Origin: Chloroflexota bacterium
Lineage (GTDB): Bacteria > Chloroflexota > Dehalococcoidia > Lucifugimonadales > JACPQL01
Assembly: GCA_016190445.1 (NCBI GenBank)
Contig: JACPQL010000041.1
Location: 1 to 64,000 of the forward strand
DNA length: 64,000 bases
Direction of reading: 5' to 3'
Shown piece by piece: positions 1 through 64,000 of this stretch; the stretch's first letter is position 1; each line of letters starts with the position of its first letter. Under the pieces are notes generated by a model that worked only from the letters and a program-made list of their open reading frames with translations, was not told the origin of the DNA and made no database searches. The translations under genes and the position numbers were made by a program.

Positions 1-80
1 CCGGTTTGGCTGGTGGCTGAAACTGGTGATTACAAGTGGCGGGCCGCGGCGCTTGCATGCGCCGCTGCCCGCCGCCTCGT

Positions 81-3000
81 CTAGCCCTTGACTTCGATTA
101 CCTGGCTTTGCGGCGTCCCGGAGACGTTGTTGTAGAACAGGGCCAGGAACTGCCCAGCCTGCGCCGTGCCCGTGACGTCAACCAGCGTGCGCTCCCCCGG
201 GGCCAGGAAGAAGAAGTTTGGCACCGTGTCCAGCCCAGGAGCGAAGGCGTTGAAGCCGGCACTGTCGCTGGCATCAAACGACCCGGTGTCCACATCGGAG
301 GTCACCGCAAAGTAGGTGAAGTCCGGGTTGGCCAAGTCCAGGGTTGGGGCACCAAAAAGGTTGGCCAGCAGGTTCAGGTCGTCCACAAGGAAGGGCAGTG
401 TCTGCCAGGAAGCGTTCCGCTCGTCGCTGATCAGGAACTCCGGTACACCGGCGCCGGTGGTCAGCTCAAAGAGCGCGGTGATCATCCTGCCGTCGAAGGT
501 GCCCGTCAGGAAGAGCCCCAGGTCTGCGGCCACGACCACATAGTCTGGGGTCCCGTCCTTGTCCACGTCCAGGAACACCTCGGTCACCATGGGGTTGGCG
601 GCGCTGCGGTTGCCGTGCACCGCCACGGCGAACTCCACGACCCGGCCTATGGGCGTGTCAAAGGCGTGGGCGCCAGTGTGGCTGATGTCGAACCAGTCGT
701 CAGGGCGATTGGGAAGGCCAACAGCCTCGGCGATCAGGTCCTCATTCGGGTCCGAGACCCCGAGCTGGTACACGTCCACAGGTGTGCTTTGCATGCCTGA
801 GTTTCGGAACTCTAGCTGTCCCGCTCTGGAACTCCCTTCAGCGTGGGCCCGGGCGATGGGGACAACGTGGAAGGGCACGCGCAGGACGTCCCCCCCGGCG
901 AACAGTTCGGAAAGGGTGAGGAAGCCGTCGTACTCCTCAAAGGCCGCCTCCGGTGCCAGGTTACGGAAGCTGGCCACGATGCTGAAGTCGAAGGTCCGGG
1001 ACTGGCCGGCAGCCAGACTGATGATGGAGGGATGGTTGAACCGCAGGCTGCCCTCGTCGTCAGCGGCGAACAGCAGCCCGGCACTCAGTTGGAACGTCTT
1101 GCGCTCCTGGGACTTGTTGGCCACCGTGAGCCTGCGGCTGAGGACCTTGAGTCCCGCCCTGTCCTCCTGTGCCACCCCGAAGGAGAGGGAGGCGGGGGTG
1201 ACCACAGACTCGGTGGCCGCAGCTACGTCAACACGCACACGCCCGGCGCCCATGAGTGAAACGGGGTAGGGCTCGCCGCCGGGCGAGTTGTTGGTGGCGG
1301 TGTTCATCAGAAGGGCCTTGATCTCCTCCACGCTCCAGTCGGGGTGGAGCTGCCGGAGGAGGGCTGCGGCTCCTGTCACGTGGGGCGCAGCCATGGAGGT
1401 ACCGGAAAAGGATACGGCGCCCGTACCGGTGCCCACCGCTGCGGCCATCACGTCTCCACCGGGGGCCGAGACGTCCGGCTTCAGGGCCGAGTCGAGGCCG
1501 CGGGGACCTTGCGATGTGAAGGCTTGTAGCCGGTCGGGAATAGAGTGGGCGCCGGCCGGGTCAAGGGTGAAGGTGGTCCCCGCCAGCAGGGCGTCCAGGA
1601 CAGCCAGCCCGTCCGAATTGCCGACCATTACCGCCGGGATGGAGGCAATGGGGTCACCGCCCATGCTGAAGGGGGCTCCTCCCGGCACGTTGTTGGAGAC
1701 CACGGCGGCGATGGCACCCGCTTCCTCAACGTTTTGCACCTTCTCGTCGAAGCGGCACACGCCTCGCTGGACCAACGCCGTCTTGCCCAGGAGGGAGCCG
1801 GGCGCGAAGGGGTTGGGGCCACCAGCACCACCCACATCGCACGCCAGGCCCGCGAAAACGGCAGGGCCGCTCACAGGCCCCACTGTGGCCAGTGGCGGAG
1901 TGAAAGAGGCCTCAATGGACTCGTAGTCGCCGTCGGCCCCGGCGGAGGCAAGCACCTGGAGGGGCTGGACTGCGATGCCGGGGTCATTGGAAGCTGCCAC
2001 GCTGATGGCGCCGCTGGCGCTGGCTGGCGACCCAGTGATGTAGGGGATGGCGCCGTCATTGCCTGCGGAGGCGACCACGATCACCCCCAGCTCGGCGGCG
2101 GCATTGGAGGCCACGGTCAGAGGGTCGAAATCAGTGCCAAAGGGTGAGCCCAGAGACATGTTGATGACGTCGGCTTTGTCGGAGATGTCCCCGTCCTGGT
2201 TAGGGTCTAGAGCGAACTCGATGCCGGCAACCACGTCGGCATCGGTGGCGCTGCCCAGCCCGAAGACCTTGACGGCCAGCAGCTTTGCTGCGGGGGCAAC
2301 GCCATGAGGCACGCTCCCAGCGGCCATGCCGGCGGCTATGGAGGCGACGTGGGTCCCGTGTGCCGCCTGGTCAAGGGGGTCTGGATCGGGCTGTGGAACG
2401 TTGGTGCAGGCGGGCGGAGGCCCCGGCGCCACACATGCGGGATCATAGAAGTCGCCCACCAGGTCTGTGCCGCCAACGACCTTGGCTGTCGGGAAGCTAC
2501 CCGGTTCAATGACCGCTGGGTCGTTGGCGGCGTAGTCTGCGGGGTTGCCGCTTCCGCCCAGCGCCGCATGGGTGTAGTCAATACCCGTGTCTATGATGGC
2601 GAGGGTGATGCCGGTGCCGTCGGCGCCCAGATCAGCAAAGGTCTTGTCCCCCAGGACGAACGGCACGCTCTTGTCCAGGTCCAGCGAGACCTTTCTGATT
2701 GGGAGGACAGCCTCAACTTCCGGCAGGGACGCAATCTCCTTCAGCTTGGTAGCGTCCACTCGGGCCGCGACGCCGTTGAAAGTGATCCCGTACGTACGGG
2801 TCACTCGGGCGCCGCGGCTTTCCAGCTTGCCCTTGAGGGTCTCGTACTCCAGCTTCAGGCCCCGGACATGGCCCTTTTGCTCGGACCCTCGTAGCTCGGG
2901 CAGGCCCGTGCTGCGCCTCTGGGACTGCTCGTGCGCCAGGGAGTTGCCTTTCAGTTGGATGATGACCTCGATAGTCCCTTTGGCGGTAGCCGTTGCCGGG

Positions 3001-3203
3001 CGCTGGAGTTGGGTGGGCTGGAATCCTTCCGGCAGCGTCACTCGCTCCAGGCTGCGTTGAGTGCCGGTCCCGCCGGCTGCACCAGCGGGCATACCGCCGA
3101 GAAGCAGAGCCGCCAGCGTTGCGATGGTCAACGCTAGCGGCGCAATAGGACCCAGAGCAACACGTGACAGGAGCCGCCTTGGCCTCCCCTCCCAACGCCT
3201 CAT
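81..3203 (-). CDS. S8 family serine peptidase (subtilisin-like) with inserted PA domain, secreted
   Basis: Catalytic motifs in translation: IIDTGIDYTHAALGG (Asp), AAHGTHVASIAAG (His), SFSGTSMAAPHVTGAAALL (Ser). PA-like segment GAIAAVVSNNVPGG. Start moved to ATG at 3203 (MRRWEGRPRR..) with GGAGGTG upstream and signal peptide. Confidence 0.93.
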   Translation of the reverse strand: MRRWEGRPRRLLSRVALGPIAPLALTIATLAALLLGGMPAGAAGGTGTQRSLERVTLPEGFQPTQLQRPATATAKGTIEVIIQLKGNSLAHEQSQRRSTGLPELRGSEQKGHVRGLKLEYETLKGKLESRGARVTRTYGITFNGVAARVDATKLKEIASLPEVEAVLPIRKVSLDLDKSVPFVLGDKTFADLGADGTGITLAIIDTGIDYTHAALGGSGNPADYAANDPAVIEPGSFPTAKVVGGTDLVGDFYDPACVAPGPPPACTNVPQPDPDPLDQAAHGTHVASIAAGMAAGSVPHGVAPAAKLLAVKVFGLGSATDADVVAGIEFALDPNQDGDISDKADVINMSLGSPFGTDFDPLTVASNAAAELGVIVVASAGNDGAIPYITGSPASASGAISVAASNDPGIAVQPLQVLASAGADGDYESIEASFTPPLATVGPVSGPAVFAGLACDVGGAGGPNPFAPGSLLGKTALVQRGVCRFDEKVQNVEEAGAIAAVVSNNVPGGAPFSMGGDPIASIPAVMVGNSDGLAVLDALLAGTTFTLDPAGAHSIPDRLQAFTSQGPRGLDSALKPDVSAPGGDVMAAAVGTGTGAVSFSGTSMAAPHVTGAAALLRQLHPDWSVEEIKALLMNTATNNSPGGEPYPVSLMGAGRVRVDVAAATESVVTPASLSFGVAQEDRAGLKVLSRRLTVANKSQERKTFQLSAGLLFAADDEGSLRFNHPSIISLAAGQSRTFDFSIVASFRNLAPEAAFEEYDGFLTLSELFAGGDVLRVPFHVVPIARAHAEGSSRAGQLEFRNSGMQSTPVDVYQLGVSDPNEDLIAEAVGLPNRPDDWFDISHTGAHAFDTPIGRVVEFAVAVHGNRSAANPMVTEVFLDVDKDGTPDYVVVAADLGLFLTGTFDGRMITALFELTTGAGVPEFLISDERNASWQTLPFLVDDLNLLANLFGAPTLDLANPDFTYFAVTSDVDTGSFDASDSAGFNAFAPGLDTVPNFFFLAPGERTLVDVTGTAQAGQFLALFYNNVSGTPQSQVIEVKG

Positions 3204-3358
3204 GGAACACCTCCCTCCCACCCTTTGTACTAACCCAGGCCTGTGACACACTCTTTAAAACATAAATACGCGCCCGCTGCATTGTTGGATGCATCCCTCC
3301 ACGGCGGTCTGGGGACTGGGGACCGTCTGCGAGCATAGAGGGAAGTATGGAATAGATA

Positions 3359-3390
3359 AGAAGGCCCGTGGCATCTGCCACGGGCCTTCT
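3359..3390 (-). terminator. Rho-independent terminator-like hairpin downstream of the multicopper oxidase
   Basis: Near-perfect inverted repeat AGAAGGCCCGTGGCA-tc-TGCCACGGGCCTTCT followed by T-rich sequence on the - strand. Confidence 0.7.
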
Positions 3391-3412
3391 GTTGGAGGCG
3401 GCAGGGCGTCGT

Positions 3413-4579
3413 CTAGCTTTGCACCGTGAACATGGCCATCATGCCGGCGTCAATGTGGTCGTTGACGTGGCAGTGGAAGAACCACGTGCCCGGGTTGTCA
3501 GGGACCATGTCGGCGACCTTCATGCTCATGGGGAGCAGCTCTGTAACATCCGTGCGCATGCCATTCTGCACGAGTGTCTGGCCGTGCCAGTGCGGCGTGT
3601 GCAGGTCTACCTCCGTCCCCATGCCCATCATGTACCAGCGCACCCGCTCGCCCTTGCGCATGGTCAGTCCGGGCAGGTTGCCGTAGACGTAGCCGTTGAT
3701 GCCGTGCATTAGATTGCTCTCGTTGAACTCGTCATCCGCCTTCAGTTCCTCCGCTTCACTGGGGTCCATGCCCAGGAATGTCTCGATGTTGTTGTCTATG
3801 TAGAGTGAGCGGTTCTCATCAAACACCGAGTACACTGCCACGAACTCCCTGTCCACGCCCTTGGGTGAGCCATCCTTGCGGGCTTTCCCCTTGGCGGTGA
3901 TGATCATGGGCCCAATGAGTCCAGCGTTGGTGTCGCCCGCCTCGTCAACGTGGGAGTGGTACGACCACATGACAGAGCTGGGGTCCATGGGGCCGGGGCC
4001 TGCTCGCTCGGGGACTTGCCAAAGGTAAGTGTGTGTCTCGCCTGGCGCCACCGCGTCATCCGCCCTGTCGGCTCCAGAAGTCCCGTCGTTATAGGGAGCG
4101 CCCTCCGAGTCCTTATTGTAGAAAACGCCGTGGGGGTGGACGCTCGCCGGGAAAGAGGTGTTGTTCTTGAAGTGCACCGCGATCGTATCGCCCACCTCGG
4201 CCCGCAGAACAGGCCCCAACAGGCCCAGGTGCTCCCACTCCGGGGCCCGCGGCTTCAGCGTGCTGAACGTGTCATCCGTGTACTCGCGGTAGACGGCCTT
4301 CACATACGTGCTTCCTATGCGGTCCGGCCCGCCTTCCAGGAACACGGCCGCTGCCTCATCAAAGGACGGGTCCACCAGATTGCCGCCGGGCGCATAGTCC
4401 CACTCCACCTCATCGGCGGCTATGTAGTAATGGCGCGTTTCTTGAGCGCTCGTTAGCCCGATGCTCAACAGCACGCCCATGGCGGCGGCCACAAATGCCA
4501 GACCAAGGACCAGCCGCCAGAAAAGGCCCCTCGACTGTAGCTTGGAAATACGGTCCACCACCTCAACCTCCTGTACCAT
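3413..4579 (-). CDS. Multicopper oxidase (ceruloplasmin-like, two cupredoxin domains)
   Basis: Cu ligand motifs HPHGVFY, WSYHSHVDE, HTPHWHGQ, WFFHCHVNDHIDAGM; N-terminal TM/signal. AGGAGG lies inside the ORF 5' end, so the real start may be GTG near 4561. Confidence 0.9.
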   Translation of the reverse strand: MVQEVEVVDRISKLQSRGLFWRLVLGLAFVAAAMGVLLSIGLTSAQETRHYYIAADEVEWDYAPGGNLVDPSFDEAAAVFLEGGPDRIGSTYVKAVYREYTDDTFSTLKPRAPEWEHLGLLGPVLRAEVGDTIAVHFKNNTSFPASVHPHGVFYNKDSEGAPYNDGTSGADRADDAVAPGETHTYLWQVPERAGPGPMDPSSVMWSYHSHVDEAGDTNAGLIGPMIITAKGKARKDGSPKGVDREFVAVYSVFDENRSLYIDNNIETFLGMDPSEAEELKADDEFNESNLMHGINGYVYGNLPGLTMRKGERVRWYMMGMGTEVDLHTPHWHGQTLVQNGMRTDVTELLPMSMKVADMVPDNPGTWFFHCHVNDHIDAGMMAMFTVQS

Positions 4580-4881
4580 CAGACTTGTCTAACAGAGTAG
4601 TGGTAAAAACCAGCAAGTAACAGGTTTCACAATCTAGTACTGTTGACTAGAATCTGGAGCTCTGTACCAGAACAGCGTTAGCGATGTTCGGGCTCAAGCT
4701 TTGGCACTGCCGCGACAGGCCGTGAAGGAGAGAACGGCAGCGGATCGCGGATGGGGTTCAGGGCTAAATCAATCGGGAGGCGACAATGATAGTGTGCACT
4801 CCGGCCCTTTTCCGCCGTTCGCGCGTTGTACCTGGCCGACGTTCCTGCTACACTGCTGCCAGCTTTCACAGGAGAAGTGCC

Positions 4882-5673
4882 ATGCGCTTTGCCAGGCTCC
4901 GAGTCCGTGGCAGGGAACATTATGGGCTCATAGAGGGGGAGCAGGCCCGGCTCATCCGCGGGAGCCCCTTCGGACGGTGGGAGGCGACCACCCAGGTCCA
5001 TAGTCTGGACTCAGTCCAGTTCCGCCCTCCGACGCAGCCACTCCAGGCCCTTGGAATCGGGGGCAACTATGCCGACCACATCGCCCAGGCCGAGGCCACC
5101 AGCGGGAAGGCCCATGCGGGACGAGGGATTCAACCCTGGGTAAAGGGCGCGGCCTCCCTGATCGGCCACGGGGCGCCTATAGTCATTACCCGCGAAGCTC
5201 AGGAGGTGCATTACGAGGCGGAGCTAGTCATTGTCATTGGACGAAGGTGCCGAAGGGCGAGCAAAGCGGAGGCGCGCGACTGTATCCTGGGATATACCTG
5301 CGGGAACGACGTCTCAGAGAAGGCCTCCTGGGAGAAGGACCTCTCTTTCTGGCGGGCCAAAGGGATTCCCTCCTGGGGTCCGGTCGGGCCATGGGTGGCA
5401 ACCGACGTGGACCCCACCAAAGGCCTTGACCTCATTGTCCGGGTCAATGGCCAGGAGCACCACCGCACCAACACTAAGTTCATGTTCCACGACGTCTATG
5501 ACATCGTGAGTTACATGAGCCAGTACACGTGGCTTTTCCCTGGAGATGTCATATTCACTGGCGCCGCCGGGGTGAGCCGGGCGCTGAAGCCGGGGGACGT
5601 GGTGGAGGTGGAGATCGAGGGCATTGGCACCCTCAGCAACCCGGTAGTGTCGGAGGGGTTGGGGGAAGGATGA
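4882..5673 (+). CDS. Fumarylacetoacetate hydrolase family protein
   Basis: GIGGNYADHIAQ, YEAELVIVIGRRCR, GYTCGNDVSEKASW, FPGDVIFTGAAGVSRALKPGDVVEVEIEGIGTLSNPV motifs. Start chosen at MRFARLRV with AGGAGAAG upstream. Confidence 0.92.
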   Translation: MRFARLRVRGREHYGLIEGEQARLIRGSPFGRWEATTQVHSLDSVQFRPPTQPLQALGIGGNYADHIAQAEATSGKAHAGRGIQPWVKGAASLIGHGAPIVITREAQEVHYEAELVIVIGRRCRRASKAEARDCILGYTCGNDVSEKASWEKDLSFWRAKGIPSWGPVGPWVATDVDPTKGLDLIVRVNGQEHHRTNTKFMFHDVYDIVSYMSQYTWLFPGDVIFTGAAGVSRALKPGDVVEVEIEGIGTLSNPVVSEGLGEG

Positions 5674-5708
5674 CATCGCGGGTGGTGGACGCCACCGCGA
5701 ATGGGACG

Positions 5709-5826
5709 CTAGTGTGGTGCCCCTGAAGTTCGTTGCCAAAGTCATTGCGAGGCCCGGTGGTCCGAGGTCCTCACCACAGGCTCCGGAGGGCCGTGGCAAT
5801 CCGGCGGCGGGGTCCACCCCTCCAGA
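5709..5826 (+). repeat. MITE-like intergenic repeat, family B (CTAGTGTGGTGCCC terminus)
   Basis: CTAGTGTGGTGCCC..GAAGTT..TCATTGCGAGGCCC..GTGGCAATCCGGCGGCGGGG resembles the reverse complement of 16660-16743. Confidence 0.6.
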
Positions 5827-5857
5827 TTGGCGTGAAAATAGGTCTTGGGGGAGGGGC

Positions 5858-5975
5858 TGTCATGCTGAGGAGTGGGTTGAACTCATCTGCCTTCAACATT
5901 CTTCTGCCGACGAAGTCCCGACTCCGTCGAGGACTCGCGACAGAGTCGGAGCATCTATGGGGTTTTTCATCTCCC
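5858..5975 (+). repeat. Dispersed intergenic repeat, family A (TGTCATGCTGAGGAG..)
   Basis: TGTCATGCTGAGGAG ... GCCGACGAAGTCCCGACTCCGTCGAGGACTCGCGACAGAGTCGGAGCATCT, nearly identical to 24232-24330. Confidence 0.7.
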
Positions 5976-6145
5976 GGTGGCGCCCCAAAGGGGCATGGCC
6001 GATTGCTTCGTCGTCCCGATGGCATCGGGGCACCACAGGGGATGAATGACAATTTATGAGCGTATTTCGGAGACAGGACATTGGGGTGGACGAGGGGGAG
6101 AGGCGAGTCTGGCGGATAGACCAAATCAAGGGGAAGGAGGACCCC

Positions 6146-6862
6146 ATGGACCGGGGCATTTGGGCTACGTGGTACGACCTGGCAGGACCCGGCAAAGAGG
6201 AGTACATCTCCTGGCTTCATGAGGTGCATATTCCCCAAACGCTCTCGCGTCCAGGGTACCTGTGGGCGGCCCACGTCGAGAACATCGTGACGGAAGAACG
6301 ACAACGGGCAACCAGAAGCTATTACCACTATACGGATGACCCGTCCGTTCCCATGGGTAACGGCTACATCATGCTCTGTGGGGCGGTCTCGCCGCACGTC
6401 TTCGTTGACCCCAGTCCAGCCGAGCTGGAGGCGAGAATGACGGCTGAGGCCCGAGAGATGCTCGGCAGGCGCATCGCGGCCCGCTCTTGTATCTTCGTCG
6501 AGGTGGCCCGGGTGGACGGCCCAGAGGTGAGCCAGCGCGGCCCGGGAATTACGCCCGGCCCCGCATTTGAGCTGGGGAGCTTCAACATCAATGCCCTGGA
6601 GAACGAAGAGGAGGTGTCCACCTGGTACGCCAGGTCCCGGCTGCCGAGAATGACCAAGATGCCCGGATGCATCGGGGTGCGCAAACTCGTCTCAATAGCG
6701 GGATGGGCCAAGCACGGCATACTCTACGAGTTTGTCTCGCTCGAAGCGATCGAAAAGTATTTCACCAGGGACCCGTCCGAGTGGTCACAGCAGGTGATAA
6801 AGAATCTCGTCCACGCGCCGGGTTCGCCCAGCATCGGGAAGCGGCTCTGGCCTCCGGCATGA
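6146..6862 (+). CDS. Hypothetical protein, probable duplicated dimeric alpha/beta barrel (EthD-like)
   Basis: ORF with GGGGAAGGAGG upstream of ATG 6146 (MDRGIWATWYDLAG..); two similar halves with H/W-P-G patterns (VHIPQTLSRPGYLWAA; RLPRMTKMPGCIGVRK). Confidence 0.65.
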   Translation: MDRGIWATWYDLAGPGKEEYISWLHEVHIPQTLSRPGYLWAAHVENIVTEERQRATRSYYHYTDDPSVPMGNGYIMLCGAVSPHVFVDPSPAELEARMTAEAREMLGRRIAARSCIFVEVARVDGPEVSQRGPGITPGPAFELGSFNINALENEEEVSTWYARSRLPRMTKMPGCIGVRKLVSIAGWAKHGILYEFVSLEAIEKYFTRDPSEWSQQVIKNLVHAPGSPSIGKRLWPPA

Positions 6863-6932
6863 GGCTATTGGGGTTGCTGCTAGAACAACAGCGCCGCCGT
6901 GGTGCACCCGACCGGCAAGGGAAGGAGGTCTC

Positions 6933-7850
6933 TTGGCCACGCGCTTAGGGTTCATCGGTATCGGGAAAATGGGGAGCGCCATGGGCACCAACCTGCTCAA
7001 GGCTGGTTTCTCCCTGACCGTCCACGACATCCGTGAGGAGGCCACCAGGCCTCTGCTGGAACTGGGGGCGCGCCTGGCGGACTCGCCCCGGGCCGTATCC
7101 CAGGCCAGCGAGGTGGTCATGACCTGTCTGCCCGGCCCCCGCGAGGTGGAGCCGGTGGCCCTGGGGGAAGATGGGATCATCCACGGCTTGGCCCGCGACG
7201 GCGTCTACATTGACCTGAGCAGCAACTCACCCTCCCTCATCCGCCACATCCACCAGCGGTTCCAAGAGCGCGGTTGCCGCGTCCTGGACGCCACGGTGGC
7301 GGGGCGAGCGCCGCTGGCCTGGGAGCGAGAGCTGATGGTGATGGTGGGTGGTGACCCGGGGGTGTTCCAGCGTTGCCGACCCATCCTGGAGGCCATCGGC
7401 AACCGCATCGTCTACTGCGGCCCTGTGGGCAACGGGATGATCTGCAAGCTGATGCACAACTGCATCAACGCCATTTTCCGCCAGGCTGTCGCGGAATGCT
7501 TCACGCTGGGAGTGAAGGCGGGGGTGGATGCCCAGACCCTGTGGGAGGTGGTGAGGAACGGCATCACCTGCGCCGGCTCGGAGATCAACCGGACCATGCG
7601 CAACACCTGGCTCAAGGGGGACTTTGACACTCACACAGGAAGCCTGAGCATTAGCTATAAGGATACCCTGCTGGCCACGGAACTGGGAAGGGAGTACCAG
7701 GTGCCCATGATGCTGGCCTCATCGGCACTGCAACAGCTCATGGCGGCCGTGAACCGCGGGTGGGTAGAGAAAGACAGCACCATCGTGACGCTCTTGCAAG
7801 AGGAGCGGGCTGGGGTGCAGGTGCGCATATCGGAGCCATCCGGGACATAG
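6933..7850 (+). CDS. NAD(P)-dependent oxidoreductase, 3-hydroxyisobutyrate dehydrogenase family
   Basis: TTG start after GGAAGGAGG; Rossmann GFIGIGKMGSAMGTNLLKAG; catalytic-region GPVGNGMICKLMHNCI. Confidence 0.9.
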   Translation: MATRLGFIGIGKMGSAMGTNLLKAGFSLTVHDIREEATRPLLELGARLADSPRAVSQASEVVMTCLPGPREVEPVALGEDGIIHGLARDGVYIDLSSNSPSLIRHIHQRFQERGCRVLDATVAGRAPLAWERELMVMVGGDPGVFQRCRPILEAIGNRIVYCGPVGNGMICKLMHNCINAIFRQAVAECFTLGVKAGVDAQTLWEVVRNGITCAGSEINRTMRNTWLKGDFDTHTGSLSISYKDTLLATELGREYQVPMMLASSALQQLMAAVNRGWVEKDSTIVTLLQEERAGVQVRISEPSGT

Positions 7851-7965
7851 CAGGTTGCTGAAAAAGGGATGTCCAGAGGGGCAAAGCCCCGGAGCCTGCC
7901 CTGAGCGAAGCCGAAGGGGTGGGGGTCTGGGGGGATGGTCGAAGGAGTTTTTCATCACCCTGCTA
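7848..7965. repeat. MITE-like element with TA-flanked imperfect terminal inverted repeats
   Basis: TAGCAGGTTGCTGAAAAA ... TTTTTCATCACCCTGCTA: 17-18 bp ends with two mismatches, bounded by TA. Confidence 0.6.
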
Positions 7966-8107
7966 GTGCCCTGTGACTGAAATTCGTTTACACTGTGATG
8001 CTCTGAGGGGGATGTCACACTGTGCGCCAGCAATCCCCGTCATTCCGGCTTTCGCCGGAATGACGAAGGCAGAGCGCGTGCCGGTAGTTATGAGGTATCC
8101 TCAGCAG

Positions 8108-8144
8108 GTGTGTAAATAACATGAAAGGCGAGATATTTACACAC
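8108..8144. promoter_or_regulatory. Perfect 11-bp inverted repeat upstream of pilM-like gene (possible operator)
   Basis: GTGTGTAAATA-N15-TATTTACACAC, about 80-115 bp before the TTG start at 8224. Confidence 0.45.
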
Positions 8145-8223
8145 TTCTTGACGAAACCTCGTGGTTATTGGTGCTCGCCCAAATAGGCAATGTACTTCAG
8201 AAACAGGACGCTAAGGAGACACA

Positions 8224-9627
8224 TTGCCACCACGGGTTGTCACGGTAGACATTGACAGCACGACTGTAAGGATGCTCCAGTTGCAGGGCAACCGGGTGGA
8301 GCGATGGGCCTCCGCGCCCCTGGACGAGGGCATGGTGGAGAATGGGACTATCCTCAATCCCAGCCTTCTGGGGGAGCGGATCAGGCAACTGAGGAGGACC
8401 AGCGACATCACGGGCACGGAGGTGGTGGCCAGCGTCAACGGGCTGTTCTCCGTGGCCAGGACCCTGAACGTCCCGCACGTGTCCCAACAGGAGCTATTGC
8501 AGAAGCTGCCCGAGTACGCTCCGGAGACCGGGGGTAGACAGGACCTCCGGCTGCTCTGGCAGACGCTCCACGCCGATACTACAAGCCACCATGTGCTGGC
8601 CATGTGGGCCAATGACGGGCAGGTGTCCTCCCAGTTGGGCGCCCTGCGGGCCGCGGGGCTGGCGCCCACTGTCCTGGAGTTCAAGACCATGGCACTGTAC
8701 CGGACGGTGGACCGGAAGCAGGCCATCATCGTCAATATGGAGCCCACCAGCCTGGACCTGGTGCTGGTGGTGGGTGGCCTTCCCCAGGTCATGCGGACCG
8801 TCGGTCTGCCGCAGGCGTCTTCACCGGATGAGCTGGCCAACCTGGTGGCCCAGGCCATCGAGCACACTGTGGCCTATCATAACGCCCGTCAGACCGAAGA
8901 GTTGCCTCCGGTCCGAATACCCCTCTTCCTGGTGGGGCCGATGGCCGACTCGCCCTCTGTGCGCCAGCAGGTACAGGAGCGGGTGGAGTACCCGCTGGAG
9001 AGCTTCGCTCCCGACCTGGAGTTCCCGGCGCACCTGCCCGCGGGCCAGTACGCCGTCAATCTTGGGCTGGCCATGAGGTACGTGGCGCGGCCTCGGGAGG
9101 AGGGTGGGGAAGACCGACCCCCCGTGCACATCAACCTGGTGCCGCGAGTGGTCTCTCCCTGGCAGATCACCCCTCAGCGGGCAGGCATGTTGGCGGCAAT
9201 GGTCGCGGGGCTGGTGGTGGCCTTCTTCCTGTTCCAGCTCAACTCCGGCGCCGCCGAGGAGGTAGCCACCCTGCGACGTAGCGCTGGTGACGTCCGGCGG
9301 CAGATCAGCCTGCGGCAGGCGGAGATTACCCGCATGACCCAGCTTGAGGCCGGTATCAGGGACTTCCAGGCGCTCACTGCGCCCCGTGGGAGGGTCACAG
9401 AGGCGGTGGAGTACATCCAGAGCACGCTCATCCGCGGGGTCCGCCTGAACTCGGTCTCAGTGAAGGGCAATGTGGCGGAGTTCAGTGCCAGCGCGGAGAG
9501 GGTGGAGCAGGCCATGGCCTACGTGGAGGCGCTTCGTGCCACCGGCCGCTTCGGGAAAGTTCCCTACTCGACTCCCTCCACGGAGATACACACGACGCTT
9601 GATCTGGGCGCGCCACAAAGCAAGTAG
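8224..9627 (+). CDS. PilM-like ATPase fused to PilN-like membrane domain (type IV pilus assembly)
   Basis: N-terminal VVTVDIDSTTVRMLQLQGNRVERWA.. SHS2/actin-like region; C-terminal TM MLAAMVAGLVVAFFLFQL followed by coiled coil and PilN-type ALTAPRGRVTEAVEYIQSTLIRGVRLNSVSVKGN. Confidence 0.75.
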   Translation: MPPRVVTVDIDSTTVRMLQLQGNRVERWASAPLDEGMVENGTILNPSLLGERIRQLRRTSDITGTEVVASVNGLFSVARTLNVPHVSQQELLQKLPEYAPETGGRQDLRLLWQTLHADTTSHHVLAMWANDGQVSSQLGALRAAGLAPTVLEFKTMALYRTVDRKQAIIVNMEPTSLDLVLVVGGLPQVMRTVGLPQASSPDELANLVAQAIEHTVAYHNARQTEELPPVRIPLFLVGPMADSPSVRQQVQERVEYPLESFAPDLEFPAHLPAGQYAVNLGLAMRYVARPREEGGEDRPPVHINLVPRVVSPWQITPQRAGMLAAMVAGLVVAFFLFQLNSGAAEEVATLRRSAGDVRRQISLRQAEITRMTQLEAGIRDFQALTAPRGRVTEAVEYIQSTLIRGVRLNSVSVKGNVAEFSASAERVEQAMAYVEALRATGRFGKVPYSTPSTEIHTTLDLGAPQSK

Positions 9628-9692
9628 CCCTGTGCCTTGTCTCTGAAATGCGCCCATTACAGAGCCTTGAACGGTGAGCTAAACATATGCGC

Positions 9693-9790
9693 TGTCATTC
9701 TGAGGAGTCCTTCCGGGGAAGGACGACGAAGAATCTGGGGCGAGGCTGTCCCCAATCCCGCCAGATTCTTCGCTTCGCTCAGAATGACAC
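9693..9790. repeat. MITE-like family A element with 12-bp perfect TIRs
   Basis: TGTCATTCTGAG ... CTCAGAATGACA, 98 bp, intergenic. Confidence 0.75.
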
Positions 9791-10037
9791 CCATCAATCC
9801 CGGCTGACCGCTGGAAACGTTTACATGGCTATGCATGACTCAGTAATTGTCTTTGCAAGCCCCCCGATGGCATCGGGCACCACAGAGGATGATAGCGACT
9901 AATTGTACCCCTTCCCCCTCCAGGGGGAGGGTTGGGATGGGGGTGGACCCCCACCTCAATCCTTCCCCGCGGACGGGGGAGGAAGTGGTCAGCCCTGCCA
10001 TGTTCATGACAATGACACCCCCAGGAGCAAAAACAGA

Positions 10038-10061
10038 AGGGCCCCGACTTGTCGGGGCCCT
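10038..10061 (-). terminator. Intrinsic terminator of prepilin gene
   Basis: AGGGCCCCGAC-TT-GTCGGGGCCCT perfect stem followed on - strand by TCTGTTTTTGC. Confidence 0.8.
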
Positions 10062-10094
10062 CCCTGCCGGCCAGAGGCTGCCTGCGCTACAGCA

Positions 10095-10592
10095 CTACGG
10101 GTTCTGTTGCGTGCCGGCAGTATTGTACTGGATCACCGTGCCGTTGGCATCCACCGTGTAGCAGTACGTGGTGCTCGCCGACGATAGATAGTTCACAATC
10201 GTCGTGGACGAGGAGGTATCTCCTGTGATGTCGTGGCCGTACAGAAGGTACCCTAGCTTGTCAGGCGACACCCACGTCCCGCCCAGTTGCGTCTGCTTTG
10301 ATGCCAAGGAGGATGTGCTGTCTGGGAAAGCACCCATGTTCTGGGTGCCGGTGGTGCAGGGGGCAGTGTTGGCCGACACCGGGACTGGGATACTTGAGAG
10401 GATGTTGTCCACCATCATGGCGGCGGTGGCGTTCCTCACGTTCTCGTACTCGGTGTTCATGGCCTCGGTGCCTGCCCGGCCCAAGACGCGGCCCAGGTTG
10501 GGGATGATGACCGCGGCAAGGATGCCCAGAATGGCCACCACGATGAGCAGCTCAATCAGGGTGAACCCCTGCTCCCCTCTCTTTCTTAACAT
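10095..10592 (-). CDS. Type IV prepilin-like protein
   Basis: Class III signal: MLRKRGEQGFTLIELLIVVAILGILAAVIIPNLGRVLGRAGTEAMNTEYENVRNA; AGGAGGTGG upstream of ATG. Confidence 0.92.
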   Translation of the reverse strand: MLRKRGEQGFTLIELLIVVAILGILAAVIIPNLGRVLGRAGTEAMNTEYENVRNATAAMMVDNILSSIPVPVSANTAPCTTGTQNMGAFPDSTSSLASKQTQLGGTWVSPDKLGYLLYGHDITGDTSSSTTIVNYLSSASTTYCYTVDANGTVIQYNTAGTQQNP

Positions 10593-10662
10593 AGTAGTCC
10601 CACCTCCTAAACGAGACTTGTGCCCGTAGCCTCCCACTGTAGGGTGACGTGTGGGGGCTTGC

Positions 10663-10703
10663 ATCACCCAAACGGGTGATTCTCCCTCACCCGACTGGGT
10701 GAT
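10663..10703. promoter_or_regulatory. Two tandem palindromes upstream of the prepilin gene (putative operators)
   Basis: ATCACCC-AAAC-GGGTGAT (10663-10680) and CTCACCC-GACT-GGGTGAT (10686-10703), centres 23 bp apart. Confidence 0.55.
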
Positions 10704-10741
10704 TCGGACGGATTGCGGGCCGCGCCGCCTTCGGGTGGCAC

Positions 10742-10842
10742 CTAGTGTGGTGTCTCGTATATGACCTTACAACGGGCGACCTCACGATGCGCTGGCGGCG
10801 AAGCCGATTGATTGTCAATCTGTTTGAGAGACACTACACTAG
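10742..10842. repeat. 101-bp MITE-like element with 15-bp TIRs
   Basis: CTAGTGTGGTGTCTC (10742-10756) vs GAGACACTACACTAG (10828-10842): 14/15 inverted match. Confidence 0.65.
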
Positions 10843-10922
10843 TAGGGTGGGTGTAGCGCAGCGGAACCCACCCTACGGCTTTCCTGGATACCGGCGGAAG
10901 CCGGTATGACATTGACAGGATA

Positions 10923-12155
10923 CTACCGCCGGTCCAGGTACACCTGGCCGTCCTTCATCACCAGCCGGACGCTCTTCCCGCGCTCCAGGGTGCTGATGTC
11001 CTTCAGCGGGTCGCCCTCCACCAGTACAAGGTCAGCCTTCTTCCCCGGCGCCACGGTCCCGATGTCGGCCTCCAGGCCAAGGCACTGGGCCGCATGGCCG
11101 GTGGCCGCCACTATCGCCTGGGCCGGGGTCATGCCACTGCCGACAAGGCAGGTCAGCTCCTGGGCGTTGTTGCCGTGCACCCATCCCCCCGCGTCGGTGC
11201 CCGCCACCACCTTCACTCCCGCCCGCAGGGCCAGGCGCAGGCTCTCCACATGGTGGCGCCTCAGGTCTGCGGCACGCTCCCTGCCATGGGGCGTCCCCCT
11301 CTCGCCGTGATAGATATAGACGCTGAACGTGGGGACGAAGAATATGCTCTTCCTTGCCATCATGTCCAGGAGGTCGGGGTCCTCGTCCATGTATGACCCG
11401 TGCTCGATGGAGTCCACCCCTGCCTCTATGGCCGCTCGAAGCCCAGGCCCACCCAGGGCATGGCACATCGCTCTTCTTCCCAGGCCGTGGGCCTCGTCCA
11501 CCAGCGCCTCGATCTCCTCACGGCTGATAAGCATGTCTTTTGGGCCGAACCCGCGCCTGGAGGCGGCCCCCCCGGTGACGGCGAACTTGATGACGTCGGC
11601 GCCGGCCCGGACCATCTCGCGCACCTTGAGGCGCATGCCCTCCGGCCCGTTGGCCACACCTGAAGGCAGGCTAGGGTCCGGGGGCACTGGGCTGCCGTGG
11701 CCGGAAGGGCTTACAGTGTCCCCGATCCCACCTGTAGGCGAGATGATGCTCAGCGAGACGTGGAGCCGGGGCCCGGGGACCAGTCCCTCCTGCACCGCCT
11801 GCTTGAACCCGGCATCCAACCCGCCGGCATCCCGGACCGCTGTGTAGCCCGTCTCCAGGGTCTGCCCCAGGACGGCGGCGATTCGCATATGCCGCAGGCT
11901 GCGTGGCTCAGTCACGCCCCACCGGCTGGCAAACTCGTACCCGAAGAAGGCCAGATGGTCGTGGCAGTCTATGAGGCCGGGGAGAAGGGTCATGCCCGAG
12001 GCATCTATCACCTCGGCGCCGGGAGGCCACGACTCGCCAGGGCTGGCGGCGGGCCCGGCCGCCTGGACACGGTCGCCTGCAACCACGACGATAGCGTTCT
12101 GGACGGGGGGACGGCCTGTGCCGTCTACCAGAGTAGCGCCCTTGAACACCTTCAT
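10923..12155 (-). CDS. Amidohydrolase family protein
   Basis: GMTLLPGLIDCHDHLAFFG, ADVIKFAVTGG, SIEHGSYMDED, VVAGTDAGGWVHGN motifs. Confidence 0.92.
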   Translation of the reverse strand: MKVFKGATLVDGTGRPPVQNAIVVVAGDRVQAAGPAASPGESWPPGAEVIDASGMTLLPGLIDCHDHLAFFGYEFASRWGVTEPRSLRHMRIAAVLGQTLETGYTAVRDAGGLDAGFKQAVQEGLVPGPRLHVSLSIISPTGGIGDTVSPSGHGSPVPPDPSLPSGVANGPEGMRLKVREMVRAGADVIKFAVTGGAASRRGFGPKDMLISREEIEALVDEAHGLGRRAMCHALGGPGLRAAIEAGVDSIEHGSYMDEDPDLLDMMARKSIFFVPTFSVYIYHGERGTPHGRERAADLRRHHVESLRLALRAGVKVVAGTDAGGWVHGNNAQELTCLVGSGMTPAQAIVAATGHAAQCLGLEADIGTVAPGKKADLVLVEGDPLKDISTLERGKSVRLVMKDGQVYLDRR

Positions 12156-12308
12156 GGGCTCAGCCTCCCTGCGGTCTGAGGACGGAGGGACACCCGCACC
12201 CGCTTTTCAGAGTAACTGCTCAAGCTCTCCAGACCGGAGGCTAGCCTCATGCCGTTTTCCGGAAACCAGCAATGACACCCGCTTACAGAAAAGGGTGTCA
12301 TAGTCAAC

Positions 12309-12455
12309 CGCTCGTGGTGAGCCTGTCGAACCACGAGCCCTTGCTTCTTTCCTGCTCACCCTTCGACAGGCTCAGGGTGAGCGGGCACATCCCCCCGTGC
12401 ATGGTGAGCCTGTCGAACCACGAGCCCGCCCTTCGGCTGCGCTCAGGGCAAGCGG
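12309..12455. repeat. Cluster of dispersed GAGCCTGTCGAACCA / TTCGACAGGCTCAGGGTGAG repeats (family C)
   Basis: Three copies in alternating orientation; similar copies at 42577-42612 and 47174-47268. Confidence 0.7.
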
Positions 12456-12538
12456 CAGAAGACCCCGGAATCTGCCGCCGAGCAAGTTTGTTCCCCGCAT
12501 GTACGACTCAGGACGCTGGGCGGTCCCGAAGCAGACCC

Positions 12539-13207
12539 CTATCGCTCCGGGGGACGGTGGATCCCCACCGATACGGCGTAAGCGGCTGCCTGGCTGCGGT
12601 TGGCCAGGTGGAGCTTGTCCATGATGTTGCGGAGGTGGGTCTTGACCGTGTTTTCGGTGATCACCAGGGTGGTGGCGATCTCGCTATTGGTGGCCCCCCG
12701 GGCTATCAGTTGCAGCACCTCCATCTCACGGGGGCTCACGCCCTCAATGCGCGTTTCAGTCTGGCCCTCAACTACATGAGGCTGGTGGGTGAGGTCGGTG
12801 AGCAGCTTGGTGGCCATGGCGGGGGAGACGATTACGCCCCCCTCAGCGATGTGCCGGACGGCCCGCACCAGCTCCTCGGAGCCTGAGTTCTTCAGGATGT
12901 AGCCGCGGGCGCCGTAACGGATGGCGGCAAAGAGGTCAGCCTCGCTCTCCGAGACGGTGAACACCAGCACCTGGACGCTGGGCAGCTCGGTACGGATGAC
13001 GGACGTGGCCTCCAGACCTCCCATGCCGGGCATCTGGAGGTCCATGATGACCACGTTGGGGAGAAGGGCACGCACCTTCTCCACAGCCTCCACTCCATTG
13101 GTGGCCTGGCCCACCACCTCCAGGCCCTCCTCATCGGAGAGCATCTCCACCACTCCCCTGCGCAGGAGGCCGTGGTCATCCGCCACCAGGACCTTTACGC
13201 GCTCCAC
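12539..13207 (-). CDS. NarL/FixJ-family response regulator
   Basis: VLVADDHGLLRRGVVEML, VVIMDLQMPGMGGLEA, and LuxR HTH VSPREMEVLQLIARGATNSEIATTLVITENTVKTHLRNIMDKL. GTG start overlaps kinase 3' end. Confidence 0.93.
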   Translation of the reverse strand: MERVKVLVADDHGLLRRGVVEMLSDEEGLEVVGQATNGVEAVEKVRALLPNVVIMDLQMPGMGGLEATSVIRTELPSVQVLVFTVSESEADLFAAIRYGARGYILKNSGSEELVRAVRHIAEGGVIVSPAMATKLLTDLTHQPHVVEGQTETRIEGVSPREMEVLQLIARGATNSEIATTLVITENTVKTHLRNIMDKLHLANRSQAAAYAVSVGIHRPPER

Positions 13208-14382
13208 AGCACACCCCCGGCCCTTTCCCTGGGCACAAACACACGCACCTCCGTGCCTTCCCCAGGGGTAGAGTGAATAGAAAGAGTGCCGCCCAGACCC
13301 TCTGCCCGCTCCTTCATGATGGAGAGGCCATGGTGGCCAGTGTCCCCATTCGCGGACTGAGACGATGGTATGAACCCCCGGCCATCGTCCTTGATCCTCA
13401 GCTCGGCCCCGCCGGGGACGCCTATCCATGTGACACACACATTTGTGGCCTGGGCATGCTTGCGGATATTGGAGAGGGCCTCCTGGGCGACGCGCAGGAC
13501 TTGAAGCTCAGCGACAGGAGAGAGCCGCGGGGTAGGCTCTTGGGTCTCCAGCCGGGCCTGAATGTTGTTTCCTGCCTGGAAGTGGTGCAGGTACTCTTCC
13601 AGGGCCTCCTTTAGGGAGAGGGTGCCGACCTCGACGCTCAACTGGTCCAGGGACTCGCGGACGGACTTGTACGTCTCGCTCACCGCCTGGCGCACCTCCA
13701 CCATCCCCTTAGTGGCCTGCGGTACCAGGCCCTGGGCAACCAGCTTGCTCACTGTGTCCGCCTTCATGGAGAGGTAGCTCAGGGCCTGGGCAACCCCGTC
13801 GTGGATCTCCCGCCGCATGCGTCTTCGCTCTTCGACGATGGCGCCCCGTTGAATACGCTGGCTGATGTTCAAGTTGGTGCGGTAGACGGAGGTGGCGACC
13901 AGGAAGCTGGCGATGATGTAGAAGATGAGCCACAGGAGATAGTTGCCCTCCATGATCCAGACGAACTGGTCTGTCCACCGATTGGCAATCCCGTGGGCCA
14001 CAACCAGAGCCGTGGAGCAGAACCCCGCAGCCAGGAGGGCGAGTCTCTCCTCGAAAAGAAGGGCCGCTGTGATCACGGGTATGAAAGAGTAGAGAAGAAA
14101 ACCGCTGGTGAGGCCGCCTGTTAGAAGCAAGGCTATCAGTGCCACCACCAGGTCGCCGCCCAGGACTACGTAGGTAATCAGGTCCCTCTGCCACCAGCGC
14201 AGCGGGCCCAGGCCTTTCACCAGGGTGTAGACCCCCATCGTTGCCAGCAGAAGGTACGTTTGAAGTCCAAGCTCGGTGGCTTCGCCGGGCAGGGCCTGGA
14301 TGAGGACTACCGCCAGGGAGTACGCAAAAAAGCGGTACAGTGACAGAAAAAGATAAATGTCCCTTTCGTACTTCGTCCTCAT
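13195..14382 (-). CDS. Sensor histidine kinase (HisKA_3 / NarL-type)
   Basis: Multiple TMs; H-box EERRRMRREIHDGVAQALSYLSMKAD; ATPase VAQEALSNIRKHAQATNV, IKDDGRGF, GHHGLSIMKERAEGLGG. Confidence 0.92.
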   Translation of the reverse strand: MRTKYERDIYLFLSLYRFFAYSLAVVLIQALPGEATELGLQTYLLLATMGVYTLVKGLGPLRWWQRDLITYVVLGGDLVVALIALLLTGGLTSGFLLYSFIPVITAALLFEERLALLAAGFCSTALVVAHGIANRWTDQFVWIMEGNYLLWLIFYIIASFLVATSVYRTNLNISQRIQRGAIVEERRRMRREIHDGVAQALSYLSMKADTVSKLVAQGLVPQATKGMVEVRQAVSETYKSVRESLDQLSVEVGTLSLKEALEEYLHHFQAGNNIQARLETQEPTPRLSPVAELQVLRVAQEALSNIRKHAQATNVCVTWIGVPGGAELRIKDDGRGFIPSSQSANGDTGHHGLSIMKERAEGLGGTLSIHSTPGEGTEVRVFVPRERAGGVLWSA

Positions 14383-14493
14383 GGTCGGCTTTACATTAGA
14401 CTCGACCTGAATGCATGTCAAGGTGTCCACGATGGCCACTCCCATAACCGGCGAGCATGTTCTTTTGCACCGGAATGGCTTGTAGTAGCATCG

Positions 14494-15573
14494 CTAGCTG
14501 AACTTGAAGATACGCACGGCCACCACCGAGGTCACCACAATCCAGGCGCCCAGGAGACCCAACTCCATGGGGAACTCCCACAGGGGCATGGCGTCCAGGG
14601 CCACCCCCCGCATGGCATCCAGCATGGGCGTGAGGGGCAGATACGTCACCACTGTGGCCAGAAAGCGCGGCAGGTTCTCCGTGGGGAAGAAGACCCCAGA
14701 GAAGAACATCATAGGCACTGTCACCGCGTTGCCCAGCCCGCTGGCGGCGTTGACGTTCTTGGCGATGGTGCCCACGATGAAGCCAAGGTTCAGGAAGATG
14801 ATGTTGCCCAGCAGGACCAGCAGGGCAATGTACAGGTAGTTGCCGTAGATCGTGCCGCCAAAGAGGAATACCCCCGCCGCCAGGATGATGGCCGCCTGGG
14901 CCAGGGAGAGGGCCAGGTGGGCCAGTATTACGGCAGCAAAGAAGGTGCGCACCCGCAGCGGCGTGGCCAGGATGCGTTTCAGTATCTTCTGCTCGCGGTA
15001 CACGGCCATCACCGAGGCCAGGCCGATGACGGAGTATGTCATGACCCCCATGCCCACGAAGCCTGGCAGAAGGAAGTCAAAGTAGCTCAGGTGGCGGGCC
15101 GAAACCCCTCTGGCGTCCAGCTTCAGAAGCGGGTCAACCTTCACCAACTCCATGTTGGCCTTGTCCAGAAAGCGCTGCACCACACCGATGACCACCGCCG
15201 AGGTGGGAGTACCCTCGTCATAGATGAAGTTGACGGCGACGGGAGAGTTGGCCGCCACCGACCTGGCGAGCCCCTCAGGCAGGATGAGCAGGTACCGGAG
15301 GGTTCCCTCTCTCAGTTCATCACGGGCCTTCTCCTCGTCCGGGTGCTCATACACATTAAACGTCTCGATCTGACTCAGGCTGCGTACCAACTCGCGGGAG
15401 AGGTCATCCTGGGAGCGGTCAATGATTGCGATGGTGGTGGTGGGTGGCTCATCCAGTCTGAACAGGCCGAAGACCACCACGAAGATGAGAGGGAAGAACA
15501 GTGCCCAGAAGAGGGCCTGTCGGTTGCGGAATATCATCTTCAGGTTGGCCAGCACCAGTGTTCCCAGCAGCAT
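14494..15573 (-). CDS. ABC-2 type transporter permease
   Basis: N-terminal TM (LKMIFRNRQALFWALFFPLIFVVVFGLF), extracellular domain, five C-terminal TMs; coupled to ATPase gene upstream. Confidence 0.9.
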   Translation of the reverse strand: MLLGTLVLANLKMIFRNRQALFWALFFPLIFVVVFGLFRLDEPPTTTIAIIDRSQDDLSRELVRSLSQIETFNVYEHPDEEKARDELREGTLRYLLILPEGLARSVAANSPVAVNFIYDEGTPTSAVVIGVVQRFLDKANMELVKVDPLLKLDARGVSARHLSYFDFLLPGFVGMGVMTYSVIGLASVMAVYREQKILKRILATPLRVRTFFAAVILAHLALSLAQAAIILAAGVFLFGGTIYGNYLYIALLVLLGNIIFLNLGFIVGTIAKNVNAASGLGNAVTVPMMFFSGVFFPTENLPRFLATVVTYLPLTPMLDAMRGVALDAMPLWEFPMELGLLGAWIVVTSVVAVRIFKFS

Positions 15574-15591
15574 CAGCGTGCCCTCCCCTGG

Positions 15592-16512
15592 CTACTCCCT
15601 CAATGCCCGGCCGGTGAGGGAGAGAAAAACGTCCTCCAGGTTGGCAGGCACAACCTCCAGGTGGGCCAGTCGCACCCCGGCTTGGCTGGCCCAGCCGAGC
15701 AGCGCAGGTAGCGTCCGGGCGGCGTCTGATGAGCGTAGAAGGAAGGTGCCATCCTCCTGGTGACGCACTCCCACCACACAGTCCAGCGCCTCAAGCCTGC
15801 CATCGTGGGCCTTACCATCAACAAGTGCCTTGATCTCATAGGGCGCGGGCAGGGCGCGAATGAGGTTGGTGGGCGTGTCCAGGGCCACCACCTTGCCCCG
15901 GTCCATTATGGCGACCCGGTTGCAGAGGAACTGGGCCTCCTCCATGTAGTGAGTGGTCAACACCACAGTGCGCCCCTCCTGGTGGATGCTCTGGATGAAC
16001 TCCCACAGGTGGCGCCGCGCCTGGGGGTCCAGGCCGGTGGTGGGCTCGTCCAGAAAGACCACCTCCGGAGCATTGACCAAGGTGGCGGCTATGGTGAAGC
16101 GCTGTTTCTGACCGCCAGACAGCTTTCCCACGGTGGTATTGGCCTTCTCCTTCAGGTCCACCTTGGTCAGCAGTTCGTCGGCGCTCACATACTTCCCATA
16201 GAAGCGGCCAAAAAGCTGGAGGATCTCTTTCAGTGTCAGGTAATCGAAATAGGCCGATGCCTGAAGCTGGACGCCGATGCGCTCCTTGACTCTATCGGGC
16301 TCTCGCTGGGTGTCCATGCCAAGGACCAGGGTCCTGCCGGCAGAGGGCTTCAGCAGGCCCTCAATGCACTCCATGATTGTGGTCTTCCCGGCACCGTTGG
16401 GCCCCAGGATGCCAAAGACCTCTCCCTTGCGAACGGAAAAAGAGACGCCGTCCACTGCGGTGACGGCGCCGAAGTGTTTGCCCAACGCTTCGACTACAAT
16501 GACCTCTTCCAT
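15592..16512 (-). CDS. ABC transporter ATP-binding protein
   Basis: Walker A GPNGAGKTT, signature KLSGGQKQR, Walker B VVFLDEPTTGLD. Confidence 0.95.
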   Translation of the reverse strand: MEEVIVVEALGKHFGAVTAVDGVSFSVRKGEVFGILGPNGAGKTTIMECIEGLLKPSAGRTLVLGMDTQREPDRVKERIGVQLQASAYFDYLTLKEILQLFGRFYGKYVSADELLTKVDLKEKANTTVGKLSGGQKQRFTIAATLVNAPEVVFLDEPTTGLDPQARRHLWEFIQSIHQEGRTVVLTTHYMEEAQFLCNRVAIMDRGKVVALDTPTNLIRALPAPYEIKALVDGKAHDGRLEALDCVVGVRHQEDGTFLLRSSDAARTLPALLGWASQAGVRLAHLEVVPANLEDVFLSLTGRALRE

Positions 16513-16560
16513 GGCGTCAGCGGTCTCCGTTCCCCTCTCCAGTCCTGAAATGCGCGTACG

Positions 16561-16743
16561 AGATTGTCATTGCGAGGAGTCCCGACTTGTCGGGGCAACG
16601 AAGTCCCAATTCCTCCGATTCCATCGAGAGTCCCCGACGGGGTCGGGACATCGGGAGAGGGAGGCCCCCGCCGCCAGATTGCCACGCCCCGATTGCATCG
16701 GGGCTCGCAACGACATTGTGGCAAACTTCGGGCACCACACTAG
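16561..16743 (-). repeat. MITE-like intergenic repeat, family B
   Basis: Ends in GGGCACCACACTAG (16730-16743); TCATTGCGAGG / CTCGCAACGA inverted ends; homologous to 5709-5826. Confidence 0.6.
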
Positions 16744-16919
16744 CGGCCCCGTGTCAACAATACGCCCATGGCGGGAACGGCCACTATGATGGCCAGCCCG
16801 ATGGCTATGGTGCCTATCCGGCCCACGGAGGTGAACAGCAACCCCAGCCCGCCCATCATCACCCCCACAGCCAGCAGCACCGCCACGGGAAGAAGAATGG
16901 GTAGCAGCACCCGCTCCAT
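16740..16919 (-). CDS. Small two-TM membrane protein (59 aa), divergent from cox operon
   Basis: My translation: MERVLLPILLPVAVLLAVGVMMGGLGLLFTSVGRIGTIAIGLAIIVAVPAMGVLLTRGR*; AGGAGG about 8 nt upstream of ATG; absent from ORF track because it is <60 aa. Confidence 0.6.
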   Translation of the reverse strand: MERVLLPILLPVAVLLAVGVMMGGLGLLFTSVGRIGTIAIGLAIIVAVPAMGVLLTRGR

Positions 16920-17166
16920 TGGCCAGTCCTCCTGGGACTCCCATCACCGGACCGTCACGTTGGCCCAGGGCGTAGCACCCGGTCGGGATTATACCAGAAC
17001 CAAGCGCTGGCGCGCCTCCACTGTCACCGGCTATGATGCGGATTCACCACGTCTTGATTTTATTGCGTCGTCTTTGTATGGTGTTCGTGAAGCATGGCAC
17101 TCAACGGCCTTGATTCCCACTCTATCCTCGGATACACTCGTCTCCGGTCACCCGGTGGAGGGCGGC

Positions 17167-18177
17167 ATGCGCGTTAGCCTGGCCCAGTTCCTGGCCGCCG
17201 TCGCTGCCCTGGTGGTCCTCATCGGCCTAGTTCTGGCTGCTTGCACCCCTTCACACCCTCAGTCCACCTTTGATGCCTCGGGCCCGGTGGCGGGGATGGA
17301 GCGGAACGTCTTCTACTGGATCTTCTGGGCGGCGGTCTTCGTCTTCGTAACTGTGGGCGGCGTCCTGGTGTACACCTTTGTGCGCTTCCGCAATGGAGAG
17401 GGCATCCCTCGTCAGGTGCACGGTAACCGTCGCCTGGAGATAGCCTGGACCTTGGCTCCGGCGGTGGTCTTGGCCGTGGTAGCGGTGCCCATGCTCCTCA
17501 CTCTGTTTCGGGTCTCCAGTCCGCCGGCTGGTGAGGTGGCGGTGAACGTCAAGGTTGTAGCCCACCAGTGGTGGTGGGAGGTCCAGTACCCCGACCTGGA
17601 CATCGTCACGGCCAACGAGCTGCACATCCCGGTGGGCCGGGTGGTGGATGTGACCCTCACGTCCAACGACGTCATCCACAGCTTCTGGGTGCCCAAGCTG
17701 GGCGGGAAGATAGACGTCATACCTACGCGGACCACCAGCATTTGGCTCAAGGCCGACAAGTCGGGGACCTACTTTGGACAGTGCGCGGAGTTCTGCGGCA
17801 TATCCCACGGCAACATGCGCTTTCGGGTGATAGCCAAGCCCCAGGCAGAGTTCGACGCCTGGGCAGAGGCCCAGCGGGGGCCCGCGGCCCAGGTCACCGG
17901 AGAGGCGGAGAGGGGTGCGCAGTTGTTCGTCGCCAAGGGGTGCCTGGCCTGCCACACCATCCGGGGCACTTTGGCCATGGGCAAGATTGGGCCCGACCTG
18001 ACGCACGTAGGAGGCCGAACCACCATAGCTGCTGGTCTGCTGGATAACACGCCAGAGGACCTGGCCAGGTGGCTGCGGGACCCCCCGGAGGTGAAGCCGG
18101 GGGCCAACATGCCCAACCTGAAGCTGAGTGGTGAGGAGGTCTCCGCCCTGGTGGCCTACCTTCAAGCGCTGAAGTAG
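17167..18177 (+). CDS. Cytochrome c oxidase subunit II with C-terminal cytochrome c domain (caa3-type), lipoprotein
   Basis: Lipobox LAAC; CuA region YFGQCAEFCGISHGNMRF; heme c motif GCLACHT. Confidence 0.93.
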   Translation: MRVSLAQFLAAVAALVVLIGLVLAACTPSHPQSTFDASGPVAGMERNVFYWIFWAAVFVFVTVGGVLVYTFVRFRNGEGIPRQVHGNRRLEIAWTLAPAVVLAVVAVPMLLTLFRVSSPPAGEVAVNVKVVAHQWWWEVQYPDLDIVTANELHIPVGRVVDVTLTSNDVIHSFWVPKLGGKIDVIPTRTTSIWLKADKSGTYFGQCAEFCGISHGNMRFRVIAKPQAEFDAWAEAQRGPAAQVTGEAERGAQLFVAKGCLACHTIRGTLAMGKIGPDLTHVGGRTTIAAGLLDNTPEDLARWLRDPPEVKPGANMPNLKLSGEEVSALVAYLQALK

Positions 18178-18264
18178 AGAGATGTGCTTAGCAGCCAGGA
18201 CGCAGGCGTGTGGGCGATATAAAATTGTATTGATACGCTTCGCAGGCGGCGGAGGCGATCAGTC

Positions 18265-20145
18265 ATGGCGACCATAGTGCAAGCGCTGAGGCGTCCCACC
18301 AGCTACACCGGGTGGTGGAGCTGGGTCACCACCGTGGACCACAAGCGTATAGGCATCCTCTATGGTGCTACCGCCATCATCTTTCTCCTCTTGGGTGGCC
18401 TTGAGGCCCTGATTATGCGCATCCAGTTGGCCCGGCCAGACCAGACGGTGGTAAGCCCAGAGGTGTTCAACCAGTTGTTCACCATGCACGGGACCACCAT
18501 GATCTTCCTGGCCATCATGCCTCTCAACGCGGCCCTCTTCAACTTCCTGGTGCCCCTGATGATAGGAGCCGGGGACGTGGCCTTCCCGCGCCTGAACGCC
18601 TTTAGCTACTGGGCGTTCCTGGGTGGTGGAATCATCCTGAACCTGAGCTGGCTCCTGGGTGGGGCTCCCAACGCCGGTTGGTTTGGCTATGCCAACCTTA
18701 CAGGGACGGCCTTCAACCCCGGTCACGGCATAGACTGGTGGGTGCTGGGGCTCCAGGTGCTGGGCATCGCCTCCTTGGCCTCCGCGTTCAACTTTATCGT
18801 CACCATCATCAACATGCGGGCGCCAGGGATGACCCTGATGCGTATGCCCGTCTTTGCGTGGATGACGCTGGTCACCTCCTTCATCATGATCTTCGCCTTT
18901 CCTGTGATCACAGTGGCGCTGGTCGAGCTGATGTTCGACCGCTTCTTGGGCACCAACTTCTTCGTCCCCTCGGCGGGAGGGGACCCCCTGCTGTGGCAGC
19001 ACCTCTTCTGGATTTTCGGTCATCCGGAGGTGTACATCCTGGTCCTGCCCCCCATGGGCATCATCTCCGAGGTCCTGCCAACCTTCTCGCGCAAGCCCCT
19101 CTTCGGCTACCCCGTGGTGGTGTTTTCTGGCATAGCAATTGGCTTCATGGGCTTTGGCGTGTGGAGCCACCACATGTTCACCGTAGGCCTGGGCCCGGTG
19201 GCCAACAGCGTGTTCGCCATCACCACCATGGCCATCGCCATACCTACGGGCGTCAAGATATTCAACTGGATAGCCACCATGTGGGGCGGCTCCCTGAACA
19301 CGAAAACGGCTCTGCTCTTTGCCGTAGGGTTCATCTTCACCTTCATGATGGGAGGCATCAGCGGGGTGATGCACTCCATGGCCTCCTCGGACTACCAGCA
19401 GCAGGACACCTACTTTGTGGTGGCCCACATTCACTACGTCCTCTTCGGCGGCTCCCTGCTCGCCCTATTCGCGGGGGCCTATTACTGGTTCCCCAAGATC
19501 ACCGGGCGCCTTCTCCACGAGGGGCTGGGCAGGCTCCACTTCTGGCTGACCATCGTGGCCCTCAACGTCACCTTCTTCCCCATGCACTTCCTGGGGCTGG
19601 ATGGGATGCCCCGGCGCATCTACACCTACGATCCCTCCATGGGCTGGGACCTGTGGAACATGGTCGCCACTATCGGGGCGTTCATGCTGGCCGTCTCCGT
19701 TCTCGTGTTCGTCTTCAACCTGGTCACCAGCCTCCGCAGGGGAGAGCGGGCGGGGAACGACCCGTGGGATGGTCGCACTCTGGAGTGGACCGTGCCCTCT
19801 CCTCCGCCGGCGCACAACTTCGACACTATCCCTGTGGTGCGCAGCCGCGATGCCTTCTGGGAAGAGAAGCACCGGCGGGCGATTGCCCCCGTGGCCGGCG
19901 GTTCCGGTCGGATGGACCCTGGTGAGGAGGGCGGCTACCGGCCTGGACATGACCCACGACATTCCACCATCCATATGCCATCGCCGTCCTATTTGCCGGT
20001 GGTGGTGGCCCTGGGCATCGTCCTGGCCGCCTACGGGCTGGTCTATCACCTGGCCCTCGCCGCCGTGGGCGGTGCCATCGCTGTGGCGGGCCTTTACGGT
20101 TGGTACATGGAGCCGGCCTCGGAGCCCGAGGACACCGGGCAGTAG
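18265..20145 (+). CDS. ctaD: Cytochrome c oxidase subunit I
   Basis: TMHGTTMIFL, WIFGHPEVYILVLPPMGIISE, DTYFVVAHIHYVLFGG motifs. Confidence 0.97.
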   Translation: MATIVQALRRPTSYTGWWSWVTTVDHKRIGILYGATAIIFLLLGGLEALIMRIQLARPDQTVVSPEVFNQLFTMHGTTMIFLAIMPLNAALFNFLVPLMIGAGDVAFPRLNAFSYWAFLGGGIILNLSWLLGGAPNAGWFGYANLTGTAFNPGHGIDWWVLGLQVLGIASLASAFNFIVTIINMRAPGMTLMRMPVFAWMTLVTSFIMIFAFPVITVALVELMFDRFLGTNFFVPSAGGDPLLWQHLFWIFGHPEVYILVLPPMGIISEVLPTFSRKPLFGYPVVVFSGIAIGFMGFGVWSHHMFTVGLGPVANSVFAITTMAIAIPTGVKIFNWIATMWGGSLNTKTALLFAVGFIFTFMMGGISGVMHSMASSDYQQQDTYFVVAHIHYVLFGGSLLALFAGAYYWFPKITGRLLHEGLGRLHFWLTIVALNVTFFPMHFLGLDGMPRRIYTYDPSMGWDLWNMVATIGAFMLAVSVLVFVFNLVTSLRRGERAGNDPWDGRTLEWTVPSPPPAHNFDTIPVVRSRDAFWEEKHRRAIAPVAGGSGRMDPGEEGGYRPGHDPRHSTIHMPSPSYLPVVVALGIVLAAYGLVYHLALAAVGGAIAVAGLYGWYMEPASEPEDTGQ

Positions 20146-20165
20146 CTAGAGGGAGGAAAGGCGCT

Positions 20166-20783
20166 TTGCAACAAACATGGGTCGGTGGCCACCAGGTGCC
20201 GCACCCAGAGACCGCCACCGGTCTGGACCACAGGAAGGTCCTGATGTGGGTATTTCTGGGCTCCGAGTGCATGTTCTTCGGGAGCCTTATTGCCACCTAC
20301 CTGGTGTACGCAGGGCGTAGCGTGGTGGGTCCCTTTCCCAAGGAGATACTCGACATACCTGTCACGTCGGTCAGCACCTTTGTCCTGCTAACGAGCAGTT
20401 TGATGATGGTGCTGGCCCTGGCGGCCATAAGCCGCGGCGACGTCAGAGGCTTCAGGGTGTGGCTGCTGGCCACGGCCCTGATGGGCGCGACCTTCCTGGG
20501 GTTCCAGGTCTTTGAGTTCAACCACTTTGTCCATCAGGGGCTCACTCCCCGCACCAATCTATTTGGCACCACCTTCTTCACCCTGACGGGTTTCCACGGC
20601 GCCCACGTGACAGTAGGAGTTGTCTGGCTGCTCTCCCTGGTGGGGCTCTCCTTCCGCAAGGGCCACGTGACCCAGGAGAACAGCCTCAAGGTAGAGTTGG
20701 CCGGGCTGTACTGGCACTTCGTGGACATAGTCTGGATTGTCATCTTCACCCTGGTCTATCTCATTGGGGTGACGACTGGGTAG
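20166..20783 (+). CDS. Cytochrome c oxidase subunit III
   Basis: FLGSECMFFGSLIATYLVY, FLGFQVFEFNHF, TGFHGAHVTVGV, YWHFVDIVWIVIFTLVYL; TTG start with GGAGGAAAGG upstream. Confidence 0.93.
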   Translation: MQQTWVGGHQVPHPETATGLDHRKVLMWVFLGSECMFFGSLIATYLVYAGRSVVGPFPKEILDIPVTSVSTFVLLTSSLMMVLALAAISRGDVRGFRVWLLATALMGATFLGFQVFEFNHFVHQGLTPRTNLFGTTFFTLTGFHGAHVTVGVVWLLSLVGLSFRKGHVTQENSLKVELAGLYWHFVDIVWIVIFTLVYLIGVTTG

Positions 20784-20788
20784 AGTTC

Positions 20789-21115
20789 ATGGACAGGGAG
20801 AGGTCACCCATACGCGGAGCGGTGAAGCCCCGGGAGAGGGCCCATCCGACGCCCCTCACCTATGTGAAGGTCGGCACGACGCTGGCCGTGGTGACGGTGG
20901 TGGAGGTGGGCGTGTTCTATTTACACGCAATGCGGCCGGTCATCATCCCCGTCTTCATCGTGCTATCGGCGGTCAAGTTCGTCCTGGTTGCCATGTTCTA
21001 CATGCACCTGAAGTTTGATAGCCGCCTCTTCTCCGGTCTCTTTGTGGGCGGCCTCATGCTGGCGACGGCCATCATTCTGGCGCTGCTGGCCCTCTTCGCC
21101 GTTTTTACCGGGTGA
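20789..21115 (+). CDS. Cytochrome c oxidase subunit IV family protein
   Basis: Three TM small protein with VLSAVKFVLVAMFYMHLKFD motif in cox operon. Confidence 0.85.
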   Translation: MDRERSPIRGAVKPRERAHPTPLTYVKVGTTLAVVTVVEVGVFYLHAMRPVIIPVFIVLSAVKFVLVAMFYMHLKFDSRLFSGLFVGGLMLATAIILALLALFAVFTG

Positions 21116-21142
21116 GAGCGCATCGCAAGTGGGGGTGGGCTG

Positions 21143-21979
21143 GTGGGTATTTGGCTGACAGGGTGGCACTGGCACGCAGACCAGGTCACCGGGATAGGGC
21201 TCCTATTGGCGGCATACCTCTGGGGAGTCGGGCCCCTGCGCCGCCGATACAGATGGGCGAAGAGGGTGGAGATCAGGCGAGTCGCCGCCTTCCTCAGCGC
21301 GCTCGTCGTTCTCTTCGTGGCTATCGCCTCGCCCATCCACGTGGTGGCGGAGCAGCTTTTCAGCTTCCACATGCTCCAGCACGTGCTGCTGGTCCTGGGC
21401 GTGGCCCCTCTGCTACTGGTGGGAACTCCGGGGTGGCTGCTCCGCCCGCTGCTCCGCTTTGGCCCCCTTCTGCACGTGGCACGTCTTGTCACCCATCCCG
21501 TGGTGGCCTTCGGCCTCTTCAGCGCTGTATTTGCTCTTTGGCACGTACCTGCCCTTTATGACCTCGCCACGGCGGTCGAGGCGGTCCACATCTGGGAGCA
21601 CATGGCCTTTCTGGTCACAGGGGTGATGGTCTGGTGGCCCATCATGGGCCCCTTGCCCGAGCTGCACCGGCTCTCCGATCCCGGACAGATGCTTTACCTG
21701 GTCATTCTTTCCGTCTCCCAGACCCCTCTCTTCGCCTTCATAACCTTCTCGGGGCACGTGCTCTACCCCTGGTATGCCGGCGGGCCCCGGCTGTGGGGCC
21801 TCTCCGCCCTGGCTGACCAGCAGCTAAGCGGAGTCATCATGAAGGTCCCGTTCCTGGTAGCCTTTGTGACACTCCTGGCTGTGGTATTCTTCCGGTGGTT
21901 CAGCCGTGAGGAGGAGGCTGCCAAAGAGGATGGGAGGGAACAGCCCGGGCCTGTGGGGAACACCACTTCTGCACGTTGA
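21143..21979 (+). CDS. Cytochrome c oxidase assembly protein, CtaG (Caa3_CtaG) family
   Basis: Polytopic; FSFHMLQHVLLVLGVAPLLLVGTP, FALWHVPALYDLA, WEHMAFLVTGVMVWWPIMGP. Confidence 0.9.
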   Translation: MGIWLTGWHWHADQVTGIGLLLAAYLWGVGPLRRRYRWAKRVEIRRVAAFLSALVVLFVAIASPIHVVAEQLFSFHMLQHVLLVLGVAPLLLVGTPGWLLRPLLRFGPLLHVARLVTHPVVAFGLFSAVFALWHVPALYDLATAVEAVHIWEHMAFLVTGVMVWWPIMGPLPELHRLSDPGQMLYLVILSVSQTPLFAFITFSGHVLYPWYAGGPRLWGLSALADQQLSGVIMKVPFLVAFVTLLAVVFFRWFSREEEAAKEDGREQPGPVGNTTSAR

Positions 21980-22036
21980 TTCCAACCAGGATCAGCCTGC
22001 GGCCGTCTGGACGTTCACTCTGGTACGAGGTCCGAC

Positions 22037-23803
22037 TTGCTGAAGCGACTGTATGTGCCCACGGCCTGGGCCGTTCTGGCCAGCGCGCTCCTGGCCATCA
22101 TTGTAGGCGGCGTGGTGCGGGTAACCGGCTCGGGCCTGGGCTGCCCCGACTGGCCGCTGTGCCACGGGCGCATCATACCCCCCGCCGACCTGGGCGCATG
22201 GCTGGAGTACTCTCACCGCGTGGCTGCCGCCGCCACCGGTGTCCTCACGGTCCTTCTGGCCATGGCTGCCTTTAGTCGGTACCGCTGGGGGGACAAAATC
22301 CTCTACCTGGTCCTGGCGGCGCCGGCGCTGCTTCTCCTCCAGGTGGCCCTGGGGGCGCTCAACGTTCTCTGGGAACTGCCGCCGCCGGTGGGCCTGGTCC
22401 ATACCGGTGTGGCCATGGCCTTTGTGGGTTTGCTGGCTGTAGTGGCGGTGAGCACCGCCGGGCCGGTGAAGTGGCAGGCGGCCATTGCCCAGGGTCCGCG
22501 GGCCACTACCTACCGCTGGGTGATGGTGGGCTTGGGGCTGGCCACCTTCCTGCTCATCCTCTCCGGCGCCTACGCCACCCGCACCAACGCCTCTCTTGCC
22601 TGCCTGGGTTACCCCCTTTGCGGAAGGGTTGCCCAAATGGGAGAACCCCAGTGGGTCAGCATGATTCACCGGGGGATGACCGCTCTGGTGGCCCTTGTGA
22701 TGTTGGGTGCGGTGGGGGTGGCTTGGGCCCTGCGCCGGCGGGTTGTCTTGACCCTCACTGTGCTTCTGGCCGGACTGCTGGCGGTGCAGACGGGGTTGGG
22801 AGCGACTAACGTGCTTCTGCTTCTTCCCGCCTGGTCCCGAGGTGCCCACCTGGCGGTGGCGGCCCTGTTCTTTGCTGCGGTGATGCTTCTTCTGGGAGTG
22901 CTGTGGCGCGGAGCTTCGGGTGAAAAGGCATTCCCTGGCCTGAGGCGACTGGTGAGGAGCCACGTTGGCCTTACCAAGCCCAGGATCATAGTGCTGCTGC
23001 TCATTACCACCCTGGCGGGTATGCTGGCCGCGGCGGGTGCAGCGGTGCCCTGGGATGTGACGCTGGCCACCCTGGCCGGTGGCTTCCTTTGCGCTGGCGG
23101 CGCAGGGACCATCAACTCTTACCTGGACAGGGAGCGGGACCTGGTGATGGCGCGCACCAGCCGCCGACCCCTCCCAGCGGGAGAGGTGAGCCCCAGGGTG
23201 GCGCTGGTCTTCGGCATAGCCATATCACTCCTCTCCGTCCCCTTGTTCCTGTACGTCAACACCCTGACCGCCATCCTGGCCGCCATCGCCTGGCTGTACT
23301 ACGTATTCCTGTACAGTATGTACCTGAAGGGGCGCACCACTCAGAACATTGTCATCGGGGGGGCTGCGGGGGCCTTCCCACCACTCATAGGGTGGGTGGC
23401 GGTCAGAGGCGTGCTGGACCTTTCAGGCGTGTTCCTGTTCCTCATTGTGTTCTTGTGGACACCGCCCCACGCCTGGGCGCTGGCGATGCTGGCCAAGGAC
23501 GACTACCGGAAGGTCAAGATTCCGATGCTGCCGGTGGTGCGGGGAGAGGCGGAGACGAGCCGCCAGATCCTTCTCTACGGCGTTGCCCTTCTGGTGGTGA
23601 CGCTGGCCCCTGCGGTGCTGGGCCTCTTCGGGGCCCTCTACCTCGCGGTGGCTGTTCTGCTGGGAGGTTTCTTGCTGGCCCTGGCTCTCAGGCTGTACCG
23701 CTCGCCCGACCGCGTGTGGGCATCCCGCCTGTACCGGTACTCCACGGTCTACCTGGGGTTGCTGTTCCTGGCCCTGGTCTTGGACCGCACCCTGATGAGC
23801 TAG
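22037..23803 (+). CDS. Fused heme A synthase (CtaA/COX15) - protoheme IX farnesyltransferase (CtaB/COX10)
   Basis: N-half: VVRVTGSGLGCPDWPLCHGRIIPP, HTGVAMAFVG; C-half UbiA: LTKPRIIVLLLITTLAGM, GAGTINSYLDRERDLVMARTSRRPLPAG, WTPPHAWALAMLAKDDYRKVKIPMLPVVRG. Confidence 0.93.
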   Translation: MLKRLYVPTAWAVLASALLAIIVGGVVRVTGSGLGCPDWPLCHGRIIPPADLGAWLEYSHRVAAAATGVLTVLLAMAAFSRYRWGDKILYLVLAAPALLLLQVALGALNVLWELPPPVGLVHTGVAMAFVGLLAVVAVSTAGPVKWQAAIAQGPRATTYRWVMVGLGLATFLLILSGAYATRTNASLACLGYPLCGRVAQMGEPQWVSMIHRGMTALVALVMLGAVGVAWALRRRVVLTLTVLLAGLLAVQTGLGATNVLLLLPAWSRGAHLAVAALFFAAVMLLLGVLWRGASGEKAFPGLRRLVRSHVGLTKPRIIVLLLITTLAGMLAAAGAAVPWDVTLATLAGGFLCAGGAGTINSYLDRERDLVMARTSRRPLPAGEVSPRVALVFGIAISLLSVPLFLYVNTLTAILAAIAWLYYVFLYSMYLKGRTTQNIVIGGAAGAFPPLIGWVAVRGVLDLSGVFLFLIVFLWTPPHAWALAMLAKDDYRKVKIPMLPVVRGEAETSRQILLYGVALLVVTLAPAVLGLFGALYLAVAVLLGGFLLALALRLYRSPDRVWASRLYRYSTVYLGLLFLALVLDRTLMS

Positions 23804-23804
23804 G

Positions 23805-24171
23805 AACCCTCACCCCCTGTATCCCCCGCTCCCTTACCAAGGGAGCGGGGGCAGGAAGTAAGGAAGCTGGGGGATACCCCCAGACCCCCAGGCAAGGGGG
23901 CTCCGCCCCCTTACCAATCCCCCTGAACTATGCAGTGAAACTCTGAGATACTACACTAGGGGGTGTTCGGGAAAACCCTCACCCCCTGTATCCCCCGCTC
24001 CCTTACCAAGGGAGCGGGGGCAGGAATTAAGGAAGCTGGGGGATACCCCCAGACCCCCAGGCAAGGGGGCTCCGCCCCCTTACCAATCCCCCGGAACTAT
24101 GCAGTGAAACTCTGAGATACCACACTAGGGGGTGTTCGGGAAAACCCTCACCCCCTGTATCCCCCGCTCCC
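23805..24171. repeat. Tandem direct repeat, 169-bp period, two full copies plus partial third (family D)
   Basis: AACCCTCACCCCCTGTATCCCCCGCTCCC.. at 23805, 23974 and 24143; copies nearly identical. Confidence 0.9.
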
Positions 24172-24231
24172 GCACACGGGCTTTGCCCCAAAACTGTCAC
24201 TACTGTGAGAATAGGCCTGGCGGGCCTGGGA

Positions 24232-24380
24232 TGTCATGCTGAGGAGGTGGTTGGACTCCTTCGCCTGGAACACCGATTGCCGACGAAGTCCCGACTCCGT
24301 CGAGGACTCGCGACAGAGTCGGAGCATCTGGGGCGGCGGCATTTTCACTCTTCGTGGTGGCCATCACAAAGGGGGCACGG
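24232..24380 (+). repeat. Dispersed family A repeat copy
   Basis: TGTCATGCTGAGGAG..GCCGACGAAGTCCCGACTCCGTCGAGGACTCGCGACAGAGTCGGAGCATCTGGGG matches 5858-5975. Confidence 0.7.
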
Positions 24381-24519
24381 ACGATTCTGACGAGTCCGGA
24401 TGACATCGGAATGGGGCGGCTGGGATAAGAACAGGGCAACCCCACCGCCCCAGACCCTTCGGGTGACATGTGAAGCGGAAAAGGCCTGTAGACGGCCTCA
24501 GCCAAGTGCCGGCGGGACG

Positions 24520-25122
24520 CTAAGAGGGGCGGCTTCTGAGGGACCTGCCAGGTGAGGCCGCCAGGGTAGAGGGCAGCCGGTGCAGGAGTTCCTTGAGCCG
24601 GCCAATGCCTGGCAGGGGGGGCATGGGGCCTATGTGGCGCACCTTGAGCCGGATGAAGACAGGGCCCCGAACACTCAGTACCTCGTCCAGGGTGGTGGCA
24701 AGCTCCTCCAGGTTGTCGAAATCGTACACAGCGGGGTAGCCGGCGGCCTTAGCCATGGCGGCCAGGTTGGCCTTCTCTCCCCCGGGAACTGGAATGTCCC
24801 CGATGCTGGTGTAGGCGCCGTCGTCAAAGACGAAGTGGGCCAGGTTGGTGGGCGCCTTGTTGGCGATGGTGACCAGTGTGCCCAGGTTCATCAACAGGGA
24901 GCCGTCGCCGTCCAGCACCAGCACCTGACGGTCGGGGGCGGCCAGGGCCAGCCCCAGGCCCAGGGAGGAGGCCTTGCCCATGCACCCTGTCAGGGGCACG
25001 TCCAACTCTGGCCGCTCGCTGATGGTCGTCCATAGCCGGAGGGCGCTCATTGTGGCCACCACCAGCGCCTCGCCGCGTCTCTGGCTGATGGCCCGCGCCG
25101 CGTCCTGCGAGTTGATGACCAT
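24520..25122 (-). CDS. TPP-dependent decarboxylase-like subunit, PP (C-terminal) domain, paralog 3
   Basis: TPP motif LDGDGSLLMNLGTLVTIANKAPTNLAHFVFDDG; start at MVINSQDAARA. Confidence 0.85.
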   Translation of the reverse strand: MVINSQDAARAISQRRGEALVVATMSALRLWTTISERPELDVPLTGCMGKASSLGLGLALAAPDRQVLVLDGDGSLLMNLGTLVTIANKAPTNLAHFVFDDGAYTSIGDIPVPGGEKANLAAMAKAAGYPAVYDFDNLEELATTLDEVLSVRGPVFIRLKVRHIGPMPPLPGIGRLKELLHRLPSTLAASPGRSLRSRPS

Positions 25123-25132
25123 TCTCGCCCCC

Positions 25133-25708
25133 TTACTGGCGCAGGGCCTTCCACACCCTGGGATATGCCTCGGGAGTGCGGGCAAAGGCAGGCCGCTGAC
25201 CGATGGGCCTGGTCTCGATCTCTGGCACCGTCTTCAGGCAGACGAAGACCGGGCCGTTGCCTGAGAATATCTCCGGGGCGGTGGTGGCGAACTCCTCCAG
25301 GTTGTCGAACTCGTACGCCGCCTTGAACCCGCACTCCCGGGCCATCCCGGTGAAGCTGGCGAAATCGTGTCCCGGCACAGGCTGGCCCCCGGTAATGCAG
25401 TAGGCCCCGTTGGCCATCACGAAGTACACCAGGTTCTTGGGGGCCTTGTTGGCCATGGAAACGAGGGTCCCCAGGTTCATCACCAGGCTCCCGTCGCCGT
25501 CGAAAACGATAACCTTGCGCTCTGGGCGTGCCAGGGCGATGCCCAGGGCCATGGAGGAGCCCTTGCCCATGGCGCCTGTCAGAGCGAGGTCCAGGTCCGG
25601 CTTATCAGTTATGGTTGGCCAGTGGCGGCCAGAGGTCATAGCGGGAATGACCACCGCGTCGCCCCGGTACCGGGAGACAATCTCAAGGGCAGCGTGCAGA
25701 TCAATCAT
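25133..25708 (-). CDS. TPP-dependent decarboxylase-like subunit, PP domain, paralog 2
   Basis: FDGDGSLVMNLGTLVSMANKAPKNLVYFVMANGAYCITGGQPVPGHDFASFTGMARECGFKAAYEFDNLEEFAT. Confidence 0.87.
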   Translation of the reverse strand: MIDLHAALEIVSRYRGDAVVIPAMTSGRHWPTITDKPDLDLALTGAMGKGSSMALGIALARPERKVIVFDGDGSLVMNLGTLVSMANKAPKNLVYFVMANGAYCITGGQPVPGHDFASFTGMARECGFKAAYEFDNLEEFATTAPEIFSGNGPVFVCLKTVPEIETRPIGQRPAFARTPEAYPRVWKALRQ

Positions 25709-25754
25709 GGGTCGTGCTCCTTTCCAGGCATCGTTATCGGGGCCGCGCCGTCAG

Positions 25755-26330
25755 CTAGCTGCGGAGCGCCTTCCACACCCTGGGCCAAGCCTCGGGAGTG
25801 CGTATCTGCCCTGTACGCTGGCCGATGGGCCGCGTCTCAGCTTCAGGCGCCACCTTCAGGCAGACGAACACCGGGCCCTCCCGTGAGAAGACCTCTCGGG
25901 CGCTGGTGGCCAGCTCCTCCAGATTGTCGAACTCGTATACCGCCTTGTACCCGCACTCCCTGGCCATTCCGGCAAAGCTGGCGAAGTCGTGCCCTGGCAC
26001 GGGCTGGCCCCCGGTGGTGGCGTACATGCCGTTCTGCACCACGCAGTGGACCAGGTTCTTGGGTGCCTTGTTGGCTACGCTGATGAGGGAGCCGAGGTTC
26101 ATCACCAAGGCGCCGTCCCCGTCCAGCAGTATCACCTTGCGGCCCGGCTGGCCCAGGGCTATCCCCAGGGCAAGGGAGGAACCCTTGCTCATGGCCCCTG
26201 TGAGAGGGAGGTCCAGGTTCTTGTTGTTGGTGAGGACATTCCAGTGACGGCTGGCGGTGGAGCAGGCGACCACCACAGCGTCACGCCGGTGTTGGAGTAC
26301 TACCCGCAATGCATCGTCCATATCAATCAC
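25755..26330 (-). CDS. TPP-dependent decarboxylase-like subunit, PP domain, paralog 1
   Basis: LDGDGALVMNLGSLISVANKAPKNLVHCVVQNGMYATTGGQPVPGHDFASFAGMARECGYKAVYEFDNLEELAT. Confidence 0.87.
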   Translation of the reverse strand: MIDMDDALRVVLQHRRDAVVVACSTASRHWNVLTNNKNLDLPLTGAMSKGSSLALGIALGQPGRKVILLDGDGALVMNLGSLISVANKAPKNLVHCVVQNGMYATTGGQPVPGHDFASFAGMARECGYKAVYEFDNLEELATSAREVFSREGPVFVCLKVAPEAETRPIGQRTGQIRTPEAWPRVWKALRS

Positions 26331-26332
26331 GG

Positions 26333-26836
26333 CTAGTCATACTCCTTCCCCACCAGTACCGCCACTGCGCGGTGGGTGCGCTCCGCCTCCTCAAAGGCGT
26401 TGGAGATGAGGGAGACGTCCCGGTTGGACTCGATCACGTAGTGGTTGATATGCCACGCAGTGAGGATAGGCTCCAGGTAGCGGGCAGCGGAGTCGGTGGT
26501 GACACGATGGCCTGTCCAGCCTCGGTAGCCTATCATCATGACCAGAGGGAGGTCCAAGTCCAGGACCAGGCCTCGCACAGAGTCTCCGGACTCCATCAGG
26601 CCCGTGTTCTGGATCAGCACGACCGGCTTTTTGCCCCCGAGCATCAGGCCCGCCGCCACGGCCATGCTCTCACCCTCACGGCAGACGGATACCAGGTCGA
26701 AGCTCTTGTCCGCCATCATGGCCTGGTACATGAAGTTGCTCTCACTATCGGGCAGCCAGACCACATGGGTCACCCCGTTCTTCTTCCACTGGGCTATGAT
26801 ATCTGCTGGGTTGAGCCGCTGGGTTCGAGTTGTCAT
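26333..26836 (-). CDS. TPP-dependent decarboxylase-like subunit, PYR (N-terminal) domain; sulfopyruvate/phosphonopyruvate decarboxylase alpha-like
   Basis: GVTHVVWLPDSESNFMYQAMMADKSFDLVSVCREGESMAVAAGLMLGGKKPVVLIQNTGLMESGDSVRGL pattern with conserved Glu (REGE). Confidence 0.83.
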   Translation of the reverse strand: MTTRTQRLNPADIIAQWKKNGVTHVVWLPDSESNFMYQAMMADKSFDLVSVCREGESMAVAAGLMLGGKKPVVLIQNTGLMESGDSVRGLVLDLDLPLVMMIGYRGWTGHRVTTDSAARYLEPILTAWHINHYVIESNRDVSLISNAFEEAERTHRAVAVLVGKEYD

Positions 26837-27052
26837 CGTTGTAGTCCTCCTGGGGTGGATTTAGCCTGAAAGCGCTCTCCTGAACAGGGCAAGGCGCATT
26901 GTAACGGTGCCACCCCCGGTTGGCAAGGGTGTGTACCCGTCGGGCCTATGCAGGTTGTCTGCCAATGGGAAAAGTGCTACAATCCCGCCGTTTGTGGGCA
27001 CGCGGCCCGCGTGCCCATGCGCTATTGGGCTGTCGAAAGGAGCTGGCAAGCT

Positions 27053-28129
27053 GTGGGTAGGATCAATGTAGCCATTATCGGCGTGGGGAACTGCGCTTCC
27101 TCGTTGGTGCAGGGCATCCAGAAGTACAGAGAAGCTCCTGAGGATGGCTTCATCCCAGGGCTGATGCACACGGTGCTGGGGGGCTATCACATTGGGGACA
27201 TCCAGTTTGTGGCAGCCTTCGATGTGGACAAGAACAAGGTGGGCAAGGACCTCTCGGAGGCCGTCTTTACCCGCCCTAACAACACCATCCAGTTCGCCGA
27301 GGTGCCGGAGGTGGGGGTGAAGGTGGAGCGGGGCATGACCCACGACGGCCTGGGCAAGTACCTGTCCCAGGTCATCGAGAAGGCGCCTGGCCCCACGGCG
27401 GATGTGGCCGGCATTCTTCGGGAGCGCAAGGTGGATGTGGTGGTGAACTACCTCCCCGTGGGCAGCGAGGAGGCCACCAAGTGGTATGTGGAGCAGGTGC
27501 TGAGCGCCGGATGCGCCCTGGTCAACTGCATCCCCGTCTTTATCGGCCGGGAGGCCTACTGGCAAAAGCGGTTCCGGGACCGCGGTCTTCCTATCATTGG
27601 TGATGACATCAAGTCCCAGGTGGGCGCCACCATAACCCACCGCGTGCTCACCAGGCTGTTCCAGGACCGGGCAGTAAAGCTGGAGCGGACCTACCAGCTC
27701 AACTTTGGTGGCAACACGGACTTCCTGAATATGCTGGAGCGCGAGCGTCTCCAGTCCAAGAAGGAGTCCAAGACCAACGCGGTGATCTCTCAACTCGATC
27801 ACGACATCGGGCCGGACAACATTCACATCGGCCCCAGCGACTACGTCCCCTGGCTCAGTGACAGGAAGTGGTGCTACATTCGTATGGAGGGGCGTACCTT
27901 CGGCGATGTGCCCCTGAACCTGGAGGCAAAGCTGGAGGTGTGGGACTCGCCCAACTCAGCGGGCGTGGTGGTGGACGCCATCCGCTGCTGCAAGTTAGCG
28001 CTGGACCGGGGGACAAGCGGTACCCTGGTGGGTCCTGCCGCCTACTTCATGAAGTCTCCGCCCATCCAGTACACCGACCAGGTGGCCCAATCCATGGTGG
28101 AGGCCTTTATACGGGGAGAGGAAGGGTAG
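27053..28129 (+). CDS. ino1: Inositol-3-phosphate synthase
   Basis: [86 protein letters not shown] start. Confidence 0.93.
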
Positions 28130-28148
28130 GGGGCTGCGGCACATACCC

Positions 28149-29336
28149 ATGACTGACACTCGGGAGCAGCCTGGCAACGGCCACGCCGGCGCCAGCGGGC
28201 TGAAAGTGGCACTGGTATCCCCATACGACTATGCCTACCCAGGGGGCGTGTCTGCTCACGTCTCGAACCTGGCCACCCAGCTCATCAGGATGGGGCACAC
28301 CGTTAGGGTCTTGGCCCCAAGCTCCAGGCCCCCCAACTCCGATGACGGCGACTTCATCGCCTTGGGCCGGCCTGTGCCGGTGCCCAGCGGGGGGTCCGTC
28401 GCTCGCATCTCCCTCTCCTTCTGGCTGGAGCCCCGGGTGAAGGCGCTGTTGCGCCGGGAGGGGTTCGATATCATACATCTGCACGAACCCCTGGCGCCGG
28501 TGCTGCCTCTGACCATCTTGCACTGCTCCCAGACCGCAAATGTGGGCACCTTCCACGCCTTCCATGGCAGCAACCGGATGTACCGCTTCACCCACCGTGT
28601 CCTGAGGCGATGGTACCGCAAGCTGGACGGGCGCATCGCGGTCTCGCGGCCGGCCATGGAGTTCGTGAGCCGGTTCTTCCCCGGCGACTATCAGATCATA
28701 CCCAATGGCATAGATGTGTCCCGCTTTGCTGGTGACGCACCGCCCCGAAGGGAGTTCTGCGACGGCAAGACCAACATTCTTTTCGTGGGGAGAATGGAGA
28801 AACGCAAGGGTCTCAAGTACCTGCTGGGGGCGTTCAGCATCCTCAAGTGGCAGTTCCCTGACCTGCGGCTGCTGGTGGTAGGGCCCGGCAACCTGAACGC
28901 CGAGTGCCAGCGCATCATCAGCGAGCGGAACATTCGTGACGTGGTCATTGTAGGCGGGATCCCCTTCGCTGAGCTGCCCCGCTACTACCGTTCGGCGGAC
29001 ATCTTCTGCTCCCCGGCGGTAGGCAAGGAGAGCTTCGGCATTGTTCTGCTGGAGGCCATGGCGGCGGGCAAGCCCATCGTGGCCTCGCAGATTGAAGGGT
29101 ATGCCACCGTAATGGCCCACGGCCAGCAGGGGTACCTGGTGCCGCCGCGCAAGGAGGAGGCCTTGGCCGAGGCCCTGGCCTCACTGGTAAAGCAGCCGGA
29201 CCTGCGTATGGAGATGGGCGCCCGTGGCCGCGCCAGTGCCGAGGAGTACCGGTGGGATCGGGTGGCCGCCAGGGTGGCTGATTTCTACTACCGAGTCCTG
29301 GACCGCCGGCAGGCTACGGCGGGGTCGGGCCTCTAG
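28149..29336 (+). CDS. GT4 glycosyltransferase (PimA-like phosphatidylinositol mannosyltransferase candidate)
   Basis: KVALVSPYDYAYPGGVSAHVSNLATQLIRMGHTVRVLAP, FHAFHGSNRMYRF, FVGRMEKRKGLKYLL, SPAVGKESFGIVLLEAMAAGKPIVASQIEGY. Confidence 0.9.
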   Translation: MTDTREQPGNGHAGASGLKVALVSPYDYAYPGGVSAHVSNLATQLIRMGHTVRVLAPSSRPPNSDDGDFIALGRPVPVPSGGSVARISLSFWLEPRVKALLRREGFDIIHLHEPLAPVLPLTILHCSQTANVGTFHAFHGSNRMYRFTHRVLRRWYRKLDGRIAVSRPAMEFVSRFFPGDYQIIPNGIDVSRFAGDAPPRREFCDGKTNILFVGRMEKRKGLKYLLGAFSILKWQFPDLRLLVVGPGNLNAECQRIISERNIRDVVIVGGIPFAELPRYYRSADIFCSPAVGKESFGIVLLEAMAAGKPIVASQIEGYATVMAHGQQGYLVPPRKEEALAEALASLVKQPDLRMEMGARGRASAEEYRWDRVAARVADFYYRVLDRRQATAGSGL

Positions 29337-29343
29337 CCAGGCC

Positions 29344-29928
29344 ATGGCCCACCACCGCGCACGCATCCTTCTTACCCGCTATTTCAGCGGACCGGTAGCT
29401 CGCCTGCTGCTGGCCCTGCATGTGGGCCCCAACGCTGTCACTCTGCTGGGGCTGGCGCTGAGCGGCGCAGCCGCCTATCTCCTTGCCAATGGCCATCTGC
29501 TGGCGGGTGGTGCCGTTACCCTGGCAGGCGGCGCCCTGGATGCAGTGGACGGCACTCTGGCCCGCCTGGGAGGCCGTGCCTCCTCCTTTGGTGCCTTTCT
29601 GGACTCGGCCACAGACCGCCTTTCGGAAGCGGCGGTGCTTCTGGGCCTGCTGCTCTGGTATGCCAAGGAGACCTCGGCGACAGGGGTGGTCCTGGTCTAC
29701 CTGGCGCTGGTGTTGTCCTTCATGGTGAGCTATACCCGGGCGCGCGCCGAGGGGCTCGGCCTGCGGGCAGACGTCGGCGTCATGGACCGCGCCCTTCGCC
29801 TGTTGGTGATCGCACTGGGGCTGATGCTGGGCTTTCCAGAGGTGGCCCTGGGCATCGTAGCGGCGCTGTCTGCTTTGACTGCGGCCCAGCGGGCTGTCCA
29901 CGTGTGGCGAGGCACCCGCGGCGGGTGA
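29344..29928 (+). CDS. CDP-alcohol phosphatidyltransferase (probable phosphatidylinositol phosphate synthase)
   Basis: CDP-OH motif DAVDGTLARLGGRASSFGAFLDSATDRLSEA; several TMs; follows ino1 and GT4. Confidence 0.88.
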   Translation: MAHHRARILLTRYFSGPVARLLLALHVGPNAVTLLGLALSGAAAYLLANGHLLAGGAVTLAGGALDAVDGTLARLGGRASSFGAFLDSATDRLSEAAVLLGLLLWYAKETSATGVVLVYLALVLSFMVSYTRARAEGLGLRADVGVMDRALRLLVIALGLMLGFPEVALGIVAALSALTAAQRAVHVWRGTRGG

Positions 29929-29950
29929 GGAGCGGCCCTCTGCGCCCGCT

Positions 29951-31261
29951 TTATCTGTCCTCAGTGTCCTTGGGTGCCAAGATCTCTTCTTCACTAGCTG
30001 GCGGTGAAGCTACCCGGCTGACCCTGACCCGTTTGATCCGGCGGCCTATGGTGTTGATCACCTGTAGGCGCAGGCCGTCAGATACCACCTCATCGCCCGG
30101 GCTGGGGATTCTGCCCAACTCGTGGTAAACGAACCCTCCCACGGTGTCGAATCCCTCGCCGGAGATGCCGGTGGCGAAGGTGGCGTTCAGGTCGTCCAGA
30201 CTCGTCCGCGCATCCATCACCGCCTCGCAGTGGCTGACCAGCTCCACGTCCGGCTCCGCCACTTCGAACTCGTCGGCCAGCTCCCCGACTATCTCCTCGA
30301 GGAGGTCCTCAATGGTCACCAGCCCGGCGGTGCCTCCGTACTCATCCACCACCACGGCAATGTGAACCCGATGCTCTCGCATGTCCTGGAGAAGCTGGTC
30401 CGCCCGTTTGGACTCGGGAATAAAGTAGGGAGGCCGAGCCAGCTCCCGCAGGCTCGGCCCGGGACTGTTCCCAGTGGTAACGGCTCGGACCAGGTCCCGG
30501 GCATGCACAATGCCAACCACGCTGTCAATTGTCCCCTCATAGATTGGGATGCGGCTGTGACCACCCTCCTGCATCATGGCGACCACCGACTCCACCGAGC
30601 TATCAGCGTCGGCCGCCATGATGTCCACGCGGGGCACCATGATCTCCCTGACGGTGGTTTTCTCCAGCCCCAAGATGGCCCGTATCATGCGGCGCTCCGC
30701 CTGATCCAGGGGCTCCTCGGTGACCACCACGGGCAGCGCCTCGTCTTCGGGGGCGCCGCTGGCATCGAGGGCAGGCGGCGCCACGGGCCTGATCACTAGG
30801 TGAGCCAGACGCCGCCCAAGCCCCACCAGCCTGGACAGCCATGCGAACGGCCACAGCAGCACCAGGGCCAGCAGTGCCAGGCGGGAAAGGGCGGCCAGAG
30901 AGGCCAGGCGCTCCTCAACGCTCCGGGCCACGCCGCGGAGCAGGGCCAGGAATGCCCACACCCCCACGGCAGCCAGGGCCACTACAACCCAACGGGACGC
31001 CGCCGAAGCCAGGGCCACCGCTGAGACGGTGGTGGCCACCGCCGATGCCATGCGGAGGACCGCGGCGGTGTCGGAGTAGACGCCGAGACGGGGTCTCAGA
31101 TACCTCAATGCCTGACCGCCAAACCCATCGGTCGGCTTGGGGTCTAGGAATGGCTCTCGCCGCAACAGGTTCAGCCCCGCCTCCAGGAATGCTGTCAAGA
31201 GGAACAGAAGGAGGGCAAGGAAGAGTACTACTGCGGCAGGCGTACTATCGCTCTCTAACAA
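29951..31261 (-). CDS. Hemolysin/CorC-type CNNM family protein (CBS pair, transporter-associated C-terminal domain)
   Basis: VREIMVPRVDIMAADADSSVESVVAMMQEGGHSRIPIYEGTIDSVVGIVHARDL, VVVDEYGGTAGLVTIEDLLEEIVGEL. Confidence 0.93.
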   Translation of the reverse strand: MLESDSTPAAVVLFLALLLFLLTAFLEAGLNLLRREPFLDPKPTDGFGGQALRYLRPRLGVYSDTAAVLRMASAVATTVSAVALASAASRWVVVALAAVGVWAFLALLRGVARSVEERLASLAALSRLALLALVLLWPFAWLSRLVGLGRRLAHLVIRPVAPPALDASGAPEDEALPVVVTEEPLDQAERRMIRAILGLEKTTVREIMVPRVDIMAADADSSVESVVAMMQEGGHSRIPIYEGTIDSVVGIVHARDLVRAVTTGNSPGPSLRELARPPYFIPESKRADQLLQDMREHRVHIAVVVDEYGGTAGLVTIEDLLEEIVGELADEFEVAEPDVELVSHCEAVMDARTSLDDLNATFATGISGEGFDTVGGFVYHELGRIPSPGDEVVSDGLRLQVINTIGRRIKRVRVSRVASPPASEEEILAPKDTEDR

Positions 31262-31305
31262 CTTTTCTCACCCCCGCGCGTCACAAGAGCGTGGGGTCTG
31301 CCTCC

Positions 31306-32661
31306 TCAAGGAGGAGCAGGCACACGGCGCACTCTCCGCGCCGGGACGCCCACGACCAGGTAACCGGGGGGAACGTCTTTCGTCACCACGGAGCCGGCAC
31401 CGGTCCTGGCCCGCGCCCCCACCCTGACCGGCGCCACCAGCAGGGAGTCGCTGCCGATGAACGCCCCCTCTTCGATGATGGTCTGGTGCTTGGCAACGCC
31501 GTCGTAGTTGCAGGTGATGGTACCGGCGCCGATGTTGACCCCTGGCCCCACGGTAGCATCCCCAATATAGCTGAAGTGGCCCATGTGGGTGCCCCGGCCC
31601 AGGCGGCTGTTCTTCACCTCGGCGTAGTTGCCCAGGTGGACCCCTGACTCCAGGTAGGCGCCGGGCCGCAGATGGCTGTAGGGGCCCACGTGCACCCCAT
31701 CCTCCAGGACAGCCTCCTCCAGAGTGGAGGCGTCCACCTGGCACCCCCTCCCCACCACGCTGTCCCGGATGGTGGCGTTGGGCCCGATGCGGCACTCCTC
31801 GCCGATGCGGCTGCTGCCGGAGACGGCCGTATTGGGCAGGATGACGGTATCCTGGCCCAACTGTACCTCGGCACCGATGTACGTGGTCTCAGGGTCAAGC
31901 ATGGTCACGCCGTCCCGCATCCACCTCTGGCGCAGCCGGCGCTGCATCGCCTGCTCCGCCACCGCAAGCTGGGCGCGGTCGTTCACTCCCATGACCTCCA
32001 GGGGCTCCTCCGGCTCCACCGTCTCTATCCTGGCGCCTTCCTGGCGCGCCAGGGCCACGAGGTCGGTCAGGTATACCTCACCGTTGTTGCGTGTCTCAAG
32101 GCGAGGCAAGTGGGCCCAGAGCCAGGGAGCGAAGAAACAGTAGATTGCTGAGTTGATCTCTGAGATGCTCCTGACCTCCTCCCCGGCCTCTGCCTCCTCC
32201 ACAATGGCCACCACCCGGCCGCTGGCGTCGCGCAGGATGCGCCCCATGCCATCCGTGGGGCACCGGGATGACGTGACCAGGGTTATGGTGGCACCCGACG
32301 CCGAATGGCGCTCCAGAAGGGCGCGCAGAGTGGCTGAGGAGATGAGGGGACAATCAGCGCCCATGGCCAGCACGGCGTCTGTGCTGGTACCCAGCGCGGG
32401 CGCTGCCTGGGCCATGGCATCGCCGGTGCCCCGGGGTCGGGGCTGCTCCACCAGCTCCACCGCATCCCCCAGGGCCGCCTTCAGAGCGGTGGCGTGAGGC
32501 GGGACCACCAACAGAAGCCGGGCAGGACCGGTCTCTCGCACCGCGTCCACCACATGGCGGACCATCTCTTTGCCCGCCACCTGATGGAGTACCTTGGGGA
32601 GCCGCGACTTCATGCGGACTCCTCGCCCCGCCGCAAGCACCACTGCTGACCACGCACTCAT
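31306..32661 (-). CDS. glmU: Bifunctional UDP-GlcNAc pyrophosphorylase / glucosamine-1-phosphate acetyltransferase
   Basis: VVLAAGRGVRMKSRLPKVLHQVAGKEMV plus left-handed beta-helix hexapeptides and GAGTITCNYDG. Start at MSAWSAVV. Confidence 0.95.
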   Translation of the reverse strand: MSAWSAVVLAAGRGVRMKSRLPKVLHQVAGKEMVRHVVDAVRETGPARLLLVVPPHATALKAALGDAVELVEQPRPRGTGDAMAQAAPALGTSTDAVLAMGADCPLISSATLRALLERHSASGATITLVTSSRCPTDGMGRILRDASGRVVAIVEEAEAGEEVRSISEINSAIYCFFAPWLWAHLPRLETRNNGEVYLTDLVALARQEGARIETVEPEEPLEVMGVNDRAQLAVAEQAMQRRLRQRWMRDGVTMLDPETTYIGAEVQLGQDTVILPNTAVSGSSRIGEECRIGPNATIRDSVVGRGCQVDASTLEEAVLEDGVHVGPYSHLRPGAYLESGVHLGNYAEVKNSRLGRGTHMGHFSYIGDATVGPGVNIGAGTITCNYDGVAKHQTIIEEGAFIGSDSLLVAPVRVGARARTGAGSVVTKDVPPGYLVVGVPARRVRRVPAPP

Positions 32662-32847
32662 GTCTGCTCCAGAAGAGAGGCAACCGCTTCGCCTGGCGGC
32701 CACAGCGGCCTGCGCACTGTGCAAAGCGTCAGGTCGCCAACTGTTGGCTTCGTAGCCACGTAACCAGCCAATATGCATGATACGGAAGGCAAAACCTGGC
32801 TGTCAACCGAAAATGGCGCCCCGCCCTGGGTGGCAAGGCGATGCCCA

Positions 32848-32856
32848 TGCTATAAT
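32848..32856 (+). promoter_or_regulatory. Extended -10 TGCTATAAT upstream of tRNA-Ser
   Basis: Exact TGCTATAAT, 10 nt before the tRNA 5' end. Confidence 0.65.
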
Positions 32857-32866
32857 CGGAGGTTGC

Positions 32867-32956
32867 GGAGAGGTGGCCGAGAGGCTGATGGCGCCGCTCT
32901 CGAAAAGCGGTACCGGGGCAACCCGGTCGTGGGTTCAAATCCCACCCTCTCCGCCA
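32867..32956 (+). tRNA. tRNA-Ser(CGA)
   Basis: Acceptor GGAGAGG/CCTCTCC, anticodon arm CCGCT-CTCGAAA-AGCGG, long variable arm, TTCAAAT T-loop, encoded CCA. Confidence 0.95.
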
Positions 32957-33136
32957 CCAGGGCTTGCCCCGACATGTCGGGGGACCCGCGCTTCGCCTGC
33001 GCAACTTTCAGAAAGGTGTCGGTGCTCACAGCAGGAGGCGCGGACGAAGGAGCGCAGCGCCAGGTCCCATGTGGCTGTCACGGGCCTCCTCTGATAGAGG
33101 GCCCGGTGAGCGTGGGTCTGGGCGAGCCCAGACGCT

Positions 33137-33225
33137 GGAGAGGTGCTGGAGTGGCCTAACAGGCGCGCCTGGAGAGCGCGTAGGGGCTTTGCCCCTCGCG
33201 GGTTCGAATCCCGCCCTCTCCGCCA
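33137..33225 (+). tRNA. tRNA-Ser(GGA)
   Basis: Acceptor GGAGAGG/CCTCTCC, anticodon arm CGCGC-CTGGAGA-GCGCG, long variable arm, TTCGAAT, encoded CCA. Confidence 0.95.
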
Positions 33226-33376
33226 GCAGGGCTCGGCCCTGCACCCGGGCTGGGCGGAGGCGGACTTCGGGGAACACGCCGATGCCAACGGCGGGATGCG
33301 CCGGCTGCTTGGTTCCAGGACCCAGGCGACTCAACACTCTTTTCCCGCGCCCAGCGCGGTGCTACACTCCCACTCT

Positions 33377-34492
33377 ATGTCAGACCTTTCATACTGGGTG
33401 GCCTTCGCCCGAATCCCCAGCGTGGGGCGGGTGCGGTTCGGCCTTCTGGAGCAGAAGTTCGGCTCCCTGGAGGCCGCGTGGCAGGCGTCTGCCCGGGAGC
33501 TGGAGAGCGCCGGGCTGGACCGCCACGCCATCTCTGCCATTACCTGGGGCCGCTCCCACATCTCGCCACAAGAAGAGATAGAACGGATGGAGCGCGCTGG
33601 GGTGCGGGCCATCACCTGGCGCGACGAGGGCTATCCCCCGCTCCTGCGCGAGATATACGACCTGCCGCCGGTGCTCTTCATCAAGGGGGGGCTGCTGCCG
33701 GAGGACCGGCGCTCTGTGGCCGTGGTGGGCACGCGCAACGCCACCGCCTATGGCCGGGAGGCAGCTACCTACCTGGCCGGGGACCTGGCCAGGAACGGCG
33801 TGACCATAGTCAGCGGACTGGCCCGTGGCATTGACGCGGTGGCGCACCGGGCCGCACTGGAGGCGGGCGGGCGCACCATCGCCGTGGTGGCCTCCGGTCT
33901 GGACATGGTCTACCCCCCTGAACACACGGGCCTGGCCCAGCAGGTAGCCGAGCAGGGGGCCCTGGTGAGTGAGTACCCCCTGGGGACGCGGCCCGAGGCC
34001 AGGCACTTTCCCCGTCGCAACCGCCTGCTCAGCGGCATGACCCTGGGCACGCTGGTGATAGAGGCCCCGGAGAAGAGCGGGGCCCTGTGGACGGTGCGCC
34101 ACGCCCTGGAGCAGAACCGGGAGGTCTTCTGTGTCCCCGGCAGCGTCTTCTCCCCCGCCAGCCGGGCCACCAACTTGCTGATCCAGGAGGGGGCCAAGCT
34201 GGTGCTGGACTTCAAAGATGTCCTGGAGGAGCTGAACCTGAGCGCGGTGACGCAGCAGATGGAGCTGCCAGGCCTGCTGGTGCCTGAGGGGGACACTGAG
34301 GCGAAGGTGTTGCAGTGCCTGGGGTACGAGCCCATTCACATAGACGATGTGGGGCGCCGCTCCGGGCTTCCCATAGCCGCGGTGAGCAGCACCCTGGCCA
34401 TGATGGAGATCAAGGGACTGGTGCGCTCGGTGGGCGCCATGAATTTTGTTCGCACCCGGGAGGCTGCTGCCGGGTATGCGGCTGTGGAGTGA
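33377..34492 (+). CDS. dprA: DNA-processing protein DprA
   Basis: SVAVVGTRNATAYGREAATYLAGDLARNGVTIVSGLARGIDAVAHRAALEAGGRTIAVVASGLDMVYPPEH, PRRNRLLSGM. Confidence 0.95.
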   Translation: MSDLSYWVAFARIPSVGRVRFGLLEQKFGSLEAAWQASARELESAGLDRHAISAITWGRSHISPQEEIERMERAGVRAITWRDEGYPPLLREIYDLPPVLFIKGGLLPEDRRSVAVVGTRNATAYGREAATYLAGDLARNGVTIVSGLARGIDAVAHRAALEAGGRTIAVVASGLDMVYPPEHTGLAQQVAEQGALVSEYPLGTRPEARHFPRRNRLLSGMTLGTLVIEAPEKSGALWTVRHALEQNREVFCVPGSVFSPASRATNLLIQEGAKLVLDFKDVLEELNLSAVTQQMELPGLLVPEGDTEAKVLQCLGYEPIHIDDVGRRSGLPIAAVSSTLAMMEIKGLVRSVGAMNFVRTREAAAGYAAVE

Positions 34493-36639
34493 TGTCAACC
34501 ATGCCTCGTGGAGAAAAACGCCTGGTCGTAGTGGAGTCCCCAGCCAAAGCGCGGACCGTAGGGCGCTTTCTAGGGGGCAACTATCTTGTAAAAGCCTCCT
34601 TGGGCCACGTCCGTGACCTCCCCAAGGGGAAGCTGGGGGTGGAGATCACCGATGGGTTCACGCCCGAGTACGCAGTCCTCAAAGAAAAGCAGTCCGTCAT
34701 ATCGGACCTGAAGAAGAGTTCGCGGGAGGTGGCCTCTGTGTACCTGGCCACCGACCCGGACCGGGAGGGTGAGGCCATCTCCTGGCACCTGAAAGAGGCA
34801 GTGGGATGGAAGACCCTGCCGGTGCACCGGGTGGTCTTCCACGAGATCACCCAGGGCGCTATCCAGGAGGCGTTCCGCAACCCCAGAGACATAGATATGC
34901 GGCTGGTGAACGCCCAGCAGGCGCGGCGGATCCTGGACCGGCTGGTGGGCTACCAGCTCAGCCCCTTGCTGTGGCGGAAGGTACAGCGGGGCCTCTCGGC
35001 GGGCAGGGTACAGTCGGTGGCGGTGCGCCTGGTGGTGGACCGGGAGCGGGCCATAAGAGAGTTCGTTCCCGTGGAGTACTGGAGCATCGAGGCCACGCTG
35101 GCCAAGCACGGCCAGCAGCCGCCGCAGCCATTCGTCGCCGCTCTCTACTCCATTCGGGGCCAGAAGGGCAAGCTGCGCATCTCGGACGACTCCCAAGCGT
35201 CCACCATCGTCGCCGACCTGGAGGGGGCCTCGTACAGGGTACAGGAGGTCTCCCACAAGGAGGTGCGCCGCCGCCCCGCTCCGCCCTTCATCACCAGCAC
35301 CCTCCAGCAGGAGGCGTGGCGCAAGCTGCGCATGCCCGCTCGCAGGACCATGGCCATTGCCCAGCAGCTCTACGAGGGGCTGCCCCTGGGGGCGGAGGGC
35401 GATGTCGGCCTTATCACCTACATGCGCACCGACTCCACCCACGTGGCCGCGTCGGCCCTGCGGGAGACGCAGGCCTACATCCGGCAGAGGTTCGGCGAGC
35501 CCTATACTCCAAAGATACCCCGCCAGTACACCAAGAAGGTCAAAGGCGCCCAGGAGGCCCACGAGGCCATCAGGCCCACCGCCATAGCCAGGGAGCCCTC
35601 GGCGGTGCGCCCCCACCTGTCGCTGGAGCAGTACCGGCTGTACGAGCTGGTCTGGAGCCGCATGGTGGCCAGCCAGATGTCCGACGCCGTTCTCGACGCA
35701 ACCCAGGTGGACGTGGACGTGCCGGGGCGCTCGGGCACGATCTACCTGTTCCGCGCCAGCGGCTCGGTCCTCCGCTTCCCCGGCTTCCTGGCCCTGTACC
35801 GCGAAGGGCGGGATGAGGACAAAGAAGAGGAGGACGGCGCTCCTCTTCCAGAGCTGGCAAAGAGTGACGCCCTGGACTGCCTGGGGCTGAAGCCAGAGCA
35901 GCACTTCACCCAGCCGCCGTCGCGCTACACCGAGGCGACGCTGATCAAGGCGCTGGAGGAGAGGGGCATCGGCAGGCCAAGCACCTACGCCCCCATCCTG
36001 GCGACCATCGTGGAGCGCAGCTACATCATCCGGGAGCGAGGCCGCCTGGCGCCAACAGCCCTGGGGGAGGTGGTCAGCGACCAGCTTTCCGCCCACTTCC
36101 CAGAGATCATGGACCCCGACTTCACCGCCCAGATGGAGGAGCACCTGGACGAGATCGCTCGCGGGGAGCGCCAGTGGGTGCCGGTGCTCAAGGAGTTCTA
36201 CGGGCCCTTCTCCCAGGCCCTGGCCCTGGCCCAGGAGCAGATGCCCCGGGTGCGGGTGGAGGAGCCCACCGACGAGGTGTGCGAGCAGTGCGGGCGCCCG
36301 ATGGTGGTGAAGACGGGGCGCTTCGGCAGGTTCCTCTCGTGCAGCGGCTTCCCGGAGTGCCGGAACAGCCGGCCCCTGCTCCAGAAGACGGGGGTGGCGT
36401 GCCCTCGCTGCGGCGGCGACCTGGTGCAGCGCCGGGGGAAAAAGGGAAAGGGCCGGACCTTCTACGGCTGTTCCAACTACCCCACCTGCGACTTTGCCGT
36501 GGGCCAGCGGCCCCTGCTCGACCCATGCCCTCAGTGCGGTGGGCTGCTGGTGGCCTTGGGGCGCGGCGCCGCCCGCTGCACCCAGTGCGCCTTCCGCGGC
36601 CCCGTGCCGGAGCGGGAAGCGGTGGAGACGGGGGCATAG
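34492..36639 (+). CDS. topA: DNA topoisomerase I with C-terminal zinc fingers
   Basis: RLVVVESPAKARTVGRFLG, LATDPDREGEAISWHL, GLSAGRVQSVAVRLVVDRE, GLITYMRTDSTHVA; C4 Zn motifs. Confidence 0.96.
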   Translation: MSTMPRGEKRLVVVESPAKARTVGRFLGGNYLVKASLGHVRDLPKGKLGVEITDGFTPEYAVLKEKQSVISDLKKSSREVASVYLATDPDREGEAISWHLKEAVGWKTLPVHRVVFHEITQGAIQEAFRNPRDIDMRLVNAQQARRILDRLVGYQLSPLLWRKVQRGLSAGRVQSVAVRLVVDRERAIREFVPVEYWSIEATLAKHGQQPPQPFVAALYSIRGQKGKLRISDDSQASTIVADLEGASYRVQEVSHKEVRRRPAPPFITSTLQQEAWRKLRMPARRTMAIAQQLYEGLPLGAEGDVGLITYMRTDSTHVAASALRETQAYIRQRFGEPYTPKIPRQYTKKVKGAQEAHEAIRPTAIAREPSAVRPHLSLEQYRLYELVWSRMVASQMSDAVLDATQVDVDVPGRSGTIYLFRASGSVLRFPGFLALYREGRDEDKEEEDGAPLPELAKSDALDCLGLKPEQHFTQPPSRYTEATLIKALEERGIGRPSTYAPILATIVERSYIIRERGRLAPTALGEVVSDQLSAHFPEIMDPDFTAQMEEHLDEIARGERQWVPVLKEFYGPFSQALALAQEQMPRVRVEEPTDEVCEQCGRPMVVKTGRFGRFLSCSGFPECRNSRPLLQKTGVACPRCGGDLVQRRGKKGKGRTFYGCSNYPTCDFAVGQRPLLDPCPQCGGLLVALGRGAARCTQCAFRGPVPEREAVETGA

Positions 36640-36718
36640 GCGGTCGCCCGAAGGTTGCACGGACCCGTACAGGTGAAAGGAGGCGCCCAAGTGTGCGGAG
36701 GCAGGGCGTCGCCTCATG

Positions 36719-36724
36719 TATAAT
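36719..36724 (+). promoter_or_regulatory. Candidate -10 (TATAAT) for the hypothetical cassette
   Basis: Perfect TATAAT 56 bp upstream of GTG 36780; no clear -35. Confidence 0.4.
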
Positions 36725-36779
36725 GAGCACACGAGGTCGTGAATGAAGCCTAGGCGAGGCCCCCGAAAGGTCGTGAAGC

Positions 36780-37190
36780 GTGACTCAGCAAAAGCCGAAC
36801 CGCGAACAGAGACGGCATCCTAGCCGCGCTGCTGAGCAATTGCCATCACAGATACAGGTCAGCTACATCAACCGCACCGTCTCCCCTGTGCTCCACGCCG
36901 ACGGCGTGTTCGGTGGTCTGACACCACATGGGTTGCTCTATATGGCGTTTTTTTCCGAGCATGCTAAGATTCCCGATAGTGCACAATTGGCCGTGGATAA
37001 GGTGGCCCGGAAAATCAGGCCGGTGCCCCAACCCGATACAGAGTGGGTACGGGAGGTGGGGACGGAAATCATCATGGGTTTGGATCTCGCCCGCTCCTTC
37101 CGGAAATGGCTAGATGACAAGATCAAGCTGATTGAGCAGAATGAGCCAGCCAATACCTTCACTGTAGTCGAAGAGCAACAGCCGTCATGA
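36780..37190 (+). CDS. Hypothetical protein (cassette gene 1), possibly DUF3467-like
   Basis: ORF with GAAAGG before GTG; IQVSYINRTVSPVLHADGVFGGLTPHGLLYMAFFSEHAKIPD...; stop overlaps next ATG (ATGA). Confidence 0.7.
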   Translation: MTQQKPNREQRRHPSRAAEQLPSQIQVSYINRTVSPVLHADGVFGGLTPHGLLYMAFFSEHAKIPDSAQLAVDKVARKIRPVPQPDTEWVREVGTEIIMGLDLARSFRKWLDDKIKLIEQNEPANTFTVVEEQQPS

Positions 37191-37633
37191 CAACAATCAC
37201 GCTTCCACCGCAGCCTAACGAGACTAGAACACGATATAGCAGCTTGTTGCCCATAAGCACAGCCTCCGCTGTAAGTGACGCCTTTCGTGGCTCTGTCATA
37301 TCCCCAACTGCAAGTGTAGTCACGCGCCAAAGAGCCGATCCGCTTCGCGAGCAGTTCCGAGCCTTGGCCGATTGGTGGCATGACGCGACTGATGCCTTGT
37401 CATCTCCGGATGAAAAGGCAGAACATGTAGCTTATCAACGCATTGTCGCCGCAGGTCGCCCAGTGCTACGCTACATCCTCGAAGACTTGCGTGATCGTGG
37501 CGGCCATTGGTTCATGGCGCTTGAGGAAATCACGCATATGGAGCCTCCAATTCCGGACGGCGTGACTCCCAGTCTTCGGGCAGAGAGGGACGCGTGGCTT
37601 TCATGGGGAAAGGCTACGGGCGTTCTTGACTAG
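37187..37633 (+). CDS. Hypothetical protein (cassette gene 2)
   Basis: ATGA overlap with gene 1; conserved-looking HVAYQRIVAAGRPVLRYILEDLRDRGGHWFMALEEITHMEPP. Confidence 0.7.
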   Translation: MTTITLPPQPNETRTRYSSLLPISTASAVSDAFRGSVISPTASVVTRQRADPLREQFRALADWWHDATDALSSPDEKAEHVAYQRIVAAGRPVLRYILEDLRDRGGHWFMALEEITHMEPPIPDGVTPSLRAERDAWLSWGKATGVLD

Positions 37634-37661
37634 CCATCGGCTGAATCTCGGAATCTCCGAT

Positions 37662-38105
37662 ATGCAAGCACGTCAGCACTGGCCGAGTCTCACGCCAGAT
37701 AGCTTCGTTGAAACCAGCCCCGTGGATCCCTTCTACAATTGCGCGGCGCATGCCGCCGACGATAACGATAAACCGTGGTGGCCTTCTCGCGCCCGCCGGT
37801 ACTATTGGCCCCCGGATGTGCCGAGGACCGCACATCTCGCTTCCTTTGAGGCTGCCTATGTCACAAAAGGTTATGAGAGATGTGCCACCCCAGACCTGGA
37901 AGAAGGCGTCGAGAAGATTGCCGTCTATGCTCTTGATGGCGTGCCCAAACATGTTGCTAGGCAACTCGCCAGCGGTCGATGGACAAGTAAGCTCGGCGAC
38001 CTGAAGGACATTGACCATGCTACACTGGACGACCTAGCAGGGCCTTTCTACGGGCATCCCATCCTCTTTATGAGGAGGCCGCGTGCCCAAGAGGATGCCG
38101 GATAA
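37662..38105 (+). CDS. Hypothetical protein (cassette gene 3), DUF7689-like
   Basis: DPFYNCAAHAADDN..WWP..YYWP...GVEKIAVYALDGVPKHVARQLASGRWTSKLGDLKDIDHATLDDL. Confidence 0.7.
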   Translation: MQARQHWPSLTPDSFVETSPVDPFYNCAAHAADDNDKPWWPSRARRYYWPPDVPRTAHLASFEAAYVTKGYERCATPDLEEGVEKIAVYALDGVPKHVARQLASGRWTSKLGDLKDIDHATLDDLAGPFYGHPILFMRRPRAQEDAG

Positions 38106-38256
38106 GCAACCGGAACACGTTAAGCTAGTTCCAGAAGAAAAGTTCAAAGAGGCGTTGAAGCAAGTGCTCTGCACCTCGAAAGTAGAATCTGGCGCTCAAT
38201 TAGCCAACTTCCAGGCTTCGAACAAAGTACGCCGCGAGAAAAAACGCAAACTATAG
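38083..38256 (+). CDS. smORF (cassette gene 4), 57-aa basic hypothetical protein
   Basis: My translation: MPKRMPDKQPEHVKLVPEEKFKEALKQVLCTSKVESGAQLANFQASNKVRREKKRKL*; GAGGAGG just upstream of GTG; 23-nt overlap with gene 3; below the ORF-track cutoff. Confidence 0.6.
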   Translation: MPKRMPDKQPEHVKLVPEEKFKEALKQVLCTSKVESGAQLANFQASNKVRREKKRKL

Positions 38257-38384
38257 CCCTGACCCGATGCTGCGTCAACAATATTATTGCCCTGCGAAGA
38301 CCAAGCGACTGCGGGGTGGCTTGCCGGGCGACCCTGAGGGTAGTCGGCATTCCTGCGGATGCGTCCTGCGCCACGCCGTCCCTC

Positions 38385-38393
38385 TGCTATAAT
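38385..38393 (+). promoter_or_regulatory. Extended -10 TGCTATAAT for xerC-like gene
   Basis: Exact TGCTATAAT 14 nt before ATG. Confidence 0.6.
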
Positions 38394-38407
38394 CAGCCGT
38401 AGCACCC

Positions 38408-39445
38408 ATGGAAAAGCTGTTTGGCGAGTACAAGTCCCACCTGCTGGGGAGCCGTGGGCTCTCCCCTGCCACGGTGCGTAACTACCTGGACGACCTGCAT
38501 CCCTTCAGGGAGTACCTGGCCAGGGAGGGCCTGGAGCCGGAGGCGGGCGTGGAGGCACTGCACGCTTTCCTGCTCCAGGACGGAGAGGCGGGTGTGCCCA
38601 TCCGGTACCGGCGCCTGGTGCGCGACTACCTGGCCTGGCTCATGCAGGGGAGGCCCGTTCAGGAGGGCACTCGGGCCAGGCGGCGCGGCCACGCCCGGGA
38701 CAGTGTCATCCGGATGCTGGTTGCCCTTCGGAGCTTCATGACCTACTGTATCCAGCTAGGCCTGCTGCCGGACGCGCCTATATGGAAGAGGCGCTCCTCC
38801 GCCATGCGCGCACTGATGCCCAAGCGGGAGCGCCGCCTTCCGGACGTCCTCACGCGCAGGGAGGCCGCCGATCTCATGGACGCCGCCGATGGTGGCGGTG
38901 CCGTCGAGCGGCCGCCCGGCCTGCCGGAGCGAGATGCCGCCCTTCTGGAGCTGCTATACTCCAGCGGCCTCCGGGTGAGCGAGGCCTCGGGGCTGGACAT
39001 TGAAAGCCTGAGCCTGTCGGCGCGGGAGGTGCGGGTGCGTGGCAAGGGGAACAAGGAGCGCATGGTGCGGGTGGGCAGGCCCGCAGCCGCTGCCATGGAG
39101 CGCTACCTGGAGAAGGGACGTCCCTTTCTGATCTGCCCCGCATCGGGCGGAGCACTCTTCCTGAACCGGTCAGGGGGACGCCTTTCGCCGCGGAGCATCC
39201 AGAAGCTGGTGAGGCGGTACGCCCTGGCTTCGGGGCTGCGACCCGGCGTGCACCCCCACACGTTGCGTCACAGCTTCGCCACTCACCTGCTGGAGGGTGG
39301 GGCAGACCTGCGAGTCGTCCAGGAGTTGCTGGGCCACAGCAGTCCCCGTACCACGCAGGTGTACACCCACGTTACCCCCGCTGAGGCGCGACGTGTCTAT
39401 CTACAGGCACACCCCAGGGCGAGGGTGGGGGGGGGTGGCACATGA
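38408..39445 (+). CDS. Tyrosine recombinase XerC/XerD family
   Basis: Catalytic residues: SSGLRVSEASGL (R), HPHTLRHSFATHLLEGGADLRVVQELLGHSSPRTTQVYTHV (HxxR..H..Y). Confidence 0.93.
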   Translation: MEKLFGEYKSHLLGSRGLSPATVRNYLDDLHPFREYLAREGLEPEAGVEALHAFLLQDGEAGVPIRYRRLVRDYLAWLMQGRPVQEGTRARRRGHARDSVIRMLVALRSFMTYCIQLGLLPDAPIWKRRSSAMRALMPKRERRLPDVLTRREAADLMDAADGGGAVERPPGLPERDAALLELLYSSGLRVSEASGLDIESLSLSAREVRVRGKGNKERMVRVGRPAAAAMERYLEKGRPFLICPASGGALFLNRSGGRLSPRSIQKLVRRYALASGLRPGVHPHTLRHSFATHLLEGGADLRVVQELLGHSSPRTTQVYTHVTPAEARRVYLQAHPRARVGGGGT

Positions 39446-39888
39446 GGGTCCTGGTGGTGAATGGGCCCAACCTGAACCTACAGGGGAGCCGCCAGCCCGA
39501 GGTGTATGGGACCATGACCCTGGGCGACATCGAGGCCGCCGTCTCCCGGCGGGCCCAAGAGCTGGGGGTGGAGGTAGCTTTCTTCCAGTCCAACACCGAG
39601 GGGGCCATCGTTGACTTCCTTCAGGCAGAGGCACCCCAGGTCCAGGGGGTCATCATCAACCCCGGCGCCCTGACCCACTACGGGCTCTCTCTGCGGGACG
39701 CTCTGGCCGCCCTCCCAGTGCCGGTGGTGGAGGTGCACCTTTCCAACATCTATGCCCGCGAGGAGTTCCGGCGCCAGTCGGTGATGGCGCCGGTGGTGCG
39801 GGGCCAGCTCTCCGGGCTGGGCTGGTGGGGGTACGTGGGCGCCCTGGAGTACCTGGCATCGGTTGTTGGGAAGGAGGGAGCAAGGTGA
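39442..39888 (+). CDS. aroQ: Type II 3-dehydroquinate dehydratase
   Basis: MRVLVVNGPNLNLQGSRQPEVYG, FFQSNTEGAIVDFLQ, GVIINPGALTHYGLSLRDAL, EVHLSNIYAREEFR. Confidence 0.96.
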   Translation: MRVLVVNGPNLNLQGSRQPEVYGTMTLGDIEAAVSRRAQELGVEVAFFQSNTEGAIVDFLQAEAPQVQGVIINPGALTHYGLSLRDALAALPVPVVEVHLSNIYAREEFRRQSVMAPVVRGQLSGLGWWGYVGALEYLASVVGKEGAR

Positions 39889-40967
39889 ACGCAGCAGGCC
39901 CCCTTGACCGCCTTCGTGGACTTTTGAAGCAACAGGAGCTGGACGCCCTCTTTGTATCTACGCCCGAGAACCGCCGCTATCTCTCGGGGTTCGATGGCTC
40001 CGCGGGCTGTCTGATCATCACCCAGAGCGACGCCATTCTGGCCACGGACTTCCGCTACGTGGAGCAGGCGGGCCGGCAGGCGCCGGACTACCGGGTGGTG
40101 AGGACCGGGGTGGAGAGCAAGTGGTTCCCCACGCTCCTTTCGGAGCTGGGGGTGCGACGGGTGGGCTTTGAGGCCCAGGACCTGACCGTGGCCCAGTATA
40201 ACCAGCTCACCGAGTCCCTGGGCAAGGGCAACGGGGTCAGCCTGGTGCCCACCCAGGGCATGGCGGAGCGGCTCCGGGCCGTCAAGACTCCCGAGGAGCG
40301 GGGGCTCATCCAGCGGGCCATTGACGCCGCCGACACAGCTTTCAGCCGGGTGGTCTCCACGATGCGCCCCGGCATCACCGAGCAAGAACTGGCCTGGGAG
40401 CTGGAGAAGGCGATGCGCGAGTTGGGCGCGGAGAAGATGTCCTTCGATATCATCGTGGCTGCTGGCCCCAACGGAGCACTCCCCCACCATCACCCCTCGG
40501 AGCGGGTGATACGGACAGGTGAGCCGGTAGTCATTGACATGGGTGCCCGCTACCAGGGGTACTGTAGCGACATGACCCGCACCGTGGTGCTGGGCGACGG
40601 GGGCGAGACCTTCCGCAGGGTGTTCGACACGGTGCTGGCCGCGCAGGAGACGGCCATAGCTGCGGTGGAGGCGGGCATGACGGGGGAGCAGGCCGATTCC
40701 CTGGCGAGGCGCGTCATTCAGGAGGCGGGCTACGGCGACAACTTCGGCCACGGCCTGGGCCACGGGGTGGGCCTGGCAGTCCACGAGTTCCCCCGGCTGG
40801 GCTTGCGCTCTGCCGATGTGCTGGAAGAGGGCATGGTGTTCACCATTGAGCCGGGGGTCTACCTGAGCGGATGGGGCGGCGTGAGGATAGAGGACATGGT
40901 GGTGCTGGAGGGCGGGCGGGCCGGGGTGCTCACCAGGGCGCCCAAAAAGGAGAAAGCAGGAGAGTGA
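39885..40967 (+). CDS. M24 family Xaa-Pro aminopeptidase
   Basis: VIDMGARYQGYCSDMTRTVVLG, GHGLGHGVGLAVHEFPRL, GMVFTIEPGVYL; GTG start after AAGGAGGGAG. Confidence 0.94.
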   Translation: MNAAGPLDRLRGLLKQQELDALFVSTPENRRYLSGFDGSAGCLIITQSDAILATDFRYVEQAGRQAPDYRVVRTGVESKWFPTLLSELGVRRVGFEAQDLTVAQYNQLTESLGKGNGVSLVPTQGMAERLRAVKTPEERGLIQRAIDAADTAFSRVVSTMRPGITEQELAWELEKAMRELGAEKMSFDIIVAAGPNGALPHHHPSERVIRTGEPVVIDMGARYQGYCSDMTRTVVLGDGGETFRRVFDTVLAAQETAIAAVEAGMTGEQADSLARRVIQEAGYGDNFGHGLGHGVGLAVHEFPRLGLRSADVLEEGMVFTIEPGVYLSGWGGVRIEDMVVLEGGRAGVLTRAPKKEKAGE

Positions 40968-40970
40968 AGC

Positions 40971-41537
40971 ATGGTCCTTGGGTTCAGCGACCTGAAAAAC
41001 GGAATGACCATCGAACTGGACGGCGAGCCCTATAAGGTGGAGGAGTTCACCCACACCAAGATGCAGCAGCGGGCTCCAACCGTACGTATCCGGCTGCGCA
41101 ATCTCCGCACCGGCAAGATGGTGGAGCGCTCCTTCTCGGGGTACAAGCTCCAGTTGACTCCGGCACAGGTGGAGACCCGCGCCGCCCAGTATCTTTACAA
41201 CGACGGCGAACATTACCACTTCATGGACACGGAGAACTTCGAGCAGTACCCCCTTAGCCTGGAGCAACTCGGCGACGCGGTCAACTACCTCACGGAACAA
41301 GGGGAGGTGGAGCTGCTCTTCTTCAAGGAGGCCCCTATTGCCCTGGAGCTTCCCACCACCGTGGACCTGGCTGTGGTGGAGACGGCACCCGGCTTCAAAG
41401 GGGACACCGCATCGGGCAGCACCAAGCCTGCCAAGGTGGAGACGGGCATAATGGTCCAGGTCCCCTTCTTTGTAAACACGGGGGAGAAGATCAGAGTGGA
41501 CACCCGCACCGGCCAGTACGTGGAGCGCGTGGGTTAG
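40971..41537 (+). CDS. efp: Elongation factor P
   Basis: GFSDLKNGMTIELDGEPYKVEEFTHTKMQQRAPTVRIRLRNL, YLYNDGEHYHFMDTENFEQ, GDTASGSTKPAKVETGIMVQVPFFVNTGEKIRVDTRTGQYVERV. Confidence 0.97.
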   Translation: MVLGFSDLKNGMTIELDGEPYKVEEFTHTKMQQRAPTVRIRLRNLRTGKMVERSFSGYKLQLTPAQVETRAAQYLYNDGEHYHFMDTENFEQYPLSLEQLGDAVNYLTEQGEVELLFFKEAPIALELPTTVDLAVVETAPGFKGDTASGSTKPAKVETGIMVQVPFFVNTGEKIRVDTRTGQYVERVG

Positions 41538-41549
41538 AAGGGGCTCCCT

Positions 41550-41831
41550 ATGGACGAGAAGGTTCTCACCCGGCACCCCGAAGGGAAGCGGGGCAGAAGC
41601 ATAAGCAGGGCCAAGTACGAGGCCGTGCGACAGGCCATCCTGGACTCCCTTGCGCCCCGAGGGGAGCTAACTCACACTGCACTGACGGAGGCTGTGGTGG
41701 AGAGGCTGAAGGGCAAGTTCACCGGCTCCATCCCCTGGTACATGGAGACGGTGAAGCTGGACCTGGAGGCGAAAGGGATCATCCAGCGGGTGCCCAACAC
41801 CAGGCCCCAGCATGTCCGGCTGGTCAAGTAA
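41550..41831 (+). CDS. Small conserved hypothetical protein (DUF6958-like)
   Basis: 93-aa ORF ..RHPEGKRGRSISRAKYEAVRQAIL.. SIPWYMETVKLDLEAKGIIQRV. Confidence 0.6.
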   Translation: MDEKVLTRHPEGKRGRSISRAKYEAVRQAILDSLAPRGELTHTALTEAVVERLKGKFTGSIPWYMETVKLDLEAKGIIQRVPNTRPQHVRLVK

Positions 41832-41885
41832 GCCTGCCGATTCTACAGCCGCGGGGCCCTACCTTACACCCTGGAAGGAGCGGCC

Positions 41886-42548
41886 ATGACTATTGATGTA
41901 CACGAGGTGGTGGTGCTGCGCCCGCTCCAGTGGCATGAGTACGAGGCTGCGACCATCCAGCACGTCATCCCGTACCTGGCCCGCCACGGGGCCCAGGTGC
42001 TGGGGCTCTGGTACACCGTCGTCGGACAGGTGGATGAGGCGGTGATGATCACTCGCTATCGGGACTTGGCCCACTGGGAGCAGACGCACCAGGGGGGCGA
42101 GGGCAATCCGGCGGAGCGCCGCGCCTTCCAGGAGGCGCTGGCGCATCGCTCAGGGCTTTGCCTGGAGGAGACGGCCAAGCTCATGGTGCCCAGCACGGTG
42201 GCCCAGGGGGTGAAGTTGGACATGGAGGGGCGCAAGGTTTTCGCCAACCGCACCCAGCACCTGGTCCCGGGAGGGTGGGTGGAGTACGAGCGGATCACCG
42301 CCACGGAGATGTGGCCTCGTCTTATCCCCAGGGGCGCGGAGCCGGTGGGGCTGTGGCGCACCCTGGTGGGGCGGGCCAACGAGGCCAACCTGCTGACCCA
42401 GTACAAGGACATGGCGGCCTGGGAGAGCACCCACCCGGCCCACGGTGCCGGCGAAGGGGACAACGTAGACCCGTCCCGGCAGCGTCGCAAGGGACTTTTC
42501 CGTGGGGAGCACCTGCGGCTTATGCTGGCCAGCCGCTACAGGCCGTAG
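41886..42548 (+). CDS. Hypothetical protein with two NIPSNAP/dimeric-barrel-like repeats
   Basis: AAGGAGCGGCC before ATG; repeats ..GLWYTVVGQVDEAVMITRYRDLAHWEQTH and ..GLWRTLVGRANEANLLTQYKDMAAWESTH. Confidence 0.7.
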   Translation: MTIDVHEVVVLRPLQWHEYEAATIQHVIPYLARHGAQVLGLWYTVVGQVDEAVMITRYRDLAHWEQTHQGGEGNPAERRAFQEALAHRSGLCLEETAKLMVPSTVAQGVKLDMEGRKVFANRTQHLVPGGWVEYERITATEMWPRLIPRGAEPVGLWRTLVGRANEANLLTQYKDMAAWESTHPAHGAGEGDNVDPSRQRRKGLFRGEHLRLMLASRYRP

Positions 42549-42576
42549 AAGCTACGTGGCTCTGTTGACACATCGT

Positions 42577-42612
42577 GCCGCTCGTCCTGAGCCTGTCGAA
42601 GGGCGAGCGGCA
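42577..42612. repeat. Family C repeat copy
   Basis: GCCGCTCGTCCTGAGCCTGTCGAAGGGCGAGCGGC. Confidence 0.7.
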
Positions 42613-42622
42613 AAACGGGTGC

Positions 42623-43000
42623 TCAGCCTGTCCGCTTGAACCGCATCGCTGACCAGTCGTCATCAATAGCCACCAGGGAGACCCCCGTGAGGCCATACCT
42701 GGCCATGAGCGCGTTGCCTGTGTCGCGGTTAATGTCCGCCTTGTACTTCTTGAAAGTGCCCTTGGGGTATGCGACCCAGAACACTGCGTTATCCTCCAGG
42801 AAAGACGACGCGATGTTGGCAATCTCCTCAGCCTCCCCCAGTGACTTGGCGAAGGCAATGGCCCACTCGTACTTGCCCTTGGGAGAGGTGTCCACCGGCA
42901 CGCCGAGGTCATTCATGACCTGGGGGAACTCAGTGGGGGCCTGGTAGACGAGGGACGGCGACTGGCCCTTATGCATCAGCTTCTTGAGCACAGGATTCAT
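42623..43000 (-). CDS. Conserved hypothetical protein (DUF3052-like)
   Basis: 125-aa ORF MNPVLKKLMHKGQSPSLVYQAP..; VFWVAYPKGTFKKYKADINRD..LVAIDDDWSAMRFKR. Confidence 0.65.
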   Translation of the reverse strand: MNPVLKKLMHKGQSPSLVYQAPTEFPQVMNDLGVPVDTSPKGKYEWAIAFAKSLGEAEEIANIASSFLEDNAVFWVAYPKGTFKKYKADINRDTGNALMARYGLTGVSLVAIDDDWSAMRFKRTG

Positions 43001-43099
43001 GGCACTCGCTTTGTTCACAACTGGTGGGCCGTCGGGGACCCGAACCATAAGAGCGCGGACTGAAGGTCCGCGCTCTTTCTGGCTGGGCTAGCTGGAGAC

Positions 43100-45376
43100 C
43101 TAGCGGGGGCCGGGCCTGGGGCCAGGGCCGCCGGTAGGCGGTGCGCCGGGGCGCCCGCGCTCCCCGCGGTAAGAGCCGTTGGGCCTCCCACCCCTGGGTG
43201 GGCCCCCCTCCCCAAACCCATGCCTGGGCGGGCCACCCGGCCCCATGCGCTCCCGCGGGGGCTCTCGGCGCTCCTCTCGGTGGGCTGGCGTGGACTCCCC
43301 CAAGAGAACGGCCCGGCGGGAGAGATTGATGCGGCCCATCCGGTCTATCTCGACCACCTTCACCTCAAGCTCGTCTCCCACCTTCACCACGTCCTCCACG
43401 CTGGTGACGCGCTCCTCCGCCAGCTCGCTGATATGGACCAGCCCCTCCTTGCCGGGAAGGATCTCCACGAAGGCGCCGAAGTTCATCAGGCGGGTCACCT
43501 TCCCCTTGTAGGTCTGGCCCACCTCAACCTCGCGGGTGAGGGTCTCGATGATGCTGATGGCCCGCTGCGAGGCCTCCCCGTTCACCGAACCTATGGTGAT
43601 GGTGCCGTCATCGGCCACGTCAATGGTGACGCCCGTCTCCTCGATGATGCTCCGGATGGTCTTGCCCCCCGGGCCTATGACCGCGCCTATCTTGTCCACC
43701 GGCACGGTGATCCGCACCATCCTGGGGGCGTAGGGGCTGAGGGTGGAGCGGGTCTGGGGCATGGTGTCGGTCATACGGGACAGGATGTGCAGCCTCCCGG
43801 CTTGGGCCTGTGCCAGGGCCTGGCGCATCACATCCAGAGTGATGCCCTTCATCTTGATGTCCATCTGGAGGGCTGTTATGCCCGCCGCGGTGCCCGCCAC
43901 TTTGAAGTCCATATCGCCCAGGAAGTCTTCGATGCCCTGGATGTCGCTCAGGACAACGAACCTGCCATGGTCGCCCATGACCAAGCCCATGGCCACTCCA
44001 GCTACAGGACGCTTGATGGGGGTGCCCGCGTCCATCAGCGCCAGGGTGCTCCCGCAGACGCTTGCCATGGAGGTGCTGCCGTTGGAGCTAAGCACCTCGG
44101 AGACGATGCGTATGGTGTAGGGGAACTCCTCTTCTCCGGGGATCACTGGTGCCAGTGCGCGCTCCGCCAGGGCACCGTGGCCAACCTCTCGCCTGCCGGG
44201 AGAGCCCAGGCGGCGCACCTCCCCCACGGAGAAGGGGGGGAAGTTGTAGTGGTGCATGAAACGTTTGGTGTCCTCCGGACTCAGGGTGTCCAGCCTCTGT
44301 TCCTCGCGCATGGAGCCCAGGGTGACGATGCTGAGCACCTGAGTCTGGCCGCGAGTGAACAGGCCCGAGCCATGGGTCCGGGGCAGTATGCCTACCTGGC
44401 AGGAGATGGGCCGGATGTCCCTGGGACCGCGCCCGTCGGGGCGGCGGCCCTGGTCCAGAATCTTGGTGCGGACAACTCGCTTGAGGAGGGCATCGAAAGC
44501 CTCGGCCACCTGGGCCTTCCCATCGGTGTCGCCCAGCTTCTGGACCAACTCCTCTTCAATAGCTCTGAGTTCGGCGTTGCGCTCTCCTTTGGCCTCTCCA
44601 CGGTCTATGAGCGCTGCCAGGCGGTCTCTGGCGATGCCAGAGACCCGCTCTTCCAGTGTAGGCTCCACGCCCTTGGGAGCAGTGAACGCCATCTTGGGCT
44701 TGCCGATCTCGGCTGCCATCCGGTTCTGGAGGTCAATAAGCACCTGGTTGATCTCCTGCCCGCGGCGTATGGCCTCCAGGACCACCTCCTCGGGCACCTC
44801 CTTTGCGCCTGCCTCCACCATGACCACGGCATCGCGGGTGCCGGCCACCACCAGCTCCAGCGCACCCTGCTGGATCTGGGCAAAAGTGGGGTTCACCACA
44901 AACTGGTTGTCCAGGTAGCCCATGCGCGTGGCGGCCACCGGCCCACCAAAGGGGACCTCCGAGATGGAGAGGGCGGTGGAGGCGCCTATTATGCCCAGGA
45001 CGTCCGGGGGGTTCTCTTTGTCCACCGAAAGTATGGTGATGATGACCTGAACGTCGTTGCGAAGCCCCTTGGGGAACAGGGGCCGAAGGGGCCGGTCCGT
45101 CAGGCGCGCTGCCAGGGTCGCCTCCTGTGAGGGGCGGCCCTCCCTGCGGAAGAAGCTGCCGGGGATTTTGCCCGCAGCGTATAGCCTTTCCTCGTAGTCC
45201 ACGGTGAGGGGGAAAAAGTCTGCCCCCTCGCGGGGCTGGGGGGAGATGCAGGCGGTGGCCAGGACCACGCAGTCGCCATAGCGGAGCGTTACTGCCCCTC
45301 CAGCCTGTTCAGCCAACTCACCAGTCTCAATGACCAGTCTCTTCCCCGCCACCTCTACCTCGTAGTTCCGTGCCAT
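43100..45376 (-). CDS. pnp: Polyribonucleotide nucleotidyltransferase (PNPase) with RG-rich tail
   Basis: Two RNase PH domains, KH ([22 protein letters not shown]), S1 ([28 protein letters not shown]). Confidence 0.97.
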
Positions 45377-45423
45377 AAAAGCGAATACCTCCTAAAGTCC
45401 CCGGTGCAAGCTGCCCAGAAAAG

Positions 45424-45450
45424 GGTAAGCACCCTAACAGGGTGCTTACC
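45424..45450 (-). terminator. 12-bp perfect hairpin overlapping rpsO stop codon
   Basis: GGTAAGCACCCT-AAC-AGGGTGCTTACC followed on - strand by CTTTTC. Confidence 0.6.
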
Positions 45451-45727
45451 GGCGCAGTCCTAGCCGTGTGATCAGCGACCTGTACCGCCCCACGTCCTCC
45501 TGACCCAGATACCTTAGCAACCGCCGTCGCTGTCCCACAAGCCTCAGCAGGCCATGCTGAGAATGCTTGTCTTTGGGATGAGTCCGCAAGTGCTCCGTGA
45601 TCTGGTTGATGCGCCCTGTGAGGAGCGCCACCTGCACCTCCACAGAGCCAGAATCGCCTTCCTTGGTCTGAAATTCCTTTATTGTCTGCTGCTTCCTGCT
45701 ATCTGTTACCACGGGGTCTAATTCCAT
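45446..45727 (-). CDS. rpsO: 30S ribosomal protein S15
   Basis: [61 protein letters not shown]. Confidence 0.96.
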
Positions 45728-45905
45728 CCGTCTCTCCGAAATCCATTCATCGCATATGATAACATGCTCCTCACTCTGGCACAACGGGATGGCATCCGCC
45801 GGAAGGATATTGTGATGTCTTGCACAATCCTCCTCCGGTTGCCTTGACGGTGCAGTGGCGGGATGCTATAGTCCGTCCAATTATCGGGGGGGAGGGTGGG
45901 CCGCA

Positions 45906-47048
45906 ATGGGGGCACCTCAGATCAAGCAACTCCGCAGGGCCTACGGGTTTGACGAGGTAGCCATAGTCCCCGGGGACATCACCGTCAACCCGGAGCAGGC
46001 CGCCACCGAGCTGTCCATTGGCGATCACGTCTTCGCCATCCCGGTGCTCGCATCGGCCATGGATGCAGTGGTGGGCCCTGCTTTCGCCGTGGCGCTCCAC
46101 GGCCACGGCGGCCTGGCGGTGATGAACATGGAGGGCGTCCAGGCCCGCTACGAGGACCCCGAGGCTGTGCTCCAGGAACTCGCCTCTGCTCCCCAAGAGA
46201 AGGCCACCGCCGCGCTCCAGAAGGTCTACTCCGCACCCTTGCGGGAAGAGCTGGTGGCCAAGCGGGTGGCCGAGGTGAAGAAGCAGGGCGCCACCTGTGC
46301 CGTGTCCTTCACTCCGGCCATGACCAAACGCCTGGCCCCTGCGGCTGTAGAAGCAGGCGCAGACATTGTGGTGGTGCAGTCCACGGTGACCACCGCCAGG
46401 CACATCTCCAAGAGCTACCGGGGTCTCGTCTTCGCTGAGCTTGTCGAGATGGTGAAAGTGCCTGTGGTGGTGGGCAACTGCGTCACCACCGGCGCTGCCC
46501 TGGAGCTGATGGACACGGGCATTCACGGCCTGCTGGTGGGGGTGGGGCCCGGCGCCGCCTGCACCACCCGCGAGGTGGTGGGGGTGGGGGTGCCTCAGGT
46601 TACCGCCACCGTAGACTGCGCCGCTGCCCGCGACGAGCACTATCGGCGCACTGGCAGGTACGTGCCTGTGATCACCGACGGGGGCATCCGCACCGGCGGC
46701 GACCTCTGCAAGGCGATGGTGGCTGGCGCCGATGGTGTGATGCTGGGGACGCCCTTTGCCCAGACCAAGGAAGCGCCGGGCCGGGGGTTCAACTGGGGGA
46801 TGGCCACCCCACATCCAGAGCTGCCCCGGGGGACCCGCATCAAGGTGGGGACCAGCGGCACTCTACAGCAGCTCCTCTTCGGGCCCACCTCTCGCACCGA
46901 CGGCACCCAGAACTTGATCGGGGCTCTGAGGGTGTGCATGGGCATGTGCGGCGCCCTCTCCATCGGCGAGCTGCACAAAGCCGAGATGGTGATAGCCCCT
47001 GCCATCCGCACCGAGGGCAAGATATTCCAGATGCTGGGGCAGTCCTGA
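45906..47048 (+). CDS. IMP dehydrogenase-related protein (GuaB3-like)
   Basis: [86 protein letters not shown]; no CBS insertion. Confidence 0.88.
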
Positions 47049-47173
47049 GCAGGGCGCGCCCTGGCGCGTCGGGGCACCTCCTCCGCTCCACCCGCGTAGC
47101 CTCTCCCCCTAAGCCAGTGTAGGGACGAGTGTGCCTTGCGCTAGTACCTGGCTGCAAAAAGCGCGTCATCGTC

Positions 47174-47402
47174 TTCCGCTCGTGGTGAGCCTGTCGAACC
47201 ATACGAGCGGAGGAAAGTTCCCGCTCATGTCCCCGACGAAGTCGGGGCTCAGGATGAGCGGGAACTTAGGGTACGCCCTCGTGTGCGCTGATTTGCGAAA
47301 GCAGGCCCGCGCGTGTGGTTACACAGCAGGGTGGGTGGAAACCCACCTTCCGGCTGGGATATGTTTTGATGGTGGGTTTCGCTGCGCTACACCCACCCTA
47401 CA
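47174..47402. repeat. Composite of dispersed repeats (family C, plus GTGGGTGTAGCGCAGCG-type family E)
   Basis: GTGGTGAGCCTGTCGAACCATACGAGCGG..; GGGTGGGTGGAAACCCACC .. GTGGGTTTCGCTGCGCTACACCCACCCTAC; family E also at 10843-10876. Confidence 0.65.
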
Positions 47403-47447
47403 AACTGTCCCCTTCTCACCGGGAAGGGGACTCCAAGGGATGAGGGT

Positions 47448-47789
47448 CTACACATCCAGGCTCACGGTTATGGCGGCATTGGACATTACGGTGGCGTCAC
47501 TCCCGTCCTCGGAAGGTACCTCCAGGCCGCCGCGGACGACCTGGATGCTCTTCTGGCCGACGGAGAACATCGCCAGCACCTGCCCTCCGTCCACAGCCCC
47601 GGGGTTAGGCGAGCCGATCAGGACGTGAACGTGCACTCGGCTCCAGTCTCCGCCCCCGAAGCTGCGGACGAAGGGAAGGCTGTTGTGCCACAGGGCATTT
47701 TCCACAGCCCGCCGGGCTGCCTTGGTGTAGTCCCTGTCATGCAAGTCAACGCCGGTCCCCATCTCCAGCAGGCACTTCTTCAGGGCCAT
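47448..47789 (-). CDS. Lin0512 family protein
   Basis: LLEMGTGVDLHDRDYTKAARRAVENALWHNSLPF.. VHVHVLIGSPNPGAVDGGQVLAMF; GGAGGGAGAG before ATG. Confidence 0.82.
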   Translation of the reverse strand: MALKKCLLEMGTGVDLHDRDYTKAARRAVENALWHNSLPFVRSFGGGDWSRVHVHVLIGSPNPGAVDGGQVLAMFSVGQKSIQVVRGGLEVPSEDGSDATVMSNAAITVSLDV

Positions 47790-47908
47790 GCTCTCCCTCC
47801 TCGCACGGATTAGCCACGCAGAGCGCCTCTCGTTCGCCGTCACCGTACCACAGAGGGGCCGCCGGCGGCCAGTGCTTGAACAGGGACAGCCGGTAGGGTA
47901 GTATCGCC

Positions 47909-48835
47909 ATGCGAGTAAGTGCTATGCCAAAAGACCTTCTCTCCATCGCCGACCTGTCCTACGAGGAGTTCGACCGCCTTCTGACACGGGGCCGCCAGCT
48001 CAAGGCCGGAGCCCAGTGCCAGGCCCTCCGGGGCAAGACGGTGGCCATGCTCTTCGAGAAACCGTCCCTGCGGACCAGGGTCAGCTTCGACATCGCGGTC
48101 CATCATCTGGGCGGACACCCCCTCTACCTGGGAAAAGATGAAGTGGGCCTGGGACAGCGAGAGCCGGTGGCGGACGTGGCCCGGGTGCTGGAGCGGTACG
48201 TCCAGGGCGTTGTGGCCCGCGTCTTCAGCCACGCCTCGCTGGAGGAGCTGGCACGCGCCGCCTCGGTGCCGGTGATCAATGCCCTCTCTGACCGGGAGCA
48301 CCCCTGCCAGGCACTCGCGGACCTGATGACGGTGCAGGAGAGACGAGGGAAGCTGGGGGGGCTCACCTTCGCCTATGTTGGTGATGGCAACAACGTGGCC
48401 CACAGCTTGGCCCTGGGCTGCGCCCTGGCTGGCGCCAGCTTTGTCATAGCATCGCCCTCAGGCTACGGGCTCCCTGGACCTTTGATGGAGCGTGCCAGCA
48501 AGCTGGCCCGGTCGCCCGGCGCCCAGGTGCACGCTTGCTCAGAGCCGGCAGAGGCAGTCCGTGGCGCCGACGTGGTGTACACTGACGTGTGGACCAGCAT
48601 GGGCCAGGAGGCAGAGGCCCAGCAGCGCCGTCGGGTCTTCGCCGGGTTCCAGGTGGACGGCGTCCTGCTGGGCCGGGCCGCGCCCGGTGCGCTGTTCATG
48701 CACCCGATGCCGGCGCACTACGGGGAAGAGGTGGCCCCCGGTATGCTGGACCACCCCCAGTCCGTCGCCTACGACCAGGCAGAGAACCGCCTCCACATTC
48801 AGAAGGCTATCCTTGATCTGCTGCTAGGGCCATGA
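47909..48835 (+). CDS. argF: Ornithine carbamoyltransferase
   Basis: EKPSLRTRVSFDIAVHHLGG, HPCQALADLMTV, FMHPMPAHYGEEV; true start may be ATG 47924. Confidence 0.95.
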   Translation: MRVSAMPKDLLSIADLSYEEFDRLLTRGRQLKAGAQCQALRGKTVAMLFEKPSLRTRVSFDIAVHHLGGHPLYLGKDEVGLGQREPVADVARVLERYVQGVVARVFSHASLEELARAASVPVINALSDREHPCQALADLMTVQERRGKLGGLTFAYVGDGNNVAHSLALGCALAGASFVIASPSGYGLPGPLMERASKLARSPGAQVHACSEPAEAVRGADVVYTDVWTSMGQEAEAQQRRRVFAGFQVDGVLLGRAAPGALFMHPMPAHYGEEVAPGMLDHPQSVAYDQAENRLHIQKAILDLLLGP

Positions 48836-48849
48836 AATCATCACAGAAT

Positions 48850-48963
48850 CCCTCACCCCCTGTGTCCCCCTCTCCCTTGCCAAGGGAGAGGGGGACGAAA
48901 AGGCATCTGGGGGACACCCCCAGACCCCCGTCAGAGGGGGCAAAGCCCCCTCTGAACTCCCCC
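48850..48963 (+). repeat. Family D repeat copy between argF and der
   Basis: CCCTCACCCCCTGTGTCCCCCTCTCCCTTGCCAAGGGAGAGGGGGA..CTGGGGGACACCCCCAGACCCCC; same family as 23805 and (inverted) 63200-63310. Confidence 0.8.
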
Positions 48964-49025
48964 AACCTGAGCCCTGCGGCACGTTCCAAGCACTTCACGG
49001 CGACCCTCCCCGCTCCGGGGGGGGC

Positions 49026-50379
49026 CTTGCCTGTGGTGGCCATAGTGGGGCGGCCCAACGTCGGCAAGTCCAGCCTGTTCAACCGGCTGCTGGGCCAGCG
49101 AAGGGCCATCGTGGCTGACTTGCCTGGTACCACCCGGGACCGCGTGACCGGGGAGGCCACGTGGGGTGGCCGGACGCTCACGATGGTGGATACGGGTGGC
49201 CTGGTAGTGGAGCCGGACTCCAGCCTGTGGGCCCAGGTGAAGCTTCAGGTGGAGGCCGCCATGGCGGAGGCGGATGTCATCATCTTCGTCACCGACGCCG
49301 CCCAGGGGATTATGCCGGGAGACCTGCAGATCGCTGACCTGCTGCGGCGCTCCGGCAAGCCTGTTGTGCTGGCCGCTAACAAGGTGGACAACCCTCGCAG
49401 GGACCTGCTGGCCCTGGAGCTGTACGAGCTGGGCCTGGGCGACCCCGTACCTGTGAGCGCCTATCACAACCTGGGTATTGACGACCTAGTGGCCAGCGTG
49501 CTGGCAGCTTTGCCGCGGCCCTTTATGGAGGTGGAAGCTGCGAAGGACATTCTTCACCTGGCCATTGTAGGCCGCACCAACGTGGGCAAGTCCATGCTCC
49601 TGAACGCCATTCTGGGTGAGGAGCGGGCCATAGTGAACGAGATGCCAGGTACGACCCGGGATGCCCTGGACACCCCATTCCGCTACGGCGACCAGGCGAT
49701 GGTGCTGATAGACACGGCAGGCATCAGGCGCAGGGGGCACATCCAGCCCGGGGTGGAGCAGTTCAGCGTGCTGCGGGCACTGGACGCCGTCCGACGCTGC
49801 GATGTGGCGCTCGTGGTGCTGGATGCCTCGGAGCTCGCCACAGCCCAGGACCTGCACGTCGCGGGGGTGGTGGTGGAGTCGTTCAAGGGCATGGTAGTGG
49901 TGGTCAACAAGTGGGACATGGCTCCAGAGCTGGAGCTGGATGCGGCAGAGGTGCGGCAGTCGCTCCTGGAGAGACTGAAGTTCATGCCTCACGCGCCCAT
50001 CCGGTTCGCCTCGGCGCTGCGTCGGGAGGGCATCTCGGAGGTGTTGGATGCCTGCATGGACGTTTACCGGGACCGCATGCGCTGGATACCCCATGGCCAC
50101 CTTCAGAAGGTGGTGATGGAGGCGGCGAGCCGCCACCTGCCCCCCAAGCAGGGGAGCCGGGTGCTTCGCATTCGGGGAGTGCGCCAGGAGGGGGTCAACC
50201 CGCCCTCCTTCACATTTTTCATAAACAACCCGGACCTGGCCCACTTTTCCTACCAGCGGTACCTGGAGAACGCCCTGCGTCGTGCCTTCGGATTCCGCGG
50301 CTCCAGGCTGCGGATGGAGTTCCGAGGGCGGCAGGCCAGCCGGGTGGGTGGGCAGGGGCGGGGGAAGGGTCTGACGTAA
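49026..50379 (+). CDS. der: Ribosome biogenesis GTPase Der (EngA), two G domains
   Basis: VAIVGRPNVGKSSLFNRLLGQRRAIVADLPGTTRDR and LAIVGRTNVGKSMLLNAILGEERAIVNEMPGTTRDA; ORF extends upstream to 48832 through a repeat. Confidence 0.95.
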
Positions 50380-50380
50380 G

Positions 50381-51010
50381 ATGGCCTACTTCGTAGCAAT
50401 TCTTGTCGCGTACCTGCTGGGCAGCATCCCATTCGGGGTGCTGGTGGTGCGCCTGGTCAAGAAGGTGGACGTCCGGGAGTATGGGAGCGGCGTCACAGGG
50501 GCGACCAACGTGCTGCGCACCGCGGGGCCAGGGCCGGCGGTGGTGGCGTTGGTGGGAGACCTGGGAAAAGGGGCGCTGGCCGTCCTCATCGCACGTCTCT
50601 TATCGGACGCGCCTGTGGCCCACGCTCTGGCGGGCATCGCGGTGGCGGTGGGCCACATCTGGCCCGTGTTTGCCCGGTTCCGCGGCGGGCGAGGAGTCCT
50701 CACCGGCCTGGGGGGGACTCTGGTGCTGGCGCCGTGGGCGGGGCTGGCCGCCGTGGCGGTCTTCCTGCCTGTGGTAGCCGTCAGCCGGTTCGTCTCTCTG
50801 GGCTCCATCACCGCTGCGACAACTGCCTTCGTCGTCGTCGTTGGTACCACCCTGGCAGGGAGTTACCCCATGCCATATCTGGCCTTCGCTCTAGTCGTAG
50901 GCCCTTTACTGGTGCTCAGGCACGGGCCGAACATCCAACGCTTGATCAAGGGCACCGAGCACCGCCTGGGCCAGAGGGCAAGGAGCCGGAAGCCGGAGCC
51001 TGAGGCTTAG
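50381..51010 (+). CDS. plsY: Glycerol-3-phosphate acyltransferase
   Basis: AYLLGSIPFGVLVVRLVKKVDVREYGSGVTGATNVLRTAG, FRGGRGVLTGLGGTLVL. Confidence 0.95.
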   Translation: MAYFVAILVAYLLGSIPFGVLVVRLVKKVDVREYGSGVTGATNVLRTAGPGPAVVALVGDLGKGALAVLIARLLSDAPVAHALAGIAVAVGHIWPVFARFRGGRGVLTGLGGTLVLAPWAGLAAVAVFLPVVAVSRFVSLGSITAATTAFVVVVGTTLAGSYPMPYLAFALVVGPLLVLRHGPNIQRLIKGTEHRLGQRARSRKPEPEA

Positions 51011-51012
51011 CC

Positions 51013-52029
51013 GTGGCGCACGTCGCTGTCATCGGCACCACCGGCTGGGGGACCACCCTGGCCGTCATCCTGGCCCGCCGCGAGATTCCGGTGGCACTGT
51101 GGGCCAGGACAGGGGAGGAGGCGGAGCGCCTGGGACGGGACCGCCAGCACGCCCAGCGCCTGCCCGGCGTACCCTTCCCACCCACCCTTACGGTGACTGC
51201 CTCAGTCGCGGAGGCCCTGGCAAAGGCCAACCTGGTGGTGTATGCCGTGCCGTCCAACTGGCTGCGCTGGAACGTCCAAGCCACCGCAGCCCACCTGCCA
51301 CGGAGATGCCTCGTCCTCGCCGCCTGCAAAGGTCTGGAACGGGACACGAGCAAGCGAATGAGCCAGGTGCTGGCAGAGGAGCTATCACCCAGGCAGCAGG
51401 GGGCCATCTGTGTGCTGTCGGGGCCCAACCTGGCCCTGGAGATAGCGGCGGGCAAGCCCGCCTCCACCGTCGTGGCTTCGGAGCGGGAGGAGACCGCCGT
51501 AAAGGCCCAGGAGACGCTGAACTCGACCAGCTTTCGTGTATATACCAACACCGACGTCACGGGCGTGGAGCTTGGAGGGGCGCTGAAGAACATTGTGGCC
51601 ATCGGCGCCGGCATAAGCGACGGTCTGGGCTACGGGAACAACGCCAAGGCGGCCTTCATCACCAGGGGGCTGGCGGAGATCACCCGCCTGGGGGTGGCCG
51701 CGGGGGCAAACCCTCTCACCTTCGCCGGTCTGGCTGGTCTGGGGGACCTGGTGGCCACGTGCAATAGCTCCCTCAGCCGCAACAGGCATGTGGGGGAGCA
51801 GTTGGCCCGGGGCAGGAAGCTGGAGGAGGTGCTGGCCTCCATGCACCAGGTGGCGGAAGGTGTGGACACCACGGCGGCGGCCCTGGGCATGGCCCGAGGG
51901 CTGGGTGTGGAGATGCCCATAGCCGAGGTGACCTACCGGGTGCTGTTTGAGGGCCTGGACATCCACCATGCCATCGCCGAGCTGATGGGCCGCGCTCCTC
52001 GGCCTGAGTGGTCGGGCATACGGCAGTAG
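51013..52029 (+). CDS. gpsA: NAD(P)H-dependent glycerol-3-phosphate dehydrogenase
   Basis: VAVIGTTGWGTTLAVILA, LSGPNLALEIAAGKPAS, GVELGGALKNIVAIGAGISDGLGYGNNAKAAFITRGLAEI. Confidence 0.96.
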   Translation: MAHVAVIGTTGWGTTLAVILARREIPVALWARTGEEAERLGRDRQHAQRLPGVPFPPTLTVTASVAEALAKANLVVYAVPSNWLRWNVQATAAHLPRRCLVLAACKGLERDTSKRMSQVLAEELSPRQQGAICVLSGPNLALEIAAGKPASTVVASEREETAVKAQETLNSTSFRVYTNTDVTGVELGGALKNIVAIGAGISDGLGYGNNAKAAFITRGLAEITRLGVAAGANPLTFAGLAGLGDLVATCNSSLSRNRHVGEQLARGRKLEEVLASMHQVAEGVDTTAAALGMARGLGVEMPIAEVTYRVLFEGLDIHHAIAELMGRAPRPEWSGIRQ

Positions 52030-52039
52030 GCGAGGGGCC

Positions 52040-52693
52040 GTGCCAGAAGCTACCCTTGCAACCATTTTCGTGACCTCCTTCATAGTTGGCCTCTCCGGCG
52101 CCATGTCGCCGGGGCCGCTGCTGGCCTTCGATGTCAAAGAGACAACCCGCATAGGCTTCTGGGCTGGCCCAAGCGTGACCCTGGGGCATGCGGTGCTGGA
52201 GGCGGTGGCGGTGGTGCTCCTGGCCCTGGGGGCCAGCCGGTTCCTGCGGGATGGGCCTGCGGTGGCGGCCATCTCCCTTGCGGGTGGCGCCTTCCTGCTG
52301 TGGATGGGCTGGGATATTCTGAGGGCTCCTGCCCGCGGTCTCCCGTCCAGGACAGAGGGGGCTCGCCTTTCCCCACGGCCTCAGAGGGGCACGGTGCTGG
52401 GTGGGGCGCTGGTGAGCCTCTCCAACCCGTTCTGGGCACTCTGGTGGGCCACCCTGGGCACCACCTACATCGTGTGGTCTCTGGAGCTGGGCGCGGCGGG
52501 CCTGGCCTCCTTCTACACGGGCCACATATTCTCGGACCTGGCGTGGTATAGCCTGGTCTCGCTAGCTATAGCTTCGGGCCGACGGTTCATGGGTGGTGTG
52601 GTGTACCGGGGCGTGATGGTGACGTGCGGTCTCTCCCTGTGGGCCATAGGGGGGTTCTTTCTGTACCGGGGGATGCAGGCGCTGGTGGCCTAG
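52040..52693 (+). CDS. LysE family transporter
   Basis: FIVGLSGAMSPGPLLAFDVKETTRIGFWAGPSVTLGHAVLEAV and multiple TMs. Confidence 0.85.
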   Translation: MPEATLATIFVTSFIVGLSGAMSPGPLLAFDVKETTRIGFWAGPSVTLGHAVLEAVAVVLLALGASRFLRDGPAVAAISLAGGAFLLWMGWDILRAPARGLPSRTEGARLSPRPQRGTVLGGALVSLSNPFWALWWATLGTTYIVWSLELGAAGLASFYTGHIFSDLAWYSLVSLAIASGRRFMGGVVYRGVMVTCGLSLWAIGGFFLYRGMQALVA

Positions 52694-52694
52694 C

Positions 52695-53657
52695 TCATCT
52701 CTCTACCGGCAGCGAAGGGTCGTTGCCCCACTCCTCCCATGAGCCATCGTACAGGCGTACCTTGTCGTACCCGATGAGCCGGAGGACAAAATAGCCGTGG
52801 GCACCCCGGACCCCTGTCTGGCAATAGGTGACGACCTCCTTGTCAGGAGAAGCGCCAACTGCCAGGTACATGGCCCTCAACTCACTCTGCGACTTGAAGG
52901 TGCCTTCCTCATCAAGGGCCTGCTCCCAGGGGACGTTGACCGCCCCCGGGATATGGCCGCCCCGCTCGGAGAGCGCCGTCGCCCCCGTGTACTCTTTGGG
53001 CGCACGCACATCGAGGAGAGCAACGCCCTTGTCCTTCAGCGCCGCCAGGACATAGCTCTTGTCGGCGATATGGTCCTGGTTTGGCGCCAGGGCCAGGCTG
53101 GCCGTCTTGGTCTCAGGCACGTCTGTGCTCAGGGAGCGACCTTCCCTCTGCCACCGGGCGAAGCCGCCGTTCAGGAGGCTGACGTCCGCCTTGCCGTAGT
53201 AGTCCAGGACCCAGAAGATGCGGGCGGCCCACATTCCGCGGTCATCGTCGTAGATGACCACCCGGCTGGCATCGCCGATGCCCAAGGGCTCCAGCACCCG
53301 CTGGACCTGCTCCGACGGGCCGACCATCCCCCGCACCGGGCCATCACTGTTCAGGGCCAGGGGGTCCAGATTAACGGCCCCCGGAATATGGCCCTGCCTG
53401 TAGCTGACCGAGGAGCGCACGTCCAGGACCACGAGGCCATCATTCCCCAGGTTCGCTGCCAGCCAGTCCGGCTCCGTCAGCAGCTCCGCCCGCGCATATG
53501 CTGGGGCCTGGCTTGCTTGCGTAGCTACCTCGCCCGCTGGAAGGGACGGGCCACCATTGCAGGCCGCGGCGAGCCCCAGCACCACAAGGAGGGATGCAAG
53601 CCACCTGGTGCTTCGCGCCAGTCCTGCGCCGGGCCAAGGTGTCATACGGCTTATCAC
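52695..53657 (-). CDS. Sulfurtransferase (tandem rhodanese), predicted lipoprotein
   Basis: Lipobox LAAACNGG; rhodanese domains LVVLDVRSSVSYRQGHIPGAVN and VVTYCQTGVRGAHGYFVLRLIGY. Confidence 0.92.
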   Translation of the reverse strand: MISRMTPWPGAGLARSTRWLASLLVVLGLAAACNGGPSLPAGEVATQASQAPAYARAELLTEPDWLAANLGNDGLVVLDVRSSVSYRQGHIPGAVNLDPLALNSDGPVRGMVGPSEQVQRVLEPLGIGDASRVVIYDDDRGMWAARIFWVLDYYGKADVSLLNGGFARWQREGRSLSTDVPETKTASLALAPNQDHIADKSYVLAALKDKGVALLDVRAPKEYTGATALSERGGHIPGAVNVPWEQALDEEGTFKSQSELRAMYLAVGASPDKEVVTYCQTGVRGAHGYFVLRLIGYDKVRLYDGSWEEWGNDPSLPVER

Positions 53658-54565
53658 CTGGGGGGTCCTCCTGTCACTATGGCCACCCAGTCCCCTTCAA
53701 AGAGGCGCTCTCTAGTGAGCATTCCCGCGCCCAGAAAGGCCTCCTCCACCTGGGCCGCCTGCTTCTCCAGCATGCCAGAGGCCACCAGCGTGCCCTCCGG
53801 GCGCAGCGCTGATGCCAGGGCGCCTGCCATCGCTGTCAAGGTGCGGGCGGTGATGTTTGCCAAGACCAGGTGAAAGGCGCCCGCGGGCACCCTCGGGTAG
53901 GGCAGGGTGCCCCGGTACAGCCGTACCTGGGAAGAGACGCCGTTGGCCCGCACGTTGACCCGGGCCACCCGGATGGCCACGGGGTCTATGTCCACGCCCA
54001 CAACCCGGCTCGCCCCCAGCTTGGCAGCGGCGATGCTGAGGATGCCGGAGCCGCTTCCCACATCCAGCACCTCCATGCCGGGAAGAGAGAGTCGCTCCAG
54101 GGCCTCCAGGCACATTCGGGTGGTGGGATGGTACCCCGTGCCGAAGGCCATGCCGGGGTCCAGCTCCACCACGGCATCCTCAGGGCCGGGGATGTAGGAC
54201 TGCCATGAGGGTTTGACCACAATGCGCCGTCCCACGCGCATGAGGTTGAAGTGCGACTTCCACACCTGCTCCCACTCGTTCTCCTCCACCTCCCTTTCGG
54301 CGGGCTCGGGCAGCGGACAGAGGTGGGAGACCAGGGCCAGGCCCACTCGGATGTGCTCCCGGGCACTCCATAGGGTCCGGTCCATCGGCAGGTAGCCTAT
54401 GCAGGTGGCGTCGCGGTACCGCGAAGGGGGCTGTGGGTCGTTCTCAGGGTCGTAGCCGTCCTCCACCACCGCGACAGCACCCTTTCCGTAGCGGCGCAAC
54501 ATCTCAGCGACGGGCTCCACGAACTCCGCGGGCACCCGGACGCTGAGTTCAAGCCATCTGCTCAC
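53654..54565 (-). CDS. prmA: Ribosomal protein L11 methyltransferase
   Basis: [74 protein letters not shown]. Confidence 0.94.
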
Positions 54566-55716
54566 GCCTTATCGCTACCTGTGAAGCTATCGCGAATGCG
54601 GTCGAACAGGCCCTTGTGGTCGCCGTCTTGGGAGGCGGTGGAGCGCTCCAGGGAGGTGGCCAACTCCTCCAGGAGGCGACGTTGGTGCTGGTCCAGGTGC
54701 TGCGGCGTCATCACGCGCACCGTGATGACCTGGTCACCCCGGCCACCACCCCGAAGGCGCCGCACACCCTTGCCCTTGAGGCGGAGCACAAGCCCCGATT
54801 GGGTGCCGGCGGGGACCCTCACCGTCTCGGTGCCGTCCACAGTAGGCACCTCAACGGTGGCCCCCAGGGCAGCCTGCGCGAAGTTGATGGGGAGGTCCAG
54901 CAGAATGTCGGCGCCGTCCCGCCGGAAGAACTCGTGCTCTCGCACGTGCAGCGTCACATACAGGTCTCCAGGAGGCCCGCCGTTCCTGCCAGCGTCTCCC
55001 TCCCCCGTGAGGCGGAGTTGGGAGCCCTCGTCCACGCCGGAGGGCATGGTTACCACCAGGCGCCTTTGGCTCCGTTGCAGACCGGCGCCCAGACACCCCT
55101 GACACGGGTTGGTGATGCGCTGGCCACGCCCACCGCATGCCGGACATGTGACCACCTGTACAAACTGGCCAAAGATGCTCTGCTGGGCACGCCTTACCTG
55201 CCCCGCGCCGCGGCAGTTGGCGCACCGCTCGGGGGTGACGCCCTGGGCGCTGCCGCTTCCGCTACAGCGCTGGCACCGCTCTGTGCGCTCCAGGGATATC
55301 TCTTTCTCTGTTCCGAAGACCGCCTCCTCAAAGGCCAGGGTCAGGGTGGCGTGGAGGTCGGCGCCCCGCACTGGGCCGGAGCGGGCCCTGGTGCCGGAAA
55401 AGCCGCCGAAGAAGGCATCGAAGATGTCGCCGAAGCCGCCCACGGTGTCGAACCCCTCGAAGCCACGGCCAAAGTCGGTCCCTGCCTGGGTCCCCACTCC
55501 AGCATGGCCGAACATGTCGTATCTCTGGCGCTGCTCGGTATCGGAGAGGACGTGGTAGGCCTCGTTGATCTCCTTGAACTTGTCCGTGGCGTCGGGCGAC
55601 TTGTTCCGGTCGGGGTGGTAGTCCAACGCCTTGCGCCGGAACGCCCTTCTGACCTCTTCCTCAGAGGCGTTCCGTTGGACCCCCAACACGTCGTAGTAAT
55701 CTCGCTTGGATGCCAT
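54562..55716 (-). CDS. dnaJ: Chaperone protein DnaJ
   Basis: [34 protein letters not shown]; four CxxCxGxG-type zinc motifs. Confidence 0.97.
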
Positions 55717-55835
55717 TTGCCAGACCCTATCAGCTTAGCCAGACATCAATATATATTAAGGTATCACACGATGGGGAGAATAAGACAGGGGCTGGCCGGC
55801 GGCAAGCCCCTGCATAATGATTATAGCTCCGCATG

Positions 55836-56882
55836 TCACGGGCTGTATCCGTAGAGCCCGGCCAGCAGGCGACCCATGCACAGGGAGATGTACTGCACCC
55901 CAGCGATAGCTGTGGTGTAGTCCAGTCTGGTGGGGCCCATGACGCCCACCACGCCCATGGATTGCCCCGGAATGCCGTACTGGCACAGCACCACACTGAA
56001 AGGCCGCAGGAGGTCCCGCCCGTTCTCCTCGCCGATGAGCACGCAAACGCCGGGGTGGCCCTGCACCGCCGTCAGCAGGTTGCTTACCAGCTCCCGGTCC
56101 TCCACCACCTCCGCCACCTCTCGGGCCCGCTGGCCAGAGGCGAACTCCGGCTGGGCGAGCATGTGCCGCAGCCCCTCCACCCACACATCCCTAAAGGCGG
56201 CCCGATCCTCTGCCTCCATTAGCGAATGGGCCTCCCGCGTCACCAGGGCCTCCAGGGGCGATACCTCTTCCGCAGGCATCACAGCCATCTGGTGGCGGTC
56301 TTTCTCGGCAAAGCGGGCGCTCAGCTTGTTGGCCAAAGCGGTCAGGTCTTGCTGGGCCACGTTGTCGGGAAGACGCAGAAGCTGCTGGCGGACCCGCGCT
56401 GACTGAAGCACCAGCACAAGAAGGGCCAGGAACTCCTGAAGCCGCACCAGTTGGAGGTATTTGAGGCGCGACTGGATGGCGCTGGGGAATGTGACCATGG
56501 CCACGTTCCGGACTGCCTGGGAGAGGATAGTAGCAGCCACGCGGCTCCATGCCTCCGGCTCTCGAGACACCACCCGGAACCGGTGCTGCACCAGCCACCG
56601 CATATCGGAAGGGGGCTGGTGGTCCTGCCCCATGTGCTCCACGTAGAAGCGGTACCCCTTGTCCGAGGGCACCCCTCCTCCCGAGACGTGGCGCCGGGAG
56701 ATGTACCCCTCCTCCTCCAGCTCCGCCATGTCGTTGCGGACTGTGGCCGGGCTCACCCCCAGGGCGGGATGGCGGGCGACCTGCGCCGATCCCACCGGGC
56801 TGGCGGTGTGGATGTAGTCACGCACAAGGATATTCAGGATAGCCTTTTTGCGCGTGCTCAGCACGCCAGATGCTTCTACCAC
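55836..56882 (-). CDS. hrcA: Heat-inducible transcription repressor HrcA
   Basis: LSTRKKAILNILVRDYIHTASPVGSAQVARHPALGVSPATVRNDMAELEEEGYISRRHVSGGGVPSDKGYRFYV. Confidence 0.95.
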   Translation of the reverse strand: MVEASGVLSTRKKAILNILVRDYIHTASPVGSAQVARHPALGVSPATVRNDMAELEEEGYISRRHVSGGGVPSDKGYRFYVEHMGQDHQPPSDMRWLVQHRFRVVSREPEAWSRVAATILSQAVRNVAMVTFPSAIQSRLKYLQLVRLQEFLALLVLVLQSARVRQQLLRLPDNVAQQDLTALANKLSARFAEKDRHQMAVMPAEEVSPLEALVTREAHSLMEAEDRAAFRDVWVEGLRHMLAQPEFASGQRAREVAEVVEDRELVSNLLTAVQGHPGVCVLIGEENGRDLLRPFSVVLCQYGIPGQSMGVVGVMGPTRLDYTTAIAGVQYISLCMGRLLAGLYGYSP

Positions 56883-56901
56883 GGCAAACACCTGCCCCCT
56901 G

Positions 56902-56928
56902 CTAGCACTCTGCAAACACAAGTGCCAG
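56902..56928. promoter_or_regulatory. Degenerate CIRCE element upstream of hrcA
   Basis: CTAGCACTC-N9-AAGTGCCAG versus consensus TTAGCACTC-N9-GAGTGCTAA; exact 9-nt spacer. Confidence 0.75.
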
Positions 56929-57092
56929 AGGATGCTTCGAATCTAGCACGGCGACCAGGGGGTGTCAAGCTGGCCCACCTCGCTCACATTGACCCTATGG
57001 CGTGGCCTTTGCTATACTCCGGCAGCGGCTGACAGACCGGACTCCCAGCCGGCTCTTATCCACGAGACCAGACTTGTGCAGGAGGGCCCTTT

Positions 57093-57815
57093 ATGCGTCT
57101 CACCGCCAAGGGTGCTACCCTGGCCGACGTCCTGGTAGCGCCGCTATCCATGCCCTGGGTCCTGCGGGATGCCGTCCTGGTGGTGGGGTTCACCTTCTTT
57201 ACCGCAGTTTTCGCGCAGATCGCCGTGAACCTCCCTTTCACCACCGTCCCCATAACGGGACAGACCTTCGCCGTCCTGCTAACAGGCGGGGCCTTGGGGA
57301 GCAGGCGAGGGGCCGCCAGCATGGTGCTCTACATCCTGTGGGCGCTCATCGGCATTCCCGTCTTCGCGCCATTGCCCAGCACCATTGGGGATGTCACCGT
57401 CCACTTCATCCTGCCCTGGAAGGGGACCGCAGGGCCCATATGGAACCTTACCAGCGGCGGCTACATACTTGGCTTCATCCTGGCCACCTATGTTATCGGC
57501 CGCCTGGCGGAGCGGGGATGGGATAGGGGGTGGCGGGTGAACCTGGCCATGCTGCTGGGCAACCTGGTCATTTACCTGCCGGGGCTGGCCTGGCTGGGCT
57601 ACGTGATAGCATCCCATCGCCTGGATGCCCAGCTAGGGTTTCCCGTGGGCAACTACCAGGGCCTCTACGACTTCATCCCCGGACGCCACGCCGTGGACAA
57701 GGCACTGGTGGGCGGCCTCTATCCTTATCTGATGGGGGACATGATCAAGCTGTACCTGGCGTCCCTCACCCTGCCCGGCGCCTGGGCGCTGGTGCAACGT
57801 TGGCGGAGGAAGTGA
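57093..57815 (+). CDS. bioY: Biotin transporter BioY
   Basis: ALGSRRGAASMVLYILWALIGIPVF, GGYILGFILATYVIGRLAERG, YPYLMGDMIKLYLASL. Confidence 0.88.
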   Translation: MRLTAKGATLADVLVAPLSMPWVLRDAVLVVGFTFFTAVFAQIAVNLPFTTVPITGQTFAVLLTGGALGSRRGAASMVLYILWALIGIPVFAPLPSTIGDVTVHFILPWKGTAGPIWNLTSGGYILGFILATYVIGRLAERGWDRGWRVNLAMLLGNLVIYLPGLAWLGYVIASHRLDAQLGFPVGNYQGLYDFIPGRHAVDKALVGGLYPYLMGDMIKLYLASLTLPGAWALVQRWRRK

Positions 57816-57816
57816 G

Positions 57817-58455
57817 TTGGAGATCACATGGCTGGGGCATGCCTGCTTCTTGCTGCGTGGGTCCAGCGCCACCGTGCTGACGGACCCGTTCCCCGACTCG
57901 CTGGGGTTGAGCATGGGGGCCACCACCGCCGCCGTGGTGACGGTGAGCAACAGTCACCCAAACCACTCGGCGGTGCAGGGGGTCCAGGGACGTCCCCTGG
58001 TGCTGAATGGCCCCGGCGAGTACGAGGTCTCCGGCGTCTACGTGCGGGGCGTGGGCACACCGCTCATGCCCGACGCCGACGGCACTCACCGGAACACCAT
58101 GTTCATCATTGAGGTGGACGACGTGGTGCTGTGCCACGTGGGCGACCTCTCGGTGCCACTGGTGTCCCGCCAACTGGAAAAGCTGACGACCTGCGATGTG
58201 CTTTTCCTGCCGGTGGGAGGCCGCTGCACCTTGCCGATGGACCGGGTGGGGGAGATGGTGAACACTATCGAGCCTCGCCTGGTAGTCCCTATGCACTACG
58301 CTATCCCTGGGCTGACGGTGGAGCTGGACCCGGTCGAGAAGTTCCTTCAGGAGATGGGCCACAAGGAGGCAGAGCCTCTTCCTCGCCTCACAGTCACACG
58401 CTCCAGCCTGCCCGCAGAGCGGCGCGTCGCCCTCCTGACGCCTCGTCGCTCTTAG
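57817..58455 (+). CDS. MBL-fold metallohydrolase (UlaG-like)
   Basis: MEITWLGHACFLLRG, NSHPNHSA, VVPMHYAIPG; TTG start. Confidence 0.85.
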   Translation: MEITWLGHACFLLRGSSATVLTDPFPDSLGLSMGATTAAVVTVSNSHPNHSAVQGVQGRPLVLNGPGEYEVSGVYVRGVGTPLMPDADGTHRNTMFIIEVDDVVLCHVGDLSVPLVSRQLEKLTTCDVLFLPVGGRCTLPMDRVGEMVNTIEPRLVVPMHYAIPGLTVELDPVEKFLQEMGHKEAEPLPRLTVTRSSLPAERRVALLTPRRS

Positions 58456-58605
58456 GCCCGCGTCGGCGATGTATCGGTAGGCCCTTGTCATTCCGGTCTT
58501 CGCCGGAATCTTTCAGGGCATCTCAACCATGGCCGTATCTGGACACCCCGACACGTCGGGGTGTGACGGGTAGTACCCCATTCCCGGGCACAGCAAACTG
58601 GGCCT

Positions 58606-59115
58606 CTAGCGCTGCGCCCGGTGCCCGGTCTTGCCCCCAGGGCGCCAGACTACGAAGACCAGCACCATCAGGGAGACGCCGGCCACCACCGCTAGCCCAC
58701 CACCAACAACGCCCCACGGGAGGCCGCCGCTGCTGGCGCCGGTGGCCGAGAAGTGGAGGTCCAGCTCCTGGGTCTTGGGGCCCGACCTGCTGTCGAAGGT
58801 ACCGGTCTCCAGGGCAACCCCGTTGCTCATGTGGAAGGTGACGGTCTCCCCGTAGTAGGCGGGGTCCGGCGGCGCCACCAGCAGGTTCCTGTACCGGCCA
58901 CCCTCCACGGCCACCGGGCCGCTCTCCCAGTCCTTCACCTTCCCCACCACCACAGTCCCGTCCGGGGCAGGGCCGTCTCCCAGCAAGGCGCGGCCCTCAA
59001 AGACCACCGGGTAGGTGAGAGGGACTGGTGGCGGCTCCTGCGCGCCGGCGCCCGCAACACTCAGGGCGAGGACGCACAGGAGGCCGAGCATCGCTAGTGC
59101 GAAGAGTCGTGCCAT
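58606..59115 (-). CDS. Secreted/anchored hypothetical protein with C-terminal TM
   Basis: Signal peptide LFALAMLGLLCVLALSVAGAGAQ; C-terminal TM GVVGGGLAVVAGVSLMVLVFVVWRPGGK. Confidence 0.7.
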   Translation of the reverse strand: MARLFALAMLGLLCVLALSVAGAGAQEPPPVPLTYPVVFEGRALLGDGPAPDGTVVVGKVKDWESGPVAVEGGRYRNLLVAPPDPAYYGETVTFHMSNGVALETGTFDSRSGPKTQELDLHFSATGASSGGLPWGVVGGGLAVVAGVSLMVLVFVVWRPGGKTGHRAQR

Positions 59116-59179
59116 GCCCGCCATTTTACAACGCTCCGCCGCTTTGAGAATAGACCTTCATCGGTCCCGCCCGGTCTTT

Positions 59180-59396
59180 TCATTCTTCTGTCATGCTGAG
59201 GAGTAGTCTCCGATTGCGAACTCGTCTTGGTGGGATGAACTCCCCAGCCCCACCAGACCCTTCGCCTCCAGCTCAGAGCTTGTGAAGAGATTGGTTTTGA
59301 GCACCTTTTTAGGCCGTCCGCCAGATACAAAAAGAGGGTGTCTGAGGCACCTCTTTGCCAAAAACTCACAAGCTCTCAGGGTGACAATGAAAGAAC
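59180..59396 (+). repeat. Family A repeat interrupted by a nested 98-bp MITE-like insert
   Basis: TGTCATGCTGAGGAG..CTTCGCCTCCAGCTCAG | AGCTTGTGA ... TCACAAGCT | CTCAGGGTGACA. Confidence 0.65.
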
Positions 59397-59450
59397 CCGA
59401 TGGGTCCCGCCGGGTCTTTGGCTAGCGGCGAGGGATAGGTCAAGGAGACA

Positions 59451-59490
59451 AAAGAGGACTCCCTCCCCAAGCGGGGAGGGAGTCCTCTTT
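59451..59490 (-). terminator. Strong hairpin terminator of the surface protein gene
   Basis: AAAGAGGACTCCCTCCCC-AAGC-GGGGAGGGAGTCCTCTTT, 18-bp perfect stem. Confidence 0.8.
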
Positions 59491-59519
59491 GTTGGTACCT
59501 AGTCTAGGCTTGGGCGCCG

Positions 59520-62126
59520 CTACGGAACGAGCGAGCCCTTCTTGTTGGCGAAGAGCCACCAGCCCTCGCCGCTCTTCACCTGGGCTGCCACGTTGGTTGG
59601 GATCACCTTTACCCACTGGTTGGTGGCGGCGTCGTAGCGGTATGCCACCGCCCAGTCCACGCTGGCGAAGTAAGTCGTGGAGGTGATGGCCGTGCCGACG
59701 ATGCCGAGCTGGAGGTCAGCCACGGGCACCAGGTTCCACCCGGCGATGACCGGGATGGAGGGCGGCACCGTGGAGAAGGCCCGTGCCGCCAGGACCGTCT
59801 GGATGGGATCGAAGTTGGTGGTCTCGATCCAGTAGGCGTGGTTGCCGTCAATGGTGGTCAGCGTGCCGCTGAGTTGGCCAGCGGCGTCACGGGTGGCCAC
59901 CAGCCACGGCCCTGCCGGGTCATTGGGGTCGTAGGTCAGGGCCGTCTTGACGGCGGCGTTGGAGCCCACCACGTCGTTGATGGCCGTGCTCACCGGGTCG
60001 CCGGGGAAGGAGACCAGGTTGAAGCCCGGCACCAGTGCTACCTTGTGGGCTGACCGCGCCACCACCTCGAACTCGAAGGTCAGGGTGGAGGCCGTCTCGT
60101 TGCCCACCGCGTCCTTCGCCGTTACCTCCACCTTGTGCTTGCCGAGCGCGAGGTTGGCGGTGGCGATCTGGAAGGAGTTGTCGTCCACCGTGCCCGCCTG
60201 GCTCAGGACATCGGCGCCGTCGAGCTTCACGGACAGGAGCGTCACCTTGTTGTGGGAGTCAATCTCTATCTTCGTCTCGCCCGACGTCACGCTGTCAACG
60301 CTGCTCGCGCCGGTGATGTTGTACTCCAGCCCCTCATTGTCGAAGTCCATGCGGACGAAGGGGCTCTGGCTCTCGGTCTTGTTGGTGCTGCCGACCTGCA
60401 CCGGGTTCAGCTTGAATATGGTGGCTATGTCAACGACGCCACCATTGAACTGGTTGTCGAACTCGAACAGGATCAGCTTGGCAGGGTCCACAAAGGTGTT
60501 CACGGTTGTGCCGGAACCGGCAGTGCCCACATTGGCTCCCGCCTTGTCGGTGCCGGTCACGAACACGTTCGCCAGCCGGGGGAGATTCGGGCCATCGGCG
60601 AACTTGCGCGTCACCTCCCACGGGCCTGCGGTGCTGGTGCCGCCGGCGGCGACGCTCGCCACTACGGGCGCCTCGACTGCGCCTATCTGTACACCAGGCT
60701 TCACTACGACGCTGCTGACCGTGGCGCTGGTGCCGGAGGTCGCCAGGGTGCTGAAGGTCACCGTGGGCGGCCCGGTCAGCTCCTCGTTGGAGGTGATGGT
60801 GAGGGTGGCCTTGGCCGTGGTCTTGCCCGAGACGACAGGCCGCGAGGAGGCCTCACCCACTATGCTGACGCTGAGCGTGGGCTTGAGCTTGTCCGAGGCC
60901 GTGATAGCTTTGATTACCGCAGGGTTCCCGGCCTTGTCGGTGATGATGCCCACCACCGCCACCTGGGGCTTGCTGGCAGGGGCGAGGTCCGCACCTAGGG
61001 TCAGGAACACCACGTTGCGGGTCTCCTTGTTGTAGGAGGCGTCCGTGTCCGCCGCCTTCAGGTTGGGGAACACGAAGGTTGACACCGTGTTGCCTTCCAC
61101 CGTGAAGGCACCGGCGAAGAGGCTGGCGCTGTCCAGCAGGTCGGCGGTCGGGCCGCACGTGCCGGCCTGGCCCGCACTCTCTCCGGTGAACTCGAGCTTG
61201 ACGCTCTTCTTGTCGGTCTTCTCCTTCTTCCCGGCGGCGTCCCAGCCTATGCCGGTGGAGGCTGCCGCAACGCAAGGCTTCGTGGCGTCCACAGTTATCT
61301 TGTGCTTCTCGAACACAGCAGCAGTGGCGGTGTCACTGTCGCTGGTGGTCGCGTTGCCCGCCTTGTCCTTGGCAATCACCTGCCAGGTGTGGTCGCCCTC
61401 GGTCAGGAGGTCCACCTGGAGAGTGAAGCTGAAGCCATCGGTGACGGGCAGCCACGTGGCCAGGAGCGACTTGTCCACCTGGGCCCCGCCTGAGGGCCCA
61501 ACCAAGATCTGGATGTCCACGGTGGAGCCGTTCGCGGCTTTGAGCGGCTCGTTGGTCACGCCGTTGCCGTCCACGTCGTTCTTGTCGCTGGCGATGCTGG
61601 AGGCCGTGTCGGTGATCTGGCCGGTAAGGGCCACCGTGGTGCCCTTCTGGAGGAAGCCGGTGGCCGGGGCCATGCTGGCGACGGTGGGGCCCTTCGCGTC
61701 CACAGTCAGGGCCTTGACGTTGCCGAGGGCGCTCACGTTGAGGGTGTCGCCGTCAATAGCGGCGATAGTGATCGTGACACCCGCCCCGACGCTGAACTTG
61801 CCGCGCACCGTGTTGGCGGCGATGTTTGGCAGCGGCACGCTGACGCTGGTGCCGCTCCGGAGGTTGGTCACCGTCGCGGTCTTCGCGGCGGCGGCGATGG
61901 TGTCATCCGCCAGGTTCACCTCCACCACGTTGTAGGCGGAGGTGGCGGCGGCGACATACTGGACGTTGCCCACCCGGGTGTCCTTTTCGCTGCCGCCAGC
62001 ATCCCCTACCTGCTGGACCTTCAAGCTGTAGGAGAGAAGGGCTGCCAGGACGGGCACTGCCGCCATGAGAGAGAGGACCAAAGCTAGGACTATGCCGGTT
62101 GCGATGAATCTGGTTCTGGATTTCAC
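59520..62126 (-). CDS. Large secreted surface protein with Ig-like repeats and C-terminal GxNLV modules
   Basis: Signal peptide MKSRTRFIATGIVLALVLSLMAAVPVLA; repeated TDKAGN/KDKAGN segments; C-terminal VPGFNLVSFPGD.. YWIE, IAGWNLVPVADLQ.. WWLFAN. Confidence 0.8.
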   Translation of the reverse strand: MKSRTRFIATGIVLALVLSLMAAVPVLAALLSYSLKVQQVGDAGGSEKDTRVGNVQYVAAATSAYNVVEVNLADDTIAAAAKTATVTNLRSGTSVSVPLPNIAANTVRGKFSVGAGVTITIAAIDGDTLNVSALGNVKALTVDAKGPTVASMAPATGFLQKGTTVALTGQITDTASSIASDKNDVDGNGVTNEPLKAANGSTVDIQILVGPSGGAQVDKSLLATWLPVTDGFSFTLQVDLLTEGDHTWQVIAKDKAGNATTSDSDTATAAVFEKHKITVDATKPCVAAASTGIGWDAAGKKEKTDKKSVKLEFTGESAGQAGTCGPTADLLDSASLFAGAFTVEGNTVSTFVFPNLKAADTDASYNKETRNVVFLTLGADLAPASKPQVAVVGIITDKAGNPAVIKAITASDKLKPTLSVSIVGEASSRPVVSGKTTAKATLTITSNEELTGPPTVTFSTLATSGTSATVSSVVVKPGVQIGAVEAPVVASVAAGGTSTAGPWEVTRKFADGPNLPRLANVFVTGTDKAGANVGTAGSGTTVNTFVDPAKLILFEFDNQFNGGVVDIATIFKLNPVQVGSTNKTESQSPFVRMDFDNEGLEYNITGASSVDSVTSGETKIEIDSHNKVTLLSVKLDGADVLSQAGTVDDNSFQIATANLALGKHKVEVTAKDAVGNETASTLTFEFEVVARSAHKVALVPGFNLVSFPGDPVSTAINDVVGSNAAVKTALTYDPNDPAGPWLVATRDAAGQLSGTLTTIDGNHAYWIETTNFDPIQTVLAARAFSTVPPSIPVIAGWNLVPVADLQLGIVGTAITSTTYFASVDWAVAYRYDAATNQWVKVIPTNVAAQVKSGEGWWLFANKKGSLVP

Positions 62127-62727
62127 TTCCTACCCCCTTCTTTGTGGTCCGAAGTTGCAAAGCCGCGCGGGGCCGGGAATCGTCACATACGTCCTCCTCC
62201 CTCGGGGTCCCGGCGCAGGCGATGAGTGCGGGAGGGATCAGCTCGGGAGAGATACGGAGATGAGTGCATGGCCTGTGCCTCCTTGGCTGAAACCCGCGCC
62301 AATATGTACAATACCCACGCAGCCTTGTCAAGTGGCTGCCACACCAGCGCGTTTGCTCTCCGAGAAGAGCAAAGAACAAGGCAGGGGGCCTGCCGGCCGT
62401 TGGAACCCGCACCTCCCTGCCCAACCCGCTATATGGCAGCGTCCTGCTGCAATTCTTTGGGGACTATAGACGAAAGTCCCCTGCTTGTCAATAGCTTTGG
62501 CGGGTTCCACAGGGCCAATTCGGGACTTCTGCCAGAGTCGCGCACCATGGCCGCCCTGCTGCCTACACAAGATAACGTCGCTGGTCTCAGAACGTCAGGG
62601 GGGGCTGCCCGGAAGACCATCTGAAGACGCTTACCCCCATTCCAACCTTCCCCCTCTAGGGGGAAGGGGTGCAAATCGGCAGGCCCAGGACAGGCCTGTC
62701 GGACCATGAGCAGCAGGCCCAGCCATC

Positions 62728-63117
62728 TTACGCCCTGGGGGAGCGCCCGTGGAGCAGGCGGGCCAGCTCCCGGATAGCGGCATAGGCGTAGGGGATGTAC
62801 TCGTGGGGGGGCATCTCCAGTTGCTTGAGTTCGTCCACCTGGTCCATCCCGTCGGCGAACTCGCCCACCGGCGGGACGAGCTTGAGGGCGAGTTCGTAAA
62901 ACTCGGCATCCTGGCAGAGGACCACGCAGCCGCGCTCCTTGGGGATGAACCCCTCGGGGTCCACCTCCACTGCCTGGAGGGTGGTCATGCCAGCGAAGTT
63001 GGGGAATGGGTCCAGCCGTGCCGCCAGCGCCTGAAGGATACCTTGCATCTCCTCAGCGGTGCGCTGCATGGTGGCATCGGCCAGTGTGCGCAGGGTAAGA
63101 GGGTCAGCACGCTCCAT
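62728..63117 (-). CDS. Hypothetical protein
   Basis: GGAGGTGA upstream; MERADPLTLRTLADATMQRTAEEMQG.. Confidence 0.55.
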   Translation of the reverse strand: MERADPLTLRTLADATMQRTAEEMQGILQALAARLDPFPNFAGMTTLQAVEVDPEGFIPKERGCVVLCQDAEFYELALKLVPPVGEFADGMDQVDELKQLEMPPHEYIPYAYAAIRELARLLHGRSPRA

Positions 63118-63199
63118 CAAATCTGGCTCACCTCCCGGGTGCTGGGGCTTGCCTGAAAAGTCCCTTTTCACATGAAGCTATCCCAAGTTTCGTGCATGG

Positions 63200-63310
63200 G
63201 GGAGTGCAGAGGGGGGAAACCCCCTCTGCCGGGGTCTGGGGGTGTCCCCCAGATTGCACTTTTCTCCCCCACTCCCTTACCAAGGGAGCGGGGGACACAG
63301 GGGGTGAGGG
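63200..63310 (-). repeat. Family D repeat copy (inverted)
   Basis: GGGGTCTGGGGGTGTCCCCCAG..CTCCCTTACCAAGGGAGCGGGGGACACAGGGGGTGAGGG. Confidence 0.8.
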
Positions 63311-63467
63311 TTTTGGAACAGCTTCATGGCACCTTGCCCGCACCGCCCCAGATTCTTCCTCGCTGCGCTCGTCAGAATGACAGTTTTGAGGCAAAGCCCG
63401 GGTGCTGGTTAGCGGCAGCGTCCCCAGTGTAGAGTGGCCACGTCGCGGCGTCAACGCGGCCACGTCG

Positions 63468-63497
63468 TTGACACCCCCTTTCCTCTTCCCCTATCAT
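63468..63497 (+). promoter_or_regulatory. sigma70-type promoter of tRNA cluster
   Basis: TTGACA (63468-63473), 18-nt spacer, TATCAT (63492-63497). Confidence 0.65.
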
Positions 63498-63545
63498 AGC
63501 CTTGCGCCGGGCACGGGGAGGGCGTCTGGCCCCCACGTCCGGGAT

Positions 63546-63618
63546 GGCAACGTAGCTCAGTGGTTAGAGCGGGCGCTTCATAAGCGCTAGGTCACAGGTT
63601 CGAATCCTGTCGTTGCCA
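63546..63618 (+). tRNA. tRNA with CAT anticodon (Met or Ile2)
   Basis: GGCAACG/CGTTGCC acceptor, GGCGC-TTCATAA-GCGCT anticodon arm, TTCGAAT. Confidence 0.93.
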
Positions 63619-63650
63619 TCATGCGAAGGTGGTTGACATCGAGTCCATCG

Positions 63651-63726
63651 GGGCGGTTAGCTCAGTGGTTAGAGCGCCTGCTTCACACGCAGGAGGTCAT
63701 AGGTTCAAGTCCTGTACCGCCCACCA
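63651..63726 (+). tRNA. tRNA-Val(CAC)
   Basis: GGGCGGT/ACCGCCC acceptor, CCTGC-TTCACAC-GCAGG, TTCAAGT, encoded CCA. Confidence 0.95.
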
Positions 63727-63732
63727 TAGTGG

Positions 63733-63818
63733 GCCGAGGTGGCGGAACGGCAGACGCGCTACGTTCAGGGCGTAGTGCCCTCACGGGCGTGCGAGTTCAA
63801 ATCTCGCCCTCGGCACCA
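63733..63818 (+). tRNA. tRNA-Leu(CAG)
   Basis: GCCGAGG/CCTCGGC acceptor, CTACG-TTCAGGG-CGTAG, long variable arm, encoded CCA. Confidence 0.95.
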
Positions 63819-63839
63819 CCCACGCCAGCCAGCGACCCC

Positions 63840-63915
63840 GCGCTTGTAGCTCAAAGGACAGAGCGCAGCCCTGCGGAGGCTGAGGCTGCGGGTTCGAGCC
63901 CCGCCAAGCGCGCCA
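63840..63915 (+). tRNA. tRNA-Arg(GCG)
   Basis: GCGCTTG/CAAGCGC acceptor, CAGCC-CTGCGGA-GGCTG anticodon arm, GCGGG-TTCGAGC-CCCGC, encoded CCA. Confidence 0.92.
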
Positions 63916-64000
63916 TTTCTTCCCGAAAACAGTGATTCAATCTGTAGGTCGTCCCGACAGGTCGGGATGCCCTACAAGGGCCAAGCGCTATTCTTGGACC

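What the first reader, a model, noticed from the sequence alone, without database searches (positions are those of the whole stretch)
36780..38256. Compact four-gene hypothetical cassette between topA and a tyrosine recombinase
Four same-strand small ORFs (136, 148, 147-159 and 57 aa) with tight coupling: ATGA overlap between genes 1 and 2, and a 23-nt overlap between genes 3 and 4. The DNA looks clearly less GC-rich than the flanking topA and xerC-like genes, suggesting acquired accessory DNA. None of the proteins has a recognisable pathway role. Gene 3 looks DUF7689-like, gene 1 has a faint DUF3467-like layout (both from memory). Best candidate in the window for an undescribed system (defence, toxin-immunity or other); function is unknown.
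Basis: partly seen in the sequence, partly recalled or inferred. Interest (0 to 1): 0.72.

Follow-up and report, generated by a model that had tools for sequence, protein, structure and literature searches.

The report
Protease-like effector module beside topA
A small acquired gene cassette holds an undescribed two-gene unit, a protease-like protein and its helical partner, which elsewhere is fused to DNA-cutting defence enzymes or paired with other sensor-like proteins, so it probably acts as a switchable toxin or guard against phage.

Summary
The cassette is the lowest-GC stretch of its length in the window and sits in the normally tight topA-xerC gap, beside the resident XerC rather than an integrase of its own. 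It is not a four-gene unit. The conserved core is gene 2 plus gene 3. Gene 3 belongs to DUF7689. In 98 relatives, gene 2 and gene 3 occur in the same 10 genomes. In 37 of 39 loci gene 2 lies directly upstream of gene 3. Gene 3 has a confident model of papain-like (NlpC/P60/CHAP) type with conserved Cys39, His109 and His131. Gene 2 is a loose tail plus a helical domain. That helical domain is the C-terminus of six restriction-modification enzymes, each followed by DUF7689. Elsewhere the pair follows TIGR04255, DUF6941 or DUF3467-like proteins. TIGR04255 and DUF3467-like proteins also lead operons with other candidate effectors (HEPN-like, aspartic protease). Gene 1 recurs in a minority of loci; gene 4 is an orphan. 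Best explanation: a modular sensor, tether and protease-effector system, probably anti-phage and guard-like (compare PrrC and Ronin). The pairing and R-M fusions are shown; toxicity, trigger and target are inferred.

The parts
36780..37190 (+). Gene 1 (136 aa, GTG): partner protein, DUF3467-like at best; candidate sensor or guarded component
   Evidence: Relatives lie directly upstream of gene 2 in L022, L044, L047 and L051. Missing from most DUF7689 loci, where another partner or none takes its place.
37187..37633 (+). Gene 2 (148 aa): disordered N-terminal tail (about residues 1-50) plus a helical C-terminal domain (about 51-148); candidate tether or neutraliser of gene 3
   Evidence: Directly upstream of DUF7689 in 37 of 39 loci. 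The same domain is the C-terminus of six R-M enzymes.
37626..38105 (+). Gene 3 (DUF7689, 159 aa from TTG 37626 or 147 aa from ATG 37662): papain-like fold, conserved Cys39, His109, His131; candidate protease effector
38083..38256 (+). Gene 4 (57 aa, GTG) overlapping gene 3 by 23 nt; orphan ORF, not part of the conserved module
   Evidence: no relative found
36640..38407 (.). 1.77 kb insert in the otherwise short topA-xerC gap
   Evidence: In G058 and G028 the same gap holds an NTP_transf_2 + HepT-like pair.
38408..39445 (+). Resident XerC, a flanking gene and not part of the module
   Evidence: best family XerC, though below its equivalog cut-off; conserved synteny

Best explanation
The cassette is an acquired, modular three-component conflict system. 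Gene 3 (DUF7689) is the effector, a papain-like cysteine enzyme, most simply a protease. Gene 2 is the tether: its helical C-terminal domain binds gene 3 and keeps it off, and its N-terminal tail (or a whole enzyme fused in its place) connects it to a partner. Gene 1 is that partner here and serves as sensor or guarded protein; elsewhere the role is taken by restriction-modification enzymes, TIGR04255 or DUF6941 proteins. When a phage product perturbs the partner, gene 3 is released and attacks a cell target, stopping the infected cell. Shown: strict pairing of genes 2 and 3, fusion to R-M enzymes, swapping of partners, foreign composition, papain-like model with conserved Cys and His. Inferred: binding, enzymatic activity, toxicity, phage trigger, target.
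For: Genes 2 and 3 occur in the identical 10 of 98 genomes (chance about 7e-14 if genomes were independent), and gene 2 is directly upstream in 37 of 39 loci, 36 of them with a gap of -3 to 52 nt between the matched domains. The gene 2 domain ends six R-M enzymes: three with Mrr_cat_2-ResIII-helicase plus a methylase region (L018, L019, L021) and three with HSDR_N-N6_Mtase (L020, L074, L075), each followed by DUF7689. Partner slots are filled by TIGR04255 (E 3e-23 to 3e-37; six loci), DUF6941 (E 7e-23), DUF3467-like proteins, and a fused sigma-70 region 2. TIGR04255 and DUF3467-like proteins also head operons with other candidate effectors: HEPN-like, and DUF5678 protein + aspartyl protease. 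DUF7689 model: pLDDT 95, with structural neighbours mostly NlpC/P60, CHAP and deubiquitinase papain-like enzymes. Cys39 in 36 of 36 sequences that have that region, His109 36 of 38, His131 36 of 37. Several copies sit beside phage terminase or portal genes.
Against: No toxicity, binding, protease or phage test exists. PDB fold matches are weak (best E 0.03) and only one viral match passes 1e-3, to a protein without a name. The gene 2 fold has no solved neighbour. L070 has an apparently intact DUF7689 without gene 2, and G089 has an extra gene 2 without DUF7689. Many loci show no recognisable partner. No PADLOC model hits genes 1-4.
Confidence: 0.45

Rival explanations
1. A plain toxin-antitoxin (addiction) pair: gene 3 toxin, gene 2 antitoxin, with variable N-terminal or upstream domains serving only regulation; no dedicated phage sensing.
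For: Two small overlapping genes, the candidate antitoxin first. A degraded gene 3 beside an intact gene 2 in G581. The same topA-xerC gap holds an NTP_transf_2 + HepT-like pair in two relatives. Sporadic distribution, including phage contigs.
Against: Six fusions to large R-M enzymes and swapping of TIGR04255, DUF6941 and DUF3467-like partners go beyond autoregulation.
Confidence: 0.22
2. A processing enzyme: gene 3 cuts or otherwise modifies proteins carrying the gene 2 domain, switching their partner (for example the R-M enzyme) on or off, and is not itself toxic.
For: Papain-like enzymes often process proteins (general knowledge). The gene 2 domain lies at the C-terminus of varied enzymes, as a cleavable tag would. 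Conserved Cys and His.
Against: In most loci gene 2 is a small stand-alone protein with no enzyme attached. The partner families also travel with a HEPN-like gene and other proteins in the third position.
Confidence: 0.2
3. A phage or cell-wall accessory function: gene 3 is an NlpC/P60-like wall hydrolase.
For: The structural neighbours include many peptidoglycan endopeptidases, and some copies lie in phage contigs.
Against: Fusion of its partner domain to R-M enzymes; small cytoplasmic-looking proteins with no evident export signal in the sequence (not tested with a predictor); tight pairing with gene 2.
Confidence: 0.05

Closest known systems
DUF7689 (PF24738)
   Same: Gene 3 is a member, far above the curated cut-off
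   Different: The family has no described function that I could find; no paper in the library holds the term
EcoprrI-PrrC (type I R-M with a guarded anticodon nuclease; PMC12409349)
   Same: A non-R-M effector attached to an R-M enzyme and acting when that enzyme is inhibited
   Different: PrrC is a tRNA nuclease; here the effector is papain-like, the attachment is a fused C-terminal helical domain, and in the window no R-M enzyme is part of the cassette
Ronin (PMC12409349)
   Same: R-M-like modification subunits coupled to a short toxin gene
   Different: The RonA sequence could not be compared here; the window's module has no modification subunit
Type II and MNT-HEPN (type VII) toxin-antitoxin systems
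   Same: Small two-gene unit, sporadic; an MNT-HEPN-like pair occupies the same topA-xerC slot in two relatives
   Different: No known toxin or antitoxin family in genes 1-4
Ternary conflict systems of Kaur et al. 2020 (PMC7159879)
   Same: Constant core joined to variable components; proteolytic parts
   Different: No NTPase, EAD or EACC domain met a cut-off here

Membership tests
DUF7689 (PF24738) | Score over the curated cut-off | tested here: met
   121.5 bits against 22.6
Papain-like (NlpC/P60/CHAP) cysteine enzymes | Papain-like fold | tested here: inconclusive
   Confident model and neighbours of that class in two libraries, but weak E-values; no sequence match in the PDB
Papain-like (NlpC/P60/CHAP) cysteine enzymes | Conserved catalytic Cys at a helix start, then His on a strand, then a polar third residue | tested here: met
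   Cys39 36/36, His109 36/38, His131 36/37. Their geometry in the model was not measured
DUF3467 (PF11950), gene 1 | Score over the curated cut-off | tested here: inconclusive
   No hit for gene 1 itself; L051 E 0.019, below cut-off; L050 partner over cut-off; hhalign probability 7.6%
Known anti-phage systems in PADLOC-DB 2.0.0 | Match to a model | tested here: not met
   none for genes 1-4
Type II toxin-antitoxin | Known toxin or antitoxin family | tested here: not met
Type II toxin-antitoxin | Toxin harms the cell and the antitoxin protein neutralises it | not testable with these tools
   Needs expression experiments
R-M-guarding effector (PrrC/Ronin type) | Effector coupled to R-M subunits | tested here: inconclusive
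   Met in six homologous loci, not in the window itself
Mobile cassette with its own integrase | Adjacent recombinase belongs to the element | tested here: not met
   the recombinase is the syntenic XerC; no direct repeats of 8 nt or more at the flanks

The most novel reading that the evidence does not exclude
Genes 2 and 3 define a widespread, undescribed 'plug-in' immune unit: a papain-like protease held by a transferable helical domain that can be attached to restriction-modification enzymes, TIGR04255, DUF6941 or DUF3467-like sensors, turning each into a guarded trap for phage inhibitors. It would be one of a larger class in which the same sensors also drive HEPN-like, aspartic-protease and membrane effectors.
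Probability: 0.3. Interest if true: 0.85.

Novelty: new variant of a known kind. Interest (0 to 1): 0.68.

Why it matters
If right, it explains a family of unknown function (DUF7689), adds a protease effector to the guards that sit on restriction-modification enzymes, and gives a function to sporadic families such as TIGR04255 and DUF6941. The R-M fusions make the idea directly testable with known anti-restriction proteins.

Tried and rejected
Integrase-borne cassette: rejected, because XerC is resident and syntenic. Four-gene unit: rejected for gene 4. Known defence system by PADLOC: none. Searches of plasmids and phages for gene 3, and of plasmids for gene 2, found nothing; a gene 1 relative search of plasmids found only Methylorubrum. 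A ribbon-helix-helix reading of the N-terminus in L023 was dropped (no Pfam match). A common family for the 226 and 230 aa partners of L045 and L071 was not established. A HEAT-repeat reading of gene 2 was not supported. Literature searches for DUF7689 and TIGR04255 found no paper; DUF3467 and DUF5678 each one paper on another subject. An NlpC profile comparison was not possible, since only one sequence was found in 30 relatives.

Full report
1. Observation. Gene 3 can start at TTG 37626 or ATG 37662. GC of the cassette is 0.554; same-length windows average 0.643 (sd 0.024) and none is lower. GC3 is 0.53-0.64 against 0.88 in topA and 0.82 in xerC.

2. Place. In 25 of 29 fetched xerC loci from the same order a topA match lies upstream of xerC, in most of them within about 150 bp; aroQ usually follows. 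The window has 1.77 kb between topA and xerC. So the recombinase is the resident XerC, and the cassette is an insert in that gap. No flanking direct repeat of 8 nt or more was found. In G058 and G028, which share a genus, the same gap holds a nucleotidyltransferase gene (PF01909) and a HepT-like gene (PF01934), an MNT-HEPN-type pair. The gap therefore takes up small conflict modules.

3. The conserved core. DUF7689 matches occur in 10 of 98 relatives; gene 2 matches occur in exactly the same 10. Gene 1 is shared with only one of them, G086, where it again overlaps gene 2. In the wider phylum DUF7689 is rare (3 of 299); in the phylum of G392 it occurs in 9 of 248 genomes; 17 loci came from viral contigs, some with terminase or portal genes nearby. 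Over 39 DUF7689 loci gene 2 lies directly upstream in 37, with 36 gaps of -3 to 52 nt between matched domains. The exceptions are L070 and the truncated L072; in L078 the two are split by about 0.9 kb.

4. What the proteins look like. The AlphaFold2 model of gene 3 has mean pLDDT 95 and pTM 0.89: Cys39 opens a helix, His109 lies on a strand and His131 ends a later one. Foldseek against the PDB gives no match below 0.001, but the best are a chlamydial deubiquitinase, NlpC/P60 endopeptidases and a CHAP enzyme. Against viral models the best is E 6.7e-4 to an unnamed protein, followed by NlpC/P60, CHAP and lysin-bearing proteins. Cys39 is present in 36 of 36 sequences that reach it, His109 in 36 of 38, His131 in 36 of 37. 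Gene 2 has a low-confidence first 50 residues and a confident helical domain, with no PDB neighbour.

5. Partners. The gene 2 domain is the C-terminus of six R-M enzymes: L018, L019 and L021 (Mrr_cat_2, ResIII, helicase, then methylase region; PADLOC type IIG model E 7e-101 for L018) and L020, L074 and L075 (HSDR_N and N6_Mtase). In L046 it is fused to sigma-70 region 2. Where it stands alone, the gene upstream is TIGR04255 (L013, L048, L049, L052, L053, L054), DUF6941 (L057), gene 1-like (window, L022, L044, L047, L051) or a DUF3467 protein (L050); other loci have no recognised partner.

6. Swapping. TIGR04255 also leads other operons: with a 192 aa protein and a HEPN-like protein (E 0.0043, below cut-off), or with other small proteins. 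DUF3467-like proteins in G059 and G020 lead a DUF5678 protein and an aspartyl-protease-like protein. A gene 1 relative in Methylorubrum extorquens AM1 overlaps a gene for a protein with hydrophobic segments. This is why gene 3 is read as the effector and gene 1 as an exchangeable sensor or guarded part.

7. Mechanism. The best reading is an effector held by gene 2 and triggered through the partner, as in EcoprrI-PrrC and, as proposed, Ronin, where inhibition of an R-M enzyme or its relative frees a toxin (PMC12409349). Steps shown: pairing, fusion, swapping, foreign composition, conserved Cys and His. Steps inferred: binding, activity, toxicity, trigger, target. My confidence in a real conserved pair is about 0.97, in a papain-like fold about 0.8, in a conflict or defence role about 0.65, and in the full mechanism 0.45.

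8. Limits. Many relatives are fragmented draft or metagenome-assembled genomes, the co-occurrence figure ignores kinship, and the genome sets searched are samples. No experiment was possible.

Noticed in passing
L104:2256-2925 and L106:2687-3356 (minus strand): The topA-xerC gap of two genomes of one genus holds an NTP_transf_2 + HepT-like pair, the same slot as the window's cassette.
   Followed up: partly
L079:1492-3153: TIGR04255 gene followed by a 192 aa protein and a HEPN-like protein in an overlapping operon.
   Followed up: partly
L080:1483-3119; L084:1495-2813; L082:595-2241: TIGR04255 genes with proteins sharing an ENWDGYGA motif and/or an RHxNIxGWP motif; no Pfam family for those tested.
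   Followed up: no
L092 (minus strand) and L093:1447-2562: DUF3467 + DUF5678 protein + aspartyl-protease-like protein operons in two relatives.
   Followed up: partly
L091:6043-7050 (Methylorubrum extorquens AM1 megaplasmid): A gene 1 relative overlaps a gene for a protein with hydrophobic stretches, followed by another of that kind; unannotated in the plasmid table.
   Followed up: no
L046:5142-6020: Gene 2 domain fused behind a sigma-70 region 2 in a viral contig.
   Followed up: no
L077, L078, L072 (G581, G605, G609): Decayed copies in one phylum: stop codons or a missing N-terminus in DUF7689, and an inserted pair of small genes between gene 2 and DUF7689 in L078.
   Followed up: partly
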